Made by a program: the position numbers and the translations under genes. Positions 1 to 64,000 of a DNA stretch of 64,000 nucleotides are shown piece after piece. A model generated the notes under the pieces. It was given only the letters and a program-made list of their open reading frames with translations, had not been told where the DNA came from and did no database searches. The stretch is from Mangrovibacterium lignilyticum (lineage in GTDB: Bacteria; Bacteroidota; Bacteroidia; Bacteroidales; Prolixibacteraceae). The first letter of the stretch is position 1. Each line of letters begins with the position of its first letter. The stretch lies in assembly GCF_010882175.1 (NCBI RefSeq), contig NZ_WKLH01000004.1, positions 73,425-137,424 of the forward strand, in the 5' to 3' direction.

Positions 1-1575
1 TTTGATGCCTTTACCGAGCAATCAACACCGGCAGGAGATCAATATCCGGAAGTTACGACGGCAATTAACAGCAGGGTGAAAGATGGCGTATTGGTGCTGA
101 ATTATACCGGACATGCCAACGAAACGGCTTTGGCTGCTGAGAAAGTGCTCGGAGTTCAGGATATTGACGAGTGGACCAACTACAATAAACTACCGGTTTT
201 TGTGACCGCAACCTGCGAGTTTAGCCGATTCGATGGGGAGGAGCAGTCGGGAGGGGAGCACATTCTTTTTAATCCCAACGGTGGTGGCGTAGCGCTCTTT
301 AGCACGACCCGAGTCGTGTATTCGAACCCGAATTTTGTATTAAACAGCGAGTTCTATAATCAGCTTTTTAAACGCGATGCAGATGGTAATTACTTGCGGA
401 TGGGAGATGTGATGAAACAGACCAAGAATGCTGTGTCGACTGGGATAAACAAACGAAATTTCATGTTTTTGGGAGATCCGGCACTTCGGTTGGCAATACC
501 AAAATACAATGTTGTTACGCGGACAATCAATGGTGTTGATCCTGCGATGCTGATTGAGCCGATTGGTGCGCTGTCGAAAGTAGTGGTTACCGGTGAGGTG
601 GTTGATGGAGACGGAATTCTTATGAGCGATTTTAACGGTGAGCTGGTTCCGGTCGTCTATGACAAGGAAATGACTGCCGAAACATTGGGGAATGCAGGGC
701 AAACACCTTTCGAATATAATGTTCGAAACAACAGGATTTACAGCGGTGTTTCCTCTGTGAAAAATGGTCAGTTTGAGTTTACATTCATTGTTCCAAAGGA
801 TATTTCCTACGCCGTTGGAACAGGGAAGATTCTATATTATGCCAGCAACGATAGTATTGATGCGCATGGGGCGAACTCTGAGTTTATCATCGGGGGCAAT
901 TCGGGGAACGAAGTCTCCGATATGGAGGGCCCGAAGATGGAACTTTATTTAAATAATCCAACTTTTCAATCCGGCGATCAGGTTGGTATAAATTCACTCT
1001 TATACCTGAACTTGACCGATGAAAGCGGCATTAATACTTTAGGGACGGGCATTGGGCACGATATAACAGCAGTGCTGGATGGTGATTATTCCAATGTGAT
1101 TGTTTTGAATGACTATTACCTGGCCGATCTGGATAGTTACACTTCGGGAACACTGGTTTATCCGATGAGTGGATTAACAGTTGGAGAGCATACCCTGACT
1201 ATAAAAGTTTGGGATGTGATGAATAACTCAACTGAAGTAACGGTTCATTTTGTTGTTAGTGAGGATTTACAGATTGACGATGTCATTTGTTATCCCAATC
1301 CAATGTCGGAATACACCCGGTTTAAAATTATTCACAACCGACCGGGAGAAGTTTTCGATGCCCAAATCGAATTTTTTGATTCGCGAGGAAGTATCATAGA
1401 TATTCTGAAAGAGAAGTTAATTTCGGAGGGAACAGAAACCGAGCCGGTCTTGTGGCAGCTTTCAGACAGACAGGTACTTGTTCGAAGTGGTTCGTGTTAT
1501 TACAGGGTTGTTATGACCGGTTCAGATGGCACTTCTTCCAGTAAATCTGGAGTCTTGATTATTTTGAGAAGATAA
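1..1575 (+). CDS. porU: PorU, type IX secretion C-terminal signal peptidase (3' part)
   Basis: The reading frame is open from base 1, so this is the C-terminal portion of a larger gene; the ATG at 76 is internal to a conserved stretch and is not the start. It encodes the end of a gingipain-like C25 domain: a histidine in 'NYTGHANE' and a cysteine in 'TATCEFSRFDG' fit the catalytic His/Cys pair, followed by the family motif 'FNPNGGGVALFSTTR'. After it come Ig-like beta regions and a C-terminal segment starting 'CYPNPMSE' like the FlgD-type/type IX C-terminal fold. PorU sits at the outer surface, where it cleaves the C-terminal signal of type IX substrates and transfers them to lipopolysaccharide. 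porV follows 94 bp downstream, the usual order in Bacteroidota. Confidence 0.92.
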   Translation, partial: FDAFTEQSTPAGDQYPEVTTAINSRVKDGVLVLNYTGHANETALAAEKVLGVQDIDEWTNYNKLPVFVTATCEFSRFDGEEQSGGEHILFNPNGGGVALFSTTRVVYSNPNFVLNSEFYNQLFKRDADGNYLRMGDVMKQTKNAVSTGINKRNFMFLGDPALRLAIPKYNVVTRTINGVDPAMLIEPIGALSKVVVTGEVVDGDGILMSDFNGELVPVVYDKEMTAETLGNAGQTPFEYNVRNNRIYSGVSSVKNGQFEFTFIVPKDISYAVGTGKILYYASNDSIDAHGANSEFIIGGNSGNEVSDMEGPKMELYLNNPTFQSGDQVGINSLLYLNLTDESGINTLGTGIGHDITAVLDGDYSNVIVLNDYYLADLDSYTSGTLVYPMSGLTVGEHTLTIKVWDVMNNSTEVTVHFVVSEDLQIDDVICYPNPMSEYTRFKIIHNRPGEVFDAQIEFFDSRGSIIDILKEKLISEGTETEPVLWQLSDRQVLVRSGSCYYRVVMTGSDGTSSSKSGVLIILRR

Positions 1576-1645
1576 GCGTTGAGATTATACTTTTTAGGGA
1601 CAAATTTCGTTTCATAAGTTAAAAGTCCGATTTAATTCAAAAATA

Positions 1646-1653
1646 TATCTTTG
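1646..1653 (+). promoter_or_regulatory. Candidate -7 box upstream of porV
   Basis: TATCTTTG matches the Bacteroidota -7 consensus TAnnTTTG exactly and is followed by GCA as often seen. It lies 16 bp before the porV ATG, implying a very short leader. No clear TTTG -33 element is visible 19-21 bp upstream, so porV may have its own start in addition to read-through from porU. Confidence 0.45.
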
Positions 1654-1669
1654 CAGCACAATCTATAAA

Positions 1670-2854
1670 ATGAAAAAAATGAGAGGTCAATTGGTGTTGA
1701 CGATACTTGTGGTGGCCCTTTTGTTAGGTACCGGCAGGTCTTTCGCTCAAAGTTCTACATCAGGGTCGAATGTGGTTTCGACAGCTGTTCCGTTTTTAAC
1801 AATTGCTCCCGACTCCCGGGCCGGTGCAATGGGGGATGCAGGTGTTGCAACTTCACCCGATATGAATTCGCAGCACTGGAACCCCGCGAAATATGCATTT
1901 ATCGAAACAGATTTGGGAGTAGCCTTGTCATATTCTCCCTGGTTAAGAAACCTGGTCGACGATATTAATCTTGCTTATTTGTCTGCTTTTAAGCGCATTG
2001 ATGACCAGCAGGTTGTGAGTGCTTCTCTACGGTATTTCTCATTGGGTGGGATTACTTTTCGCAACGAATACGGGGAACTACAAGGACAGCAAAATCCGAA
2101 CGAGTTTGCTTTTGATATGGGCTATACCAGAATGTTATCAGAGAAGTTTTCGGGATCAGTTGCACTGCGGTATATTCGTTCCGACCTGACCGGTGGAATG
2201 CCTGTTGGAGGAGTTGAGTCTCATGCCGGAAATTCATTCGCTGCCGATATTGCATTTTATTATCGCAACGAGATGCGCCATAATCGTCAAAATTCAGTTT
2301 TCTCTGCGGGTGTTAACATTTCAAATATTGGTAGCAAAATCTCTTATACCGACGGGGAAACGAAGGATTTTATTCCTACCAACTTGCGGTTAGGGGTTGC
2401 TTACGAAATGGAACTGGATCAATATAATTCATTGAACTTTGCAGTAGACCTCAACAAGTTGTTGGTTCCAACTCCAAATGCCCAGTCTATTACCGATGAT
2501 AATGGCGTAATTGTTGGTGGCGGTTTTAGCCAGGATAAATCTGTGATTGGAGGTATCTTTAGCTCTTTTTCGGATGCTCCGGGCGGATTCAAGGAAGAAA
2601 TGCAAGAGATCACGGTATCTTTAGGTGTTGAATATTGGTACCAAAACCAATTTGCACTACGTGCGGGATATTTTCATGAAAATGAAAACAAAGGTAACCG
2701 CAAGTATCTGACTGCCGGTGCAGGCTTTAAATTGAATGTGTTTACATTAGACTTCTCATATTTATTTCCAACACAGCGGAATCATCCATTGGAGAATACC
2801 TTGCGTTTCTCTCTGGCATTCGATTTCGATCAATTAAGCGGCAAAAGAAGATGA
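1670..2854 (+). CDS. porV: PorV (LptO), type IX secretion outer membrane beta-barrel
   Basis: A 394-residue protein with a signal peptide ending near 'RSFAQ' (residue 27) and the family hallmark 'VPFLTIAPDSRAGAMGDAGV' followed by 'NPAKYAF'. The rest is alternating beta strands and it ends in 'RFSLAFDFDQL', as in FadL-like outer membrane barrels. PorV shuttles type IX substrates from the SprA translocon to the PorU attachment complex and is needed for sortase activity. It lies directly after porU and overlaps the next gene by 4 bp (ATGA). Length is normal for the family. Confidence 0.95.
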   Translation: MKKMRGQLVLTILVVALLLGTGRSFAQSSTSGSNVVSTAVPFLTIAPDSRAGAMGDAGVATSPDMNSQHWNPAKYAFIETDLGVALSYSPWLRNLVDDINLAYLSAFKRIDDQQVVSASLRYFSLGGITFRNEYGELQGQQNPNEFAFDMGYTRMLSEKFSGSVALRYIRSDLTGGMPVGGVESHAGNSFAADIAFYYRNEMRHNRQNSVFSAGVNISNIGSKISYTDGETKDFIPTNLRLGVAYEMELDQYNSLNFAVDLNKLLVPTPNAQSITDDNGVIVGGGFSQDKSVIGGIFSSFSDAPGGFKEEMQEITVSLGVEYWYQNQFALRAGYFHENENKGNRKYLTAGAGFKLNVFTLDFSYLFPTQRNHPLENTLRFSLAFDFDQLSGKRR

Positions 2855-3330
2855 TAATAAGAGTAGGGCTCGGCTATGACGTACATAGTCTGGCAGAAGG
2901 TGAAAGTCTGTGGATTGGCGGCATCCTTGTTCCGCATACCAAGGGAACGGTTGCACATTCTGATGGTGATGTGTTGATTCATGCCATATGCGATGCGATG
3001 TTGGGAGCTGCAAAATTGCGTGACATCGGGTATCATTTTCCGGATACTTCGTCGGATTTTAAAAATGTAGACAGTAAGATTTTACTTCGGAGATGTAAAG
3101 AACTGATAGCCGAAAAAGGCTATGAAATCGGTAATATTGATGCGACCATTGCTGCTCAAAAACCGAAGTTAAAAGATTTTATTCCAGCTATGGAGGATAA
3201 GATGGCAGAAGTGCTCGATATTGAAGCTGACGCCGTTTCAGTAAAAGCCACAACCACTGAGAAATTAGGGTTTGAAGGCCGACAAGAAGGGATTTCAGCC
3301 TATGCAGTCGTATTGATTCAAAAGACATAA
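2851..3330 (+). CDS. ispF: 2-C-methyl-D-erythritol 2,4-cyclodiphosphate synthase
   Basis: IspF converts CDP-ME 2-phosphate to MEcPP in the cytosolic non-mevalonate isoprenoid route. The 159-residue product has the metal site Asp10/His12 in 'GLGYDVHSL' and His44 in 'DGDVLIHAICD', the loop 'GYHFPDTS', and the C-terminal 'KATTTEKLGFEGR' block. The start overlaps the porV stop by 4 bp, so it is translationally coupled. Pairing with porV is common in the phylum and is not known to be functional. It would supply IPP/DMAPP for the polyprenoid locus at 52-58 kb, but no regulatory link is visible. Confidence 0.96.
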   Translation: MIIRVGLGYDVHSLAEGESLWIGGILVPHTKGTVAHSDGDVLIHAICDAMLGAAKLRDIGYHFPDTSSDFKNVDSKILLRRCKELIAEKGYEIGNIDATIAAQKPKLKDFIPAMEDKMAEVLDIEADAVSVKATTTEKLGFEGRQEGISAYAVVLIQKT

Positions 3331-3333
3331 CAG

Positions 3334-3693
3334 ATGAAGAAAACATTGGTGATTGGAGCCAGCGAAAAACCGGAACGCTATTCCTATAAGGCGATAAAGG
3401 CCTTGCGACAACATAATCACGAGGTTGTTGCTTTAGCGCCTCGTATCGGAAAAGTTGAAGATGTTACGTTTGAAACTGAAGCCAAAGAATTTAGTGACAT
3501 TGATACCGTGACTTTGTATGTCGGTCCCCAAAATCAGGATGGATATATGGATTATATTGAACGGCTGAAACCTCGTCGGGTGATATTTAACCCGGGAACA
3601 GAGAATCAAAAATTTAAGGAGCGGTTAGATAAGGTCGGAATCGAATCGGAGATTGCCTGCACCTTAGTATTGTTAAGCATAGGTCAATACTGA
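3334..3693 (+). CDS. CoA-binding domain protein (CoA_binding_2 family)
   Basis: A 119-residue single-domain Rossmann protein beginning 'MKKTLVIGASEKPERYSYKA' with the glycine-rich nucleotide turn 'GAS', a central 'DTVTLYVGP' strand and the conserved 'VIFNPGTEN' segment before a variable tail. These features mark the small stand-alone CoA-binding family related to the N-terminal domain of succinyl-CoA synthetase alpha. The exact role of the family is not known. It sits 3 bp after ispF and its stop overlaps the next start (TGATG), so it belongs to the same operon. Confidence 0.85.
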   Translation: MKKTLVIGASEKPERYSYKAIKALRQHNHEVVALAPRIGKVEDVTFETEAKEFSDIDTVTLYVGPQNQDGYMDYIERLKPRRVIFNPGTENQKFKERLDKVGIESEIACTLVLLSIGQY

Positions 3694-4025
3694 TGACTGA
3701 ATTTAACGGGACAAGCCTCCAGTTTTCATACTTCGTGCAACAAAGGCCCGCTGTTATCGCTTACTTCTCGACCAATGATTGTCAGGTTTGCAAAGTCTTG
3801 AAGCCCAGAGTTGCAGAAATGGTTGAGGCTAACTTTAAACAATTAAACTTAGTCTATATTTCATTGGATAAGCACCCTGATATTGCAGGGCAGTTTCGTA
3901 TTTTTACAGTTCCAACCATTGTTGTATTCTTTGAAGGCCGTGAATTTTTGCGAAAAAGCAGGAGTTTTGGCGTTGAGGAACTAAAAAATGATATTTCTCG
4001 TCCCTATCATCTCATGTTTTCTTAA
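3693..4025 (+). CDS. Thioredoxin-family protein
   Basis: A 110-residue thioredoxin fold without a signal peptide, therefore cytosolic. The redox pair is Cys30-Gln-Val-Cys33 ('NDCQVCKVL'), not the usual CGPC, and the cis-proline lies in 'FTVPTIVVF'. The atypical dipeptide suggests a specialised dithiol reductase/oxidase rather than the housekeeping thioredoxin. Its ATG overlaps the stop of the CoA-binding gene by one base. It is the last gene of the apparent porV-ispF operon. Confidence 0.88.
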   Translation: MTEFNGTSLQFSYFVQQRPAVIAYFSTNDCQVCKVLKPRVAEMVEANFKQLNLVYISLDKHPDIAGQFRIFTVPTIVVFFEGREFLRKSRSFGVEELKNDISRPYHLMFS

Positions 4026-4085
4026 GTCATATTTGAAAAACAGGGAAATAAGTCTATTTTTAATCTCACGAAAAAACGGATTTGC

Positions 4086-6254
4086 TTGAAGAGAACGCTT
4101 TATAAATTCATTTGCCTTGTCGTTTTTAGCTTAAGTGCGCTTATAAGTTATTCACAAACGGCGAAGATTGATAGTCTTTCAGCTTTGTTACCTCAGGTTA
4201 AGGGAGAGGAGCTGGCTGATTTGTATCTGGAGCTTTCTAAGGAATATTCATTCGTTGATCCATCCAAGACTATTTATTACGGGAAATTAGCTCTGCCAAT
4301 TGCATTGGAGCATCATAACAGGGAGCAGGAGTGTGCTTGCTATCTGCGAATTGGAGCTGGTCATATTTTTACCGGGAACTTTGAAGAAGGTAAAGCTTTC
4401 AGCGAAAAGGCACTGGCTTTAGCAAAAGAGTTAGAGGATGAAGAATCCGTTGTCATGGCCATGAATTCGCTGGCTGCCTACCATATGAATCTGGGACACT
4501 ACTCCGAATCATTCGATTTGTTTTTTAGCTCGTTGAAAAAAGCTCAAGAGTTGGGGCTGGATGATCGGGTTGCTACAATTGAGCTGAATATTGGATCAAT
4601 ATTGACAACGAGAGGAGATCGGGTCAACGGACTGAGGTATTTACTCAAATCATTAAGTTATTACGAGCAACACAACGATGAAAAAATACAGGCGCGGATA
4701 TTAAACAATGTTGCTGTTAATTATCACTATTGGAAGGATTACGATAAGGCATTGGAGTATTATGAGAAGACGCTGGAAGTCGACAAACGCTTAAATGACT
4801 TTGTTGGGCAATCGGCTGTTCTGAACAATATCGGCGAAATATATAAAGACAAAGGCCTTTTTGACAAAGCGATCCCTTATTATAATGAAGTAATTCACAT
4901 TGCAGATAGCATTGATATGGGCGATTACTATAAAGCCTACGGATGGATTGGTTTGGCAGAGGTATATTTGAAAAAGAAAGAATTCCGGAATTCAGATCAT
5001 TATATCGGGTTAGCACTTTCGATCTTTGAAGAGGTTAAAATGCAAGAGGGGATTGCAACTGCCAATTTATTCTTAGCCCAGATTAGCTACAACTTGAATT
5101 ATCTGGATCAGGCACTGAGGCAGATAAACGTGTGTCTGGATATTGCGAAAACCTGCGGGATTATCGATTTGGAGCAGCAGGCGTATTTGATCAAGTCGCA
5201 AATTCTTGACCGAAAAGGGAAGAGCAAGGAGGCTTATGAAAATCTGAAGCAATACACCGTAATTACAGATACTTTATACAGTCAGGAAAGAACGAGTGCC
5301 TTTACTCAGGCTAAGGCTGAGATGGAAATGACCCAAAAGCAGAGTGAAATTGAGCTGCTTCAAAAGGATAATCAGATCAAAGACCTGAAGATTAAAAAGC
5401 AAACGTCGAACACGCTTATTTTGTCGTTAGGAATTGCGTCCCTGTTTGTGGTTTTTCTGGTCATGCTGAGCTACATTAAGTCGCGGAAAAAGGCGAATGA
5501 TTTATTGACTGAAAAGAACCGCAAGATTGGACTTCAACATAAGGAGCTTTTAAAAGTCAATGAAACCAAGGATAAATTCATGTCGATCATTGGGCACGAT
5601 CTTCGAAATCCGATTGGTGCATTTAAAGATGTGATTGGGCAATTGGCTGATTTCCCCGAAATGTTTACCGAGGAGCTTCGCCGACAAATCATCAATGAGC
5701 TTCGCGATGAAGCAGAAAGCACCTATTTCTTGTTAGATAATTTGCTTTCGTGGGCAAAAAGCCAGAAAGACACGATTAACTATAAGCCCGAAAAATTGGA
5801 TATACCGACCTTGGTGAAGAATAATATTCAACTCAATTTTCGCGCCTCTGAAAGTAAAAAAATTAGAGTGGTGACAGAATTTGAGGGTGATCTGGTAGCC
5901 TATGCGGATCACAATATGGTTAACCTGATTCTTCGGAATTTGATCTCGAATGCGATTAAGTTTACAGAGTCTGGTGGATTAGTTCAGGTGCTCGCCAAAT
6001 TGGAAGGCGATTTTCTGGCGATTTCCGTGAAGGATTCGGGCATTGGCATTTCGCAATCCGATCTTCCAAAGTTGTTTGACTCTACAGCTCATATTACAAC
6101 CTATGGAACCAATCACGAAACCGGTTCCGGCTTAGGACTTTTGCTATGTAAGGAGTTCGTTGAAGCGAATGGAGGAGTGATTAAAGTCGAATCGAAAAAG
6201 GGGAAAGGCAGTACTTTCACATTTACACTCAAGCAATACAGCGATACCATTTAA
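4086..6254 (+). CDS. TPR-containing sensor histidine kinase
   Basis: A 722-residue membrane kinase. It has a signal-like N-terminus (to about residue 24), a periplasmic array of tetratricopeptide repeats (about 40-390, for example the repeated 'A..YY.K.L' pattern), a coiled coil, one membrane segment (about 440-463) and a cytoplasmic kinase. The H box is 'IIGHDLRNPIG' with the phosphorylated His504, the N box 'NLISNAIKF' lies near 622, and the G boxes are 'DSGIGIS' and 'GSGLGLLL'. No in-frame ATG exists between the upstream stop at 4023 and a TTG at 4086, so TTG is taken as the start; it places the signal peptide correctly. No receiver domain or response regulator lies beside it, so it is an orphan kinase. 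Confidence 0.88.
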   Translation: MKRTLYKFICLVVFSLSALISYSQTAKIDSLSALLPQVKGEELADLYLELSKEYSFVDPSKTIYYGKLALPIALEHHNREQECACYLRIGAGHIFTGNFEEGKAFSEKALALAKELEDEESVVMAMNSLAAYHMNLGHYSESFDLFFSSLKKAQELGLDDRVATIELNIGSILTTRGDRVNGLRYLLKSLSYYEQHNDEKIQARILNNVAVNYHYWKDYDKALEYYEKTLEVDKRLNDFVGQSAVLNNIGEIYKDKGLFDKAIPYYNEVIHIADSIDMGDYYKAYGWIGLAEVYLKKKEFRNSDHYIGLALSIFEEVKMQEGIATANLFLAQISYNLNYLDQALRQINVCLDIAKTCGIIDLEQQAYLIKSQILDRKGKSKEAYENLKQYTVITDTLYSQERTSAFTQAKAEMEMTQKQSEIELLQKDNQIKDLKIKKQTSNTLILSLGIASLFVVFLVMLSYIKSRKKANDLLTEKNRKIGLQHKELLKVNETKDKFMSIIGHDLRNPIGAFKDVIGQLADFPEMFTEELRRQIINELRDEAESTYFLLDNLLSWAKSQKDTINYKPEKLDIPTLVKNNIQLNFRASESKKIRVVTEFEGDLVAYADHNMVNLILRNLISNAIKFTESGGLVQVLAKLEGDFLAISVKDSGIGISQSDLPKLFDSTAHITTYGTNHETGSGLGLLLCKEFVEANGGVIKVESKKGKGSTFTFTLKQYSDTI

Positions 6255-6501
6255 CGGTTATTTCGTTTTTTCTTCTTTCCTCCCTTGCTTTCTAAAATCA
6301 AATCAGGAAATTCTGGCTGATTCTCCGTAATCCGTTCAAAATCTATCCCGTTTTGTCAGGTTTTTCTTTTTGGTCCGCCTTTTGATAAATACTATACAAC
6401 GGCAAAATCGGAGTATTCCCCGAAAAAGTGGAATTTCAACCGAGCTTTTTCGCAATATTTATGTTTCTAAAATAAAGTCAACGATTAAAATTTAATTTAT
6501 A

Positions 6502-7095
6502 ATGAAGAAATCTTGGATAATTCTAGCTGTTGTAGCGGTTGTTATTATAGTTATTTATTCGTCATTTAAGGGAACCTACAACAACATGGTTCGGATGGAT
6601 GAAGGAGTGAACTCAAGTTGGGCACAAGTTGAAAACGTTTATCAACGTCGTGCTGATTTGATCCCCAATCTGGTAAATACAGTGAAAGGCTACGCTTCGC
6701 ACGAGCAGGAAACGTTGCAGGGAGTAATTGAGGCCCGTTCGAAAGCGACTTCAGTAAACTTAAATGCTGACAATTTAACGCCACAAAATTTGGAGCAATT
6801 TCAAAATGCTCAGGCTGGCCTAAGTTCGGCATTGAGTAAATTGATGGTTGTTGTTGAGCGTTATCCTGATTTAAAGGCAAATCAAAACTTCCTGGATTTG
6901 CAGGCCCAATTGGAGGGAACTGAAAATAGAATTGCTGTTGAACGGCGTAAATTTAACGAGTCGGCTCAAAGTTTCAACACCTATATTCGTTCTTTCCCGA
7001 AGAATATTTATGCCAATATGTTCGGATTTGAAAAGAAAGCTTATTTCGCAGCAGAGCAAGGTGCTGATAAAGCACCGGTTGTAAACTTCGACTAA
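6502..7095 (+). CDS. lemA: LemA family protein
   Basis: A 197-residue protein with one N-terminal membrane helix (about residues 5-22) and a long helical domain. It carries the LemA signature 'VENVYQRRADLIPNLVNTVK' and the later 'ERRKFNESAQSFNTY', plus a C-terminal 'FGFEKKAYF' motif. LemA proteins are membrane-anchored helical proteins of unknown biochemical function, often next to TPM-domain proteins. Here it starts a three-gene operon with two TPM proteins, with 10 bp and 2 bp spacings. Confidence 0.95.
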   Translation: MKKSWIILAVVAVVIIVIYSSFKGTYNNMVRMDEGVNSSWAQVENVYQRRADLIPNLVNTVKGYASHEQETLQGVIEARSKATSVNLNADNLTPQNLEQFQNAQAGLSSALSKLMVVVERYPDLKANQNFLDLQAQLEGTENRIAVERRKFNESAQSFNTYIRSFPKNIYANMFGFEKKAYFAAEQGADKAPVVNFD

Positions 7096-7105
7096 AACAA
7101 AAAAA

Positions 7106-7546
7106 ATGTCAATAGCAGATTTTTTTACAGCAGAAGAGAAGAAGCATATAACTGATGCCATAAAGGCAGCAGAATTGGACACTTCGGGCGAAATCCGGGT
7201 GCATGTGGAAGGACGTTGTAAAGGCGAAGCGCTGGATTGTGCCGCCTATTGGTTCGGCCAACTGAAAATGCACAAAACAGCCGCTCGGAATGGTGTCCTG
7301 TTTTATCTGGCAGTTAGCGACCGCAAGTTTGCCATTTTAGGTGATGCCGGAATTAATGCAAAAGTTGCTGATGATTTTTGGGAAAATATTAAAGAGCACA
7401 TGCTTTTCCTGTTCAAGGAAGGGCGTTTTGCCGATGGCCTTTCGGAAGGAATAATTATGGCCGGTGAGCAGTTGAAAAAACATTTCCCGTATCAAAGTGA
7501 CGATGTGAACGAACTTTCGGATGAAATATCGTTCGGAAAAAAATAA
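7106..7546 (+). CDS. TPM-domain protein, soluble
   Basis: A 146-residue TPM-type domain protein without signal peptide or membrane segment. It begins 'ADFFTAEEKKHITDAIKAAE', continues with 'TSGEIRVHV', and has the family features 'NGVLFYLAVSDRKFAILGDAGI' (shown in part) and 'GLSEGI'. Plant relatives have acid phosphatase activity; the bacterial role is unproven. It is the middle gene of the lemA operon, and its partner is the secreted TPM protein just downstream, so the pair may act on either side of the membrane. Confidence 0.85.
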   Translation: MSIADFFTAEEKKHITDAIKAAELDTSGEIRVHVEGRCKGEALDCAAYWFGQLKMHKTAARNGVLFYLAVSDRKFAILGDAGINAKVADDFWENIKEHMLFLFKEGRFADGLSEGIIMAGEQLKKHFPYQSDDVNELSDEISFGKK

Positions 7547-7548
7547 AC

Positions 7549-8358
7549 ATGATGAAGAAAAGAATTCTCTTTTTAGTAGCCTTACTAGTTGGTTTTTCAA
7601 CTTTCGCACAGGATATTCCCGATAAAACGGATCGGCTGGTCAATGACTTTGCAAATGTTCTGAGCTCGCGCGAAGTGAACCAGTTGGAAGGTGAACTTGA
7701 AAACTTTGCCCGGCGAACTTCAACACAAATTGTGATTGTAACCGTACCAACATTGAATGGTTATGATGCTTCAGATTATGCATTCCAATTGGGTGAGAAG
7801 TGGGGCGTTGGCCAAGGAGATAAGGACAACGGTGTTGTTGTATTGTTTAAGCCAAAAACAGCAGACTCCAGAGGCCAGGTTTTCGTGGCTACCGGATATG
7901 GCCTGGAAGGAATTATTCCGGATGCTGTTGCCAATCGCGATATTGTGGACAATGAGATGATTCCGCGTTTTAAGCAGAATGATATCTATGGCGGTTTGGT
8001 CGCCGGAACACAAGTTATTATGGCTTTAGCCTCGAAGGAATACACTGCAGATCAATATCACGAGAAAGTAAGTGGAGCTCCGGCTGGTGGCGTTGGAATC
8101 GGCTTTTTGCTCTTTATTATCATTATTGTGATCGGAATCTTTCGCAGTCGCCGATCTTATTATACCGGTGGTAGTAATTTACCTTTCTGGCTGTTACTGG
8201 GCGGAATGATGGGATCAGGGAGTCATCGCGGATCGTATGGAAACTTCTCAAGCGGAAGCGGCGGTTTTAGCGGAAGCGGCGGTTTTAGTGGAGGTGGCGG
8301 TTTTGGTGGCTTTGGCGGCGGCGGCTTTGGCGGGGGCGGAGCTGGCGGAAGCTGGTAG
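7549..8358 (+). CDS. TPM-domain protein with glycine-rich tail (YgcG-like)
   Basis: A 269-residue envelope protein with a cleavable signal peptide ending near 'FSTFAQ', a periplasmic TPM domain (about 27-165; 'VNDFANVLSS', 'QIVIVTVPTLNG', 'ATGYGLEGIIPD'), a membrane helix ('GFLLFIIIIVIGIF', near 185-198) and a glycine/serine/phenylalanine tail of about 45 residues ('GGFSGGGGFGGFGGG'). This is the standard architecture of the YgcG family found with LemA. The tail DNA consists of short direct repeats and could vary in length. Function is not established. Confidence 0.88.
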   Translation: MMKKRILFLVALLVGFSTFAQDIPDKTDRLVNDFANVLSSREVNQLEGELENFARRTSTQIVIVTVPTLNGYDASDYAFQLGEKWGVGQGDKDNGVVVLFKPKTADSRGQVFVATGYGLEGIIPDAVANRDIVDNEMIPRFKQNDIYGGLVAGTQVIMALASKEYTADQYHEKVSGAPAGGVGIGFLLFIIIIVIGIFRSRRSYYTGGSNLPFWLLLGGMMGSGSHRGSYGNFSSGSGGFSGSGGFSGGGGFGGFGGGGFGGGGAGGSW

Positions 8359-8397
8359 TTACAAGCTAAAAGAACTTAATTGAGAAGGATTCGTTCC

Positions 8398-8436
8398 TGA
8401 AAAAAAAAAAAAGGCCGACTTGAACAGTTGGCCTTT
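8398..8436 (-). terminator. Rho-independent terminator of the HIT gene
   Basis: A 10-bp stem (8410-8419 with 8427-8436, one G-T pair) and 7-nt loop, followed on the minus strand by a run of about 12 T. It lies 34 bp beyond the stop of the minus-strand HIT gene. On the plus strand the stem could slow transcription after the TPM gene but lacks a T tract. Confidence 0.8.
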
Positions 8437-8469
8437 ATACAATCTTTTAAATCCAAAATTAACGCTGGG

Positions 8470-8895
8470 TTACAATGCTGCTTTAATCTTATCGATTACC
8501 GCAATATACTCTGCGTCTGACAAGCTTGTTTTTTGAGGATTCATCTCGAAAACACCTCCGAAACCATACGCATCCTTGTATTTTGGAACGATGTGCATGT
8601 GCAAATGCGATAAGGTATCGGCATAGGCTCCGTAATTAATCTTAGTTGGATTGAAAGCTGTAGCAATTGCTTTTCCTACTTTGGCAACATCGCGCATAAA
8701 GGCATCGCGTTGTTCGTCGCTCAATTCATGGAATTCAACTCCATGATCCTTATAAACCACATTGCATCTTCCGTGGTACGATTGTTCTTTAAATAAAAAA
8801 AGTTGAGAGACTTCCAGATCGCAGATTTTAATCATTAAACTGTGTAAAGTATCGTTGTTCTGACAATACAGACACTCTGCTATTGGTGATGGCAT
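8470..8895 (-). CDS. HIT family nucleotide-binding protein
   Basis: A 141-residue histidine triad protein. The triad 'HLHMH' is at residues 97-101, the typical His-x-His-x-His nucleotidyl-hydrolase site, followed by 'IVPKY'. An N-terminal Cys8-x-x-Cys11 and later histidines may bind zinc, as in many HIT proteins. Members hydrolyse or transfer from AMP-linked or diadenosine substrates; the substrate here cannot be told. The gene is monocistronic, with its own terminator at 8398-8436. Confidence 0.9.
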   Translation of the reverse strand: MPSPIAECLYCQNNDTLHSLMIKICDLEVSQLFLFKEQSYHGRCNVVYKDHGVEFHELSDEQRDAFMRDVAKVGKAIATAFNPTKINYGAYADTLSHLHMHIVPKYKDAYGFGGVFEMNPQKTSLSDAEYIAVIDKIKAAL

Positions 8896-9101
8896 AATTT
8901 AAAAATTTATGGATGATTATTTTCAGCGCAAGTTACTCCACCCGATTTTAAATGCAGGGGTGTAAATTGGTGGATGTTTCGTCTATTTACTCAAGAATAC
9001 TTGATTGGTGATGTTTCCAGGGTAAATTTAAAAGGATAGGTACTCAATAGAATGTAAATATCCTTCGGGGCAATTCGGGGCGATAAAAGATTTTTAATAA
9101 G

Positions 9102-10343
9102 TCAATTTCGTTGTTCAGACATGGTTAATTTTTTTTCGATAGACTTTACGCTGTAGTCTTCAAAAATGATGGCGATGGCAATTTTAACGAGAAAAGTAAA
9201 GAGTAAAAACCCTAGTGAAAAGATCATTGCGGCAGTGCGGATTTCGGTCATCGAAGGCGTGTAGACATAAATTTGTCCCAGTGTGTCGGGGGTAAAGCCG
9301 GGAATAATAAGGGCGATTCCCTTTTCAACATAAACACTGGCATAAATTAAAACAGCCCCAATGTTGAGTGTGACAAAATTCTTCCGCGTTCGCGGTACTA
9401 AGAACAGCAGAAAAGCGATGCACCCCATGATGATAGAAGACCAGCTGTAGGGGACCAATTCTTTGTTGTCGCCAATTCCAAAGAGTAAATATTTCCAATA
9501 CAAAATATGTTCTGTGCCCGAATAGAACTCTTTGAATAGTTCGGCAACGGTAAAAAACAGGTAGATAAACATGGCGTAAACCATCAGTTCTGCAATTGTC
9601 CAAATGGCTTCGTCTTTGATTTCGAAGTGTGTGAATTTTCGTAGCAGTTGAAACAGAATGAGTAGGATGGCAGGTCCGGAGCAGAAGGCCGAAGCCAGAA
9701 AACGGGGAGCCAACAATGCGCTGTTCCAGAATGGTCTGGCCGGAATAGCATTGTAAAGAAAAGCGGTAACTGTATGTATGGCAACAGCCATGGGGATGCT
9801 GATGAAAACCAAAACGAGCACCGCTTTTTTGTTGTATTCTTTACCGTAGAAAATACTGTATAGCAAATGCGACACGACAGCAAAATTGATGATCAAGTAA
9901 GTCAACAGCACAAAAAAGTCCCACGATAGCATGGAGGAAGGGAAGTTCATCGTTCCCAGGCCGGGGAGCATATGCCAGAACCGTTGCGGATTACCGATAT
10001 CGACAATAATAAATGCAATGGACATGATGACAGCACAGACGGCCAGCAGTTCCCCGAAGATCACAATTTCTTTAATCGGTTTCCAATTGTAGATGTAGGC
10101 GGGAATAACCAACATAACCGCTGCCGCAGCAATCCCTACTAAGAAGGTGAAATTGCCGATGTAGAAAGCCCACGACACAGAATCGCGCATATGTGTTTTT
10201 ACAAGTCCTTCAGCGAGTTGGTTTCCGTATCCCAGCGCACCCCAAAGAATCATCAGAAAAAGAAAGAGCAACCAGGCATAGTACATTTTACTACCTTGGA
10301 AAATTATTTTCAAACTACCTCGAATAAAATGGATGAAATTCAT
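9102..10343 (-). CDS. NrfD/PsrC-type quinone-interacting membrane subunit (DsrP-like)
   Basis: A 413-residue protein with about ten membrane helices, no signal peptide, and the family blocks 'VDIGNPQRFWHML' and 'SPSSMLSWDFF'-like residues ('FPSSMLSWDFF'). NrfD-type subunits pass electrons between menaquinol and a periplasmic Fe-S subunit. It is the last gene of a four-gene minus-strand unit after a DUF2339-like protein, a tetraheme cytochrome and a Fe-S protein, the last three in the order of dsrJOP. No molybdopterin catalytic subunit or dsrMK lies in the window, so the redox partner is unknown. Confidence 0.9.
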   Translation of the reverse strand: MNFIHFIRGSLKIIFQGSKMYYAWLLFLFLMILWGALGYGNQLAEGLVKTHMRDSVSWAFYIGNFTFLVGIAAAAVMLVIPAYIYNWKPIKEIVIFGELLAVCAVIMSIAFIIVDIGNPQRFWHMLPGLGTMNFPSSMLSWDFFVLLTYLIINFAVVSHLLYSIFYGKEYNKKAVLVLVFISIPMAVAIHTVTAFLYNAIPARPFWNSALLAPRFLASAFCSGPAILLILFQLLRKFTHFEIKDEAIWTIAELMVYAMFIYLFFTVAELFKEFYSGTEHILYWKYLLFGIGDNKELVPYSWSSIIMGCIAFLLFLVPRTRKNFVTLNIGAVLIYASVYVEKGIALIIPGFTPDTLGQIYVYTPSMTEIRTAAMIFSLGFLLFTFLVKIAIAIIFEDYSVKSIEKKLTMSEQRN

Positions 10344-10387
10344 ATCTCTGCTATTAAAAGTTCGATTTGTTGTTTGGTTAACCTTTG

Positions 10388-11278
10388 TTACACACCAAAG
10401 AAATAGTAGAACTTTGGCTGGGTGTTCAGTTCCTGTTTCAATACCAACACCCGCTTGTTCTCCAGAATATACCTGATCTCACTTTCCGGGTCGAGTAGGT
10501 TGCCAAATTTGCGTGCTCCAACAGGGCAAACTTCGACGCAAGCCGGATAGCGTCCTTCTCTTACCCGCTGAATGCAGAACGTGCATTTTTCAACAACACC
10601 CTTGAGTCGCGGACGGTTGCCCAGGTAGTGAGTCTCTGTATTTATCTTGTCAGCCGGGACATTGGGTTCAGCCCAGTTGAAATGCCGCGCTCCGTATGGG
10701 CAAGCTGCCATGCAGTAGCGGCAACCAATACACCAGTTGTAATCGACCACCACGATGCCATCCGGCTCCTGCCAGGTAGCCTTTACCGGGCACACGGTTG
10801 TACATTGCGGATTTCTGCATTGCTGGCATTGTACAGGCAGGTAGAAATGCCCTTCTTCCGGTACTTTCTCCGGATTGTAGTGCACATCGGAATGAGCAAA
10901 GTCAACACCTTTTTCTTTTTCCATCTGCAAAACCTGTATCCAGTGAATTTGCGGGTCACGCGACTGGTTATTTTCTTCGACACAGGCGTAGACGCAACGT
11001 CGGCAACCGATACACCTGGAGATATCCAATGCATAACCGAACAGTGTTTGATCAGTCGCAGGTTTGGCAGACACATGAAATTCTTTCCCGTATTTGGTTT
11101 GGTAATCTTCCTCCAGTTCTTTTATCATTTGGTCGATCTCCTTCTTTGAGAGTGTTCTGAAATTTTTCTGAAAGAATTTGTCCAATGATTTTAATTCGCA
11201 GGAAGACAGCGCTAATGCGGAGGCAGTTGCAAATGATATATTTTTGAGAAATGACCTTCTTGATTTATTTGCTTTCAT
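10388..11278 (-). CDS. Tat-exported four-cluster Fe-S protein (DsrO/NrfC-like)
   Basis: A ferredoxin-type electron carrier of 296 residues from the chosen start. An upstream ATG at 11302 is possible, but 11278 places the twin-arginine motif 'SRRSFLK' near the N-terminus, followed by a hydrophobic stretch and a cysteine ('ALALSSCE') that could be lipidated. Four cysteine groups are visible: 'CIGCRRCVYAC', 'CQQCRNPQCTTVC', 'CIGCRYCMAAC' and 'CTFCIQRV...CVEVC', giving up to four [4Fe-4S] clusters. It should link the upstream tetraheme cytochrome to the NrfD-type membrane protein in the periplasm. Confidence 0.9.
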   Translation of the reverse strand: MKANKSRRSFLKNISFATASALALSSCELKSLDKFFQKNFRTLSKKEIDQMIKELEEDYQTKYGKEFHVSAKPATDQTLFGYALDISRCIGCRRCVYACVEENNQSRDPQIHWIQVLQMEKEKGVDFAHSDVHYNPEKVPEEGHFYLPVQCQQCRNPQCTTVCPVKATWQEPDGIVVVDYNWCIGCRYCMAACPYGARHFNWAEPNVPADKINTETHYLGNRPRLKGVVEKCTFCIQRVREGRYPACVEVCPVGARKFGNLLDPESEIRYILENKRVLVLKQELNTQPKFYYFFGV

Positions 11279-11307
11279 TCGGATGAATTTTTCAGTTATC
11301 AAAATAA

Positions 11308-11931
11308 TTATTGGATATCCTCCTGACGGACGGGAGGAGGCTCTGGTGTTAAACTCTCAAACTTCGGTGCATGCGGATTATGGCAGTGAACGCAAAGCAG
11401 GTACTCTTTTTCCCCATTCCATTCGCCGGTTCTTTTGCCGTGAACCCCGACTTTCCAGTCCCTGAGTTTTTCCCCGTGGCATTGTCCGCAGAGTTTGTAC
11501 GATTCTTTGAAATTCAAAAGCTTTCCACTTGCCAGTCGCAGCGAATCTCTGTTTTCGAGGTCGTGACAATCTAAACACCAGCGATTTTCACTGTCATGAT
11601 CAAAAATGCCGGTAATCTCCTCATGCCAGTCCAGAGTCCGGCGTTCCGGATTGGGCTCCAGTTCGCTGTGACAATCCGAACAAGGAAAGATGCCTTCTGT
11701 TAACGGCGGCGCTTCAACAGCATATTCAGTCGACTTTAAGGTGTCTTTTATCGCTTGATTCGGAAGAACATTTTTGTTGTAAGCCGACTCTTTACGGTGG
11801 CACGAAAATATAAGTGTCGCGCAGAGGAGCAATAGAACTAATTGGGGGAAACTTCGCTGGACCTGGAATCCTTCGGCTTTATCTGGACTGTGAAGTTTCC
11901 GGTTTGTTGGTATGTTCGTTTTTTTAGTCAT
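11308..11931 (-). CDS. Tetraheme c-type cytochrome lipoprotein
   Basis: A 207-residue protein with a membrane-targeting N-terminus and lipobox 'LIFSC' (Cys44), then four CxxCH heme sites: CSDCH (84-88), CLDCH (119-123), CGQCH (148-152) and CVHCH (180-184). Several extra histidines could be distal ligands. It likely carries electrons at the periplasmic face and pairs with the Fe-S protein 29 bp downstream. DsrJ of sulfate reducers is triheme; this one has four sites and is only analogous by position. The N-terminal extension before the hydrophobic stretch is long (about 28 residues), so a later start is possible. Confidence 0.88.
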   Translation of the reverse strand: MTKKTNIPTNRKLHSPDKAEGFQVQRSFPQLVLLLLCATLIFSCHRKESAYNKNVLPNQAIKDTLKSTEYAVEAPPLTEGIFPCSDCHSELEPNPERRTLDWHEEITGIFDHDSENRWCLDCHDLENRDSLRLASGKLLNFKESYKLCGQCHGEKLRDWKVGVHGKRTGEWNGEKEYLLCVHCHNPHAPKFESLTPEPPPVRQEDIQ

Positions 11932-11954
11932 AATTTGGTCAGACTTATTTGTTG

Positions 11955-13595
11955 CTATTCTTTTTTCTGCTTGTAAAATTTGGTGTAAAGAATGGAGGCT
12001 GTTATTGAGATGATGGCAAAAACAAGGAATAAGAGAACCCGGTAGCCGATGTCAATATTGGCCATGTCGGAAAAAATGAGCTTAATCGCAGAGGCGACCA
12101 TTGATGCAATGGCCAGCCATCGATATTTGACATTCTTCAATACCAGGCTTGTTACAAAAAACAGGATCGCTGCCAGTATCCACGATGCGGTAATCAGGGA
12201 CTCGGGAAACGCATGATAGAATGCGACCAGGGTCATCATAAAACCAGCGAGCAGGTAGACATTTCGGATTAATTCGGTTTTCAGGTTTAAGCGTTCTTTT
12301 TTCCAGTTGATGACCCGTGCTGTCACAAAGGCAACGACCATGAACGAAAAATTGGTGCCGGAATAATTGGCTTCATCACTTAAATACAAAACCAGCAGTA
12401 CCAAAAACAGGATCGTATTCATCACAACAATAAAGCGAGAACGAAACCAAAGTGCCATAGAAACAACCAGCATACTTTGCAGTGCAAGCAAGGTGTAGGC
12501 TTTGGGCAATAGAAAGATACCATAAAACGCCACGCTCATCGCCAGAAAACTATAGAGAGCGTACATGGCCGGAATTATTTTTACCGCCGATTTTGACTGT
12601 AGCAGAATGGAATAAAACAGGCAGACTGCAGAGATTGAAAGAAAAAGAAGGACATACGAATCCTTGTAGTATAGTAGGGTTGAAAATAGCAGTACGATTG
12701 AGAAACCAATGCCGTTCCAGATTATCGCTGAAATTAGAAATTCATCTGATATTTTTTCTTTTTGTGGAAGGATGGCAATCAAGGAAAAGATAATGGCAGT
12801 GAGCAGGAAGGCCAGGTATTTCAATCCGGGTGATTCGGGCAAAGTCAACTGATTACCCATGATCGGGTTGTTGAGCAGCCAATTGGAATGAAAGAGGTAC
12901 ACAAGTAACACAAAAGCAAAAGCGAGTTTGAGCCATCCGTACCGGGCGTATACCACGATGGCCAGTATCGATACGAATAGTGTAATGACAGCTGTGACTG
13001 GTAATGAATTGCCGATGAGCCCAGTAATCAGGAGCATGATTAAGGACAGGAATGTCAGTGTCGCAGATTGACGTCTATAGGCCAAATAGAACAAGATCCC
13101 GGAAACTACTATTAACAGAGCAAGGCCCGTAGTTTTGCTTGCGATTAACGGATCGGTTTCAAAAAAATGGAGCCTAAGTGTTACATAGAACAGTAAAAGG
13201 TGTCCGTTAACGGTGAAGAGTTTCGAGAGGTAGCTAAAAGATGCTTGGCTGAAGTGAGCAGCGGAATATATTGCAGCAACAGCAACAAATCCGACAAGAG
13301 CAGACAAAAGTGGATTTGTAAGGTATTGGACAAGAAAAGCTATTCCAAAAAGCAAAACAATATTGCCTAACCAAGCCATCCCGTATTCACCAACTCTGAA
13401 CTCAACAGATTTTTCATTCTCAAGTGAAATGCCGATATCGATACTTTCGTTGTCTGCTGAATGCCTTTCCGGTTGAATCGCAGCTTTCGTCGCCGACATG
13501 GTCTTTACTGATGATTCAATTCGATCCAGTCGTTTCTTCAAGAGTTCGATTTCGTTATTAATCTTCTTTAATTCCGATGAATCTGATTTTTCCAT
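11955..13595 (-). CDS. Polytopic membrane protein, DUF2339-like
   Basis: A 546-residue protein with a short N-terminal coiled coil ('KKINNEIELLKKRLDRIESS'), a linker of about 45 residues, and then at least a dozen hydrophobic segments to the C-terminus. This resembles the DUF2339 family, whose function is unknown. It lies 23 bp upstream of the tetraheme cytochrome in the same direction, so it is probably the first gene of the redox operon. Its transcription start must lie in the 505-bp gap upstream. Confidence 0.65.
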   Translation of the reverse strand: MEKSDSSELKKINNEIELLKKRLDRIESSVKTMSATKAAIQPERHSADNESIDIGISLENEKSVEFRVGEYGMAWLGNIVLLFGIAFLVQYLTNPLLSALVGFVAVAAIYSAAHFSQASFSYLSKLFTVNGHLLLFYVTLRLHFFETDPLIASKTTGLALLIVVSGILFYLAYRRQSATLTFLSLIMLLITGLIGNSLPVTAVITLFVSILAIVVYARYGWLKLAFAFVLLVYLFHSNWLLNNPIMGNQLTLPESPGLKYLAFLLTAIIFSLIAILPQKEKISDEFLISAIIWNGIGFSIVLLFSTLLYYKDSYVLLFLSISAVCLFYSILLQSKSAVKIIPAMYALYSFLAMSVAFYGIFLLPKAYTLLALQSMLVVSMALWFRSRFIVVMNTILFLVLLVLYLSDEANYSGTNFSFMVVAFVTARVINWKKERLNLKTELIRNVYLLAGFMMTLVAFYHAFPESLITASWILAAILFFVTSLVLKNVKYRWLAIASMVASAIKLIFSDMANIDIGYRVLLFLVFAIISITASILYTKFYKQKKE

Positions 13596-14100
13596 TCCTT
13601 TCGTTTCAGCGTTTAGGCATGATTCCCTTTGCGGGGAATCGTATTCAATTGCAAGCCCGCCATTCGGGCAAGTCCACTAGTGGGTGTGTGTTTGTTTCAA
13701 AGGAATGATTGGGGCAGTGTCAATTCTCCTACAAACGAAGAGAATGGTTTTACAAAAAGACTGCCGATCAAACGAAGGAGGTATTTAAAGCTAGGAATTA
13801 ATTTTGGAGAAATGCTCGATGAAAGAATGATATTTGTCAATTAAGGTGCTGGTGAATAGTTCGTTAAGGGTTATGTGGATGTCGATTGGGCAAAATCGCA
13901 AACGAGAATTAGTAATTTGGAAGTTCGATTCCCGACCCAAATAAATAGAATTTCGGATTATGGTTAACCGCTGATTTCTCTTCGCTTAAAGCGAAGAACG
14001 AAGTAGCGGGAGGGAGCTGTAGCAACCGTTTTTGTTGAGAATATTGGAATATTAGTATCTTGTGGCCTGACATTATTAAGAACATAGAAAACGAAAAACA
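13596..14100. other. Intergenic region between divergent genes
   Basis: No convincing gene. Three hairpins are visible: 13621-13640 (GATTCCC/GGGAATC, in the leader of the minus-strand gene), 13658-13670 (GCCCG/CGGGC) and 13980-13996 (CTTCGCT/AGCGAAG). A stretch near 13921 resembles a tRNA T loop but has no matching arms. TTG...TATCTTG near 14034-14063 could be the promoter of the C69 gene, though it deviates from TAnnTTTG. Confidence 0.4.
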
Positions 14101-15717
14101 ATGTTTAAATCTTTATTAGCAGCACTGGTATTTTTCACTGCCGGCCAGTCCTCTGCATGGGCTTGTACCAATATTTTGGTGAGCCCCGGTGCATCTAAAG
14201 ACGGATCGGCGATGATTGTGTATTTGAATGATGGCGAATGGATTCAGCAGTTGCAAAAATATCCCGCAGCTGATCATGAAAAAGGAGAGTGGCTGAAAGT
14301 TGGAAACGGACAAGTGAAGCAAATTGCACATACCTATGGCCGAATTGGTTTCCAAATGAATGAGAAGCAAGTCGCCATTGGTGAAACGACATTTACAGGC
14401 CGGGAAGAGTTGTGGAATCACGATGTCTTTTTAAAATACTGGCATCTGATGGAACTGGCACTTGATCGCTCAGCTTCAGCTCGCGAGGCGATTGAGGTGA
14501 TGACTTCGTTGGTTGAAGAGTACGGCTATGGCAGCGAAGGGGAATCTTTCTCAATTGCAGATAAGAACGAAGCCTGGATTCTTGAAATGATCGGTGCGGG
14601 AGCGGATCAAAAAGGAGCAGTTTGGGTCGCACGGAAAGTTCCTGACGGCATGATTTCCGCTCATGCAAATCATTCTCGGATTGGTGAATTTCCACTGGAT
14701 GATCCGGAGAATTGCCTGTATTCTGAGAATGTGGTTTCGTTGGCCATTGAACGAGGTTACTACGATCCGAATTCGGGTGAACCTTTTCGTTTTAACGAGG
14801 TGTATTGCCCCGCAACTCCGGCGAGTTTGCGGTATTGTGAATCCCGCGTTTGGAGTATTTTTCGCAGGGCTGCACCGTCACAAAATTTCTCACCCGACTA
14901 TCACCGGGGCGTGAAAGGTGCAAAACCTTATCCTTTATTCATTCAGCCTGATTACAAAATTGGGGTGGCTGAGTTGATGGCTTTGGTTCGCGATCATTAC
15001 GAAGGAACACGCTGGGACATGACCAAAGGGTTGGAGGCAGGTCCCTACGGAACGCCAAATCGCGATCGCCCGCTGACTTTTAAGGTGGATGGTGAGGATT
15101 GTGCCTGGGAGCGTCCGATTTCGAATGTAAACACGGCGTTTTCGTTCATCAGTCAAAGCCGCGCCTGGTTGCCTGATGCAATTGGTGGAGTGATGTGGTA
15201 CTCCCCCGACGATACTTTTACCAATTGTTATACGCCCTTCTACCCGGCTATTCAGGAGATCCCGGAAGCTTATGCAAAAGGTGATCAGGGAAAATTTTCC
15301 TGGGAATCGGCCTGGTGGGCCTTTAATTTTGTTTCAAATTACATCAATTTGAAATACAGTTATATGATTCAGGATGTACTTCCGGTTCAAAAACAATTGG
15401 AAACACAGGCGCTTGCGCGACAGGATTCGGTTGAACAAGCTGCATTGAAAATTTATGCTACAAAACCAGCCGACGCTATTTTGGCCCTGAATAACTATTG
15501 CTCTGGCAATGCAAATGAGGTGGTGAAGGAGTGGCGGGAACTTGGACAATTTTTGGTCATGAAATATATTGATGGCTATATGAATGATGAAAGAGGTTCA
15601 GGGCAAACAGCTGGCTATACGCAGGAATGGTATGACCGGGCAGTTCAGGATAAATCAAGCTTGAGAAATGCTGTGTGGAATGAAAAGGAAGAAAGTAAAG
15701 AGCCCCAAAGTTATTAG
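14101..15717 (+). CDS. C69 family dipeptidase (secreted Ntn hydrolase)
   Basis: A 538-residue enzyme with a signal peptide cleaved just before Cys22 ('SSAWA|CTNILVSPGAS'); this cysteine becomes the N-terminal nucleophile typical of C69/U34 dipeptidases. The conserved 'GSEGESFSIADKNEAWILEM' region (shown in part) and 'ARKVPDGMISAHANHSRIG' block support the family. It would cleave dipeptides in the periplasm or at the surface. The gene is monocistronic and ends at a strong bidirectional terminator. Confidence 0.9.
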   Translation: MFKSLLAALVFFTAGQSSAWACTNILVSPGASKDGSAMIVYLNDGEWIQQLQKYPAADHEKGEWLKVGNGQVKQIAHTYGRIGFQMNEKQVAIGETTFTGREELWNHDVFLKYWHLMELALDRSASAREAIEVMTSLVEEYGYGSEGESFSIADKNEAWILEMIGAGADQKGAVWVARKVPDGMISAHANHSRIGEFPLDDPENCLYSENVVSLAIERGYYDPNSGEPFRFNEVYCPATPASLRYCESRVWSIFRRAAPSQNFSPDYHRGVKGAKPYPLFIQPDYKIGVAELMALVRDHYEGTRWDMTKGLEAGPYGTPNRDRPLTFKVDGEDCAWERPISNVNTAFSFISQSRAWLPDAIGGVMWYSPDDTFTNCYTPFYPAIQEIPEAYAKGDQGKFSWESAWWAFNFVSNYINLKYSYMIQDVLPVQKQLETQALARQDSVEQAALKIYATKPADAILALNNYCSGNANEVVKEWRELGQFLVMKYIDGYMNDERGSGQTAGYTQEWYDRAVQDKSSLRNAVWNEKEESKEPQSY

Positions 15718-15746
15718 CAAGACAAGTTAAAAGTTGATGCAAAATA

Positions 15747-15780
15747 AAAGTCCATCAGGCATTTGCCTGATGGACTTTTT
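15747..15780. terminator. Strong bidirectional terminator
   Basis: A perfect 15-bp stem (15747-15761 with 15764-15778) with a tiny loop, A-rich before and T5 after. It lies between the converging C69 gene and the zinc-ribbon gene and can serve both strands. Confidence 0.93.
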
Positions 15781-15803
15781 ATATAATCATTCTTGATTTA
15801 AGC

Positions 15804-16580
15804 TTAATCCTCAATGACAGCGTCAGGATTCAGAATGTCCTTGTCAACCAGGATGCGACCACAGTATTCGCATACAATAATTTTTTTGCGGTTGGCAATG
15901 TCCATTTGACGTTGTGGCGGAATTTTATTGAAGCAACCACCACAGGCATCACGCTGCACAGTTACAACAGCCAAGCCATTGCGTGCGTTTTTGCGGATAC
16001 GTTTGAAGGCAGTCAGTAAGCGCGTCTCGATCATGTTTTCAATCTTTTCGCCTTTACCTTTCAGCTTTTCTTCTTCAATTTTTGTTTCAGCGGTAATTTC
16101 GTCCAATTCCTTCTTTTTACGATCTAAATCTTCTTCGCGGTCAGAAAGCTGAACTTTTGAACTGTCAATCGTTTCTTTCTTTGAATTCATTTCTGTTGTG
16201 AATTCGCGGATGCGTTTTTCAGAAAGTTCGATTTCCAATTTTTGGAATTCAATTTCTTTGTTCAATGAATCGTACTCGCGGTTATTGCGAACATTGTTTT
16301 GCTGTTCAGTGTATTTTGTAATCAGCGCTTCAGATTCTTTGATAGCAGCTTTCCGGTTCTGAATAGAAGTTTCCAGGTTTCTTACATCGTCTTCGAAATT
16401 ACTGATACGTGTTTTCAAACCAGTGATGTCATCTTCAAGGTCTTGAACCTCCAAAGGAAGCTCGCCACGCAGGATCTTGATTTTGTCAATGTCTGACGCA
16501 ACGGTTTGTAATTCGAAAAGTGCTTTCAGTTTCTCACTAATTGGCACGGTTTTGTCTTCTTCGCGATACTGTGTATTCAT
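15804..16580 (-). CDS. Coiled-coil protein with C4 zinc ribbon
   Basis: A 258-residue protein: residues about 15-190 form one long charged coiled coil, and the C-terminus has a C4 zinc ribbon made of 'CGGC' and 'CEYCGR'. This is the widespread C4-type zinc ribbon family, sometimes implicated in nucleic-acid or ribosome-related roles in other bacteria; its function here is unproven. It is the last gene of a minus-strand operon (M23, MerR, Nif3, this gene), 24 bp after nif3, the same linkage seen widely in Bacteroidota. Confidence 0.88.
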   Translation of the reverse strand: MNTQYREEDKTVPISEKLKALFELQTVASDIDKIKILRGELPLEVQDLEDDITGLKTRISNFEDDVRNLETSIQNRKAAIKESEALITKYTEQQNNVRNNREYDSLNKEIEFQKLEIELSEKRIREFTTEMNSKKETIDSSKVQLSDREEDLDRKKKELDEITAETKIEEEKLKGKGEKIENMIETRLLTAFKRIRKNARNGLAVVTVQRDACGGCFNKIPPQRQMDIANRKKIIVCEYCGRILVDKDILNPDAVIED

Positions 16581-16604
16581 ATTTTGAATGCTGTTTTGTT
16601 CTTT

Positions 16605-17702
16605 TTAAATCAAGTAGTTAATCGGGTTCGTATTGATACCCGACAAACGGATGGCAAATTTAGGGAATTTTTTCGTAAGTAATTCATAAAAAACTTCTTT
16701 AGTGTATTGTTCACTCTCAAAGTGACCAATATCGGCTAAAATGATTTTCCCTTCAGCCTCGAAAAATTGATGATATTTTAAATCGCCGGTAATGAAAATG
16801 TCGGCTCCCGAATTGATTGCCTGACGAATAAGGAAACTTCCGGAACCACCACAAACCGCCACTTTTTGGATGTTTTTTCCGAAAAGCGGACTGTGGCGAA
16901 TGACTCCGCAGCCGAACTGTTTCTTCACCATTTGCAGAAATCCAACTTCGTCCATAGCTTGCGGCAATTCACCAACCATTCCGGCACCAACCGTTTCAAA
17001 TTGATTGTCGAGTGAAAAAATATCGTAGGCAACTTCCTCGTATGGATGGGCTGATAGCAGTGCTGAAATCACATTTCTTTGTTTGTTCGCCGGAAAAATG
17101 GTTTCAAACCGGACTTCTTTTTCAGTATGGAGCTCTCCTTTTTCACCTACAAAGGGATTTGTATTTTCATTACCGCGAAAACTACCCTCGCCGTTTAGGC
17201 TGAAACCGCAGGAATCATAGTTTCCAATATGCCCGGCGCCTGCTTCAAAAACAGCTTGCTGAACCGATTGAGCTTGCTCTGTTGGAATGAAGGTGACAAG
17301 TTTCTTGAGCTGGTTTTTCGCGGGAGCCAGAATCTGACAATTCGTCAAACCGATCTTTTCGCATATTTTGCTGTTAACGCCACCGTGTACACTGTCGAGG
17401 TTGGTGTGTGCCGCATAAATGGCAATATCGTTTTTGATCGCTTTCAGCAAACAACGCTCAACTTCATTTTTCCCGTTTAGTTTTTTGATGCCGCTGAAAA
17501 TAAGCGGGTGATGGGCAATGATGAGTTGAAAACCTTCGGTGATAGCCTCGTCAATAACTGCTTCTGTAACATCGAGGCAAATCAATGCATTCGAAACATC
17601 ATCGGAGGGGCTGCCAACCAGCAAACCCGCATTGTCATAACTCTCCTGGTATGCTAACGGAGCAATCGATTCAATATGTTGGGTGATTTCGCTTATTCGC
17701 AT
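16605..17702 (-). CDS. Nif3-like dinuclear metal-centre protein
   Basis: A 365-residue Nif3/YbgI-like protein. Metal-ligand blocks 'IIAHHPLIFSGIK' and the C-terminal 'DIGHFESEQYTKE' are present, as is the early 'YDNAGLLVG'. It is longer than the roughly 250-residue YbgI type because of a middle insert (about 130-235), as in the YqfO subgroup. These proteins form hexameric rings; related enzymes act as GTP cyclohydrolase I type 2-like, but no activity is certain. The gene lies between a MerR-like regulator and the zinc-ribbon gene. Confidence 0.92.
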   Translation of the reverse strand: MRISEITQHIESIAPLAYQESYDNAGLLVGSPSDDVSNALICLDVTEAVIDEAITEGFQLIIAHHPLIFSGIKKLNGKNEVERCLLKAIKNDIAIYAAHTNLDSVHGGVNSKICEKIGLTNCQILAPAKNQLKKLVTFIPTEQAQSVQQAVFEAGAGHIGNYDSCGFSLNGEGSFRGNENTNPFVGEKGELHTEKEVRFETIFPANKQRNVISALLSAHPYEEVAYDIFSLDNQFETVGAGMVGELPQAMDEVGFLQMVKKQFGCGVIRHSPLFGKNIQKVAVCGGSGSFLIRQAINSGADIFITGDLKYHQFFEAEGKIILADIGHFESEQYTKEVFYELLTKKFPKFAIRLSGINTNPINYLI

Positions 17703-17776
17703 GGTTCAAATTTCTTCTGGTATGTTGTCGGCAATCAACAGATTCCCGCATGGTAATCTCAGGAAAAGCCGGCAGT

Positions 17777-18121
17777 CTATTGCTCGTCGAGCTCGTTTTT
17801 AATATCAATGAGCATTTGGCGGATCGACTGCAGCCGGTCAATCATTTCATGATTGTCAACGGTTTCTTCTTTGTTGTCTTTCAGCTTCTGCTTGGCGCCT
17901 TTCAGGGTCATGCCTTTTTCTTTTACCAAGTGGTAGATGAGCTTTAATTGCTCAATATCATCTTTGGTAAACAGCCTGTTGCCCTTTTTGTTTTTATGTG
18001 GTTTAAGGACATCAAATTCCTTTTCCCAATAGCGGATGTGCGACGTATTTACATGAAACATGTCAGCCACTTCGCTGATGGAATAGTAAATTTTTTCTAT
18101 TTGAGGCTTTTTGTAAGGCAC
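17777..18121 (-). CDS. MerR family transcriptional regulator
   Basis: A 114-residue protein with an N-terminal MerR winged helix ('YYSISEVADMFHVNTSHIRYWEKEF', shown for recognition only as the pattern SEVA...IRYWE) and the wing 'KKGNRLFTKDDIEQL', then a short dimerisation helix. There is no effector domain or metal-binding cysteine, so the inducer is not predictable. It lies 11 bp after the M23 gene and may control its own operon. Confidence 0.9.
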   Translation of the reverse strand: MPYKKPQIEKIYYSISEVADMFHVNTSHIRYWEKEFDVLKPHKNKKGNRLFTKDDIEQLKLIYHLVKEKGMTLKGAKQKLKDNKEETVDNHEMIDRLQSIRQMLIDIKNELDEQ

Positions 18122-18132
18122 TGATCCGAAGA

Positions 18133-19104
18133 TTAATCGTACGATTGTCCGGCATTGGTTGAAAGAGCGATCATTCGGTCGTACTCTTCCGGTGTCAAAT
18201 CTTTGAAATAATAGAATTGCGGATTGACAGCCTTGTCGTTTTTATGAACCTCGTAGTGAAGGTGAGGACCTGTTGATTTACCGGCATTGCCAACGAACCC
18301 AATAATACTTCCGCGTTTTACTTTTTGTCCAACTTTCACATTGAATTCATTCAGGTGACCATATAAAGTTTGGTATCCAAAGCCATGATCAACAACAATC
18401 CAGCGTCCAAATCCACTACGCGAAGTTTTAACTTCTTTCACAACCCCGTCTCCTGTCGAATAAACTTCAGTACCAATCGGTGCACTGAAATCCATCCCGT
18501 GGTGGAACCGACGAATCTTATAAATCGGGTCAATACGGAATCCCCATCCCGAAGCTGTCCGCTTCAGATCTTTATTGGAAATGGGCATAATTGCCGGAAT
18601 GCTGGCGAGCATTTTTTCTTTGTCCATCGCCAGTGTCACTAACTCGTCGTACGATTTGGATTGTACGTATGCTTGTTTGGAAATAATATCCAGTTTACGA
18701 GCTGTCTTGATAACCAACTTGGAGTTGTCCAGGGTTTCCAGTTGGGCGTATTTATTAATACCACCAAACCCGGCTTTACGAACAGAGTTCGGAATCGGAT
18801 CGGCTTCAAAAATCACGCGGTACAGATTGTCATCTCTCTCCTGAAGATCGCCAAGAACTTTCTCAACGTCCTGCAAGTTTTTGAACATCAGTTCGTATTG
18901 GGTGGCCAAGCGTTTATTTTCCCGCTCTAAAGATCTCGTTTTCGGAGTTTCGTAGAATTGAAGAAAAACCACCAACATGATGATTCCCATCATCAAGCTG
19001 ACAGAAAAAAGAATAAGCAGGCGAGATAGTTTAGCTTTAAAGTTGTGTTCAACCTTCACATAACTCAACGTTTCGGGGTTGAATTTATACTTTGCTTTTA
19101 CCAT
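18133..19104 (-). CDS. M23 family metallopeptidase (LytM domain)
   Basis: A 323-residue cell-wall hydrolase: cytoplasmic N-terminus, one membrane helix (about residues 32-51), a coiled coil to about 105, and a C-terminal M23 domain. Zinc ligands are in 'HHGMDFSAP' and 'GPHLHYEV', with the third histidine in 'LYGHL'. All catalytic positions look intact, so it may cut peptide crosslinks of peptidoglycan itself rather than act as an EnvC-type activator. It is the first gene of the operon, expressed from a promoter divergent from alaS. Confidence 0.92.
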   Translation of the reverse strand: MVKAKYKFNPETLSYVKVEHNFKAKLSRLLILFSVSLMMGIIMLVVFLQFYETPKTRSLERENKRLATQYELMFKNLQDVEKVLGDLQERDDNLYRVIFEADPIPNSVRKAGFGGINKYAQLETLDNSKLVIKTARKLDIISKQAYVQSKSYDELVTLAMDKEKMLASIPAIMPISNKDLKRTASGWGFRIDPIYKIRRFHHGMDFSAPIGTEVYSTGDGVVKEVKTSRSGFGRWIVVDHGFGYQTLYGHLNEFNVKVGQKVKRGSIIGFVGNAGKSTGPHLHYEVHKNDKAVNPQFYYFKDLTPEEYDRMIALSTNAGQSYD

Positions 19105-19135
19105 AGAAAAACCAATTTCTTTTTTACAAGTGTAA

Positions 19136-19165
19136 CAAATTTAAGTAAATAATCTAACTTTGCAA
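19136..19165 (-). promoter_or_regulatory. Bacteroidota promoter of the M23 operon
   Basis: On the minus strand TTG (19165-19163), a 19-nt spacer and TAAATTTG (19143-19136) match the Bacteroidota -33/-7 promoter. It overlaps the -7 box of the oppositely directed alaS promoter, so the two cannot be occupied at once without interference. Confidence 0.6.
19155..19162 (+). promoter_or_regulatory. Candidate -7 box of alaS
   Basis: TAACTTTG followed by GCA matches TAnnTTTG. It would give a leader of roughly 110 nt before the alaS ATG at 19280. No good -33 TTTG is seen at 19-21 bp. Confidence 0.5.
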
Positions 19166-19279
19166 GACTTTTGGTCGAGCTGGTTTGACAGGCGCAAAAA
19201 TACGTTTTTTCGGTTGGAAAGCAGTTTGATAGGATTGCAATTAAAGCTTTTTAACAAATATTATAACTTATCAGAAACG

Positions 19280-21904
19280 ATGGATATGAATTCCAAAGCG
19301 ATTCGGAAGGCCTTTCTGGATTTTTTTATTTCAAAGCAGCATACAATCGTTGATTCTGCCCCGATGGTGGTAAAAGATGACCCGACGTTGATGTTTACCA
19401 ATGCGGGTATGAACCAGTTTAAAGATATTTTCCTGGGGAACCAGCCTGCCAAATCGGTCCGTGTTGCCGATACGCAAAAGTGTTTGCGTGTCAGTGGTAA
19501 GCACAACGACCTGGAAGAGGTTGGACACGACACCTACCACCATACCATGTTCGAGATGTTGGGAAACTGGTCGTTTGGCGACTATTTTAAGACCGATGCG
19601 ATCGACTGGGCGTGGGAATTTTTACACGATAAAATGGGTATAGCAGCAGATCGGATGTATGCCACCGTTTTTGAAGGAAGTGAAGATGATAAACTTGAAC
19701 TGGATGAAGAAGCCAAAAATTTATGGCTGAAACACCTGCCGGCAGAACGCGTTCTGCATGGTAATAAAAAGGATAATTTCTGGGAAATGGGAGAATCCGG
19801 TCCCTGTGGTCCTTGTTCCGAAATCCACGTAGACTTGCGTGATGATGACGAGCGAGCCAAAATCTCAGGCGCCGAATTGGTGAATAAAGATCACCCCTTG
19901 GTGATTGAAATCTGGAACCTAGTATTCATCCAGTTTAATCGGAAAGCTGATGGTCGGCTGGAAGAGTTGCCTGCCAAACATGTGGATACCGGAATGGGAT
20001 TCGAACGTTTGTGTATGGTGCTTCAAGGTAAAAAGTCGAATTACGATACTGACGTTTTCCAAACCATCATTGGAGAAATTTCGACTTTGTGTGGCATCAA
20101 ATATGGCGAAAACGATAAATCGAATATCGCCATGCGCGTAATTGCCGACCATTTGCGTGCGATTTCTTTCGCTATTGCCGATGGTCAGTTACCATCAAAC
20201 AACAAAGCAGGCTATGTGATCCGTCGTATTTTGCGTCGTGCCGTGCGTTATGGTTATACTTTCCTGAACTTCCGCGAGGCATTCATTTACAAGCTTGTTG
20301 ATCAGTTGAAAGAAAACATGGGCGACGCTTTTCCTGAATTGAAAGCACAGCAGGTGTTGATCGAAAAGGTGATCAAAGAAGAAGAAGAGAGCTTTTTGCG
20401 TACACTTTCAACAGGTATTAAATTGCTCGATGATATTATTGAAAAGGCAAAAGCAGAGAACAAAACGGTTATTGAAGGGAAAGATGCATTTTCCTTATAC
20501 GATACGTTTGGCTTTCCACTTGATTTGACTGAACTGATTGCTCGTGAGAACAACATGACTGTTGACGGAGCCGGTTTTAACGATGAAATGGACGCACAGA
20601 AAAACCGTTCGCGAAGTGCAGCCCAGCAGGAAACTGATGACTGGGTTGAGTTGATGAGGATTGAGTCGACCGAATTTTTGGGCTACGACAAGCTGGAAGC
20701 GGGAGTTCATATTGCTCGTTACCGAAAAGTGACACAAAAGAAAAAAGCATATTATCAGCTGGTATTCGACCAAACACCATTTTACGGCGAGTCAGGTGGT
20801 CAGGTTGGCGACCAGGGGTACATTGAAGCCAAAGGTTTGAAAACCGCGGTTTTCGATACACAGAAAGAAAATAACCTGATTGTTCACCTGGTTGAAAAGC
20901 TGCCTGAAGATCCGGAACGAGCTTTTAAAGCCGTCGTAAATGTCGGTCGACGTCAGCAGATTGCGAATAACCACACAGCCACGCACTTGTTACATGCAGC
21001 TTTGCGCGAAGTGTTGGGAACGCATGTTGAACAAAAGGGTTCGTTGGTGAATGCTGATCATCTGCGCTTTGACTTCTCGCACTTCCAAAAAGTTAGCGAT
21101 GAAGAATTGGCTAAGGTCGAATTGTTGGTGAATGAAAAGATTCGGCAAAATGCAACTCTAACCGAAAAAAGATCGGTTCCTATTGACGAGGCAAAAGGGA
21201 TGGGAGCAATGATGCTTTTTGGTGAAAAATATGGCGACCAGGTGCGCGTGATAAAGTTTGGCGATTCGGTTGAACTTTGTGGAGGAACACACGTGGAAGC
21301 TACCGGTCAAATCGGGATGTTGAAAATTGTATCAGAAAGCGCTGTGGCTGCCGGTATTCGTCGGATCGAAGCAATTACCGCTGCTCGCGCCGAGAAATAT
21401 ATCAATGATCAGCTTGGACTGCTCCAGCAAATTAAAGAAGCGATTAAAGGCTCGAGTGATGTCTTGGGAAGTGTTTCGGGATTGATTCAGCAAAATAACG
21501 AGCTGTCGAAACAAATCGAAATTTTCCAGCGCGAAGGCTTGAAAATTGTGAAGTCGAACCTGAAGAGTAAGGTGCTGATGGAGCATGGTGTAAATATCAT
21601 TGCCGATAAGGTTGAACTCGATAATGCAGCCCTGGTTAAGGATCTGGCTTTCCAATTAAAAGGAGAGGTTGAGAACTTGTTCCTGGTTGTTGGAGCCGAA
21701 ATAGAAGGCAAACCGTTGCTTACCGTAATGATTGCAGACAATATTGTTGCTGATAAAGGCTTACATGCCGGCAAAATTATTCGCGAGGCAGCCAAGGAAA
21801 TGAAAGGTGGCGGTGGCGGACAGCCATTCTATGCGACTGCAGGCGGCAAAGATGTTGCCGGTTTGGAAGCAGCCATCGAGAAAGCTTGCTCATTCTTGAA
21901 ATAA
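19280..21904 (+). CDS. alaS: Alanyl-tRNA synthetase
   Basis: AlaRS charges tRNA-Ala in the cytosol. The protein has 874 residues from ATG 19280 (19286 also possible), the normal bacterial length; an upstream TTG-initiated extension to 19160 would add 40 unrelated residues over the promoter and is rejected. Order of domains: class II catalytic core ('IRKAFLDFF', '[15 protein letters not shown]', 'GNWSFGDYF'), tRNA recognition region with '[11 protein letters not shown]', editing domain with zinc motif 'NHTATHLLH' and 'CGGTHV', then the C-Ala oligomerisation region with '[14 protein letters not shown]'. It is followed by its own terminator. Confidence 0.97.
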
Positions 21905-21928
21905 GAATCGATTCGTACAAAATAAGTC

Positions 21929-21959
21929 AACCATCGGCAGCAATGTCGGTGGTTTTTTT
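21929..21959 (+). terminator. Terminator after alaS
   Basis: A 10-bp stem (21930-21939 with 21944-21953, two G-T pairs), GCAA tetraloop and seven T. It lies 25 bp beyond the alaS stop. Confidence 0.88.
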
Positions 21960-21970
21960 GTGCCAATATG

Positions 21971-22477
21971 CTAGTATTCCAATTTGTCGCTCGTGTTCCC
22001 GCGATGTAACAGCAAGCTGCGCGTTTTATCCTGGTAGGTGAGCTGAATGATGTTTTGCTGGTCTTTATATAGTTCGAAGAAAAGGGTATTAGTGGCTTCA
22101 AAAGTTTGAATTGATGCGACATTATCAACTTCAATGTAGGCCCAAAGTGAGGAACCGTCAAAATCCTTGCCCAGGTAATTCAGTTCTTTCTCCTCGCTGT
22201 TTATTGTTAGCAATAAAACTTTTTGCAGGTAGGTTTTTAAGATGAGGTCTGCATCTTCCTTTTCATCGGCTTCTCCAAAATGTTGATCTTCAATTCCGCT
22301 CTTGCTCAATGCCATATTCAAGTCGTCAATGAAAATTTTCAGCGCAATTTCGAGACGCTGTTCATCGGCATTGTATTTCACCTCGCACATGCTCACGTGA
22401 AAAGGATGAGCTTTAGCTTTTTGCGGTAATGCAGCGATCAGTAAAACTGACAAAATGAGAATAAAAAAGCGCTTCAT
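21971..22477 (-). CDS. DUF6702-like periplasmic protein
   Basis: A 168-residue exported protein from the ATG at 22477, which begins a clean signal peptide ('MKRFFILILSVLLIAALP', cleavage near 'KAHA'); a longer frame to 22561 lacks such a leader. It starts the mature part with 'HPFHVSMCEV', a histidine-containing pattern seen in small Bacteroidota proteins next to HupE/UreJ. The function is unknown; a role in metal handling is an inference from the neighbour. A near-consensus -7 box (TATCTTCG) lies at 22536-22529. Confidence 0.65.
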   Translation of the reverse strand: MKRFFILILSVLLIAALPQKAKAHPFHVSMCEVKYNADEQRLEIALKIFIDDLNMALSKSGIEDQHFGEADEKEDADLILKTYLQKVLLLTINSEEKELNYLGKDFDGSSLWAYIEVDNVASIQTFEATNTLFFELYKDQQNIIQLTYQDKTRSLLLHRGNTSDKLEY

Positions 22478-22572
22478 TCGGGTAATTTGTGTAATAAATT
22501 CGGATATTCGATACAAATGCATCGATTGCGAAGATAGAAATTCGCGATTAGAATCAAACAATTTAACTTTCC

Positions 22573-23151
22573 ATGAGTACGTTTCAGCTTTATTTGAAGT
22601 TAGGTTTTGAGCACATCATCAACCTGAACGGATACGATCATATTGTTTTTGTATTGGCCCTGTGTGCCGGTTATCAATTTGGCGAAGTGAAAAGATTATT
22701 GATTTTAATCACTGCATTCACAATTGGCCATTCGGTGACCCTGGCCCTGTCAACACTGAATTACGTCCTGATTTCACCCGGTTTGATTGAGTTCTTAATT
22801 CCAGTCACCATTCTCATAACAGCGCTTTCCAATTTACGTCAGCCAAGTGACCGGCAACGCTACTTGATTTACATCGTCGTCCTGTTTTTTGGATTAATTC
22901 ATGGCCTGGGTTTTTCCAATTATCTGAAAGAATTGTTAGGAACTGAGGTGTCAATTGTTGGTCCGTTGCTGGCTTTCAATTTAGGACTCGAATTCGGACA
23001 ACTGCTTATCCTGCTGGTCTATTTCATGGTGTTTGCTTTATCAACGCTTTTGTTTTCGATGGAACATCTTCGATGGAAGATATTCATATCGGGGGCTGCT
23101 GCCGGCATCGCCCTGACAATAATCCTTCAACATGAATATATCGCGTTGTAA
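22573..23151 (+). CDS. HupE/UreJ family membrane protein
   Basis: A 192-residue protein with six to seven membrane helices and the family histidine motif 'HIINLNGYDHIVFV' early plus 'GLIHGLGFSN' in the middle. HupE/UreJ proteins are linked to nickel or cobalt uptake for hydrogenase or urease, but no such enzyme is in the window and Bacteroidota members often lie beside an M1 peptidase as here. It is divergent from the DUF6702-like gene and 80 bp before the peptidase. Confidence 0.88.
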   Translation: MSTFQLYLKLGFEHIINLNGYDHIVFVLALCAGYQFGEVKRLLILITAFTIGHSVTLALSTLNYVLISPGLIEFLIPVTILITALSNLRQPSDRQRYLIYIVVLFFGLIHGLGFSNYLKELLGTEVSIVGPLLAFNLGLEFGQLLILLVYFMVFALSTLLFSMEHLRWKIFISGAAAGIALTIILQHEYIAL

Positions 23152-23231
23152 ACTTTTTTCAAGAAAAAATGTCATCTAACTGTAATTATGACCTTGTAGA
23201 TAATACAAATTGCTTGTTAAAATTAATCCCA

Positions 23232-25562
23232 ATGAGAAAAATGTCCGTTTTTGTTTTCCTGCTGATGATTGTTGTCAGTGGAATGGCGCAGGAAAATACA
23301 AATCACAACAAGTTTCGTCAGTTGAAACAAGAGTTTGCAACGCCCAATGTTTACCGCACGGCCTCCGGCGCCCCGGGACATGAGTATTGGCAACAAAAGG
23401 CAGATTATAAGATTAAGCTGGCCCTGGATGACGAGAAACAACAAATTCATGGTTCCGAAACCATTACGTATCACAACCAGTCTCCGGATGCTTTGAACTA
23501 CCTGTGGTTGCAGCTGGATCAAAACATGCGGGCCAAAGATTCTGATACTCCTTTGGTGGCAACCTCGAAATTGGATAACCGCACTGGATTATACCAGTTG
23601 AAAAAGATCACAGGAAGTGATTTTGAAGGGGGTTTTAAAATTGAAGCGGTGACAGATGCCAAAGGCAATGAGCTGTCGTATGTGATCAATAAAACGATGA
23701 TGCGCATTGATTTGCCAGCGCAGCTGAAACCCGGAAGTGAAGTGAGTTTTTCGGTAAAATGGTGGTACAATGTGAATGACCGCGAGAAAGATGGCGGGCG
23801 TTCAGGCTACGAGTATTTAAAAAATGACAGCAACTACATCTATACCATTGCTCAGTTTTATCCACGCATGGCTGTTTACAATGAAGTTGAAGGATGGCAA
23901 AACAAGCAGTTTTTGGGACGTGGTGAATTTACGCTTCCATTTGGCGATTTTGAAGTAAGCATAACTGCTCCTGCTGATCATATCGTTGGTTCTACCGGAG
24001 TTCTTCAAAATAAATCGACCGTATTGACAAGCGAACAAATGAATCGCCTTAAAAAGGCTGAGAATGCTGACCAACCGGTTCTGATCGTTACGCAGGAAGA
24101 GGCTGAAAAAGCAACTGCCGGTCGTTCTTCGAAAACGAAGACCTGGGTATTTAAAGCTGAAAATGTACGCGACTTTGCTTTTGTGAGTTCCCGTAAGTTT
24201 ATCTGGGATGCGATTGGAGTAAAATTCGGCGATCGTACCGTTATGGCTATGTCGTATTATCCCAAAGAAGGTAATCCGCTTTGGGGACAGTATTCGACTA
24301 AAGTGGTGGCCCATACGCTTCGGACTTATTCAAAACATACCTTCGATTATCCATATCCGGTAGCGATTTCGGTGCATACCAAAGATATTGGCATGGAGTA
24401 CCCGATGATTTGTTTCAACGGTGGTCGTCCTGAAAAAGATGGTACCTACAGCGAAAGCACAAAAGCCGGAATGATCGGTGTGATTGTGCATGAGGTTGGC
24501 CATAATTTCTTCCCGATGATTATTAATTCCGATGAGCGTCAGTGGACCTGGATGGATGAGGGACTAAACTCGTTTCTGGAATACCTGACCGAAAAGGAAT
24601 GGGACGTTGATTTTCCAACCAACCGTCGTGGTGGGGAGCCCTACACGATTGTTGACTACATGAAAATGGATAAGAAATTCTTATCGCCCATCATGACCAA
24701 CTCTGAGTCGATCTGGAATTTCGGCAGCAATGCTTATCACAAACCAACCGTTGCCTTGAACATCCTGCGCGAAACAATCATGGGACGCGAGCTTTTTGAT
24801 TACGCGTTTAAAGAATATGCGAATCGTTGGAAATTCAAGCATCCGTCGCCGGAAGATTTTTTCCGCACCATGGAAGATGCTTCAGCTGTTGATTTGGATT
24901 GGTTTTGGAGAGGCTGGTTTTATACCACCGACAATGTTGATATTTCATTGGACAAAGTGACCTGGTATCAGGCAAATACAACGAATCCCGAAGTTGAAAA
25001 ACCCTTGCAGAAGGAGCGTGACGCTGACCAAAGACGTTCGATGACAACGATTCGGAACGAAAAGAACCGTACCAATACAATGGTTGAATTGGATACATTG
25101 ACTCGTGACTTCTACAATAGCTACGATCAATATCTGGTTACCGAGGACGATATGAAAGATTATGAAAAAGGATTGAAAGGATATTCTGAAGCGGAGTTGG
25201 CATACCTCAACAATGGACACAACTACTACCAGCTCGACTTCAAAAATATTGGCGGGTTAGTGATGCCTTTGCTTCTCAAGTTTGAATTCACTGATGGCAC
25301 TTCAGAGGACGTTCGCATTCCGGCAGAAATCTGGAGACTGGACAATGAGCAAGTGTCGAAGGTATTTGAATTTGAGAAAGAAGTTTCGCAGGTAATTCTC
25401 GATCCATACCAGGAAACGGCGGATGTCGATATGAATAATAATTACTGGCCTCCAAGGGTTCAGCCAACAAGGTTCGAGTTGTACAAATCCAGTGGATGGA
25501 ACCGTTCGCGCCCGAACCCAATGCAAAAGAGCTTGAAAAAAGAAGAAAAGACCGAAGAATAA
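23232..25562 (+). CDS. M1 family metallopeptidase
   Basis: A 776-residue exported aminopeptidase-like protein. The start at 23232 gives a signal peptide ending near 'VSGMAQ'; the frame runs 21 codons further upstream without a leader. The zinc site is His420-Glu-x-x-His424 ('VHEVGHNFF') with Glu443 in 'WMDEGLN', the exact HExxH-18-E spacing of M1 gluzincins. The exopeptidase motif GxMEN is replaced by 'IGMEYPM', so substrate preference may differ from classical aminopeptidase N. It probably acts in the periplasm on imported peptides. Confidence 0.92.
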   Translation: MRKMSVFVFLLMIVVSGMAQENTNHNKFRQLKQEFATPNVYRTASGAPGHEYWQQKADYKIKLALDDEKQQIHGSETITYHNQSPDALNYLWLQLDQNMRAKDSDTPLVATSKLDNRTGLYQLKKITGSDFEGGFKIEAVTDAKGNELSYVINKTMMRIDLPAQLKPGSEVSFSVKWWYNVNDREKDGGRSGYEYLKNDSNYIYTIAQFYPRMAVYNEVEGWQNKQFLGRGEFTLPFGDFEVSITAPADHIVGSTGVLQNKSTVLTSEQMNRLKKAENADQPVLIVTQEEAEKATAGRSSKTKTWVFKAENVRDFAFVSSRKFIWDAIGVKFGDRTVMAMSYYPKEGNPLWGQYSTKVVAHTLRTYSKHTFDYPYPVAISVHTKDIGMEYPMICFNGGRPEKDGTYSESTKAGMIGVIVHEVGHNFFPMIINSDERQWTWMDEGLNSFLEYLTEKEWDVDFPTNRRGGEPYTIVDYMKMDKKFLSPIMTNSESIWNFGSNAYHKPTVALNILRETIMGRELFDYAFKEYANRWKFKHPSPEDFFRTMEDASAVDLDWFWRGWFYTTDNVDISLDKVTWYQANTTNPEVEKPLQKERDADQRRSMTTIRNEKNRTNTMVELDTLTRDFYNSYDQYLVTEDDMKDYEKGLKGYSEAELAYLNNGHNYYQLDFKNIGGLVMPLLLKFEFTDGTSEDVRIPAEIWRLDNEQVSKVFEFEKEVSQVILDPYQETADVDMNNNYWPPRVQPTRFELYKSSGWNRSRPNPMQKSLKKEEKTEE

Positions 25563-25588
25563 GTTACGTAGAAGAAGGGGCAAAAGTT

Positions 25589-25632
25589 AAAAGGCAGCCA
25601 GATGAGTTGGGGGACTCAAAAGGCTGCCTTTT
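25589..25632 (+). terminator. Terminator after the M1 peptidase gene
   Basis: An 11-bp perfect stem (25589-25599 with 25622-25632) with an inner GAGT/ACTC helix and T4 at the end. It lies 26 bp after the stop. Confidence 0.88.
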
Positions 25633-25844
25633 GTATTTCTTGAATTTACGATTTAATAGTACCGGAACTAGAGAGGCTTGAGGTGTCGCAGTGATTCCTC
25701 AACAACCGACTTGTATTAAACCGGGCCCATTTTACCTGTTTTATAGCCGATGTTATCAGGCTAGGAGAATTACTGGTTTAAGGACGTTTCAGCAATTGCA
25801 ACCTGTTTTGTTTTTCACAGACCTGATGATTCCATTAAGTGATT

Positions 25845-27956
25845 TCATCCTTCAATACCCAGCTGGTCGAAAATGAAAGCATCTTCCAAAGCCAATTCCC
25901 GAATCCATTCAAAACGTCCGGATGCGCCACCATGACCGTAATCCATGTTGATTTTAAGGAGCAGCGGATTGTCGTCCGTTTTCAGATCTCGCAGCTTGGC
26001 CACCCATTTGGTCGGTTCCCAATATTGCACTTGCGAATCGTGCAAGCCGGTTGTAACCAGCATGGCCGGGTAGTCTTTAGCTTCCACCTGATCGTAGGGC
26101 GAATAAGAAAGAATATAGTCGTAGTATTCTTTTTCCTTCGGATTACCCCATTCATCAAATTCTCCGGTGGTTAGCGGAATAGATTCATCAAGCATGGTGG
26201 TGACCACGTCAACAAAAGGTACTGCAGCGATTATCCCTTTGTACAAGTCGGGACGCATATTGACCACTGCACCCATCAGCAAACCACCGGCGCTACCACC
26301 TTTGGCGAACAATTTATCGCTATTGGTGTATTTGCTGTCAATCAGGTGTTCGGAGCAGGCTATAAAGTCGGTGAAGGTGTTTCTCTTTTTCAGCAACTTG
26401 CCATTGTCGTACCACTTACGGCCGTTAATTTGTCCACCACGAATGTGAGCAATGGCGTAAACAAATCCCCGATCGAGCAGACTCAAGCGGCTTGAGCTGA
26501 AAGTTGGATCAATCGTATTGCCGTACGATCCGTAGCCGTATATCATAGCCGGATTGTTGCCATCTTTTTTTAGCCCTTTGTGGTAAACAATGCTCATGGG
26601 TATTTTGGTGCCGTCGTCGGCTATGGCATATTCACGTTTGGCTTCGTAGTTCGCCGGGTCAAAATCACCGATCACCGGTTGTCGCTTCATCAGTTTCTTT
26701 TCCCGGCTGTCCATATTGTAATCGAAAACTGAGGAGGGAGTTGTCAATGATGAATAGCCAAAACGCAGCATATTGGTATCATACTCCTTGTTGGTACTAA
26801 TCCACGCCGAGTAGACTTCTTCATCAAATGAAATGTAATGTTCATCACCTTTCCAAGGCATTACACGCAGTAAGCTTAGCCCTTCCTTGCGTTCCTGAAC
26901 CACCATGTAGTTTTTAAACAGGTCGAATCCTTCAATAAAAACATCTTCCCGTTCCGGAATCACTTCAATCCAGTTGTCTTTGCCAGGCTTTTGGACCGGT
27001 GTTTTCATCAGTCGGAAGTTTTGTGCATCGAGGTTGGTGCGAATGTAAAAGTAGCCATTGTAGTAATTCGCACTGTATTCCAGTCCTCGGGTACGGGGCT
27101 GTAAAACTGTAAAATTGCCCTCCGGCTTATTGGCATCCAAAAACTGGTATTCGGTTGTCAATGTGCTGAACGAAACAATCATCAGGTAATCGTAGCCCTT
27201 GGTTTTGAAGATACCGACCCCAAAGGTTTCGTCATCTTCGTAAAACACTTCCTGGTCATCTTCGATAGGTGTTCCCAGCACGTGTTTCATAATTTTGATG
27301 CTGCGCAGGGTTTCCTCGTCGCGCAGGGTATAGAAAACGGTTTTGTTATCGTTTGCCCATACTACATGGCCGGTTGTCATCGGAATTTCATCAGCCAACA
27401 GTTCGCCGGTTTCCAGGTTCTTGAAATAGACGGTATAATTGCGTCGGCTGACCGTGTCGGCTCCGTACGCCAGAATCTGGTTGTTGGTGCTCACCGAACT
27501 TCCGCCAATAGCATAGAACGGATGACCTTTCGCCAGTTGGTTGACATCCAGCAGGATCTCTTCGTCACTCTCGGTCGAGCCTTTTTTGCGGCAGAGCAAG
27601 TGATATTCTGTTTCGGGAACCGTGCGTGTATAATAATAATAACCATTGGAGAGAAAGGGGACTGATTCATCATCTTGTTTGATTCGGTCTTTTATTTCTT
27701 CGTACAGTTTTTCCTGAAGGGCCGCGGTATGTGCCATCACCTTTTCGGTGTAGGCGTTTTCTGCATTCAGATAGTCTAATACAGCACTGTCTTCCCGCTG
27801 ATTTAGCCAGTAGTAGTTGTCAACGCGGGTGTGGCCGTGGACAGTTAACTCATGTGGGATTTTTTTTGCCATCGGGGCTTCTTCAACTTTTTTTGTTTGG
27901 CAAGAAGTTATAAAAAATAACGCTGCTAAAATCGTAATCAGTGGAAGTTTTAACAT
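25845..27956 (-). CDS. S9 family peptidase, oligopeptidase B-like lipoprotein
   Basis: A 703-residue serine peptidase with a lipoprotein leader (lipobox 'FITSC', Cys19), a seven-bladed propeller region (about 70-430) and a C-terminal alpha/beta hydrolase. Catalytic Ser555 is in 'GGSAGGLLMG', the family block 'YGYGSYG' precedes it, the aspartate lies in 'LHDSQVQYWEP' and the histidine in 'YGHGGASGRFE'. Oligopeptidase B cleaves after basic residues in short peptides; the lipoprotein form is typical of Bacteroidota. It is monocistronic. Confidence 0.92.
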   Translation of the reverse strand: MLKLPLITILAALFFITSCQTKKVEEAPMAKKIPHELTVHGHTRVDNYYWLNQREDSAVLDYLNAENAYTEKVMAHTAALQEKLYEEIKDRIKQDDESVPFLSNGYYYYTRTVPETEYHLLCRKKGSTESDEEILLDVNQLAKGHPFYAIGGSSVSTNNQILAYGADTVSRRNYTVYFKNLETGELLADEIPMTTGHVVWANDNKTVFYTLRDEETLRSIKIMKHVLGTPIEDDQEVFYEDDETFGVGIFKTKGYDYLMIVSFSTLTTEYQFLDANKPEGNFTVLQPRTRGLEYSANYYNGYFYIRTNLDAQNFRLMKTPVQKPGKDNWIEVIPEREDVFIEGFDLFKNYMVVQERKEGLSLLRVMPWKGDEHYISFDEEVYSAWISTNKEYDTNMLRFGYSSLTTPSSVFDYNMDSREKKLMKRQPVIGDFDPANYEAKREYAIADDGTKIPMSIVYHKGLKKDGNNPAMIYGYGSYGNTIDPTFSSSRLSLLDRGFVYAIAHIRGGQINGRKWYDNGKLLKKRNTFTDFIACSEHLIDSKYTNSDKLFAKGGSAGGLLMGAVVNMRPDLYKGIIAAVPFVDVVTTMLDESIPLTTGEFDEWGNPKEKEYYDYILSYSPYDQVEAKDYPAMLVTTGLHDSQVQYWEPTKWVAKLRDLKTDDNPLLLKINMDYGHGGASGRFEWIRELALEDAFIFDQLGIEG

Positions 27957-28132
27957 GGTAATTTGTTTTGGTTTCCTTTTTGGTGTTACTCGATATTACA
28001 AGTTACGCTAATTGATTAAGATCGCCACAGCCTACCCGAATTTTGCAGCTTCTGTCTTGCCGGTTATTTTTGCAGCCTTGTACAATTACAACGGTTGCTG
28101 ATATTCTGTTATATGCTTTGCGGTTTGCTCAG

Positions 28133-28480
28133 CTAAACTGTGATCACAATCATGCCGTTCGTGATTTGAAGCGGATATGTTTTAAGAGGACCAAAGGGTA
28201 AATTATCAACATCAATTTGTTCCAGTAAATCCTCATCGATTTTGTCGACGCGTATTTCTCCTGTTTTTAAATCGAAACAAGCGCCGTGATTTGAGCAGGT
28301 TAATGTTCCTTCTTCAACTCTGCCGCTGATTAAGCGGGTGCGTGCATGGGGACAGATATTGTCTACCGCAAAATATTCACCATCTGAATGGATGAGTAAT
28401 ATTTCCTGTCCGTCAATCGTCAAGACTTTTTTTCCCAATGAATTACATTCTTCCACTGTGCAAACTTCGATGTTTTTCAT
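28133..28480 (-). CDS. Rieske-type 2Fe-2S ferredoxin
   Basis: A 115-residue soluble Rieske domain with Cys43-x-His45 ('CPHA') and Cys62-x-x-His65 ('CSNHG'), the ligands of a [2Fe-2S] cluster. It has no membrane anchor and resembles the small ferredoxin components of dioxygenases or NirD-like proteins. No oxygenase lies adjacent; the dioxygenase-like gene at 37-38 kb is non-heme and needs no such donor. Partner unknown. Confidence 0.9.
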   Translation of the reverse strand: MKNIEVCTVEECNSLGKKVLTIDGQEILLIHSDGEYFAVDNICPHARTRLISGRVEEGTLTCSNHGACFDLKTGEIRVDKIDEDLLEQIDVDNLPFGPLKTYPLQITNGMIVITV

Positions 28481-28698
28481 GCTTAATCTTTCGTCTTAAA
28501 GGGTTCAGTAATGAGTCTTTCAGTTGAAACAGGAGTGTAAATCCCGGTTGTTGGACTCACTTTCGGTTTTCAATTTACAAAACTTTGCAAAAGATATTCC
28601 ACCGGGAAGCCAATCTGCCTTCGTTCTTAATAAAAGCAGTTAACTATCGGGAAGGAGCGTTTTCAAGGAGGAAAGTATTCCGGCAAGAGAACTTCGGA

Positions 28699-29886
28699 TC
28701 AACGATTGCCGATGGTATTTGGAATAAGGTTACTTTGTTGCCAATGGCGGTAAAACAACACCAGCGAACAAGCAGCGATTAAATAACCGGCACCAATAAT
28801 GGCGGTATAGTTGACTCCTTTGTTAGCCGCGATAGCCAGTCCTCCATTCCACGCGCCAATGGCATTTCCCATGTTAAAGGCAACTTGCACAAAAGCAGCT
28901 CCCATCATTTCTCCCCCGCGTGAATTGCGTAACAGCAATAGTTGCGTCGGCGACGAGATTGCAAAGAGCGATGCCGAGCAAATTATCAGCATCGGGAGAA
29001 CCAGCAAGGGAGAGGTCGAGAAAAAGAAAATGGCGATCAATGAGAGTCCTGCTACAGCATGAATACTGCTCAGCACATTGTGCATCGGGAATTTATCAGA
29101 AAGCCTTCCGCCGATGATGTTGCCAATGACCATGGCGAGTCCGCAAAGAATCATAATCCAGCTCATGTCGGCAGCACTGAAGCCTGCCATATCGGTCATC
29201 AGCGGGGTAACGTAGCTGTACATGCAAAATATGCCACCGTTTGCGAGGGCCGTTGAGCCAATTAACAGCCAGGGTGAAAGATTTTTCAGGAAGGCAAATT
29301 GTCCTTTTAACCCGGTATTGGGCATGGGCTCCAGGTCAGGCAACCAGCGGATGATCGCCAGTAGGTTAAGGAGTCCCCAGACACCGTTGGCAATAAAGAT
29401 GATGCGCCACGAAAACAGGTTACTCAGGAAAGTTCCCAATGGCACACCTGCCAGGTTGGCAACTGTCATCCCGGCTACCATCAGGGCAACGGCACGTGCA
29501 CTTTTCCCTTTATCGGCCAGTTTCTCAGCAACGATTGAACCAACACCAAAGAAGGCGCCGTGGGGCAATCCCGATACAAAACGCATAAACAGAATCGTCC
29601 AGTAGCTGGGAGTAAAGCCGGTGAAGAGGTTTCCCAGGGCATAAACCGCCACCAGGACCAACAAGATTTTTTTCAGTGGAAGGGTTCGGGCAACAAGTAC
29701 GGTTAGCGGTGCGCCAACACATACGCCCAGGGCATAAGCCGAAATTAAATGTCCGGCTTGTGGAATACTAATATTAAAATCGCGGGCAACATTGGGGAGA
29801 ATTCCCATCATCACAAACTCGGCTATACCAAGCCCAAAGGTCCCAAACGATAGAGTTAACAGACTTTTCTTCATTCTAATGTTCAC
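28699..29886 (-). CDS. MFS transporter, AraJ/sugar-efflux type
   Basis: A 395-residue, twelve-helix major facilitator with the drug/sugar efflux signature 'FGLGIAEFVMMGILP' in helix 1 and the helix 2-3 loop 'LVARTLPLKKILL'. Close named relatives are AraJ and similar arabinose/purine exporters; the substrate cannot be assigned. An alternative start at 29874 would remove four residues. A TATTTTTG box at 29949-29942 on the minus strand could be its -7 element. Confidence 0.87.
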   Translation of the reverse strand: MNIRMKKSLLTLSFGTFGLGIAEFVMMGILPNVARDFNISIPQAGHLISAYALGVCVGAPLTVLVARTLPLKKILLVLVAVYALGNLFTGFTPSYWTILFMRFVSGLPHGAFFGVGSIVAEKLADKGKSARAVALMVAGMTVANLAGVPLGTFLSNLFSWRIIFIANGVWGLLNLLAIIRWLPDLEPMPNTGLKGQFAFLKNLSPWLLIGSTALANGGIFCMYSYVTPLMTDMAGFSAADMSWIMILCGLAMVIGNIIGGRLSDKFPMHNVLSSIHAVAGLSLIAIFFFSTSPLLVLPMLIICSASLFAISSPTQLLLLRNSRGGEMMGAAFVQVAFNMGNAIGAWNGGLAIAANKGVNYTAIIGAGYLIAACSLVLFYRHWQQSNLIPNTIGNR

Positions 29887-30215
29887 TTAATTGCAATATC
29901 AACTTCACTTGTCCCGGTCTGATTAGTCTGTTTCTTGCATGCAAAAATACGAAGGAAATGATTCGGTGATGTGTGTCGGTGCTACACTTTAACTAAAAGT
30001 AAAGGAAATTTAAAAGATGCAGGTGTCTTTTAAATAAGCCAGACAAAGTCAAGTGCGCAGATTGGCGCTGGCGGCGAAACATTGAACAGTGTGGATGTAA
30101 AAAACGGAAGTAAAGCAACGTTTCAAGAACGCTTACAGAAACACAAAAAGATCCGATCTTTTGCAGGACCGGATCTTTTTGTTTGTTGATGCTGTAAGGA
30201 AACTTTCAATGGAGA
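29887..30215. other. Intergenic region
   Basis: Contains the candidate -7 box (29949-29942, minus) of the MFS gene and the terminator at 30145-30180. No coding sequence or other structure is seen. Confidence 0.5.
30145..30180 (-). terminator. Terminator of the GH43 operon
   Basis: A perfect 11-bp stem, AAAAAGATCCG (30145-30155) with CGGATCTTTTT (30170-30180). It ends in T5 on both strands, and lies 36 bp beyond the stop of the minus-strand GH43 gene. Confidence 0.9.
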
Positions 30216-31217
30216 TTAAAATTCAAATACAGGTTTTCCGTCAGCATCAAAGTTTACTTCCATCACTCTGGCATGTCTATTTGGATCGTATAACGGATCC
30301 TTAATGATTTCGTCCAATGGTCGGGTGTCGCTCTTCGGAACAACAGTCGGATCGCCAACCGCATTCTCGTAATCGCGGGCATGATAAACACACAGCGGTT
30401 TGACATCATCCTCGGCTACTGTAAAGCAGTTGTGTCCCGGTCCGTAGATGCCTTTTTCGTAGTCGGTTTTCAATACCGGGTATCTCGATTTTTTCCAGGA
30501 GTTCCGATCCAGCAAATCTGCATCTTCATCGGCCTCCATCATTCCCATACAATAGCAGGCACCGGTAGCACTTGCTGAGAATGTGATATATATTTTCCCC
30601 TTATTTTTGATCACTGCCGGTCCTTCGTTCACCCAGAAACCAATGCGTTCCCAGTCGTAGTCGGGTGTTGTCAGCATAAACTGCACCGTTTTCAGTTTAA
30701 TGGGCGATTCCATTTCAGCCAAATACAGATTCGATGCAGCAAATTGTCCACCGGTTTTTTCAGCCCAGCAGTAATAGCGTTTTCCTTTATTTTCAAAGAT
30801 GGTGGCATCCAGCGAGAAGTCGATGAATGTTTTTTCATCGCCATCGGCTGCCTGCATCTGTCCCAGTTCAATCCAGTCGTCTTTTAATGGATCCTGACCG
30901 GAACATTCCAACACGTAGGGACGCAGTTTCCAAATATCCTCTTCTTCACTGGCCGCAAAATAAACATACCATTTCCCATCGAGGTAATGAATCTCGGGTG
31001 CCCAGATATGCCGGCTCATTGGCCCCGATTCGTGTTTGTACCAAACATTGAATGTTTCAGCATCCTTCAGTCCGGTCAGCGTTTTCGAACGTCGAAGCTC
31101 GATGCAATCGTAGGTCGGAACCGAACCCGTGAAATAATAGTAACCATCGGTATGTTTGTAAACGAATGGATCGGCGCGTTGCTCGACCAGCGGTGCATTT
31201 GTTGGTGTTGTATTCAT
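30216..31217 (-). CDS. Glycoside hydrolase family 43, cytoplasmic
   Basis: A 333-residue five-bladed propeller glycosidase without a signal peptide. The catalytic base is Asp16 ('QRADPFVY'), the pKa-modulating aspartate fits 'FSLDATIF' and the acid is the glutamate of 'WVNEGPAVI'; 'HIWAPEIHY' is a further family block. GH43 includes alpha-L-arabinofuranosidases and beta-xylosidases. Being cytosolic and translationally coupled to a GPH symporter, it probably splits a short arabino- or xylo-oligosaccharide after uptake. Confidence 0.9.
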   Translation of the reverse strand: MNTTPTNAPLVEQRADPFVYKHTDGYYYFTGSVPTYDCIELRRSKTLTGLKDAETFNVWYKHESGPMSRHIWAPEIHYLDGKWYVYFAASEEEDIWKLRPYVLECSGQDPLKDDWIELGQMQAADGDEKTFIDFSLDATIFENKGKRYYCWAEKTGGQFAASNLYLAEMESPIKLKTVQFMLTTPDYDWERIGFWVNEGPAVIKNKGKIYITFSASATGACYCMGMMEADEDADLLDRNSWKKSRYPVLKTDYEKGIYGPGHNCFTVAEDDVKPLCVYHARDYENAVGDPTVVPKSDTRPLDEIIKDPLYDPNRHARVMEVNFDADGKPVFEF

Positions 31218-32581
31218 TAGATGTGTATTTGCGCTTTTATAACAGTTTCGTAGTATTCATCGGTAATTTTGTATCGCATAATCAATAGACCGTTGATGAC
31301 ATGGAAGACGGCTGGTATGAGCGTTAGCATGAGCGCAATGCCCAAAAGAGCTGTATCTGTTTGAACAGGGAGTGGAACCGCTTCGGTTGGTGCAGCGTAG
31401 TTGAATGCGCTAAGCAATAAACCAACGACACCACCGGCAATACCCATTCCGGCTTTCTGTGCAAAGGAAATCCCACCGAAGGCCAATCCTGAAACACGAA
31501 CGCCTGTTTCTGCTTGTCCGTAGTCAACCGCTTCGGCAATGGCTGTCCAGAATACCGGAGCATGAACATCAACCACCAATGACAACGTAAAATAAAGAAT
31601 ATAGGCCATCATCATACTATCGGGTTGTGGGTTTACCAGGAAAAACATCAACGCACTAAATATGCCGACTCCAAATTGCGATATCCAGAAGAGTTTCACC
31701 TTGCAAAAGTGTTTGGTGATTAAGGTTGAAAGCGGCATGGCTAATATTGCTGCCGCTACGCCGGTACCCATAAAGGTTGACTGTACAATCTCGTCGCCGC
31801 CCAGGTAATACTTGGCGTAGTAAATGGCCACCGACGCACGAATAACATAGCCTGTTGTTCCCGATAAACAAGAACCAACCAACAGCATCCACTGTCCGTT
31901 TTTAACCAGGTATTTCAATTGTTGCAGATAGGGTGTTTTTTCGACGATATGCTCCACGCGTTCTTTTGTTGTCACGAAGCAGAACAGGAACAGCAATGTT
32001 CCGATCAAGGCCATAACACCCATGGCCAACTGGTATCCGTGGGCCAGGTTTCCGGCACCAAAGGCTTTCGCCATGATTGGCACCAGGATGGAGACTCCAA
32101 AGGCTGCTACCTTCGCAAAAAACAAGCGATAGCCACTGGCCTCCAGTCGTTCCTGCGGGTCGTTCGTTAATACCCCGATTAACGAGATATAGGGGATCGT
32201 AACGGATGTAAACATCAGTGTCACCAAGATGTAGGTGGAATAGGCCCAGATCAGTTTGCCTGCATAATCAAAGTCAGGAGTTGTGAAGGTTAGGAAGACT
32301 GAGATCCCAAAAGGGACGGACAGGTAAAGGAAGTAAGGTCTGAAACGACCCCATTTTGCTGATTTATATTTATCCGTGATGATTCCCATTAACGGGTCAC
32401 TTACGGCATCGATCAACCGAACCAGTCCAAACATTAAAGCAACATCGGTTGGTTTGATGCCAAAAATATCGGTGTAAAAATAAGTGATGATCAGGAACAT
32501 CGAGGAAATAACGACGTTTACGGCGGCATCTCCCGATCCGTATCCGATCTTTTCAAGAACGCTTAGCTTTTGAGGTTTCAT
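31217..32581 (-). CDS. GPH-family sugar:cation symporter
   Basis: A 454-residue, twelve-helix glycoside-pentoside-hexuronide transporter. Hallmarks are the start 'LEKIGYGSGDAAVNV', 'LIDAVSDPLMGIITD' in helix 2 and 'KWGRFRPYFL' after it. It likely imports an oligosaccharide with Na+ or H+. Its stop overlaps the GH43 start (TAATG), a two-gene catabolic operon. No SusCD pair, regulator or other glycosidase is beside it. Confidence 0.9.
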   Translation of the reverse strand: MKPQKLSVLEKIGYGSGDAAVNVVISSMFLIITYFYTDIFGIKPTDVALMFGLVRLIDAVSDPLMGIITDKYKSAKWGRFRPYFLYLSVPFGISVFLTFTTPDFDYAGKLIWAYSTYILVTLMFTSVTIPYISLIGVLTNDPQERLEASGYRLFFAKVAAFGVSILVPIMAKAFGAGNLAHGYQLAMGVMALIGTLLFLFCFVTTKERVEHIVEKTPYLQQLKYLVKNGQWMLLVGSCLSGTTGYVIRASVAIYYAKYYLGGDEIVQSTFMGTGVAAAILAMPLSTLITKHFCKVKLFWISQFGVGIFSALMFFLVNPQPDSMMMAYILYFTLSLVVDVHAPVFWTAIAEAVDYGQAETGVRVSGLAFGGISFAQKAGMGIAGGVVGLLLSAFNYAAPTEAVPLPVQTDTALLGIALMLTLIPAVFHVINGLLIMRYKITDEYYETVIKAQIHI

Positions 32582-32958
32582 TGGTTGTTTTAGACGTGAT
32601 TAGTTAATGACAGGTTTGAGAGTTGTTGCTCTTTTGCTTGACGTTGCGGATGACTTCTTAAAAAAAAGCCACCACCGGCAATGATTGCTTATCCTTGCCA
32701 GTAGTGCAAACAATACCTGCACAGCTCCAACGCAAATATCGCTGACAAATTTATAAAACAGGTGGAGTATTGGGTAATATAGGTGGAGATATGATACCCT
32801 TCGCTGGTTGAATAAAATGCATTAGGCGTAGTAAGTGGTTTAATGATAGGTTTTTATTTGAGTTTTAACTGGCTGCTGCGTTTAGTCGGTCTCCTTCTGT
32901 TCGCCTGTTTACAAACGAGGGTGTTTTTGTTGACTGTTTTATGAATGCCCCGGAGACT

Positions 32959-32987
32959 GTCGTTACAAACGACCATAGAACAAACGC
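32959..32987. repeat. Dispersed intergenic repeat, copy 1
   Basis: 29 bp matching 35216-35244 at 27 of 29 positions. It includes the palindrome GTCGTT-ACA-AACGAC. Both copies lie shortly after the stop of a minus-strand gene. Confidence 0.8.
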
Positions 32988-33014
32988 CTCGTCACCGAAG
33001 CGGAGACGAGGCGT
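32984..33014 (-). terminator. Hairpin terminator of the amidohydrolase gene
   Basis: ACGCCTCGTC (32984-32993) pairs with GACGAGGCGT (33005-33014), with an inner CCG/CGG helix. On the minus strand it is followed by TTTGTT, an imperfect T tract, 56 bp past the amidohydrolase stop. Confidence 0.6.
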
Positions 33015-33069
33015 ATATGGGAAGTCGAGTACTTTCATTGCCATTACTGATGTAAAATGTTGGCAGCGG

Positions 33070-34755
33070 TTAATTCTCGTAAACTGTCATTCCTTCTTTT
33101 ATCGTTTCAACAACTTTGGTGTTTTTTATATCGTCGATCGTTGATTCATCTATATCAAGTGGATTTTTATCTAAAATAACCAGGTCAGCAAGTTTTCCCA
33201 CTTCCAGCGTGCCTTTGGTATCTTCTTCATGATATTGATAGGCAACATTGGAGGTCAGCATTTGTAAGGCCTGATATATCGTGGCTCGTTCTTCCGGACC
33301 AATAATCTGACCACTTCTGGTTTCTCTTTTAACTGCCGTCCAGATGGTCATAAACGGATCTAAAGGAGTTACAGAATAGTCGGTATGATTGGTTGGACGT
33401 AGTCCTTTTTTGTAAGCCGATTCTATTGGAGATAGTTTATTGGCGACCTCAAATCCAAAATTTTTAATGTGAACGTCGCCCCAATAGAAAGCATGGTTGG
33501 TAAAAAATGAAGGGACCATTCCTAACTCTGCGATTTTATCTAATTGCTCATTGGTAACGAACTGACAATGGACGGAGCACCACCGTAAGTCTTTCGATTT
33601 GTCGTAATTAATTTCATCCATGCCGTCGATCATTTCTTGTATTGCTCCGCTTCCGTTCGTATGGACATTTAATTGCAGGTTGTTGTCATAACAAGTTTGC
33701 ATGACTTTAAAGAATACATCTTTAGGAACAAAAGATACCCCCTGCCAATGGGCTTCTCCATTCGGCCCGGGAGTTAAATAGTCCTGCATGGCTGTTCCGC
33801 CTTGGGGAGAACCATCCAGCAACACCTTGATTCCACCGACCTTTAAGTGCTTCTTATATTGCCCAAAATTTTCTTTGCCTATAATTTTATCCATATCAAT
33901 AAATAAAGGATAGGAAATAATATCGATGACCAATAAATCGTCGTCACTGGCTTTTTTCAATAGTTGCAGATCATCAAAGGAGCTTGCTCCTTCCTGAGCC
34001 GTAGTATAGCCCCATTTCGTATACTCTTCCTGTGCTTTATCAAAGGACTTTAAGAGGTCGTCGATCGTTGGTTTGGGCATATTTTGGTGAACCGGGAGGA
34101 AGGCATTTTCCATCAATAAACCCGAAGGTTTCTTTGAATTGGGCATCCTGGAAATTACGCCCCCAGCCGGATCTTTTGTTTCAGCGGTAATATTTGAAAT
34201 TTCAAGTGCTTTTGAGTTCAACAAGGCTCCATGAGATGAAACATGAATAATCAAGAGCGGGTTATCGGGCACAACTTCATCCAAATCGTAACATGTTGCT
34301 TCCCGATCTTCAAACATGGTTTGATCATAGCCGTACCCAACCAGCCATTCGTTTTCTTTTAGCGGTTTGTTTTTAATAAACTCAGCAATCGTATTTTTTA
34401 GTTCTTCAACGCTATTTACCTGACCAACTGGTCTTGGTGAAACATTTACCCAATTCACCAATTGTGTTGCATTAATAAAGTGGCTATGAGGATCGATAAA
34501 GCCAGGTAACATCGTTTTGCCTTCAAGATTATTTATTATGGTAGAATCGCCTCGATATTTTTTAGCTTCTGCCTCCGAACCGACAAAAAGTATTTTTCCA
34601 TCTTTAACCGCAATTGCTTCAGCATACTGTGCCGAATCGCCTTTCATGGTAATAATATTTCCGCCAAGATAAATTGTATCGGCTGGGTTGTCCGGTGTCG
34701 AATTGCAGCTAAGCAGCGTTAGCAGTAAGGCGTACAAGAGTATTCGTTTTTTCAT
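33070..34755 (-). CDS. Amidohydrolase (YtcJ-like), lipoprotein
   Basis: A 561-residue metal-dependent hydrolase with lipobox 'LTLLSC' (Cys17). The metal motif 'GFIDPHSHF' gives His90 and His92, later histidines occur in 'NVHTNGSG' and 'SVHCQF', and the C-terminal 'GKLADLVILDKNPLD' closes the composite beta domain. YtcJ-type members hydrolyse amide or formyl groups on small molecules; the substrate is unknown. A second peptide-tail-like repeat and long leader region lie upstream. Confidence 0.88.
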   Translation of the reverse strand: MKKRILLYALLLTLLSCNSTPDNPADTIYLGGNIITMKGDSAQYAEAIAVKDGKILFVGSEAEAKKYRGDSTIINNLEGKTMLPGFIDPHSHFINATQLVNWVNVSPRPVGQVNSVEELKNTIAEFIKNKPLKENEWLVGYGYDQTMFEDREATCYDLDEVVPDNPLLIIHVSSHGALLNSKALEISNITAETKDPAGGVISRMPNSKKPSGLLMENAFLPVHQNMPKPTIDDLLKSFDKAQEEYTKWGYTTAQEGASSFDDLQLLKKASDDDLLVIDIISYPLFIDMDKIIGKENFGQYKKHLKVGGIKVLLDGSPQGGTAMQDYLTPGPNGEAHWQGVSFVPKDVFFKVMQTCYDNNLQLNVHTNGSGAIQEMIDGMDEINYDKSKDLRWCSVHCQFVTNEQLDKIAELGMVPSFFTNHAFYWGDVHIKNFGFEVANKLSPIESAYKKGLRPTNHTDYSVTPLDPFMTIWTAVKRETRSGQIIGPEERATIYQALQMLTSNVAYQYHEEDTKGTLEVGKLADLVILDKNPLDIDESTIDDIKNTKVVETIKEGMTVYEN

Positions 34756-34900
34756 GATTTGTATTTTTTTATTGTTGTCAATGCTGTTCGTTATCAGAGA
34801 AAGCTACCTGATATGAGGCTATTTTCATGTTTTAGATGTCGCTTTTGTTATCGCATAAATTCAAGTCTTTCAATCGGTTTACTTTCGTATCCTCAAATTA

Positions 34901-34955
34901 CGAAACCTTTCTGAGTTTAGCATAAGCAAAATTCAACTTATTGCCATTCGAACTG
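34901..34955. repeat. Dispersed repeat pair, copy A
   Basis: Shares an exact 20-bp core (34917-34936) and roughly 80% identity over about 50 bp with 41605-41665, in the same orientation. On the minus strand both copies read in one frame as 'NGNKLNFAYAK' followed soon by a stop, with mostly silent differences, so they may be the tail end of a decayed gene. Confidence 0.7.
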
Positions 34956-35118
34956 ATTTTCTTTGTTGCCGAACGGTTGCATCGTGTGGCAAAATAAACA
35001 GCATATGAAAGTTTGCTTGCAGCAGTGAGGGATTCGCGCGGTAGCCGGGGGAATTGGTTCTTTGTTAGAAAAAATTCCCGTTCAAATCAAAACAGGCAAT
35101 GCAGCCACTTTTAGTTTC

Positions 35119-35230
35119 GCTCCTACGGAGCTCTTGTTTTCTCTCTGTCCTTTTCTACAAAGATGCCGTCCCTACAGGACTGGCCTTGGGGGTGTCCTAA
35201 CATTCCGTTTTAATTGTCGTTACAAACGAC
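35119..35230. repeat. Three-hairpin REP-like array
   Basis: Three short palindromes at even spacing: GCTCC-TAC-GGAGC (35119-35131), GTCC-CTACA-GGAC (35168-35180, extended by GCC/GGC) and GTCGTT-ACA-AACGAC (35216-35230). The arrangement resembles REP/RAYT-type intergenic repeats; no RAYT transposase is in the window. Confidence 0.5.
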
Positions 35231-35244
35231 CATCGAACAAATGC
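35216..35244. repeat. Dispersed intergenic repeat, copy 2
   Basis: Partner of 32959-32987 (27/29 identical). It lies 46 bp beyond the stop of the minus-strand serine hydrolase gene. Confidence 0.8.
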
Positions 35245-35289
35245 TTTCGTCGCTGCTTTGCTAGCAGGAAGGGGAGAAGGATAAATTCT

Positions 35290-36531
35290 TTAGGGAACAT
35301 GAATTTTTCTTTTTCGCCATATGCGAACGATGATAAATACGATCCAAAAAGCTGCGGCGACACTTATTACAAATCCATAAGGAAATAGTGGAATGATCGC
35401 ATAGGCATTCAATTCCTTCAGTGAGATATTTGTCAAGCTTTTTAGGATATATTGGGTACAGGGATGATTCATGCTGTTTATCATGACGACAAGAGTCAAA
35501 TGTTGCTTCGGCAGATAAACCATCGTGGCCGAAGTTCCAATATTCGCGCCGCTATGTCCGTATGACTTTTTCCCATTTGAATACTTTCTTTTAAATAATT
35601 CCACGCCTAATCCATAATCATTCATATTCGTGTTTAGCCCGGAACTTACAAATTGCAACATTTCATCCATGGACTGTTGATTTAAGATATGCCCTTCAAA
35701 AAGGGAATGGCACCAAAAAGCCAAATCCCCGGCAGTTATAAAAATACCGCCGGAACCATGAGTTATACTTTCATGTGATGCTCGCGGAAGGAATGTTACA
35801 TCTTGATACGAACCATCATTGTTGAAATTATCGCCATACACATGTGCTTGATTGTCGGGTATTTTCTCTTCGATTGAGAGATAGGCATTTTCAATCTGCA
35901 ATGGTTTCCAGAAACGGTCCTTAAATTCAGCCGAAAGACTGGAACCGGTCGCTTTTTCAATGATCATCGCCATTAGCAAATAGTTCGTGTTGGAATAACG
36001 ATACCCTTCTCCCGGTTCAAAATAGGGTTCCCTGATATAGCTTAACACTTCTTCGGGAGTAAATATTTTATCTCTTTCTTTTTTCAGATCATCCCATATT
36101 TTCTGATTGCTCCAGAACATATAGACCCCACTGGTATGATTTAAGAGTTGCCGGATCGTAATGGCACTATTTACATGTTGATATTCAGGTAGCCATTTAG
36201 ATAAAGGGTCATTGAGGGAAAGTTTGCCTTCCTCAGCAAGTTTTAGGGTAAGTGCGGCAACAACATTTTTTGTGATACTCCCAATCGCAAAAACCATATC
36301 CGGTTTCATTTTAATGCGATCGTGTGAGATCCCACTTGTTCCGATCCATTTTTTTCCATCCGGAAAAATTATTGCTGCAGAAGCACCTTCAACATGGTAT
36401 TTATTGATGCCCTTATCCAGTGCGGTTTGTAGTTTTTGTTCTAGTGGCACCTTATTGTCGTCAACGCACGAAAGAAAAACAATAACGACGATGAATAAAA
36501 TAGAAGTCAGGTAAATCTTATGCGTTTTCAT
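35290..36531 (-). CDS. Class C beta-lactamase-fold serine hydrolase
   Basis: A 413-residue lipoprotein (lipobox 'VFLSC', Cys22). The nucleophile motif is Ser85-x-x-Lys88 ('GSITK'), the second motif Tyr179-Ser-Asn181, and a third 'GHSGAN' near residue 335. A C-terminal membrane helix follows ('VISVAAAFWIVFIIV'). These are the marks of the penicillin-binding/esterase group rather than a dedicated antibiotic-resistance AmpC; the natural substrate is unknown. It ends near the hairpin array. Confidence 0.87.
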   Translation of the reverse strand: MKTHKIYLTSILFIVVIVFLSCVDDNKVPLEQKLQTALDKGINKYHVEGASAAIIFPDGKKWIGTSGISHDRIKMKPDMVFAIGSITKNVVAALTLKLAEEGKLSLNDPLSKWLPEYQHVNSAITIRQLLNHTSGVYMFWSNQKIWDDLKKERDKIFTPEEVLSYIREPYFEPGEGYRYSNTNYLLMAMIIEKATGSSLSAEFKDRFWKPLQIENAYLSIEEKIPDNQAHVYGDNFNNDGSYQDVTFLPRASHESITHGSGGIFITAGDLAFWCHSLFEGHILNQQSMDEMLQFVSSGLNTNMNDYGLGVELFKRKYSNGKKSYGHSGANIGTSATMVYLPKQHLTLVVMINSMNHPCTQYILKSLTNISLKELNAYAIIPLFPYGFVISVAAAFWIVFIIVRIWRKRKIHVP

Positions 36532-36597
36532 AAGCCAGGTTTGTTTCGATTAATCTCCCCCCCGCATTGCGCACCCCGCATCGCCCCTACAAGCAAT

Positions 36598-36801
36598 TTA
36601 CAATTTATTAGCGGGAATTTGTTTATTTAATGAATCAGCATGACTTATGATTTCGTCAATCTTATCACATTCATTTTCCCTGGCCATCTTAACCTTAAAG
36701 CTGATTTCTTTCAATTCAGGCGCGTTCGGATTCGGATATAGCTTGACCTTATAGGAGATTAGATAAACGTTCTCTTGAATAGAATCTCTGGCAATTTCCT
36801 G
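36598..36801 (-). pseudogene. Coding fragment without a start
   Basis: A 67-codon frame that begins right after an in-frame TAA (36804-36802), has no ATG at its head and ends in TAA at 36598. Its product is protein-like: 'NVYLISYKVKLYPNPNAPEL' then 'FKVKMARENECDKIDEII', with normal codon use. It looks like the C-terminal remnant of a secreted or cytosolic protein of unknown family. Confidence 0.4.
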
Positions 36802-36860
36802 TTAAATTACAAGAGAAATGAAACGAACAAAGGCGCTTACATCTCCATTATCCGGCTATT

Positions 36861-37049
36861 CTATTTGAAGACATCGCTTTCAACCTTATTGGAGCCGAAG
36901 AAAGGTCGGAAATATATCGTTCTTTTCGGTTGAACGATTGATGAAAAAACTTCTTCTTGTTCTGCCGTCGTAAATTGAGATTTATAACAACTCATTGCCT
37001 CTCTGGCAGCTTGCATATCTTTTTCGTCATAGGGTATTCGGTAGGTCAA
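36861..37049 (-). pseudogene. Small ORF, possible remnant of a PIG-L deacetylase end
   Basis: 62 codons with an ATG. The segment 'REAMSCYKSQFTTAEQEE' and the end 'YFRPFFGSNKVESDVF' faintly recall the C-terminus of PIG-L/LmbE deacetylases, but no catalytic part is present. It may be a short real gene or the tail of a deleted one. Confidence 0.35.
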
Positions 37050-37086
37050 GTATTTATTTTGATTTTTGGAAGCTTTTCATTTTGTT

Positions 37087-37980
37087 TTATTTATCCTTTA
37101 TGTAAGTAAAAACTTTATCCGACAAATCTGTGTCAATATAACTTTCGGTAAAGTTGATAGTTCCAGTTGCTAATATTTTAAATTCAAGCCTCCAATACAT
37201 ACCGTCCGGATTATTTGCTTCTTCAAATATATTATTTCCTATATACTCGAATTTGTTACCAAATGCTTCGTTCTTCATCCAAAGCCTATTTTGAAATTTA
37301 AATAGTTCTATTACTTTTTCTTTGTCATTAACTTGAGTGTATTTACCAAGCAGCTTATCAATACTTGCAACTTCCAAATTCAGCACTTCAGACATTCCTA
37401 CACTGTATTCTACTTTTGTCGTGCCGGTGCTCATTTTTTTAACTTCTAAGATCCTTTTTTTGGCATTTGGAGATGACGCATAAAGATCGTCATCAATATG
37501 CTTGTCCCCTTTGAAATATAATTGAGTTATCAGGGGTTGATAGCTTTCAGCTGTAATCATCATGTGAAAATGGGCTGGACGAATAAATCCTTCGCCTGCA
37601 TAGGCTACAGGAAACACTGTTTGAAAAGAATAAAAGCCTTTTTCATCCGTAAAAACAGTGCCTCGGTAACGGAATTCCGGAGATTGATTGTCATAAATCC
37701 CATTACGGTCGCAATGCCATAATTCTACTTTAGCATTCTTATATGGCGTAAGACAATCATTATGCCTAATATAGCCACTTAACTCGACCAGTTCATGGGT
37801 ATCTCCTGTAATTCTTAAATTACTTCGGACTGGACTATTCGGACGATAATAGGGACCTAAAATATCGCTTGTTGTTTCACAATCACCAATATATTGTTCC
37901 CCATCAAAATGTATAAAACCATAGGCACTAATTGCAAATGCAGATAAAGTGCTGGTTTTGATAAAGTTCCTTCGTTTCAT
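37087..37980 (-). CDS. Intradiol ring-cleavage dioxygenase-like protein
   Basis: A 297-residue protein from ATG 37980, which gives a Tat-like start 'MKRRNFIKTS'; a frame to 38010 adds ten residues without sense. The middle carries intradiol features: 'GPYYRP', 'ELWHCDRNGIYDN', 'YRGTVFTDEKGFYSF' and the metal pair 'RPAHFHM', consistent with a Tyr2/His2 Fe(III) site. About 100 residues after the dioxygenase fold form an extra beta domain. Exported, cofactor-light members of this family act on catechols or unknown compounds. No aromatic pathway genes are nearby. Confidence 0.8.
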   Translation of the reverse strand: MKRRNFIKTSTLSAFAISAYGFIHFDGEQYIGDCETTSDILGPYYRPNSPVRSNLRITGDTHELVELSGYIRHNDCLTPYKNAKVELWHCDRNGIYDNQSPEFRYRGTVFTDEKGFYSFQTVFPVAYAGEGFIRPAHFHMMITAESYQPLITQLYFKGDKHIDDDLYASSPNAKKRILEVKKMSTGTTKVEYSVGMSEVLNLEVASIDKLLGKYTQVNDKEKVIELFKFQNRLWMKNEAFGNKFEYIGNNIFEEANNPDGMYWRLEFKILATGTINFTESYIDTDLSDKVFTYIKDK

Positions 37981-38325
37981 AACTGTTATCTTATAAATTA
38001 TAACTATCAACTATACCTGTAATTAAATTACCGCTAACGGTTGGTATAAATACTGTGCGGGATTTCAAAGCTACTACCTTTAAAATCATCCCAATGTTTG
38101 CTAAAAGCTAAACCGCCAATGATTAGCACTTCACTCGCATGGAATTTATAACTTGTGTGTGTGCACAGTTTTTATCGACTTTTTACATATTCGACAAATC
38201 CGATATAATAGTCGTCAATATATTTGTTATAGCTTCCCAATCGTATTTGGGTTACTTAATTGAAGGAATTTAAAATGGTTTCCAGTCCAATAATATCACT
38301 AGTGCTTAATTGATATTTTCCCAGG
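37981..38325. other. Structured spacer with imperfect inverted repeat
   Basis: No gene. GCTAACGG (38033-38040) is followed by TATAAATACTGTG (38045-38057), whose reverse complement recurs with 11/13 matches at 38164-38176, enclosing about 106 bp. This attC-like layout recurs in looser form between the next genes. Confidence 0.4.
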
Positions 38326-39057
38326 TTATAGATTTGCATAAAAAATTGCAAAAGAATTAAACCATTCCGTTTGTACAATTATATCTACAGTTAGTAACAT
38401 TGATACGTAATAAACCAACAAAGCTGCATAGGGCCAGCGAGACCTTTTGCGCCATCGCTCTATGACAACCAATGTGGCCATAAGCACGATAAGCGTAATA
38501 ACTGATGTGTAAAAAGCGACATTGAAATTTGGGACAAGGCTGGGAGTCCCATAAATATATGTCCTTTCCAATGCAGCTTCCAGGGGAATAATTGCAGTAC
38601 AGGCCATCAATCGCATATGAAGCGAAAAATCACCTTGTCGTGCAGCTTTAATCGCCAACCAAAGGAAAGTGCAAAATAAAAATAGAGCAGTAATATCAGC
38701 ATATAAAAACTTAATAGCGAGCAAAGGATTGCTTCCATCCACACTATTATCTTTAAGCAGCATGGTTTGGAGTACTCGAAGCCCGCTTAGTACCAATATA
38801 ACCGCAAGCACAAGCGATGCATAACCTAAAGTACGATGGTGTTTGCGCCATCTGTTTTTAATCAACCATGCTTGAACCACTGCCAATAACATCCAGGAAA
38901 TTGCACTAATTCCATGAATAATAATGTGCGTCTCGATATTGACAATTGCTGAAAAGAAACTGGGCCAGAACGATATAAATGTGAGTATGAAAATTGCTGC
39001 GAACCATACCCACCATTGTTGTAACCAACTAGACATGGATCTGAGTGATTTTGTCAT
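38326..39057 (-). CDS. Polytopic membrane protein of unknown function
   Basis: A 243-residue protein with about seven membrane helices and conserved-looking histidines in 'ETHIIIHGISA', 'WRKHHRTLGY' and 'FSLHMRLM', a spacing reminiscent of DUF2306/cytochrome b-like small membrane proteins. No family can be named with confidence. It stands alone between two long structured spacers. Confidence 0.7.
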   Translation of the reverse strand: MTKSLRSMSSWLQQWWVWFAAIFILTFISFWPSFFSAIVNIETHIIIHGISAISWMLLAVVQAWLIKNRWRKHHRTLGYASLVLAVILVLSGLRVLQTMLLKDNSVDGSNPLLAIKFLYADITALFLFCTFLWLAIKAARQGDFSLHMRLMACTAIIPLEAALERTYIYGTPSLVPNFNVAFYTSVITLIVLMATLVVIERWRKRSRWPYAALLVYYVSMLLTVDIIVQTEWFNSFAIFYANL

Positions 39058-39409
39058 GGCGTTCTATTTAAAAATAGATTAAGCGTAAGTTATAATAAAA
39101 AGAAATAGAAAGTAAAAGTTAATTTCAAATGATTGATAATAAATCAAATCAGACTTTTCTTTGCTCTATAACGCTTGTTTTTAGGTATTGCACTTTGCGG
39201 ACAGTTTATAGCGTGAAACAAATTATAGCTCCTGAATATTCCATGTTCAAGCTCGCATACGATCACAATTGTGCATAACGAATGGCGGTCTGATTAGAGC
39301 GGGTTTCGAAGCACTTACTTATCAAACCGTTGCTATTTTCATTTAATGTACTCATGTTGAATCTATCACATCGCCCCGCATTACTTATGACCGCATGCTG
39401 TACACGGGT
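39058..39409. other. Structured spacer
   Basis: No gene. TATAACGC (39167) and GCATAACG (39273) flank a segment with GCTCGCATACG, similar in outline to the preceding spacer. A palindromic CACAATTGTG lies at 39263-39272. Confidence 0.35.
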
Positions 39410-39904
39410 TTATTTTATTTTATAAACTTTATACCTTACACCACCTTCAATTAATTCACCTACTCCAACGGCAATTGTATAATTCAACCAACCATACTTT
39501 TTCGAAGAAGTTTCAAATACTGGATTAGTTCTGAAATAATAACTTCCATCAGTATTCCAATGAATAAACCCACCGTAATGAGTATATATTTTTTCACCTT
39601 CATTGGTTTCTAAAACTGCTCTAACATCTAATTTTTCTGTTAAAGAATCAATCATTATTACCCAATCTCCACCGTTTGGCAACACTTTACCTTTTATTTC
39701 TGGTCCGTTGAAGGTTCCTCCAGATACAGGATAAATAGTACGCTTCCCCATTGGAGAATCACCAATTTCTATCGGTTCATCTAACAAAGCTGTCATCTCA
39801 AACAAAAGTTCATGTTCTAACTCAAGTTTTTGACTACTAGCGGTGAAAGGGATAACGAAAATTGAAAAGAATAATATAAAAAATACAACTTCTATTTTAT
39901 TCAT
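39410..39904 (-). CDS. DUF3237 family exported protein
   Basis: A 164-residue protein from ATG 39904 (signal peptide to about 'TASSQ'); a frame reaching 39967 only adds a cysteine-rich non-leader. The body fits DUF3237: 'PVSGGTFNGPEIKGKVLPNG' then 'GDWVIM', 'YTHYGGF', 'YYFRTNPVFETSSKKYGWL' and 'GGVRYKVYKI'. The family forms small beta barrels of unknown function. It lies alone in the accessory region. Confidence 0.75.
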   Translation of the reverse strand: MNKIEVVFFILFFSIFVIPFTASSQKLELEHELLFEMTALLDEPIEIGDSPMGKRTIYPVSGGTFNGPEIKGKVLPNGGDWVIMIDSLTEKLDVRAVLETNEGEKIYTHYGGFIHWNTDGSYYFRTNPVFETSSKKYGWLNYTIAVGVGELIEGGVRYKVYKIK

Positions 39905-40050
39905 GTCATTATGTTTATTTAGTTTTTCAACTTGTGTACAACGAACACCACTGCACCAGCAATGCAATTTACAAATTATTGAACGAAACCTAAAGGTAGC
40001 TAAAGTGCTCAGGTTCCGGTACCTTTAGTGTGTTGACTTCAAATCTGTTG

Positions 40051-40249
40051 ATGATGAAAAAAAAGCACCACCTTAATTGAGCAAGCTTGTTTTTCACTCT
40101 CTGAATTTAAGCAAGTTTATGAAAAGCTGCAACGCCAGGTTGAACTTTCAGGCAAAAGTGAGCGTCCCCTTAACAACTATGCGCTATACTTTAACGAACC
40201 ACTGTACATGTACCTGGAATTTAAATGCCCGGGGGGACAATTGAATTGA
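40051..40249 (+). pseudogene. Tyrosine recombinase N-terminal relic, frameshifted
   Basis: ATGATG at 40051 leads into eight A, and the frame is lost there; in the +1 frame the text resumes as 'STTLIEQACFSLSEF' and 'KQVYEKLQRQVELSGKSERP', then 'LNNYALYF' before a TGA at 40249. This matches the N-terminal SAM-like domain of Bacteroidota tyrosine integrases ('QVxLxGKSxxTLxNY'). The catalytic domain is missing. Confidence 0.5.
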
Positions 40250-40346
40250 AAAGGAGGAACGTAGCTCGCGTACGTATCCCGATAGCTATCGGGAGTGTGA
40301 GAGGCTCTCCCCGCCAGTTCTTACTGGCGGGGCAGTCTACTCGATT
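40250..40346 (+). mobile_element. Possible group II intron 3' end (relic)
   Basis: The tail CGTACGTA...GTGTGAGAGGCTC (40269-40306) and CCCCGCCAG/CTGGCGGGG hairpin (40309-40332) followed by CTACTCGAT recall the domain V/VI ends of Bacteroidota group II introns. In place of the usual middle part stands a perfect 18-bp palindrome (40277-40294). No intron-encoded reverse transcriptase is present, so only a decayed end remains. Confidence 0.4.
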
Positions 40347-40357
40347 ATAGCACGTTT

Positions 40358-41098
40358 TTATAGTTTATCAAGAGACAGTTTTACTATTGTGTCTTCTAGT
40401 TTCTCTATTAATTCATCTTCATGTTTGAATAGTAATATATTTTTCGATTTTATATCAAAAGTCGCATCATTCAAATTCTCCGATATTATTATTGTTGGTT
40501 TGTTTAAAGCATGCGCAATACCTAATTCATAGAAAACATTTGGATTTCTTCCTGTGATATTTGCTATAATAATCTTTGCACTTACAATATGTTTTAAAAT
40601 TTCAGGAAAGATATCTCCATCTACAAATTTTTCGTCTCCACGCAAACATCTAAGTCCAAATCTATTACATACGCTTGAAATAGCTCTATACGTGTTATTG
40701 AATCGTTCATTAAATGGTGTTAGAACAAACACTAAAGAATTGTCAATTTTTGAATTTCTTTCATTGACCTTAGAATTACGTAGAAACTCATTATAATAAA
40801 CTTTTTCTGATTTATTTAGGTCGTAATTTATTTTGTCTTGGGAAGAAATGATTAAATGATTTAAATCTTTCCATCTCCTTTCTGTTTCTTCCATTTTCAT
40901 TGCAAGTTCATACTGCTGGCGTTCCAAGTTTTTTCTAAAATAATCTAATTCAATCATTTTAGAATTCTCGTCATAACGTTCCATTGAACTTTTATTCGAT
41001 TTTTTTCTAACAATATTTAATGCTATTGCCAGTGCCGCACCAAGAATACCTAATAAACCCAATACGATTGCTATATATTCAATTTTTAAATTATCCAT
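40358..41098 (-). CDS. Membrane-anchored nucleoside deoxyribosyltransferase-like protein
   Basis: A 246-residue protein: one N-terminal membrane helix (about 8-28), a charged coiled coil (about 40-115) and a C-terminal Rossmann-like domain with 'SLVFVLTPFNERFNNTY', 'DIFPEILKHIVSAKIIIANI' and 'NPNVFYELGIAHAL'. The last motifs are those of nucleoside 2-deoxyribosyltransferase/TIR-like sensor or effector domains that bind nucleotides or NAD-like ligands. Such a membrane-coiled-coil-effector layout is typical of immune or stress modules. The partner gene ends 3 bp upstream. Confidence 0.75.
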   Translation of the reverse strand: MDNLKIEYIAIVLGLLGILGAALAIALNIVRKKSNKSSMERYDENSKMIELDYFRKNLERQQYELAMKMEETERRWKDLNHLIISSQDKINYDLNKSEKVYYNEFLRNSKVNERNSKIDNSLVFVLTPFNERFNNTYRAISSVCNRFGLRCLRGDEKFVDGDIFPEILKHIVSAKIIIANITGRNPNVFYELGIAHALNKPTIIISENLNDATFDIKSKNILLFKHEDELIEKLEDTIVKLSLDKL

Positions 41099-41101
41099 AG
41101 T

Positions 41102-41476
41102 TTAATTTGTAAGGGTTATTATAGAATAGACAAATAAAGGGGCAGCTATTGCTAGGTTAAGTATTCCCAACCAAAAAGCAGGTTTAAGTTTTTCTCGTTC
41201 GTAGTAAACTACCGAGCGTTTCCAGAAAAATACGCTAAAAATTGAAGCTATCAATGTCCCTAGAAACCATTTGAAACCTAAATCTGCCTGACTAATATTT
41301 GTTATTACAAGTGCTGCAAAAAAAGACAAACTTAGGAACATTATACTCAATGGTAATTCCAAAATTGATATGACAAAATCATATGTCGTAGCCTCTTTGT
41401 CAATAAAGAACTTATAACAGAATTGAAGAGTTAATAGCATGAGAGGTAAACCCCCAGCTTTTAGTATTATATCCAT
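41102..41476 (-). CDS. Four-helix membrane protein, partner of the deoxyribosyltransferase-like gene
   Basis: A 124-residue protein with four hydrophobic helices and a basic loop ('KRSVVYYEREKLKP'). No known family is recognised. It precedes the nucleoside-deoxyribosyltransferase-like gene by 3 bp on the same strand, so the two form one transcript and probably one complex. A role as a small membrane pore or anchor is inference only. Confidence 0.65.
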   Translation of the reverse strand: MDIILKAGGLPLMLLTLQFCYKFFIDKEATTYDFVISILELPLSIMFLSLSFFAALVITNISQADLGFKWFLGTLIASIFSVFFWKRSVVYYEREKLKPAFWLGILNLAIAAPLFVYSIITLTN

Positions 41477-41604
41477 ATTTTAATATTTTATTTCAGTCAT
41501 GTAATATTTATCGTTGTCTTTAAATGTGCTATAACGTCTGTGTATATGTACTGGTACATATATTCCACTATTAGCGGTTAGCTGTGTTAAGCTACCCAAA
41601 GTAC

Positions 41605-41665
41605 AAAACCTTCCCGAAACTTAGCATAAGCAAAATTCAATTTATTCCCATTCCAAATAGTTTCG
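41605..41665. repeat. Dispersed repeat pair, copy B
   Basis: Partner of 34901-34955, with an identical 20-bp core at 41621-41640. On the minus strand it continues the frame '...NGNKLNFAYAKFREGFVLW' to a stop. Confidence 0.7.
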
Positions 41666-41676
41666 TTAACAACAAC

Positions 41677-41705
41677 AAAAAAAGGGAAGCTTGCGCCTCC
41701 CTTTT
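41677..41705 (-). terminator. Terminator of the FN3 gene
   Basis: AAAAGGGA (41680-41687) pairs with TCCCTTTT (41698-41705), with a T-rich run on the minus strand after it. It lies about 79 bp past the stop of the minus-strand FN3 gene. Confidence 0.7.
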
Positions 41706-41783
41706 CTTGATTGGTTTTGTTGGTTGAAACCGCAAAACCGATTTACTGTTGTTTGTTCTCCCTTACTTAATGTGTTGGATCGG

Positions 41784-42404
41784 TTAAAGTACGAAGCTGC
41801 TTACCTCGTTACTCCAATTACGTTGCGGATTACTCCCTACCGCCATCACACGGAAAGCATATTGGCCTCCGCTTACTAAGCCGGTAACGAGTATATTGTG
41901 CTTGGTCGAATCAACACGGATCCAACCATTATCTGATTCAGTTTGCAACTGGCGGTATTCGAAACCATAACTGCCGGCTCCGGCTACCCGTTTGCAACTC
42001 ACGCTGAGCGAACCTCTTGCGTTACCCGCTTTTACCTGCAGGCCTTCAGGTGCGTCGAGTGGTCCAACCGCTTCGGCTTTTTTAGCCAATTCGAAACCAC
42101 TGCTTAACAAGATCGCTTCGTCGCCATCGGCTGTCAGGTTCACATAGACAGCCAGGGCATGAAGCAGTTTCTCCAAATTCTTCCTTTTCTGATTTTTAAT
42201 CGCCACATCCTGGTGTGAACCAGTTTTCGATTTTTCATCAGAAGTCAGGAATTCATCCGTAGCAGTTTGTACGGTAATCAGCTCCGGCGAAGGAGTAGGG
42301 AAGTGCGGGTTGCCATTCATTTGACTGCAAGCCCCGCCGCTTAGTACAATCAATTCAGAATCGGTTAATCGATTGGGTGAGAAACTGGTTAAAACTTTAT
42401 TCAT
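41784..42404 (-). CDS. Fibronectin type III domain protein
   Basis: A 206-residue protein without signal peptide. The first part is helical and begins 'MNKVLTSFSPNRLTDSELIVL'-like (in part), a start seen in small Bacteroidota FN3 proteins that often occur as tandem paralogs. Residues about 115-206 form one FN3 domain ('LDAPEGLQVKAG', 'YGFEYRQLQ', 'SGGQYAFRVMAVGS', 'WSNEVSS'). Function unknown. It lies directly downstream of the 21-bp repeat array on its coding strand, which may form part of its leader. Confidence 0.75.
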   Translation of the reverse strand: MNKVLTSFSPNRLTDSELIVLSGGACSQMNGNPHFPTPSPELITVQTATDEFLTSDEKSKTGSHQDVAIKNQKRKNLEKLLHALAVYVNLTADGDEAILLSSGFELAKKAEAVGPLDAPEGLQVKAGNARGSLSVSCKRVAGAGSYGFEYRQLQTESDNGWIRVDSTKHNILVTGLVSGGQYAFRVMAVGSNPQRNWSNEVSSFVL

Positions 42405-43815
42405 AATGACTCATTTTTTTGGTTTTTAATTTATCGGGATTTGAAACAACAATTTCAGTGAAATGACCGAATTGCCCGGTTTGGGAGAACACAGTCCGGC
42501 AGCTCCCTTGCTGAAACCGACGGAGTTGGTTCGTAGAGGTGCTTGTTGACTTGTTTTTACGGGTTTTTCGGTGTAACGCGAACAGTTGATGCTGGTGTGG
42601 CCCTGGAATACGAGGCCTGAAGGCGCAGATACAACCAGATAGTCGGCGGAGACAGTTAATCGGGCAGCCTGTACAATGTATACGAGCCCATATACAACCA
42701 TATTTTAAGCGGATACAGTTAACAATTTTGCAGATACGGTTGTATATGCCGTTTATATGGTTGTATATGTCATTTATATGGTTGTATATGTCGTTTATAT
42801 GGTCATATAATTCATTTATATGGTTGTATATGCCGTTTATATGGTTGTATATGTCATTTATATGGTTGTATATGCCGTTTATATGGTCGTATAATTCATT
42901 TATATGGTTGTATATGCCGTTTATATGGTTGTATATGTCATTTATATGGTTGTATATGCCGTTTATATGGTCGTATAATTCATTTATATGGTTGTATATG
43001 CCATTTATATGGTTGTATTTTAGTGGATATTGTTCAATACAGCCCCTTTTTGGGCTGTTTTGGGGCGAAATGGCCCAAAATGGCACTTGTGTTGGTTGAT
43101 CGATTGGCGATCGTTCTAAAAGATTTAAACAGACCATGGGTGATGGTTAAAGGTTTTAGTTGTTTATTTTCTGTCGAAAACAACTTTAATCGCTTTTAGA
43201 ATGATCCACTTGTAGTAACCGCTTTACTCTTTGTCCTGTCAGGCTGCACAGAGGCAATCCTTTTTAAAAATCGATGCTGCCAGGCACCGCAAAATGCGCT
43301 GCAGCTTTTTATTTGTTCCTTTGTTGAACGGGTCGGCAGACTTTATGTCTACGGAACAGCAAGTTATGACTGTTAAGCATAAGAATTGCAAACAATGAAA
43401 CAATAAAATGCACAAATGTGCTGAACAGCAGGTTTGTGGGTGCTTGTAACTAGGGGGTTGCTTATTTAAATTAGTTTCATTTTTGCTTGTAGGCAGGTGT
43501 TGAGACCGGGTTTCCGGCCATTAGTCGGAGCGCATCGTTACCGCCCGATTCAGTCGCGTTAACTTGTTTTAGCTTCCATTCGGTAAACCTCCCGGAACGG
43601 TGAGGCTTCAGTCGTCTTTAAGGGGATTCAGGTGTCAGGAACCCGGGCCGGCCTTGCAAGCTAATTGTACCGACAAAACTCAATGGACTTTCGGCCCAAG
43701 CCCCTTCCGTTTCCGGGCACAGTCTTCCCGGGCGGTCACTCTTTCGGGCAGCAGATTTCAAATCACGGGTTGATGGCAACCGGGCGAAACATTTAGGCGA
43801 AGGGTTTGGTGTGCC
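42405..43815. other. Long non-coding region with tandem repeats
   Basis: 1.4 kb with no convincing gene. It contains the tandem array 42738-43030, which keeps both strands open by lacking stop codons, a degenerate inverted copy of the unit near 42690-42705, and GCTGC...GCAGC-TTTTT (43275-43319), a possible plus-strand terminator. 43500-43800 is more GC-rich and shows no frame. Confidence 0.55.
42738..43030. repeat. 21-bp tandem repeat array in an 84-bp higher-order pattern
   Basis: Thirteen contiguous 21-bp units from 42738 to 43010 (GGTTGTATATGCCGTTTATAT and three variants) plus a decayed fourteenth. The order of variants repeats every four units: 1-4, 5-8 and 9-12 each end in a 'CATATAATTCAT/CGTATAATTCAT' unit. 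If read on the minus strand each unit is a heptad (NHINGIY, NHINDIY, NHINELY) with isoleucine at a/d-like positions. Confidence 0.9.
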
Positions 43816-44505
43816 TTATTTTCCACCATTGATCATACCCGAAACAATACCCCGGGATTTTCCGATATCGGCTAGAATAACGCCGCTCAAGTGAAAAAAG
43901 ATAAACGCATAAATGAGGTATTGGCCAAAACCATGAATCTCTTTGATTAAATGGTTGGTATCGCGCGAGAGGCCCAGGTCGCGACCAAAAGCCAGTGAAA
44001 GACCACTGAGAACCATATACAGGATAAGCAGGTAAAAAAGCGTGTAGCTGAATTTGACAATCAAATAGTGCTTTGCTTCTTTCTTGTTCCAGCCATTTTG
44101 TTTGGACAAGTTAAGCGCATTCTTGAGTTTCGATTTCAGTTTCTCATCGGTTGGTTGTGTCAGTTCAATACCAATACGGGCAAGCAACAGGAACGAGAGG
44201 CCATAGCCCAGCAATTTATGGAGATCCCACAATTTATCGTCGAAGATATGGGTAACGGAGAATGCCTGGTTGTTGTCGATAACGATTCCCTTGCCGGCCA
44301 GCTTATTTTGTACCTCGGGAATATTTTGCCTGGGACTAAACAGCGTTGACGCCAGCAAAACAGTGAGTACGATAAAGCTTATCACCAGAAAAGTCAGCCA
44401 ATGCCAAAGACGGATGGCGACTGAATGTGTTTGAAGAAAGAGCGATTGATTTCCGTTGGTCTGGCTTTGTGTTTGTCCCATCATCATTTTGCGAGTTGAT
44501 TCCAC
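43816..44505 (-). CDS. Cytochrome b561-type membrane protein
   Basis: A 229-residue protein with four membrane helices and paired histidines in 'IRLWHWLTF', 'WDLHKLLGYG', 'IKEIHGFGQY' and 'FFHLSGV', the di-heme pattern of bacterial cytochrome b561/Ni-Fe hydrogenase cytochrome b subunits. It probably exchanges electrons between quinones and a periplasmic partner. No partner cytochrome lies next to it. The ATG used gives a 27-residue polar head; ATGs at residues 7-9 are alternatives. Confidence 0.8.
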   Translation of the reverse strand: MESTRKMMMGQTQSQTNGNQSLFLQTHSVAIRLWHWLTFLVISFIVLTVLLASTLFSPRQNIPEVQNKLAGKGIVIDNNQAFSVTHIFDDKLWDLHKLLGYGLSFLLLARIGIELTQPTDEKLKSKLKNALNLSKQNGWNKKEAKHYLIVKFSYTLFYLLILYMVLSGLSLAFGRDLGLSRDTNHLIKEIHGFGQYLIYAFIFFHLSGVILADIGKSRGIVSGMINGGK

Positions 44506-44716
44506 TTTTTAAAGCAATATAAACCCATTTGCGGTCAGTAGGTTTATGGATGGGCAGTTTATTTTGGTGGTTTCGGCCAAATTGGGTGAATGACGACACG
44601 GGGCAGGGGCATTGGGCTGTTTTTTCGCCGGTTTTCCGTTCGACGTTTCAGCCAAGGCTTCGATCAGCGACAATTCCGGTGAGCTGTTTTCACTGTAAGC
44701 GGGCGGCAACAGGCGT

Positions 44717-45514
44717 TTAGCGGCACTTTCCTTTAATGGCGAGTGCTCTGCCCAACAGTTTAATCGAGCCATCGGCCTGGGTGGGCAATTTTTCGCTGAG
44801 GGTATTTTTTAGCTTTGCCTGTAATTCCGGGCTTAAAGACGATAAGTAACCGGGAGCAGGTCCCTGTCCTCCGAGAAACGGATTCCAGTAATCGTCAAAA
44901 TCGGTGAAAACCGTGTCAATGTCTAAAACGGTTGATTCAATTTCGACCAATCCGGCTTGTTGAAACGCTTCCGTTAGCCGGACCGAATGACAAAGGGGGA
45001 ATCGGATGCCCTCGTCAAGTTTTTCGGAAGTGGGATCGACCTCGAAAGCCGCATCCCAGAAATACCGTAAGAAATCCATGCGTCCTGCATAGTCCCACAC
45101 GTAGGCGCCGACAAGTCCATGCGGTTTTAGCACCCGTTTTATTTCCGCCAGTGCCTGATCCAAATTCGGAAAGAAATTTAAAGCCAGTCCGGAGACGGCT
45201 ATTTCGAAGCTTTCGTTCCCGAAGGGCAAATGATCGGCCGTGCCAAGCCGGAATTCGGCCCCGGTGGCCAGTCGTTTGCTGACTTGCGCAATAAAACTGG
45301 CCGATGGGTCGACACCGGCGATGCGTTGAGGGGTGCCATGTTGCTCAATCGCTTGACTCAAGGCACCTGTTCCACAGCCAATGTCAATCCAGCTGCTGTT
45401 GGCAGGGGCATTGAGCCAGCTCACGAATTTGGGTGCCATTAATGTACTCCATCGGCCCATGAAATAGTCGTAAGGGTCGCCATTGTTCCATTTATCGTCG
45501 ATGTTGCTCATCAT
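44717..45514 (-). CDS. Class I SAM-dependent methyltransferase
   Basis: A 265-residue soluble methyltransferase with motif I 'WIDIGCGTGALSQAI', the acidic end of strand 2 'AGVDPSASF', 'GTADHLPFGNESFEIAVS' and 'EIKRVLKPHGLVG'. This is the Methyltransf_11/UbiE-like pattern. The substrate is unknown. Neighbours give no pathway clue. Confidence 0.88.
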   Translation of the reverse strand: MMSNIDDKWNNGDPYDYFMGRWSTLMAPKFVSWLNAPANSSWIDIGCGTGALSQAIEQHGTPQRIAGVDPSASFIAQVSKRLATGAEFRLGTADHLPFGNESFEIAVSGLALNFFPNLDQALAEIKRVLKPHGLVGAYVWDYAGRMDFLRYFWDAAFEVDPTSEKLDEGIRFPLCHSVRLTEAFQQAGLVEIESTVLDIDTVFTDFDDYWNPFLGGQGPAPGYLSSLSPELQAKLKNTLSEKLPTQADGSIKLLGRALAIKGKCR

Positions 45515-45751
45515 TTCCGGGTTTGTGCAGTTACGAAACGGTATAAAGCTCAGACAATCGGGCCATGCAATTTGTTTTCGTTGCCGGTTCGAAGGGAGGA
45601 AGCCGGTGGTGTTGAACGGTCTGGTGCTGAAGGTCAGCCTGAATTGGGTTCAACCGTCCGATACCGGCAGGGGACAGCTTGTTGCGTCGTTGTTCCTTTT
45701 CGTCTGAACGACGCGGGCAATTCCTGTTTTCCGGCTTTCGCACGGAGGCGT

Positions 45752-47548
45752 TTAGTTTTTCTCCAAAACAAGAATCTTTTCCCCCGTAACCAGGTTTTCG
45801 TTGGCTTGCAAAAGCCGCACTTCACCTGCTTCATTTTCAATTAAAACCGGTAGTGTTTGTTCGAAGTTGAAGGAACGGCTTTTCAGCCATTCGTCGTAAC
45901 GCTGGTTTTCGGTTACCGGTTCAGTTTTTTCGGTTACCCGCTTATTGGCTATGGCGTGGAACCATTTGCTCAACTCAACCGGAGCGGAGAACAATGGTGC
46001 CGCGTTGTATTTTTCCAGTAGTCCGGCGCTAACATCCGATTCCCGGCCCGAAACGGCAACATAGATCTCCGGAATCAAAAAAGATTCGCGGGCCAGCTGT
46101 GCAGCCAGTAAATTCACCTGGCTATTGGTGGTTAAACCAATGAATTTCTGGAGGTTTTCGGGCGAAGCATCAGCAAAGTTGTCTTCGTTGAGGGCGTTCC
46201 CGTAAATACAGTCCAGTCCCATTTGTTGGGCACGGTTTACCATTTCGCGGTTGTTGTCGATTAATGTTACCGGCTGTTTTTTCGCGAGGCGTTGCGCCAT
46301 CAGTAAGCTCAAAGGGTTCACCCCCAGGATCAATGTTCCCTTGCGTTTGTCCATATAGACCAGCTCTCCCCGCCGACGCAGCCAGTTCGAGGTCCAGTTT
46401 AGCAACACCGGAACTGTCAGTGTCGTGAAGATGGCCATGAATACCAGGATCGAAAAGATGGTATTGTCGATAATGCCCATTTGCAGGCCAATTTCGGCAA
46501 TGATAATCTCCACTGCGCCGCGACCGTTCATCCCTGTTCCAATGGTGAGCCCTTCGCGCCATCCATTTCGCGAGGGTAGGTAGAAGAGGGCGGTTCCTAC
46601 GATTTTGCCGACAACAGCCAACAGGGTAATCAGGATTAACAGGGCCAGGTCGGTTTTAAAGACATTGATGTCGACAAAGAATCCGGCCGACACAAAGAAG
46701 ATTGGCGCCATGAAACCGATGGACACATCGTAAAAAGCCTTGTTCAGTTCTTTGGATATGTTTTTGGGGAACAGGTTTGCCTTTAGAAACAACCCGGCCA
46801 TAAAGGCTCCGAGGATACTGTGCATACCAGCGAGTTCGGCCAGCTCGCAATAACCAAAAGCAACGATTAAAATGAGGGTGAAATAGGCGGTACTGTTTTT
46901 GAGGCCCGAGCGGGAAATGTATTTTCCCAGGCGTGGCAAAACGAATACCCCGATTGAAATGGTCAGGCCGAAGAACACGATTATTTTACCGCCGATAAAG
47001 AGTAGTTCAGTCAGGTTGAAACCACTTGATTCGGCAAAATTGGTAATGCCTGAAAAGATAACCAGCGCCAGCGTGTCCGAGATGAGGGCACCTGCCATCA
47101 GCACATAGGCAATTCGGGTGTTCAGTAGTTTCAGGTCGATCAGGATGCGGCTTTTGGTGGCCAGGGAAGTCACCCCAATGGCAATGGCTACAAACAAACC
47201 CGACATCGGTGTGCCGCCGTACCAAACAATGGCGAAATACCCCAGCGCAAAAGGGACGAAGAACCCTCCGAAAGCAGCCAGCAGTCCGGGCCACGAAGCT
47301 TTCTTCAGGTCGTGGAAGTCAATTTCCATCCCGATGTAAACCATTAATAAAATGATTCCGATTTCGGCCAATACTTTGATCGATTCGGTGTATTCGAGTA
47401 CTCCCAGCAAGCTTGGTCCCAGCAGAATTCCAATCAGCAGTTCACCCAAAATAGCCGGATAACCGATTTTCCGGATTAACAGTCCGCCAAGGTAGGCCGA
47501 CAACAAGACAGCAGAGATGTTGAGGATATTCAAATGAAATTCTTCCAT
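45752..47548 (-). CDS. CPA2 cation:proton antiporter with RCK domain (KefB-like)
   Basis: A 598-residue protein: twelve to thirteen membrane helices of a Na+/H+ or K+/H+ exchanger (about 1-385; 'GYPAILGELLIGILLGPSLLG' in part, 'MNGRGAVEIIIAEIGL'), then a cytoplasmic Rossmann RCK/TrkA-N domain ('TLILGVNPLSLLMAQRLA', 'TLIDNNREMVNRAQQMG', 'CIYGNALNE') and a C-terminal tail. Typical role is K+ efflux or pH control. Monocistronic. Confidence 0.9.
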   Translation of the reverse strand: MEEFHLNILNISAVLLSAYLGGLLIRKIGYPAILGELLIGILLGPSLLGVLEYTESIKVLAEIGIILLMVYIGMEIDFHDLKKASWPGLLAAFGGFFVPFALGYFAIVWYGGTPMSGLFVAIAIGVTSLATKSRILIDLKLLNTRIAYVLMAGALISDTLALVIFSGITNFAESSGFNLTELLFIGGKIIVFFGLTISIGVFVLPRLGKYISRSGLKNSTAYFTLILIVAFGYCELAELAGMHSILGAFMAGLFLKANLFPKNISKELNKAFYDVSIGFMAPIFFVSAGFFVDINVFKTDLALLILITLLAVVGKIVGTALFYLPSRNGWREGLTIGTGMNGRGAVEIIIAEIGLQMGIIDNTIFSILVFMAIFTTLTVPVLLNWTSNWLRRRGELVYMDKRKGTLILGVNPLSLLMAQRLAKKQPVTLIDNNREMVNRAQQMGLDCIYGNALNEDNFADASPENLQKFIGLTTNSQVNLLAAQLARESFLIPEIYVAVSGRESDVSAGLLEKYNAAPLFSAPVELSKWFHAIANKRVTEKTEPVTENQRYDEWLKSRSFNFEQTLPVLIENEAGEVRLLQANENLVTGEKILVLEKN

Positions 47549-47647
47549 CGTTCAATTGTTTTAAGGCATTAGGTCATTGACAATTTAAAGATTTTCGGGA
47601 AATAAAAGATGAAAAAGTGTTAAATGGATTGTTAATGGCAGGTGGAT

Positions 47648-49549
47648 TTACAGCTTTTTCAGTATAAATTGGGTGTTGTCCATTTTTTCGCAGAACGCCA
47701 GAAAAAGATTGACCATGGTAAATTTCTCCGGTGGGTAATTTCCTTTGTTGATTCGGACATTACGCTGAATGATCACTTTCCCGTCTTCCTGCCGGTAATT
47801 GTATTGGCAGCTTCCATAGTCGGTTTTAAGGCCTGTTTCCTTGGGGACAAATTCAATGGCATAAGCATCCGGAATTTGAAAAACCAGCGAGTCGTTGTAT
47901 TCATAACCAACTGGTTCGTACACAGCGCTTGTTCGTTTGAGACTGATCTTCTCCGGGAATTCATTTGAAAACAGGAAGTTTGGTTTGACCAACAGGCGGC
48001 TGCCCGCTTTGGCTGTAATGCCAACCAGCTTACCACTCAAATCAACCCGAACTTCCGCCAGCGAGTCAGACAGGTCTGTGAACACATAATCAGCTAATTC
48101 CAGCCCGTGAGCATCGAGTCCGCGGAGCAAGGCTTTCTTTTGGTCGTCTTTCGAGCGGTGAATTAAGCCAAAGATATTTTCAAACTGGGCATTTTTGAAA
48201 TCAGCGTTCACTTTAATCCGGGCTGTTCCGCTTTCATCAAGCAACAGCTCAATGGCACTTTGCCGCAGGTTGTTCTCCGCATCGTACACCGGAGTTTTCG
48301 CTAAACGGCCGCCATCCTCCGTAATGAGCAAGGCGTAGCGGTCGGAGTTTTCGGCTCCGATGTAGCCAAACGGAATATGCTGACTGGTGCATTCGAGCCA
48401 GGTTGTGTCCTGTTCGGTTGGTACGCACAAAATAACATGGTTGGTTTGCGTTGCTGACGGAAAATCAGGGAACTGAATCTTTTGATCAAGCCCGTGACCG
48501 ATTTCGGCATAGTACGAACGGATTCCCGCCTGTTTCAACAAGCTGCGCATGTAGTTGCTTAGTGCTTTGCAGTCGCCGTATCCTTTTTCATCCACATCTT
48601 TGGCAAACATGGGGCGAAAACCACCAATGCCGAAACTGATGTTGACGTAGCGGGTTTTTTGTTGCAGGTAGCGATATAGCAATTTGACTTTCTCCTTTTC
48701 GGTTTTTGCCGTTGCCGTTAGCTGTTCAATTTCGGCAATCGTTTGTTCCGACAGCTCATCGCGACCGGCAAGCAGCTGGTAAACCCATTGCCCGTACGAT
48801 TTCCAGCTGGAGAAGTCGCCATCGAACCCATCGTAGGAAAATTGCGTTGGCATCACTTCAACAACCGGGAAAATATCGAGGTATCCCGGGCGTCCGTAGT
48901 CGTATTTGGATGCTTTCAGGTTGCTGGCCGACCAGCTGAGCGTTGTTTGTCCATCGGACGCGTCTTCTTCAAAATCGAAGGCGTAGTTCCGGCTTTTGTG
49001 ACGGATTTCAAATTCATCGGGTGAGCGAACCGTTAAGCGTGCCGATTCGACAGCGACATGAAAACTCTCGCAGGGAATCCAGTTTGTAAAGCTGATGATA
49101 CTTTTATATTCGACACGGTAGCTATACGCAATCGTGTAGGGATATTTGCTGACCGAAGGCTCATAGTATTTTACCCGGTTATCGCTGAGCAAGGTGAAAC
49201 TGTTGTTGGTCGCTTCGTCCGAAAAATCATTCTTGCGAATGGTATTGATCTCATCGCCGTTGGCATCGTAGAGGGAGCCTTTCAGCGATGTTATTTCCGA
49301 ATCATCGTCATAGTATACAGCAATACTTGAGTAGCGCTCGCCTTTGGGGTTTAAAATCGTGATGATTTTGTGAACATCCATGCTGTATTTATTCAGCGAT
49401 GTACGCGTGTATTCCGTTTGCGAGCTGCGGATAACGGCCCATGCGTTTTCTTTTAACGAGTCGGGGATCTGGTCCGCGGTGTAGGATTCCTGTGCGGAAA
49501 GTTGAAAGCCACAAAGCAGGATTAGCAGGAGTATGTTGCAGTGTCTCAT
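47648..49549 (-). CDS. DUF3857/transglutaminase-like exported protein
   Basis: A 633-residue protein with a signal peptide to about 'FQLSAQ', an N-terminal DUF3857 beta region and a transglutaminase-like core (about 265-345) with the catalytic-type cysteine in 'KGYGDCKALSNYM' followed by a histidine ('AEIGHG'), then a beta-rich C-terminus. It is paired with a paralog that lacks this cysteine. Members are common in Bacteroidota; substrates are unknown. Confidence 0.85.
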   Translation of the reverse strand: MRHCNILLLILLCGFQLSAQESYTADQIPDSLKENAWAVIRSSQTEYTRTSLNKYSMDVHKIITILNPKGERYSSIAVYYDDDSEITSLKGSLYDANGDEINTIRKNDFSDEATNNSFTLLSDNRVKYYEPSVSKYPYTIAYSYRVEYKSIISFTNWIPCESFHVAVESARLTVRSPDEFEIRHKSRNYAFDFEEDASDGQTTLSWSASNLKASKYDYGRPGYLDIFPVVEVMPTQFSYDGFDGDFSSWKSYGQWVYQLLAGRDELSEQTIAEIEQLTATAKTEKEKVKLLYRYLQQKTRYVNISFGIGGFRPMFAKDVDEKGYGDCKALSNYMRSLLKQAGIRSYYAEIGHGLDQKIQFPDFPSATQTNHVILCVPTEQDTTWLECTSQHIPFGYIGAENSDRYALLITEDGGRLAKTPVYDAENNLRQSAIELLLDESGTARIKVNADFKNAQFENIFGLIHRSKDDQKKALLRGLDAHGLELADYVFTDLSDSLAEVRVDLSGKLVGITAKAGSRLLVKPNFLFSNEFPEKISLKRTSAVYEPVGYEYNDSLVFQIPDAYAIEFVPKETGLKTDYGSCQYNYRQEDGKVIIQRNVRINKGNYPPEKFTMVNLFLAFCEKMDNTQFILKKL

Positions 49550-49564
49550 CGGAAAGGTTTATGA

Positions 49565-49600
49565 TGCCGGGCCGGATCATGAAAACGAACCAGCCCGGCA
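49565..49600. other. Intercistronic hairpin
   Basis: TGCCGGGC (49565-49572) pairs with GCCCGGCA (49593-49600), with no T tract. It lies between the two minus-strand DUF3857 genes and may stabilise or segment their common transcript. Confidence 0.5.
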
Positions 49601-49619
49601 ATACTTGGGAAAAAAAATG

Positions 49620-51680
49620 CTAAATGGACTTCAAAACCACCATCTCATTTTGTTTTTCAATGATGGCTTGAATGAATTGTTTCAGTTCCTGGTATTCTGT
49701 CGGCAGGAATATGTCTTTGCGAATAGAAATCGCCGAATTGATCAGCAATATGCCTGCCATCGATTTACATTGATAGGTAAATGTTCCACCGGAATTGGGC
49801 AACTGAAAGGTCGTTGTTTGCGGCAGCTCCGATATCTCCAGGTTTGGTGGAAGTGTGATGGAGAATGATTGTTGCAGGCTGATGGGGTAATCAAATTCAA
49901 CCGGGAACCCGCGTTCATCCAACTTGAACGGGTTTTCATCAAAAAACGGGTCAATGCCGGTATTGAAATAAATCAGCTCCCCGGCATCCATCACCAAATC
50001 GTTCGCCTCCAGGCTGTAGCTGTATTGTACGTTCATTCCCATCGAATCGATGGGAGGAACTTCCATGTCGGATATTGTATGTTTCGATTCTTTGTCTTCC
50101 ATCGTTTCGATGAATTCGTCCAGACTGTTGGCTTTTCGTGCATCGGTTTTAAAGGAATAAGCGGCATAGCCTGCCAGTCTCTTTTTGATTTTTCCGCGAA
50201 CATTCAGGCTGCTGTCCACCTGCATGACTGCATACGATTTCGAAGCATAAGGCTGAAAACTGTGCAGGTTAATCCATTTTTCCGGCGTATTTCCGATGAT
50301 GCGTCCCTGGTCATTCAAACATCTCACCGGAATCAGGTTGATGAACGAATTGGGATCAGTTGCATCCAGTAAGAAATAATGATCATCCACCTGGACATAA
50401 GCAATGACGTAATTGAAACGGGTCAATGATGGTCGTCCCAATAGAATTACGCCATGATCTTGGGTGCTTAAAATTAGCGGGTAGGCATTGAATCCTAATT
50501 CGCGCAACAGGATAACGAGGTTGAGATTAATATCGGCAACATTCCCTTCACCGTCTTTAAACGCCTTTGGCACCGATGAACTGGTGTAGTAGCCTCTCGA
50601 CCCGTTCCAGTTCATATTTAGTTGCATGTAGCGGAGGGCATCGCCCATCAGGCTGACATCGGTTGTGCCTGTGCTTTTCAGTTGCGCAACAGCATCGCTT
50701 AAATGATTTGTTTTGTTGAGTTCCCGACCGAAATTATAGCTCTCATTAAGTTTCTCGTCAATGTTTTCCCAGGTGGTGGTGTACGAATGCATGGGTGAAT
50801 TCGGAAACTTGGTGTAGGCCAGTTCAAATTCGACCTTGGTCAGGTAGTTCTCAGCGGTATGCAGGAATTTTTCATTCGGGAACGCCGGAATTTCATCGGC
50901 TGAATAATTGTAGCGGTATTCCGTGAAATCATAGTCCTTGGTGTACTTGTATCCATCCAGCATGCCTTCATCTTTTTGAATATAGGTGATGGTGAATTTG
51001 TTTTGCCGGCGATCGGTCTCTGTATTGATTGGGAAATAACCCTTCTGCGATTGGTTATAGTTGAAATATTCAGGGATGTCAACCAGGTATTCGCTATGCA
51101 TGACCGGGATCGATTTTTGAAAATACCACTCCTGCAGGTTGAACAGAAAATCGGAAACAATTTCATACTCGACTTCAATAATACAGCCTTCCTTTAAATT
51201 GGGCATGGCGAATTTGAGCGTGTTGACGTGCTCGCTTGTCTCTTCAATGTCAGCGTCTTTATTGTCGAGTTTTGTTTTTTCAATTTTCCCGTTTTCAAGG
51301 GTGTAGGTATATGCCTTGAATCCGATGAGTTTTTCTTTGTCGCCACCGTCAACGTACAGCGGGATACTGAAATCGCCATAGTCAAAACCTTCCTTCCGGA
51401 GGATTTTAATGCGGAAATGACGATTGAAGAAAAGCTGAAATCCTTTTTGGCTTGAAGAAACATCGTCCGACCGGATTGTTGACTCGGCATATCGAAAATC
51501 GGTTTGGCCTTTGTTGAAGATGTAGTAAGCATAGGCGTTTGAATCAATCGGACAAACAGTGGAAGTCATTTCTTCCATGCTGATTTTCCCGAACTTAATT
51601 TTCTGGTCACCGTCAGCCTTGGCTTCAATTTGCATAAAGAGCAAACAAAGACCAGCTAATGAATACAGGATTTTTTTCAT
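49620..51680 (-). CDS. DUF3857-domain exported protein, no catalytic cysteine
   Basis: A 686-residue paralog with signal peptide ('LLFMQIEAKA'), DUF3857 region (about 55-250) and a transglutaminase-like core. Where the neighbour has 'GDCKALSN', this one has 'GNVADINLNLV', so Cys is replaced and the fold is probably non-catalytic or binding only. 'LSTQDHG' follows. It is transcribed first, with the second gene 70 bp downstream. Confidence 0.83.
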   Translation of the reverse strand: MKKILYSLAGLCLLFMQIEAKADGDQKIKFGKISMEEMTSTVCPIDSNAYAYYIFNKGQTDFRYAESTIRSDDVSSSQKGFQLFFNRHFRIKILRKEGFDYGDFSIPLYVDGGDKEKLIGFKAYTYTLENGKIEKTKLDNKDADIEETSEHVNTLKFAMPNLKEGCIIEVEYEIVSDFLFNLQEWYFQKSIPVMHSEYLVDIPEYFNYNQSQKGYFPINTETDRRQNKFTITYIQKDEGMLDGYKYTKDYDFTEYRYNYSADEIPAFPNEKFLHTAENYLTKVEFELAYTKFPNSPMHSYTTTWENIDEKLNESYNFGRELNKTNHLSDAVAQLKSTGTTDVSLMGDALRYMQLNMNWNGSRGYYTSSSVPKAFKDGEGNVADINLNLVILLRELGFNAYPLILSTQDHGVILLGRPSLTRFNYVIAYVQVDDHYFLLDATDPNSFINLIPVRCLNDQGRIIGNTPEKWINLHSFQPYASKSYAVMQVDSSLNVRGKIKKRLAGYAAYSFKTDARKANSLDEFIETMEDKESKHTISDMEVPPIDSMGMNVQYSYSLEANDLVMDAGELIYFNTGIDPFFDENPFKLDERGFPVEFDYPISLQQSFSITLPPNLEISELPQTTTFQLPNSGGTFTYQCKSMAGILLINSAISIRKDIFLPTEYQELKQFIQAIIEKQNEMVVLKSI

Positions 51681-52088
51681 TGCAGTAGTGGGATTTACAG
51701 GTTAGTTCAAACAAGCTTTATTCTTTCTGTACAAGCCTGATTAAATTAAGCAGAATTTCGAATTTATTATAATATTTCTTTGAGATATTAATCAATTGTG
51801 GCCTATTTAAATTAAATATACATAAGATGATAACTTAGTGAACTACTTGTGAGTCCCTTAGTTTGGCGGTTTTAACATCCGATATTGAATGCTTTTGTCT
51901 GTTGTGATTAGTCCTGCGTTGGTATATGATTGACCGGTAGCGGCGAATTTTGCTTTCCGGGGAAGGTCCCGGAAGGGGAGATTAGCGCCATTTCTAAATA
52001 CTTGTTAATGGACCGGGGATATGTTTTCCGAACATTTCCCAATCCGGCAGAATTTAGTTTATTTAGTATTCGATTTATAAACTGCCTG

Positions 52089-52859
52089 ATGAAACAGACA
52101 AACTGCATCCTTTTTTGTCGCTGCGGTGCTAAAGTTATTGCTGACGCCCGTGCTGATGATTTGTCCAACCGGCTAAAAAAGCTGGATGCAGATGTCATGG
52201 AGTTAAGCGACCTGTGCGCTTTTTCGGTTCATTCTCCTCAAAGTCTTTTGGATATTACTGCCGGTTACACTCAAAAAGTCATCGTTGCCTGCTATCCGCG
52301 CGCTGTGAAAAACATGCTGCGACAAGGCGGGGCCACACTCGAAAATGTGACTGTTGTAAATTTCCGTGCGTTCGATAATGACGAAGTTGTCAGCACATTG
52401 CAATCGGATTATGGGTTTGAAGCCGGAGCGGCCAATTACCGGATCGAAAAAACCGGGTTGGATGTTCCTGCCTGGTATCCGGTCATCGATGAGTCGCGCT
52501 GTACTTCATGCGGGCAATGTGCCCGTTTTTGTTTGTTCGGCGTTTACAAATTTGAGCGTAAGAAGCTGGAAGTTACGAATCCGTTGAACTGTAAAAATAA
52601 TTGTCCGGCTTGCGGGCGAACTTGCCCGACACAAGCGATTATTTTTCCCCGCTTGGGGGAGAATAGTGTGCTTTCCGGTGCCGAGCCGGTGGAAAAAGCC
52701 CAACAAAATCACGGGAAGCAAGGCAGTTTGTTTGTCCTGCTGAATGAACGAAACAAATCACGACTATCAATCTTCCGTGAGGGAGTGGTGCAATTGGCCG
52801 AAGACGAACGGCGCAAAGCACTGGAGGAATTGAAGAACGTTAATAAAAAGAAAGAATAA
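52089..52859 (+). CDS. HdrA-like/diferredoxin electron carrier of the terpenoid locus
   Basis: A 256-residue protein from ATG 52089, where the conserved-looking part starts; the frame runs 53 codons further up without similarity. The N-terminal half has 'CRCGAKVI' (Cys10, Cys12), 'SDLCAF' (Cys43) and 'VIVACYPRAV' (Cys68), recalling the N-terminal thiol domain of HdrA. The second half is a two-cluster ferredoxin: Cys138-x2-Cys-x2-Cys-x3-Cys148 and Cys168...'CPACGRTCP' to Cys179. It starts a five-gene run with 3-14 bp spacing and probably feeds electrons to the radical SAM enzyme. Family not named. Confidence 0.75.
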   Translation: MKQTNCILFCRCGAKVIADARADDLSNRLKKLDADVMELSDLCAFSVHSPQSLLDITAGYTQKVIVACYPRAVKNMLRQGGATLENVTVVNFRAFDNDEVVSTLQSDYGFEAGAANYRIEKTGLDVPAWYPVIDESRCTSCGQCARFCLFGVYKFERKKLEVTNPLNCKNNCPACGRTCPTQAIIFPRLGENSVLSGAEPVEKAQQNHGKQGSLFVLLNERNKSRLSIFREGVVQLAEDERRKALEELKNVNKKKE

Positions 52860-52862
52860 ACG

Positions 52863-54038
52863 ATGTTGAACCAATTGCTCTTTAAAACCGATCGCCGATG
52901 CCTGCGCAAATTTGTGTATAATATGGGCATTAAAGGAGCAATAGGCTTTGCCCGGTTTCAGCGACGGCTAAAAAAGGGGGAGTTTTTCCCGGCCTTTCAT
53001 TTTATATCGGTTACCGACGATTGTAACCTCAATTGCCAGGGGTGTTGGGTGATGGGTAAAAAGAAGAATAGCCGCATGTCGCCCGAACAGCTCGACCGGA
53101 TTATTACCGAAACCAAAGCACAGGGATCCTATTTCTTTGGGATTTTGGGTGGAGAGCCCTTACTTTATAAGCCCTTATTTGCCGTTTTTCAGAAACATTC
53201 CGATTGTTATTTTCAGTTGTTTACAAACGGAACGCTACTGACGGAAGAGATCGCTGAAAAGCTTCGGGTGTGTGGGAATGTTAATCCGCTGATCAGTTTT
53301 GAAGGCGATGAAGACGTGGCCGATATCCGCCGTGGTGCGTCGAATGTTTTTCAACGCACGCAGCAAGCCATCGAAAACGCCACGCAGGCAGGGCTGATAA
53401 CGGGTGTTGCCATCAGCGTTTGTAAGTCGAATCTCGAAATGGCTTTGTCTGAGCGCTTCATCCAGTCATTGATCGATCAAGGAGTGTTGTATTTGTGGTA
53501 CTACATTTACCGTCCTGTTGGCGAAAATGCCACTGTGGAGCTTTGTCTGGACAAAGATGAAATTGACCAATTGCGGCAACACATGGTGGAGGCGCGTACG
53601 AAATATAAACTGATGATTATTGACGCGTATTGGGATGGTGACGGGAATGGGCTTTGCCCGGCAGCGTCCGGATTAAGTCATCACATTAACGCTTCAGGAA
53701 ATATTGAGCCTTGCCCGGTTATTCAGTTCGCAGCCGATCATGTTGACGATAAAGCGTTGGTCGATATCTACCGGGATTCGGCGTTTCTGCGAGACTTAAA
53801 AGTGGAATTGCCAAAGAAAACATCGGGTTGCATTGTGATGGAAGATCCCCAATGGCTGGCCGATTTTGTTGAGAAGTACAACGCGGCGGACAGCTCGGGA
53901 AGAGATAACGAGGCCGAAAGATTACGGGCAATGTCCCGGGTTTGCAGCCACGGATCAGGAAAGGTGATTCCGGAGAAAAACAAGTTATACCGTTTTGCAA
54001 AAAACCGCGCCTTCTTCGGACTGGGCGCTTACGGATAA
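52863..54038 (+). CDS. Radical SAM enzyme of the terpenoid locus
   Basis: A 391-residue radical SAM protein. The [4Fe-4S] motif is Cys54-x3-Cys58-x2-Cys61 ('DDCNLNCQGCWVMGK'), followed by 'GGEPLLY' and 'TNGTLL' of the SAM-binding core. Later cysteines ('GLCPAASG', 'IEPCPVIQF', 'SGCIVM') suggest a second cluster of the SPASM/twitch type. There is no B12 domain. Placement between a ferredoxin and a prenyl synthase fusion suggests that it modifies a polyprenoid, as HpnH does for hopene, but sequence likeness to HpnH is not evident by eye. Confidence 0.85.
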   Translation: MLNQLLFKTDRRCLRKFVYNMGIKGAIGFARFQRRLKKGEFFPAFHFISVTDDCNLNCQGCWVMGKKKNSRMSPEQLDRIITETKAQGSYFFGILGGEPLLYKPLFAVFQKHSDCYFQLFTNGTLLTEEIAEKLRVCGNVNPLISFEGDEDVADIRRGASNVFQRTQQAIENATQAGLITGVAISVCKSNLEMALSERFIQSLIDQGVLYLWYYIYRPVGENATVELCLDKDEIDQLRQHMVEARTKYKLMIIDAYWDGDGNGLCPAASGLSHHINASGNIEPCPVIQFAADHVDDKALVDIYRDSAFLRDLKVELPKKTSGCIVMEDPQWLADFVEKYNAADSSGRDNEAERLRAMSRVCSHGSGKVIPEKNKLYRFAKNRAFFGLGAYG

Positions 54039-54044
54039 AGATTT

Positions 54045-55613
54045 ATGATCAAGTCGCAACGATTATTGAAAGTTCCAAAGGATGTGAAGTTACGCAACCT
54101 GCTTCGTCATGCGGCTAATGCTGAGGTTACTGAACGGCAGTTGCAGCCTCCAATGGGCTTTGAACAGCTGGAGACTCTGGCCGAAGAGTTGCTGGAGAAA
54201 CAGAATGTTGATCGGGAATACCTCGATTTTACGATCGTTTTGTGTGGCAATGCCTTGTGGCGCGATGTGATTGCCGCGACACCTTTTGACCGGCGGCTTT
54301 TATTGCTGCCTCAATGTTTAAAAAACACCCAGTCCTGTCAGGGCGAAATGGATTCACTGGGATTGATTTGTGCCGGTTGTAAAGGTTGCCAGATTGACTC
54401 CGTCTTAAGCAAAGCCGAAGCGTTGGGATATACAACTTTGGTCGCCGAAGGAACAACAGTGGCAGTCGGACTGGTGGAAGAAGGAGCGATTGATGCGGTT
54501 ATCGGGGTCAGTTGTATGCCGGTGCTGCAGCGTTCGTTTGGTCCTGTTTCGCGAGCTGCTGTTCCGGTGATGGGTTTGCCGCTTTTATATGACGGATGTG
54601 AAAATACAAATGTCGATTATGGCTGGTTGTTCGAAGAGATGCACCAGTATCGGCCCCATCCGGATAAAGAGCCTTTGTCCGTTTCTTTGTTGAAAGATCA
54701 CGTTGAGGATTATTTTACCACTTCCACCCTAAAGAACTATTTTAAAGGGAAGGATGAGACGGAACATCTGGCGGTGAGAATGCTTGAAATAGGCGGGCAA
54801 CGCATACGACCGTTATTGACTGTCTTGGCTTATCGTTCGTATACCGATCAGCCCAATGAGGAAGTGCAGCAGCTGATGGCGATTATAATTGAATGTTTTC
54901 ACAAGGCATCGCTGATTCATGATGATATTGAAGATGATGACGACTATCGGTATGAACAGGAAACCCTGCATCGGACCAATGGAATCCCGGTTGCCATTAA
55001 TGTGGGAGACTTTCTCATTGGGAAAGGATACCAATTGTTGGCTGCCCTGAAAGTTGAACCGGTTTTGATTGCGGAATCGTTGAAGGTTGTTGCGGAGTCG
55101 CATCTGAATTTGTCGCGCGGGCAAGGGGATGATCTGGCGATGAATAAGGATCTGTTTCGCTTTTCGGTTGATGAAGTGCTGCACATTTTTACGCAGAAAA
55201 CCGGCGAGGCGGTGAAGGTCGCTCTTTTGTTGGGTGCCATCCAGGGAGGAGCACCGCAGTGTGATTTAGCGGTTTTAGCTCAATTTGCAGACTGGTTTGG
55301 CATTGCCTACCAGATTCGCGATGATCTGAATGAATTTCATTCCGAACAGGTACAGGAGCATGCGCATCATTTTCCGTTTCTATTGGCTTTGTTGAAGGAG
55401 AGGCTTCGTGAAAACGGCGGATCTGACATGATTGATTCCGTCGGGCCCGATAATTTTTCGCAGCTTTGTGCCATCATTCGGAAAGAGCAAGTTGATTTAC
55501 ATGCTGATGCCTTTCAAAAGTTATACGTTGACAAGTGTTTCCGCGAACTCGACAAACTTCAAAACCTGAAACTCAGACTCAGCCTTTATGGGGTGTTGGG
55601 TAAAATATTCTAA
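54045..55613 (+). CDS. DUF116-polyprenyl synthase fusion
   Basis: A 522-residue two-domain protein. Residues about 60-195 form a DUF116 domain with five cysteines (91, 98, 109, 112, 115; 'LPQCLKN', 'CAGCKGCQI') that could hold a metal cluster. Residues about 220-500 are a trans-isoprenyl diphosphate synthase: 'GGQRIRPLL', first Asp-rich motif 'HDDIEDDDDYR' (Asp293-Asp300) and second 'IRDDLNEF' (Asp426-Asp427, last Asp replaced by Glu430). The degenerate second motif hints at altered chemistry or substrate. The fusion ties DUF116 to prenyl chain making. Confidence 0.85.
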   Translation: MIKSQRLLKVPKDVKLRNLLRHAANAEVTERQLQPPMGFEQLETLAEELLEKQNVDREYLDFTIVLCGNALWRDVIAATPFDRRLLLLPQCLKNTQSCQGEMDSLGLICAGCKGCQIDSVLSKAEALGYTTLVAEGTTVAVGLVEEGAIDAVIGVSCMPVLQRSFGPVSRAAVPVMGLPLLYDGCENTNVDYGWLFEEMHQYRPHPDKEPLSVSLLKDHVEDYFTTSTLKNYFKGKDETEHLAVRMLEIGGQRIRPLLTVLAYRSYTDQPNEEVQQLMAIIIECFHKASLIHDDIEDDDDYRYEQETLHRTNGIPVAINVGDFLIGKGYQLLAALKVEPVLIAESLKVVAESHLNLSRGQGDDLAMNKDLFRFSVDEVLHIFTQKTGEAVKVALLLGAIQGGAPQCDLAVLAQFADWFGIAYQIRDDLNEFHSEQVQEHAHHFPFLLALLKERLRENGGSDMIDSVGPDNFSQLCAIIRKEQVDLHADAFQKLYVDKCFRELDKLQNLKLRLSLYGVLGKIF

Positions 55614-55627
55614 ATATCGGTCCGAAC

Positions 55628-56488
55628 ATGGTAACTCATCAGGTTTTATACCGCCAATTTATCGCCAAAATAAAGCTTGGTCTGCGTTTGTTGGGAGATG
55701 AGCAACAAACGGAAATCCGACAATTTGTTATCAATTCACAACATCAGTCCGGTGGTTTTACCGACCGCGGAGGAGCTCCCGATTTGTACTATTCCGTGTT
55801 TGGAAGCTGGATGGCTGAGGCATTGGATTTAAAGCCGGAAATAACAAGGCTGGAAAGCTGGATTAAAAGCTTGAAGGACGAGGAACAAGGCAATGGTATT
55901 CACCGCTTCTCGCTGCTGTTTCTGCAACAATCGCTTATCCAACAGCGAATGTCTCCTCTGAATTTGACGAAGAAGTTGTTGCTTCGGGATTTCCCGGTGA
56001 ACTTCAGCTATCAGCTGTTTTTGGCTTTGCTACTGGTTGATACTGCTTACGGGCAAAAAAGGTGGGTACGAGTTTTCGGGAGGATAATGCTCACTTTTTA
56101 CCGCTTGCCTCAACAAGTTCCTTGCAGTATGGTTGCTGCTTTGTTGGTCGCGAGATCAAGCCTGAAAATGAGGACGGCATCGTTGCAGAAAAACTTAGTA
56201 CAATATTTCCGGCCGGAAAAAGCTTTTGTGGCCTTTGCTCCAATGGAGGAGCCGGACCTGTTATCAACCGGAGTGGCTTTGTTTGCGTTGGAAAAAGCGC
56301 AAACTGATTTGAGAGAAATTGCCCCGGACTGTTTAAGCTTCATTCAGCAAAATTATCGCGATGGTGCATTTCTGGCGGGCGACGGTGATCCGGAATGCGA
56401 CCTGGAGTACACCTTTTACGGATTGCTTGCGTTAGGAAGTCTCGGCTCTTTTTTAGCCAGAACAACGGGTGATCAGCTAAAAAAATGA
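55628..56488 (+). CDS. Small alpha-toroid (prenyltransferase-like) protein
   Basis: A 286-residue all-helical protein. It has repeats like the alpha/alpha toroid of prenyltransferases and terpene cyclases: 'NSQHQSGGFTDRGGAPDLYY' near the start and 'NYRDGAFLAGDGDPECDLEYT' (shown in part) near the end, with 'STGVALFALEKA' between. It lacks an obvious catalytic DxDD, so it could be a cyclase subunit or a chaperone for the large cyclase 3 bp downstream. Confidence 0.7.
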   Translation: MVTHQVLYRQFIAKIKLGLRLLGDEQQTEIRQFVINSQHQSGGFTDRGGAPDLYYSVFGSWMAEALDLKPEITRLESWIKSLKDEEQGNGIHRFSLLFLQQSLIQQRMSPLNLTKKLLLRDFPVNFSYQLFLALLLVDTAYGQKRWVRVFGRIMLTFYRLPQQVPCSMVAALLVARSSLKMRTASLQKNLVQYFRPEKAFVAFAPMEEPDLLSTGVALFALEKAQTDLREIAPDCLSFIQQNYRDGAFLAGDGDPECDLEYTFYGLLALGSLGSFLARTTGDQLKK

Positions 56489-56491
56489 ACC

Positions 56492-58300
56492 ATGAACCAG
56501 GGAGAACTGAACGATAAATCGACACAACTCACCAAAATGCTTTTGGATGAAATGAATCCGGGTGGATTTTGGACGGGAGAATTGTCGTCGAGTGCTTTGG
56601 CTGTGGCGGTTGCAATTGCAGCCCTTCATTTTTATGATCCCCGGGAGCATGCTTCTCAAATTCAGTCGGGTTTAAAATGGCTGCAAGCGAATGTGAATGC
56701 CGATGGTAGTTTCGGAGATACGCCCGATAGTCCGGGAAATGTGAGCACAAGCCTGTTGGTTTATGCCGCTACGAATTTGTATGCCGGAAAGGATCGGGCG
56801 ACAAAAGCGCTTCAACAAAAAATCGGTAGTTGGCTGGCTGGATTGGGTATTGATGTCAATTCAGAAGATGTGTCTCAGTTCATTTTAAACCATTATCAGA
56901 ACGACTACACTTTTTCTGTTCCTATTTTAACGCTCTGTGGCTTGTGTGGTGTTCCCGGGCCGACTGCTTTTCAGTTTGTGCCACAATTGCCTTATGAGCT
57001 GGCCCTTTTACCCCGAAAGTTTTATCGCTTCCTGAAATTGAGTGTTGTCAGTTATGCGATTCCGGCTTTGGTCGCAGTAGGAATTGTTGTTTATAAGAAG
57101 AAAAAACAGCATTGGTTTTGGCGCTCCGTACGTCATTTTTCGATTTCTCCGGCGCTCAAAAGACTGACTGCTATGATGCCGGCGAGTGGTGGCTTTTTGG
57201 AAGCAATCCCGCTGACTGCATTTGTTTCCTTAAGCTTGGTTGAAGCAGGGTACAAAGAGCATGAGGTGGTTAAAAATGGAATCAGGTTTTTGAAGCAAAC
57301 ACAGCGGTTGGATGGCAGTTGGCCAATTGATGTCGATTTGTCAACCTGGGTGACAAGCTTGTCGGTAAAGGCACTCTATCGAAAGGCAGATTTCACACTG
57401 GGAGCCGGCCAAAAGCAAAAACTGGTTACACATCTGCTGGATTGTCAGAATAAGCAGGTGCATCCGTTTAACGGGAGCAAACCCGGAGGATGGGGATGGA
57501 CTCATTTTCCCGGCTCGGTGCCGGATGGTGATGATACACCGGGCGTGATTTTGGCTTTATTGAAGCTTAGTGACGAACCGGGAGTTTTGGCCGCAGTTTC
57601 GACAGCTTGCCTTTGGTTGAGGGAATTGCAGAACTCGGATGGTGGGTTCCCGACTTTTTCGCGTGGCTGGGGAAAATTGCCCTTTGATCAAAGCAGTTGT
57701 GACTTAACCGGTCATTGCGTGTTGGCATTATCAGCTGCCTTAAATCGTTGTTCGGATGTTTTTACACCGTCGGACAGGCAGAAGGTTGAAAAGATGGTTT
57801 TAAGAGCAGTTCAATATCTGGAAAAGCATCAGCAGCGTAATGGCAGTTGGTTGCCGCTGTGGTTCGGTAATCAGCATACAGCGAATCATGCCAATCCGGT
57901 TTACGGAACAGCCCGGGTTACCAGCTATCTTCAGGACACCCTTCAGCTTGGATTGATTCCGGACCCGGTAACTCATAAATTGACCATTTTGATCCCGAAA
58001 GCACAGCATTTTTTAGGGCAAGTACAGAATCCGGATGGAAGTTGGGGAGGAGACTTCGAAGTTGCAGGCAGCATTGAAGAGACAGCACTCTCCATTTCGG
58101 CCTTGTCGGACAGCGCATTGTATCAAGCACCCTGTAAACGAGGCTTGCAGTGGCTTTCTATAACCGGGTTAAAGGGGTACAAAGCATCGCCTATTGGGCT
58201 TTACTTTGCCTCCCTCTGGTATGATGAAAAACTTTATCCGCTTAGTTTTTATCTTGAAGCTGTTAACAGATTGCTTGAAGCTGAATCATTGCCGGAATAG
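56492..58300 (+). CDS. Squalene-hopene-cyclase-like class II terpene cyclase
   Basis: A 602-residue two-toroid protein of near full squalene-hopene cyclase length (about 630). The protonating motif DxDD is Asp345-Gly-Asp347-Asp348-Thr ('PDGDDTPG'). Several QW-like repeats are visible ('QRLDGSW', 'QNSDGGF', 'QNPDGSWGG'), and the C-terminal 'NGSWLPLWFGN...NPVYGT' matches the cyclase end. A hydrophobic segment near 'YAIPALVAVGIVVYKK' fits the membrane-entry region. It should cyclise a polyprene by acid catalysis. No squalene synthase genes are in the window. Its end overlaps the next minus-strand gene by 52 bp. Confidence 0.82.
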   Translation: MNQGELNDKSTQLTKMLLDEMNPGGFWTGELSSSALAVAVAIAALHFYDPREHASQIQSGLKWLQANVNADGSFGDTPDSPGNVSTSLLVYAATNLYAGKDRATKALQQKIGSWLAGLGIDVNSEDVSQFILNHYQNDYTFSVPILTLCGLCGVPGPTAFQFVPQLPYELALLPRKFYRFLKLSVVSYAIPALVAVGIVVYKKKKQHWFWRSVRHFSISPALKRLTAMMPASGGFLEAIPLTAFVSLSLVEAGYKEHEVVKNGIRFLKQTQRLDGSWPIDVDLSTWVTSLSVKALYRKADFTLGAGQKQKLVTHLLDCQNKQVHPFNGSKPGGWGWTHFPGSVPDGDDTPGVILALLKLSDEPGVLAAVSTACLWLRELQNSDGGFPTFSRGWGKLPFDQSSCDLTGHCVLALSAALNRCSDVFTPSDRQKVEKMVLRAVQYLEKHQQRNGSWLPLWFGNQHTANHANPVYGTARVTSYLQDTLQLGLIPDPVTHKLTILIPKAQHFLGQVQNPDGSWGGDFEVAGSIEETALSISALSDSALYQAPCKRGLQWLSITGLKGYKASPIGLYFASLWYDEKLYPLSFYLEAVNRLLEAESLPE

Positions 58301-59403
58301 CTCGATTGGTCGCAACCCATCATGGGAATATATTCCCCCTCGGTTGTCATGTAACTGCCCATTAGGTTTGCGGTTAAACAACTGTGTGCCGGGATGATTT
58401 CAATTAAATCTCCGACCTTGAAGTTGTTAAAGGCTTGGATCGTTGTTCGAATGACACCGTGTTCCTGGCTCAATTTATAGAGGTAATTTCTTTCGTCCAG
58501 TAAGATCTTTTCTCCGTTTCTATTTACAACGATCTGTCCGTATAAACGTTTCCCGTCGATATTGATGATTGAGTCTTTGGAGATGTGTGCTGCTCCTCCG
58601 TAAACGATGACTTCGCTGCGACTGCCGTGTTTGCCAATTACCGGGCATATTAAACGAAGCGCGATATCTTCAAAATCGCACGAGCCGAGCTTATATTGCA
58701 TCAGGTCGAAGAATATGAAGTTTCCTGGTCTGATTTCGTCAATTCCGTCAAAATTTTCGCAAAGACATGCTGAAGGCGTGTCGCCTAAGGATAAAATCAA
58801 ATCGGGAAATTCTTTCTTGTAGTGGTTCTTCAGTGCTTTCATTTTTAGCACAGCGTCAAAGTGGCGGTTGTATATATCATGTCTGCTTTGTGCAAGATAG
58901 GTATGGCCGGTGTGAGATAGAAATCCGATAAACGAGAACTTCTTTGTGCTTTTAATTACATCGAGCATGGCATTGATACCAAGGTATTTGTTCGAGGCAA
59001 TGCCGGTCCTGTTGTGACCCGTGTCTATTTCAATGAAAATCCCCACTTTTTGTTTGATCTGGGTGGCAAGTACCTCCACTGATTCCAGGTTCTCAATCAG
59101 CAGGTTTAAGTTGACATCCTTGGCTAAAGCATTAATTTCTTCTATTTCAAGAATATTAACCGGGAATGCGATTGTAATATCGTTCCATCCGTGTTTGGCG
59201 AAGTATTGAGCCATTCGGACTGAAGATACCGTAATGGCAGTGACTCCAAAGTCACGAAACCAGTTTCCGATAATCGCAGATTGATGTGTTTTAAAATGTG
59301 GACGAAAAACCAGGCCTTTTGCTTTGGCTTTTTCTGCCATCATGGAAATGTTCCGTAAGCAAATTTCCTTGTCCAGTAATAATGTGGGGCGAACGAAGTT
59401 CAT
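58249..59403 (-). CDS. PLP D-threonine aldolase/D-serine dehydratase-like enzyme
   Basis: A 384-residue fold-type III PLP enzyme with the cofactor lysine in 'RPHFKTHQS' (Lys38) and the zinc pair 'AHSCLTANL' (His, Cys) typical of D-threonine aldolase/D-serine dehydratase. Other family blocks are 'EIDTGHNRTG' and 'LSLGDTPSA'. It would act on D-3-hydroxy amino acids in the cytosol. Its last 52 bp overlap the cyclase gene head-on. Confidence 0.88.
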   Translation of the reverse strand: MNFVRPTLLLDKEICLRNISMMAEKAKAKGLVFRPHFKTHQSAIIGNWFRDFGVTAITVSSVRMAQYFAKHGWNDITIAFPVNILEIEEINALAKDVNLNLLIENLESVEVLATQIKQKVGIFIEIDTGHNRTGIASNKYLGINAMLDVIKSTKKFSFIGFLSHTGHTYLAQSRHDIYNRHFDAVLKMKALKNHYKKEFPDLILSLGDTPSACLCENFDGIDEIRPGNFIFFDLMQYKLGSCDFEDIALRLICPVIGKHGSRSEVIVYGGAAHISKDSIINIDGKRLYGQIVVNRNGEKILLDERNYLYKLSQEHGVIRTTIQAFNNFKVGDLIEIIPAHSCLTANLMGSYMTTEGEYIPMMGCDQSSYSGNDSASSNLLTASR

Positions 59404-59724
59404 TATATCAGAGTTTTAACAATTACCTGGTTAAAAGTGATTATCCCGGTCATTTTGCCGACTAAAAACAAGAGCATGGAAGCTTTGCTTTGTTAATCTG
59501 TAAAATAACATCAGAACAACTAAACAAAAGTCAGATTTGTACGAAATACAAGAACTTACACATAGCGCACTTAGGTTCTTTATCGTAGATAAGAAGTCAA
59601 TATTTTCTCGAACAGCGTGTTTAAAGGTAATCAAATCGCTATCTGAGGCAAACTTTTTCAAGAAATTTGTAACAAAAAAAAGAGCCCAAACGGGCTCTTT
59701 TGTCTTTTATCGTAAAAAATACAA
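59404..59724. other. Intergenic region with purA terminator
   Basis: Holds the upstream region of the PLP enzyme and the terminator 59678-59701. No gene is seen. Confidence 0.5.
59678..59701 (-). terminator. Terminator of purA
   Basis: AAAAGAGCCC (59678-59687) pairs with GGGCTCTTTT (59692-59701), loop AAAC, with T on both ends. It is 24 bp beyond the purA stop. Confidence 0.88.
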
Positions 59725-61002
59725 TTATTCTTTTTCCAGCATAATCGTTTGAGCACGGTTAGGGCCAACCGAAGCGATCGTGATTGGTAATCCGGTTTCT
59801 TCTTCAATGAAGTTGATATAGTTGTTAAATTCTTCCGGAAATTCATTTTCATGCGTCAGCTTGGTCAGGTCTGTTTTCCATCCCTGTAGTTCTACATAAA
59901 CAGGTTTCACATTTTCATTCAGTTCGAATGGAAACTTATCAGTCACTTCACCATTGACTTCATAGCCGGTACAAATTTTAATTGTATCAAAGTCATCCAA
60001 AACATCAGCTTTCATCATGAAGAGTTCAGTCACCCCGTTAATCATATTTGAATATTTCAAAGCAACCAGGTCTAACCATCCACATCTTCTGGGACGACCG
60101 GTTGTTGATCCGTATTCATTTCCCGCATCGCGAAGTTTTTGACCTGTTTCGCAAAACAGTTCAGTAGGGAATGGACCCATTCCAACGCGGGTACAATAGG
60201 CTTTGAAAATTCCGTAAACCTCACCTATTTTTTGCGGAGCAATACCTAACCCGGTACATGCACCGGCGCAAATGGTGTTGGAAGATGTTACGAAAGGATA
60301 GGAGCCAAAGTCAACATCGAGTAATGTTCCCTGTGCACCTTCAGCCAAAATGGACTTATTGTCGGTAATCAAATCGTTGATCATGTGCTCACTGTCGACC
60401 AAGGTGAACGATTTAAGAATTTCGATGCTTTCCATCCATTCTTTTTCCCATTCGGCTAACAGATCCTTGTAGTCGAACTGGAAGAATTTTTCCAGTAATT
60501 CTTTGTGAGCAGCAACACGGCTGTTATATTTTTCTTCAAAATTTTCAACCAAATCACCTACGCGCAAGCCATCTCTTCCAATTTTATCTTTGTAAGTCGG
60601 CCCGATACCTTTCAAGGTAGAACCGATTTTTGTGTCTCCTTTAGCCGCTTCAGAAGCAGCATCAAGCAACTTGTGAGTTGGTAAAATAAGGTGAGCTTTT
60701 TTCGAGATGTAAAGATTTTTGTGCAAGTCGATTCCCAGTTTCAGGATACCGTCAATCTCTTTTTTAAATACAATTGGATCCAGAACAACACCGTTGCCGA
60801 TGATGTTGGCTTTATTTTCATGGAAAATTCCGGATGGAATTGAATGAAGGACGTGTTTAAGGTCATTAATTTCCAATGTGTGACCAGCGTTTGGACCTCC
60901 CTGAAAGCGAGAAATCGCGTCGTATTTTGGTGTTAGGACATCAACGATTTTTCCCTTTCCTTCGTCTCCCCATTGGAGACCTAAAATGACATCTACTTTC
61001 AT
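59725..61002 (-). CDS. purA: Adenylosuccinate synthetase
   Basis: PurA joins IMP and aspartate with GTP in AMP synthesis. The start at 61002 gives 'MKVDVILGLQWGDEGKGK', the normal N-terminal P-loop-like motif, and a 425-residue protein; the longer frame to 61053 is not family-like. Other blocks: 'GPNAGHT', 'GSTLKGIGPTYKDK', 'EGAQGTLLDVDFGSYPFVTSS' (in part), 'GSTTGRPRRCGWLD'. Normal housekeeping copy. Confidence 0.96.
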   Translation of the reverse strand: MKVDVILGLQWGDEGKGKIVDVLTPKYDAISRFQGGPNAGHTLEINDLKHVLHSIPSGIFHENKANIIGNGVVLDPIVFKKEIDGILKLGIDLHKNLYISKKAHLILPTHKLLDAASEAAKGDTKIGSTLKGIGPTYKDKIGRDGLRVGDLVENFEEKYNSRVAAHKELLEKFFQFDYKDLLAEWEKEWMESIEILKSFTLVDSEHMINDLITDNKSILAEGAQGTLLDVDFGSYPFVTSSNTICAGACTGLGIAPQKIGEVYGIFKAYCTRVGMGPFPTELFCETGQKLRDAGNEYGSTTGRPRRCGWLDLVALKYSNMINGVTELFMMKADVLDDFDTIKICTGYEVNGEVTDKFPFELNENVKPVYVELQGWKTDLTKLTHENEFPEEFNNYINFIEEETGLPITIASVGPNRAQTIMLEKE

Positions 61003-61134
61003 TATTAGAGTTTTACAAATTCCCAGACATATTAAACCGCGGAAGATAGCCAACGAACTTAACAGCTAATTTCCACGGTGCCAGCGTGATTAATATTTGG
61101 CAGCTAAAAGTACAAATTATTTTGGCATCAGGCA

Positions 61135-61165
61135 TAAAAAATCCCCTATTATATGATAGAGGATC
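61135..61165 (-). terminator. Terminator of the Fur-family gene
   Basis: On the minus strand GATCCTCTAT and ATAGGGGAT form a stem with one mismatch and a short loop, followed by T6. It lies about 16 bp beyond the stop of the Fur-family gene. Confidence 0.7.
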
Positions 61166-61180
61166 TAATTTATAATGAGT

Positions 61181-61630
61181 TTATTCCGTGCGTTTAATTA
61201 TTTGCTCACCGTAAATATACAAGGTGTGATGAGATAGCTTGAAATTGTGTTTTAAACAGGCTTCTTCAATGATCTCGCGAATGCGTGGATCATAGAATTC
61301 TTGTACTTTCCCGTTGCTTGTATCGATGATATGATCGTGTTGAAGTGTTGCAAATGCTTTCTCGAATTGCGCGATGTTTTTTCCAAATTGGTGCTTGACA
61401 ACCAATTTGCATTCCAATAACAAATCGATTGTATTGTAAAGTGTAGCCCGGCTGACCCTGTAATTTTTGTTTTTCATTGAAATGTACAGTGATTCAATGT
61501 CGAAATGTCCTTCACGCGAGTAGATTTCTTCGAGAATGGCGAAACGTTCGGGAGTTTTCCGGTGTCCGTTTTTCTCTAGATATTCGGTGAACATGTTCTT
61601 TACAGTCTCTCTGGTCCTCGGACTATTCAT
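61181..61630 (-). CDS. Fur-family transcriptional regulator
   Basis: A 149-residue Fur-fold protein: winged helix with '[14 protein letters not shown]' and '[21 protein letters not shown]', then a dimer domain. The regulatory site keeps '[13 protein letters not shown]', but where Fur has a CxxC zinc pair this one has Asp/Asn, and the second CxxC is absent, so the structural zinc is probably missing. A PerR/Zur role cannot be told. A TATTTTTG -7 box lies just upstream. Confidence 0.9.
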
Positions 61631-61655
61631 ATTAAAACTAATTAAAAATAAAGCC

Positions 61656-61663
61656 CAAAAATA
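61656..61663 (-). promoter_or_regulatory. Candidate -7 box of the Fur-family gene
   Basis: TATTTTTG on the minus strand matches TAnnTTTG, 26 bp before the ATG at 61630. No clear -33 TTTG is visible. Confidence 0.4.
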
Positions 61664-61698
61664 GGAATTTTTTTAAAATAGTTTAGACTAAATAAAAA

Positions 61699-63945
61699 TT
61701 AATCCTCGATTTTTTCCATTCGTTCAATGTTGTCTACTCCCTTGATTTTCATTAATCGAGCGATGAGATTGTTTAAGTCGTCGACGTTATGGATATATAA
61801 AAAGAGCTCACCTTCGAAGATTCCATCATGGGTGTCGAACATAACTGTTCGCATGTTGATGTTGTTAAGTTTGGAAATGATATTGGTGATCTCACTGACG
61901 ATACCGACCCGGTCGAACCCGTTTAATTTTAGGCGGGTAAGGTAAGAACGTTTCTTGAACTTGGTCCATTCGGCGGTGATGATGCGGTCTCCTTGCTGCG
62001 ACATTAATTTGTTCGCAGCCGGACAATTTCGTTTGTGTATAACAACATGGTTATTAGAGGTAAGATAGCCCAGAACATTGTCTCCGGGAATGGGCTGACA
62101 ACATTTAGCCAACGAGTAGTTGGTCTCTTCCGGGTTTTCTTTCAAAATAAAGGTCGTCTTCTTATCTATTTTCTTATCCGGAAGTTCCAAATCCAATTCG
62201 TCATCTGCGTTCTTTTTACCGAACGATAAGTTCCAGTATCGGGCAAGTTTATTTTGACGTCTGGTCTTCAGGATATTTGCAATGTCTTCAATATCGATAA
62301 AGCCCATGCCAACCTGTGCGTACAATTGATCTTTGTTGGAAAGATTATAGTAGGCCGTTAATTTTTTCAGGGTATCTGAAGTTGGCTTGATGTTAAATTC
62401 TTTCAGCTTTTCCTCGATCAAGTCCCGGCCTTGCTCAAAGTGATGTTTTTTATTGGTTTTAAAAGCTTGTTTGACTTTCGATTTGGCCTTCGCTGTTGTA
62501 ATGAACTTCAGCCACTCGATATCGGGCTTTTGAGACTTGGACGTTAATATCTCGATTTGATCGCCGCTTTCAATGACGTGGCTCACCGGCACTAACTTGT
62601 GATTAATTTTCGCCCCGATACAGTGGTTTCCCAGGTCGGTGTGAATTTCGTATGCAAAATCGATAACGGTAGCACCTTTCGGCAGGTTGACCATTTTCCC
62701 TTTTGGCGTGAAAATAACGATCTCTGATGAGTAGAGATTCATCTTAAACTCGTCGAGAAATTCCAGCGCATCGGACTCTGGATTTTGAAGCAACTCCCTG
62801 ATTTTCTCGAGCCAACGGTCTAATTCGGTTTCAGGCGATAGTTCTCCTTTATATTTGTAATGAGCTGCAAATCCGCGTTCTGCAATTGCATCCATTCTTT
62901 CCGTGCGAATTTGCACTTCAACCCATTTCCCGGCAGGCCCCATAACAGTAACATGCAGTGCTTCGTAACCGTTTGCTTTTGGAATGGTTATCCAGTCCCG
63001 AATTCGATCCGGTTTAGGCTTGTAAATGTCTGTTATTAATGAGAGAATGTCGAATGACTGTCTTTTTTCGGAAACATTTTCCTTCGGGGTGAATACAATC
63101 CGAATCGCCAGCAAGTCGTAAATTTCATCGAAGGAGACTCCCTTGGTCTGCATTTTATTCCAAATGGAATAAATTGATTTCAACCGGCCAGAGATGTTGA
63201 ACTGAATCCCTTCGCTGCTCAGCTCTTCCTTTATCGGTTTGATGAATTGATTAACCAGGTAGTCCCGTCTTTCTTTTTGGCTGTGGAGCCTAAACTTAAT
63301 TAAGTTGTAGGTTTCGGGTTGCTTGTACTTCAAGCTTAAGTCTTCGAGCTCGGTTTTTATCGCATACAATCCAAGACGGTGAGCCAGAGGTGCAAAAATA
63401 TAGAGCGTTTCAGCAGCTATTTTCAGTTGTTTGTGCGGAGCCATGCTTTCCAACGTTCGCATGTTATGCAGGCGGTCGGCAAGCTTGATCAAAATTACAC
63501 GAACATCGTCCGATAGTGTCATTAACATTTTGCGGAAGTTCGTGGCTTGTTTCGAGTCGTGCTGAGCGGTAAACTCATCGGAAAGTTTGGTTAAGCCATC
63601 CACAATACGGGCTACTTTGGCACCAAACAGATTTTCCATGTCTGTGAGCGTGTAGTCGGTGTCTTCAACAACATCGTGTAAAATAGCTGCGATGATCGAA
63701 GTTACACCAAGGCCTATTTCGCTGGAAACGATGTTGGCAACGGCAATCGGGTGGATGATATAAGGTTCTCCGGACTTGCGCTTAACTCCGGCGTGGGCAT
63801 TGTTGGCAAATTCAAAAGCCTTTCGAATGCGTTCTCTCCCTTCTTCTGAAATACGCTGATCAAACGAACGATACAAGTCGTCGTAGTAATCGGCGATGAG
63901 TCGCTGGTCTGCTTTTGTCTGTAATTTGCTAATCCCTTCCTCCAT
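61699..63945 (-). CDS. RelA/SpoT-type (p)ppGpp synthetase/hydrolase
   Basis: A 748-residue Rsh protein. Order: HD hydrolase domain with 'HPIAVANI' and intact 'ILHDVVEDTDY', synthetase domain with 'DLLAIRIVF' and 'NGYEALHVTV', TGS domain ('VIFTPKGKMVNLPKGATVIDFAY', in part), helical/zinc-finger region with 'CCQPIPGD' and C-terminal ACT domain. The HD motif being complete argues for hydrolase activity, so it is SpoT/Rel-like; whether it also makes (p)ppGpp is not decided here. The start at 63945 is used; the gene lies fully in the window. Confidence 0.93.
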   Translation of the reverse strand: MEEGISKLQTKADQRLIADYYDDLYRSFDQRISEEGRERIRKAFEFANNAHAGVKRKSGEPYIIHPIAVANIVSSEIGLGVTSIIAAILHDVVEDTDYTLTDMENLFGAKVARIVDGLTKLSDEFTAQHDSKQATNFRKMLMTLSDDVRVILIKLADRLHNMRTLESMAPHKQLKIAAETLYIFAPLAHRLGLYAIKTELEDLSLKYKQPETYNLIKFRLHSQKERRDYLVNQFIKPIKEELSSEGIQFNISGRLKSIYSIWNKMQTKGVSFDEIYDLLAIRIVFTPKENVSEKRQSFDILSLITDIYKPKPDRIRDWITIPKANGYEALHVTVMGPAGKWVEVQIRTERMDAIAERGFAAHYKYKGELSPETELDRWLEKIRELLQNPESDALEFLDEFKMNLYSSEIVIFTPKGKMVNLPKGATVIDFAYEIHTDLGNHCIGAKINHKLVPVSHVIESGDQIEILTSKSQKPDIEWLKFITTAKAKSKVKQAFKTNKKHHFEQGRDLIEEKLKEFNIKPTSDTLKKLTAYYNLSNKDQLYAQVGMGFIDIEDIANILKTRRQNKLARYWNLSFGKKNADDELDLELPDKKIDKKTTFILKENPEETNYSLAKCCQPIPGDNVLGYLTSNNHVVIHKRNCPAANKLMSQQGDRIITAEWTKFKKRSYLTRLKLNGFDRVGIVSEITNIISKLNNINMRTVMFDTHDGIFEGELFLYIHNVDDLNNLIARLMKIKGVDNIERMEKIED

Positions 63946-64000
63946 AAAATTGCTCCGGAAAATTTATTGTAATGGGTAAATATATATTTTTAACCTACAT

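Follow-up and report, generated by a model that had tools for sequence, protein, structure and literature searches.

Cyclic polyprenoids such as hopanoids and sterols shape membranes and persist as molecular fossils, and their synthesis is usually predicted from the presence of a squalene synthase and a squalene-hopene cyclase (SHC). SHC-like cyclases classically act on squalene, and class II cyclases acting on chains that bear a head group also exist. The closest described systems share single features with the locus studied here. The sesquarterpene pathway of Bacillus combines a polyprenyl synthase with an SHC-like cyclase and proceeds without squalene, through heptaprenyl diphosphate, tetraprenyl-beta-curcumene and SqhC; to our knowledge, it includes no radical SAM, DUF116 or HdrA-like part. 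The adenosyl-hopene transferase HpnH offers an analogy for the pairing of a radical SAM enzyme with an SHC-type cyclase. In 2015, Makarova et al. reported a fusion of DUF116 with a polyprenyl synthetase (Psta_0175, from Pirellula staleyi) and proposed a role of DUF116 in electron transfer (PMC5898192). This domain fusion, identical to the one described below, was therefore already known; the available excerpt of that account (PMC5898192) mentions neither a cassette or pathway nor a cyclase or radical SAM enzyme as partner. DUF116 is listed by Pfam as a domain of unknown function.

In the 64,000-nucleotide stretch of Mangrovibacterium lignilyticum DNA analysed in this work (the window), coordinates and Pfam searches confirmed the one-strand, five-gene locus that an earlier note had placed at 52089-58300, with intergenic gaps of 3, 6, 14 and 3 bp. 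All genes are on the forward strand: g1 (52089-52859) codes for an HdrA N-terminal-like domain joined to a 2[4Fe-4S] ferredoxin domain; g2 (52863-54038) for a radical SAM enzyme with a C-terminus labelled by eye as partial SPASM/twitch-like; g3 (54045-55613) for a DUF116 domain fused to a polyprenyl synthase domain; g4 (55628-56488) for a small protein of the alpha-alpha toroid type that is related to the beta subunits of protein prenyltransferases but lacks their zinc Cys/His; and g5 (56492-58300) for a class II (SHC-like) terpene cyclase with an intact DxDDT motif. Promoter and terminator scans returned 11 and 12 sites versus 8.7 and 8.7 expected, and gave nothing usable. We found no description of the five-gene cassette in the open-licence PMC literature. 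Most likely, the cassette makes a ring-shaped terpene lipid without a squalene synthase; we assign a probability of roughly 0.6 to a dedicated, squalene-synthase-independent route to a cyclised and radical-modified polyprenoid lipid.

The order and strand of g1-g5 are kept in 10 of 12 loci from related genomes and in 17 of 20 further loci chosen for the DUF116-synthase fusion; an end gene is incomplete in two of these 17, and g3 is broken in another (L063). Among 80 named loci, nearly all from Bacteroidota and kept from at least 454 relatives in a scan of genome contigs, 60 preserve the order, and most loci lacking the full order reach contig ends. Such a conserved five-gene arrangement is not due to chance. 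Pairwise distances of the five proteins were correlated across 85 loci (mirror-tree analysis, Spearman 0.78-0.88). Loci with less than 75% of the length found in the window, L063 and L107 among them, were dropped from the large alignments, and L024 was excluded as a duplicate of L076, the locus of the named strain Mangrovibacterium marinum DSM 28823. A universal sixth gene was sought beside the cassette and rejected, as no gene of at least 90 aa is common to all 32 loci compared; some genes recur next to g5, in subclades only.

The cassette is found in marine and gut Bacteroidota and in relatives of Lentisphaerae. We searched for g1, g2, g3 and g5 in 288 genomes from the phylum of a Lentisphaerae record (G511), which we take to be Verrucomicrobiota in GTDB. 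After removal of matches to the synthase only from the g3 counts (G604, G717, G800) and to the ferredoxin only from the g1 counts (G630, G671), these genes were present in 51, 49, 52 and 53 genomes, respectively, with all four in 47 genomes and any of the four in 55. Both g3 and g5 occur in all 51 genomes counted for g1, four of which lack g2; in two further genomes (G659, G766), g5 is the sole member of the searched set. All five genes lie together at 8 of the 20 loci read around g2 (out of 49 g2-bearing genomes), two of them with g2 before g1. In ten of the 47 four-gene genomes, g2, g3 and g5 are located on three separate contigs; in G706, the one genome checked for this, the genes sit deep within long contigs, whereas elsewhere a broken assembly could mask linkage. 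The association thus exceeds gene order. Scattering of the genes in relatives, which the earlier note had named as evidence against a common pathway, does occur in this phylum; however, the unlinked genes still co-occur almost perfectly, which favours a pathway. Together, the conservation of the cassette and the co-occurrence of four genes when unlinked support the proposal that the five genes work as a single unit. Reduced forms are also seen, as one locus (G086) retains only g1 and g3, and in G040 the cyclase stands alone within the 15 kb read around its gene. In a draw of 395 genomes from the window's phylum, g3 was detected at E 1e-60 in the window's own genome only, a draw that is weak evidence of absence, since its 21 listed genomes are all at least 99% complete and may favour well-sampled lineages. 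Elsewhere in the window's order, just one genome has the cyclase among 16 that represent other families; with the single g3 in 395 genomes, this points to a patchy distribution.

Both the N and C domains of SQHop_cyclase were found in g5 by Pfam, and the DxDDT motif, noted previously as intact, is indeed complete (PDGDDT, D345-T349). Residues D345, D347, D348, T349, D404 and H408 are invariant in all 91 g5 sequences; the motif aligns with DVDDT of SHC, and D404/H408 with its D-V-T-A-H stretch. g5 thus retains the residues for protonation-initiated cyclisation, and class II cyclisation by this protein is very likely. At E 0.01, the window's genome has no second match of this kind; drimenyl diphosphate synthases are among the PDB matches of g5. 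An in-frame TGA within g5 of some genomes was dismissed as an ordinary terminal stop in the three copies inspected. The class II cyclase, DxDDT and the SHC-type Asp/His pair are shared with the squalene-hopene cyclase of the hopanoid pathway; however, g5 scores 93.3 bits against the hopene-cyclase model TIGR01507, below its curated cut-off of 431.1, the partner genes are different, and the squalene/phytoene synthase family PF00494 is not needed.

The last point comes from the genomes of cassette carriers. The earlier note had found no squalene synthase in the window, and the only PF00494 gene of this genome indeed lies elsewhere, adjoining CrtI/CrtD-type desaturases (carotenoid genes) and scoring below the HpnC, HpnD and phytoene synthase cut-offs; given this carotenoid-gene neighbourhood, it was rejected as the source of squalene. 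Of 59 genomes that carry g2 and/or g3 (completeness not stated), 48 lack PF00494, as do 15 of 57 g3-bearing genomes of the window's family (partial or split copies in G018, G088 and G061 being counted), including the single-contig genome G098. The carriers without detected PF00494 include three Parabacteroides, one Ancylomarina, a yak-omasum Prevotella and one Odoribacter. PF00494 is therefore dispensable for cassette carriers, in agreement with the suggestion that the substrate could be a polyprene other than squalene, and the cyclase substrate is almost certainly not squalene from a PF00494 enzyme. A cassette acting downstream of a squalene synthase encoded elsewhere, in an ordinary hopanoid or squalene route, would fit the presence of a PF00494 gene in the window genome and, counting it, in 42 of the 57 family genomes with g3. 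In this family draw, the fusion and PF00494 are positively associated, as PF00494 is present in 17 of 43 genomes without g3 (odds ratio 4.3, Fisher p 9e-4, computed ignoring kinship), which speaks against the squalene-synthase-independent reading. Nevertheless, the absence of PF00494 from so many carriers largely refutes a route through a squalene synthase encoded elsewhere, and the carotenoid setting of the window's gene and the missed cut-offs for hopene cyclase (g5) and HpnH (g2) likewise make it highly improbable. Assignment to HpnH or to a hopanoid pathway was rejected because of the missed cut-offs and the dispensability of PF00494.

The chain for g5 is probably supplied by g3, in which both domains are recognized with confidence by Pfam: DUF116 (PF01976; E 1e-29, 103.4 bits versus a cut-off of 25) and polyprenyl_synt (PF00348; E 7.3e-39, 133.9 bits versus a cut-off of 27). 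The AlphaFold model is confident (pLDDT 90.6, pTM 0.90), and all 50 listed Foldseek matches, which cover the synthase half, belong to isoprenyl diphosphate synthases or to prenyltransferases with the same fold. Seven cysteines of the DUF116 domain, including C109-x2-C112-x2-C115, are invariant in 104 of 104 sequences, and a search of the DUF116 profile against PDB by sequence found no relative (best E 0.63). In the synthase domain, D293, D294 and D297 of the first Asp motif (DDxxD) and D426 and D427 of the second are kept in all 104 sequences; the second motif ends with Asp in 78 and with Glu in 26. The residues ahead of the first Asp motif, A288/S289, are small, which suggests a long chain under the rule that links such residues to long prenyl products.

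We take R255, K252 and the second Arg of the RR motif to be the basic positions on the IPP side, and the allylic-side residues to be kept. R255 is conserved in 104/104; position 252 is Lys in 70, Gln in 25, His in 4, Arg in 4 and Gly in 1; in the RR motif, Tyr replaces the second Arg in 103/104; and position 287 carries Lys in place of Asn in 104/104. Because of the last two replacements, IPP may not be the acceptor of g3. The synthase might instead prenylate a small acceptor, for example a ring or a nucleoside-derived group from the radical SAM enzyme, with g5 cyclising the chain of the resulting meroterpenoid. Class II cyclases that use head-group chains, and the drimenyl diphosphate synthases among the PDB matches, are consistent with this scheme, whereas no acceptor-making gene is evident among the recurring neighbours of at least 90 aa in the 32 loci, and we regard it as unlikely. 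The same Arg-to-Tyr change beside kept allylic-side residues could also be read as reductive coupling or reduction, in which DUF116, fed by g1, would give electrons, g3 would join allylic diphosphates head-to-head or remove the diphosphate, and g5 would cyclise the hydrocarbon. The classical use of squalene by SHC-like cyclases in carriers mostly devoid of PF00494, as well as the occurrence of g3 and g5 with every counted g1 while g2 is absent from four genomes, would agree with such chemistry. However, of the three basic positions on the IPP side two are retained, sequence comparison finds no solved structure related to DUF116, and no enzyme with this fold is known to us in which an Fe-S domain serves for coupling. 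A redox-type domain fused to a prenyl enzyme, with a redox role already proposed in 2015 (PMC5898192), speaks for it. A third route to squalene-like or hydrocarbon polyprenes, in which an Fe-S reductive g3 would dispense with squalene synthase and HpnCDE and be followed by class II cyclisation and radical SAM tailoring, is unlikely, as is the coupling itself.

Pfam found Fer4 in g1, which resembles HdrA by profile (E 8.9e-6). It carries both the N-terminal CxC...C...C region of HdrA (C10-x-C12, C43, C68) and its 2[4Fe-4S] ferredoxin region, but a Pfam search found no FAD/thioredoxin-reductase domain, and g1 has 256 aa versus 643-777 aa in the matched HdrA chains and models. C10 and C12 are kept in 107 of 109 sequences (two gaps), C172 in 108 and nine other cysteines in all 109. 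g1 is likely a dedicated electron donor, and there is a good chance that it forms a redox pair with DUF116. g2 matches Radical_SAM (E 2.7e-18, 67.1 bits versus a cut-off of 29.5), with C54-x3-C58-x2-C61 invariant in 110/110 and the C-terminal C265 and C284 in 110/110 and C323 in 109/110. g2 is not HpnH, since it reaches 41.5 bits against a TIGR03470 cut-off of 225.05 and its closest solved relative is the SPASM-type SkfB (profile E 1.3e-16). A radical step by g2 on the terpenoid is favoured, with reservations.

The window copy of g4 falls under the curated cut-off of the Pfam Prenyltrans toroid (E 0.0017), and of 11 aligned copies 8 match this family with an E of 0.01 or lower, the best with 2.1e-10. 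The g4 profile matches RabGGTase beta at E 8.5e-10, with which it has the toroid and sequence motifs in common, and its Foldseek match is weak (best E 1.1e-3, none at or below 0.001). Asp52 is kept in 94 of 96 sequences; however, in the alignment to RabGGTase beta, its zinc-ligand Cys and His positions are occupied by Tyr54 and Tyr261 in 96 of 96, and a protein prenyltransferase function was rejected for g4. Lipidation of a protein or peptide by the cassette, which the RabGGTase and SkfB profile matches could suggest, is very unlikely: the zinc positions are replaced, no gene above 90 aa, the lower size limit of the search, recurs at all 32 loci, and an intact SHC-like cyclase would be left unexplained.

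In the preferred pathway to a cyclised polyprenoid, the synthase domain of g3 would bind an allylic prenyl diphosphate and build or transfer a polyprenyl chain. g5 would protonate this chain via DxDD and close the rings, perhaps with the toroid protein g4, and g2 would then functionalise the cyclised product. g1, with three predicted [4Fe-4S] clusters, may give low-potential electrons to g2 and to the Cys-rich DUF116 of g3. We know of no chemistry for any member of the cassette. The dedicated polyprene pathway proposed earlier is partly supported, as regards the functional unit, the cyclase residues and a substrate that need not come from a known squalene synthase.

Many genomes without a detected squalene/phytoene synthase inherit a cyclase with intact catalytic residues along with redox and radical machinery of its own, and the cassette places DUF116 in a concrete biochemical setting. 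Since a named strain, Mangrovibacterium marinum DSM 28823, carries the cassette, the question is directly testable. If the Fe-S third route were true, Bacteroidota and the Lentisphaerae-type phylum would have a family of lipids, similar to sterols or hopanoids, that has gone unrecognised. Should the product of the cassette be a lipid, these bacteria have a membrane or signalling terpenoid that has so far escaped notice, and part of the cyclic terpenoids in sediments or the gut may come from an unsuspected source.

The cassette, named g1 to g5 here in order of transcription, encodes an HdrA-N/ferredoxin protein, a radical SAM enzyme, a DUF116-polyprenyl synthase fusion, a small toroid protein and a squalene-hopene cyclase (SHC)-like protein. 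We confirmed that all five genes lie on the plus strand at 52089-58300, with gaps of 3, 6, 14 and 3 bp. Translation of g1 most likely starts at ATG 52089, because homologues align from this position with the CxC motif in register; an upstream TTG at 51930 is disfavoured. The upstream neighbour (49620-51680) lies on the opposite strand, and the downstream neighbour (58249-59403), coding for a D-serine-dehydratase/alanine-racemase type protein, runs towards the cassette and overlaps g5 by 52 bp; the unit bounded by transcriptional direction is therefore exactly five genes. Elsewhere in the window, at 42734-43018, a 21-base unit is repeated in tandem; 3.4 copies of an 84-base unit (98% matches) describe the array best. 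The open frame around it, which translates to NHINGIY-type peptide repeats, probably arises from the repeat itself.

In relatives, the five genes are a conserved but patchy unit. The cyclase query was found in 13 of 41 genomes (the organism's own, 24 from its genus and family, and 16 from other families of the order, one of which was positive). In ten of the 12 cyclase loci inspected the full set of five is present with order and strand conserved; of the other two, one is a cut contig and one, in genome G040, shows no cassette gene but the cyclase within the 15 kb inspected. Among 20 further family loci, selected by presence of the g3 fusion, 17 hold all five genes, with an end gene partial in two of these and g3 broken in one; two more run into a contig end, and the last (L057 from genome G086, 7714-10171) has adjacent g1 and g3, with g2, g4 and g5 absent at the locus itself. 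In the subclade of loci L057, L058, L063 and L064, a gene resembling CobW-type GTPases by eye (cluster c16) adjoins g5, or g3 in L057; two further clusters, c9 and c13, are repeatedly found close by. When named genomes were scanned with the radical SAM alignment, 80 of at least 454 relatives were kept, and 60 of these loci have all five genes; 16 of the other 20 end at or near a contig end, and L089, L101, L111 and L146 do not. Carriers of all five genes among the relatives kept include at least Mangrovibacterium, Carboxylicivirga, Labilibacter, Marinifilum, Ancylomarina, Parabacteroides, Tannerella and rumen Prevotellaceae within the Bacteroidota, and records named Lentisphaerae and Victivallis outside it; a Kiritimatiellales record has g1-g3 before its locus is cut. 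The contig of locus L097, titled Eubacteriales, may be misassigned: its layout is that of Parabacteroides L095. In a draw of 395 genomes of the organism's phylum, g3 was found at E 1e-60 in its own genome only.

Between the five proteins, pairwise distances over 85 loci show correlations of 0.78-0.88. In a tree of g2, g3 and g5 combined (88 loci), the copy from M. marinum DSM 28823 groups with that of Carboxylicivirga linearis (support 1.0), apart from the congeneric copies of the window and of genome G003, which suggests that the cassette is transferred as one block.

According to the earlier note, genes scattered in relatives would speak against a dedicated polyprene pathway. We searched for g1, g2, g3 and g5 in one draw of 288 genomes from the phylum to which the Lentisphaerae record G511 belongs, which we take to be Verrucomicrobiota in GTDB. 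After removal of partial matches (two for g1, three for g3), the genes occur in 51, 49, 52 and 53 genomes, respectively. The genes are indeed scattered in this phylum, where all five are present at 8 of 20 loci inspected around g2 (two with g2 ahead of g1), but 47 genomes still have all four searched genes, compared with 55 that have any (Fisher p < 1e-40 for co-occurrence, kinship ignored). Among these 47 genomes, g2, g3 and g5 share a contig in 21 and lie on three different contigs in ten; true separation was checked in G706, and the other nine may reflect assembly breaks. The three genes of G706 lie inside contigs of 886, 298 and 1,528 kb, with no further cassette gene in the 16-18 kb inspected around each. 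Incomplete sets of the four searched genes comprise g1, g3 and g5 without g2 (G634, G644, G728 and G737), g2 and g3 (G732), a remote g2 (G575), and g5 (G659 and G766).

The g3 model from AlphaFold is confident, and each of the 50 Foldseek matches listed is an isoprenyl diphosphate synthase or a prenyltransferase with the same fold. In 104 sequences none of the seven DUF116 cysteines varies, and neither do DDxxD and DD in the two Asp motifs. Since the synthase domain retains both Asp motifs, the first Arg of RR, the KT lysine and the QxxDD motif, which presumably serve in binding and ionising allylic diphosphates, it should bind and ionise such a substrate. Small residues ahead of the first Asp motif favour a long product, and A288 and S289 at this place suggest that the g3 product is long-chain. 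Among the basic residues of the IPP side, R255 never varies and position 252 holds lysine in 70 of 104 sequences; the second Arg of RR is replaced by Tyr in 103 of 104, and Lys287, present in all 104, replaces the Asn of the canonical synthase of the window's genome. Given these replacements beside the retained R255 and, mostly, K252, the acceptor may still be IPP, taken up by a remodelled site, or may be another compound, in which case g3 might carry out prenyl transfer to this non-IPP acceptor in place of chain elongation. A stand-alone relative of the synthase domain without DUF116 is encoded at locus L247 (7116-8087) of genome G749, which also has the fusion. PMC5898192 proposes archaeal DUF116 as a flavodoxin-like, metal-binding electron-transfer domain and notes the same DUF116-polyprenyl synthetase fusion in Psta_0175 of Pirellula staleyi, a member of the Planctomycetes.

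The view that no known squalene synthase is needed to supply the substrate has gained support. No member of the squalene/phytoene synthase family PF00494 turned up in 48 of 59 genomes with g2 and/or g3 (of unstated completeness). Of 100 family genomes drawn, 57 carry g3, and in 15 of these, including the single-contig G098, a search for PF00494 was likewise negative. The one PF00494 gene of the window's genome adjoins CrtI- and CrtD-type desaturases, both above their curated cut-off, and itself falls short of each of the five cut-offs listed, whether for squalene or phytoene synthases. It is therefore unlikely that g5 acts on squalene made by a known synthase. Pointing the other way, PF00494 is positively associated with g3 in the family draw (42 of 57 carriers vs 17 of 43 genomes without g3), which may reflect kinship. 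A less probable reading of the g3 reaction, Fe-S driven reductive coupling of prenyl diphosphates, would explain both why a redox domain is fused to the synthase and why squalene synthase is missing.

At E 0.01 the window's genome yields a single match of the cyclase type, g5 itself. The g5 protein shares with squalene-hopene cyclase the DxDDT motif and the Asp/His pair (91 of 91 sequences) but misses the curated cut-off for that enzyme, and g2 is likewise ruled out as HpnH by its curated cut-off; an ordinary hopanoid route is unlikely. The toroid protein g4 is closest by profile to RabGGTase beta (8.5e-10), as protein prenylation would have it, but has tyrosine at the zinc Cys and His positions in 96 of 96 sequences, and this reading is also unlikely.

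The g2 protein belongs to the radical SAM enzymes (67.1 bits vs a cut-off of 29.5), with the three cluster cysteines in 110 of 110 sequences; its nearest solved relative is SkfB (1.3e-16), and C265, C284 and C323 are, by eye, reminiscent of a reduced SPASM domain. The 256-aa g1 combines a region aligning to the HdrA N-terminus (C10-x-C12, C43 and C68) with a ferredoxin region for two clusters; of 109 sequences, 107 have C10 and C12 (the other two are gapped there), and the remaining ten cysteines occur in 108-109. In seven genomes of the G511 phylum (G706, G709, G718, G586, G736, G753 and G754), g1 matches as two adjacent pieces in different open frames, one HdrA-N-like and one ferredoxin, which marks the domain border. 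That g1 adjoins g2 without g3 in G777, G621 and G652, and g3 without g2 in G532 and G638, fits a shared donor for g2 and DUF116.

In the cyclisation route that we favour, the g3 synthase domain would build a long chain from the allylic diphosphate it binds and ionises, g5 would protonate this chain and close its rings, g2 would add or alter a group by radical chemistry, and g1 would donate electrons to g2 and/or DUF116. Searches of open-licence PMC gave no description of the cassette. We rate it as a probable system for terpene cyclisation with an uncharacterised redox and radical toolkit.
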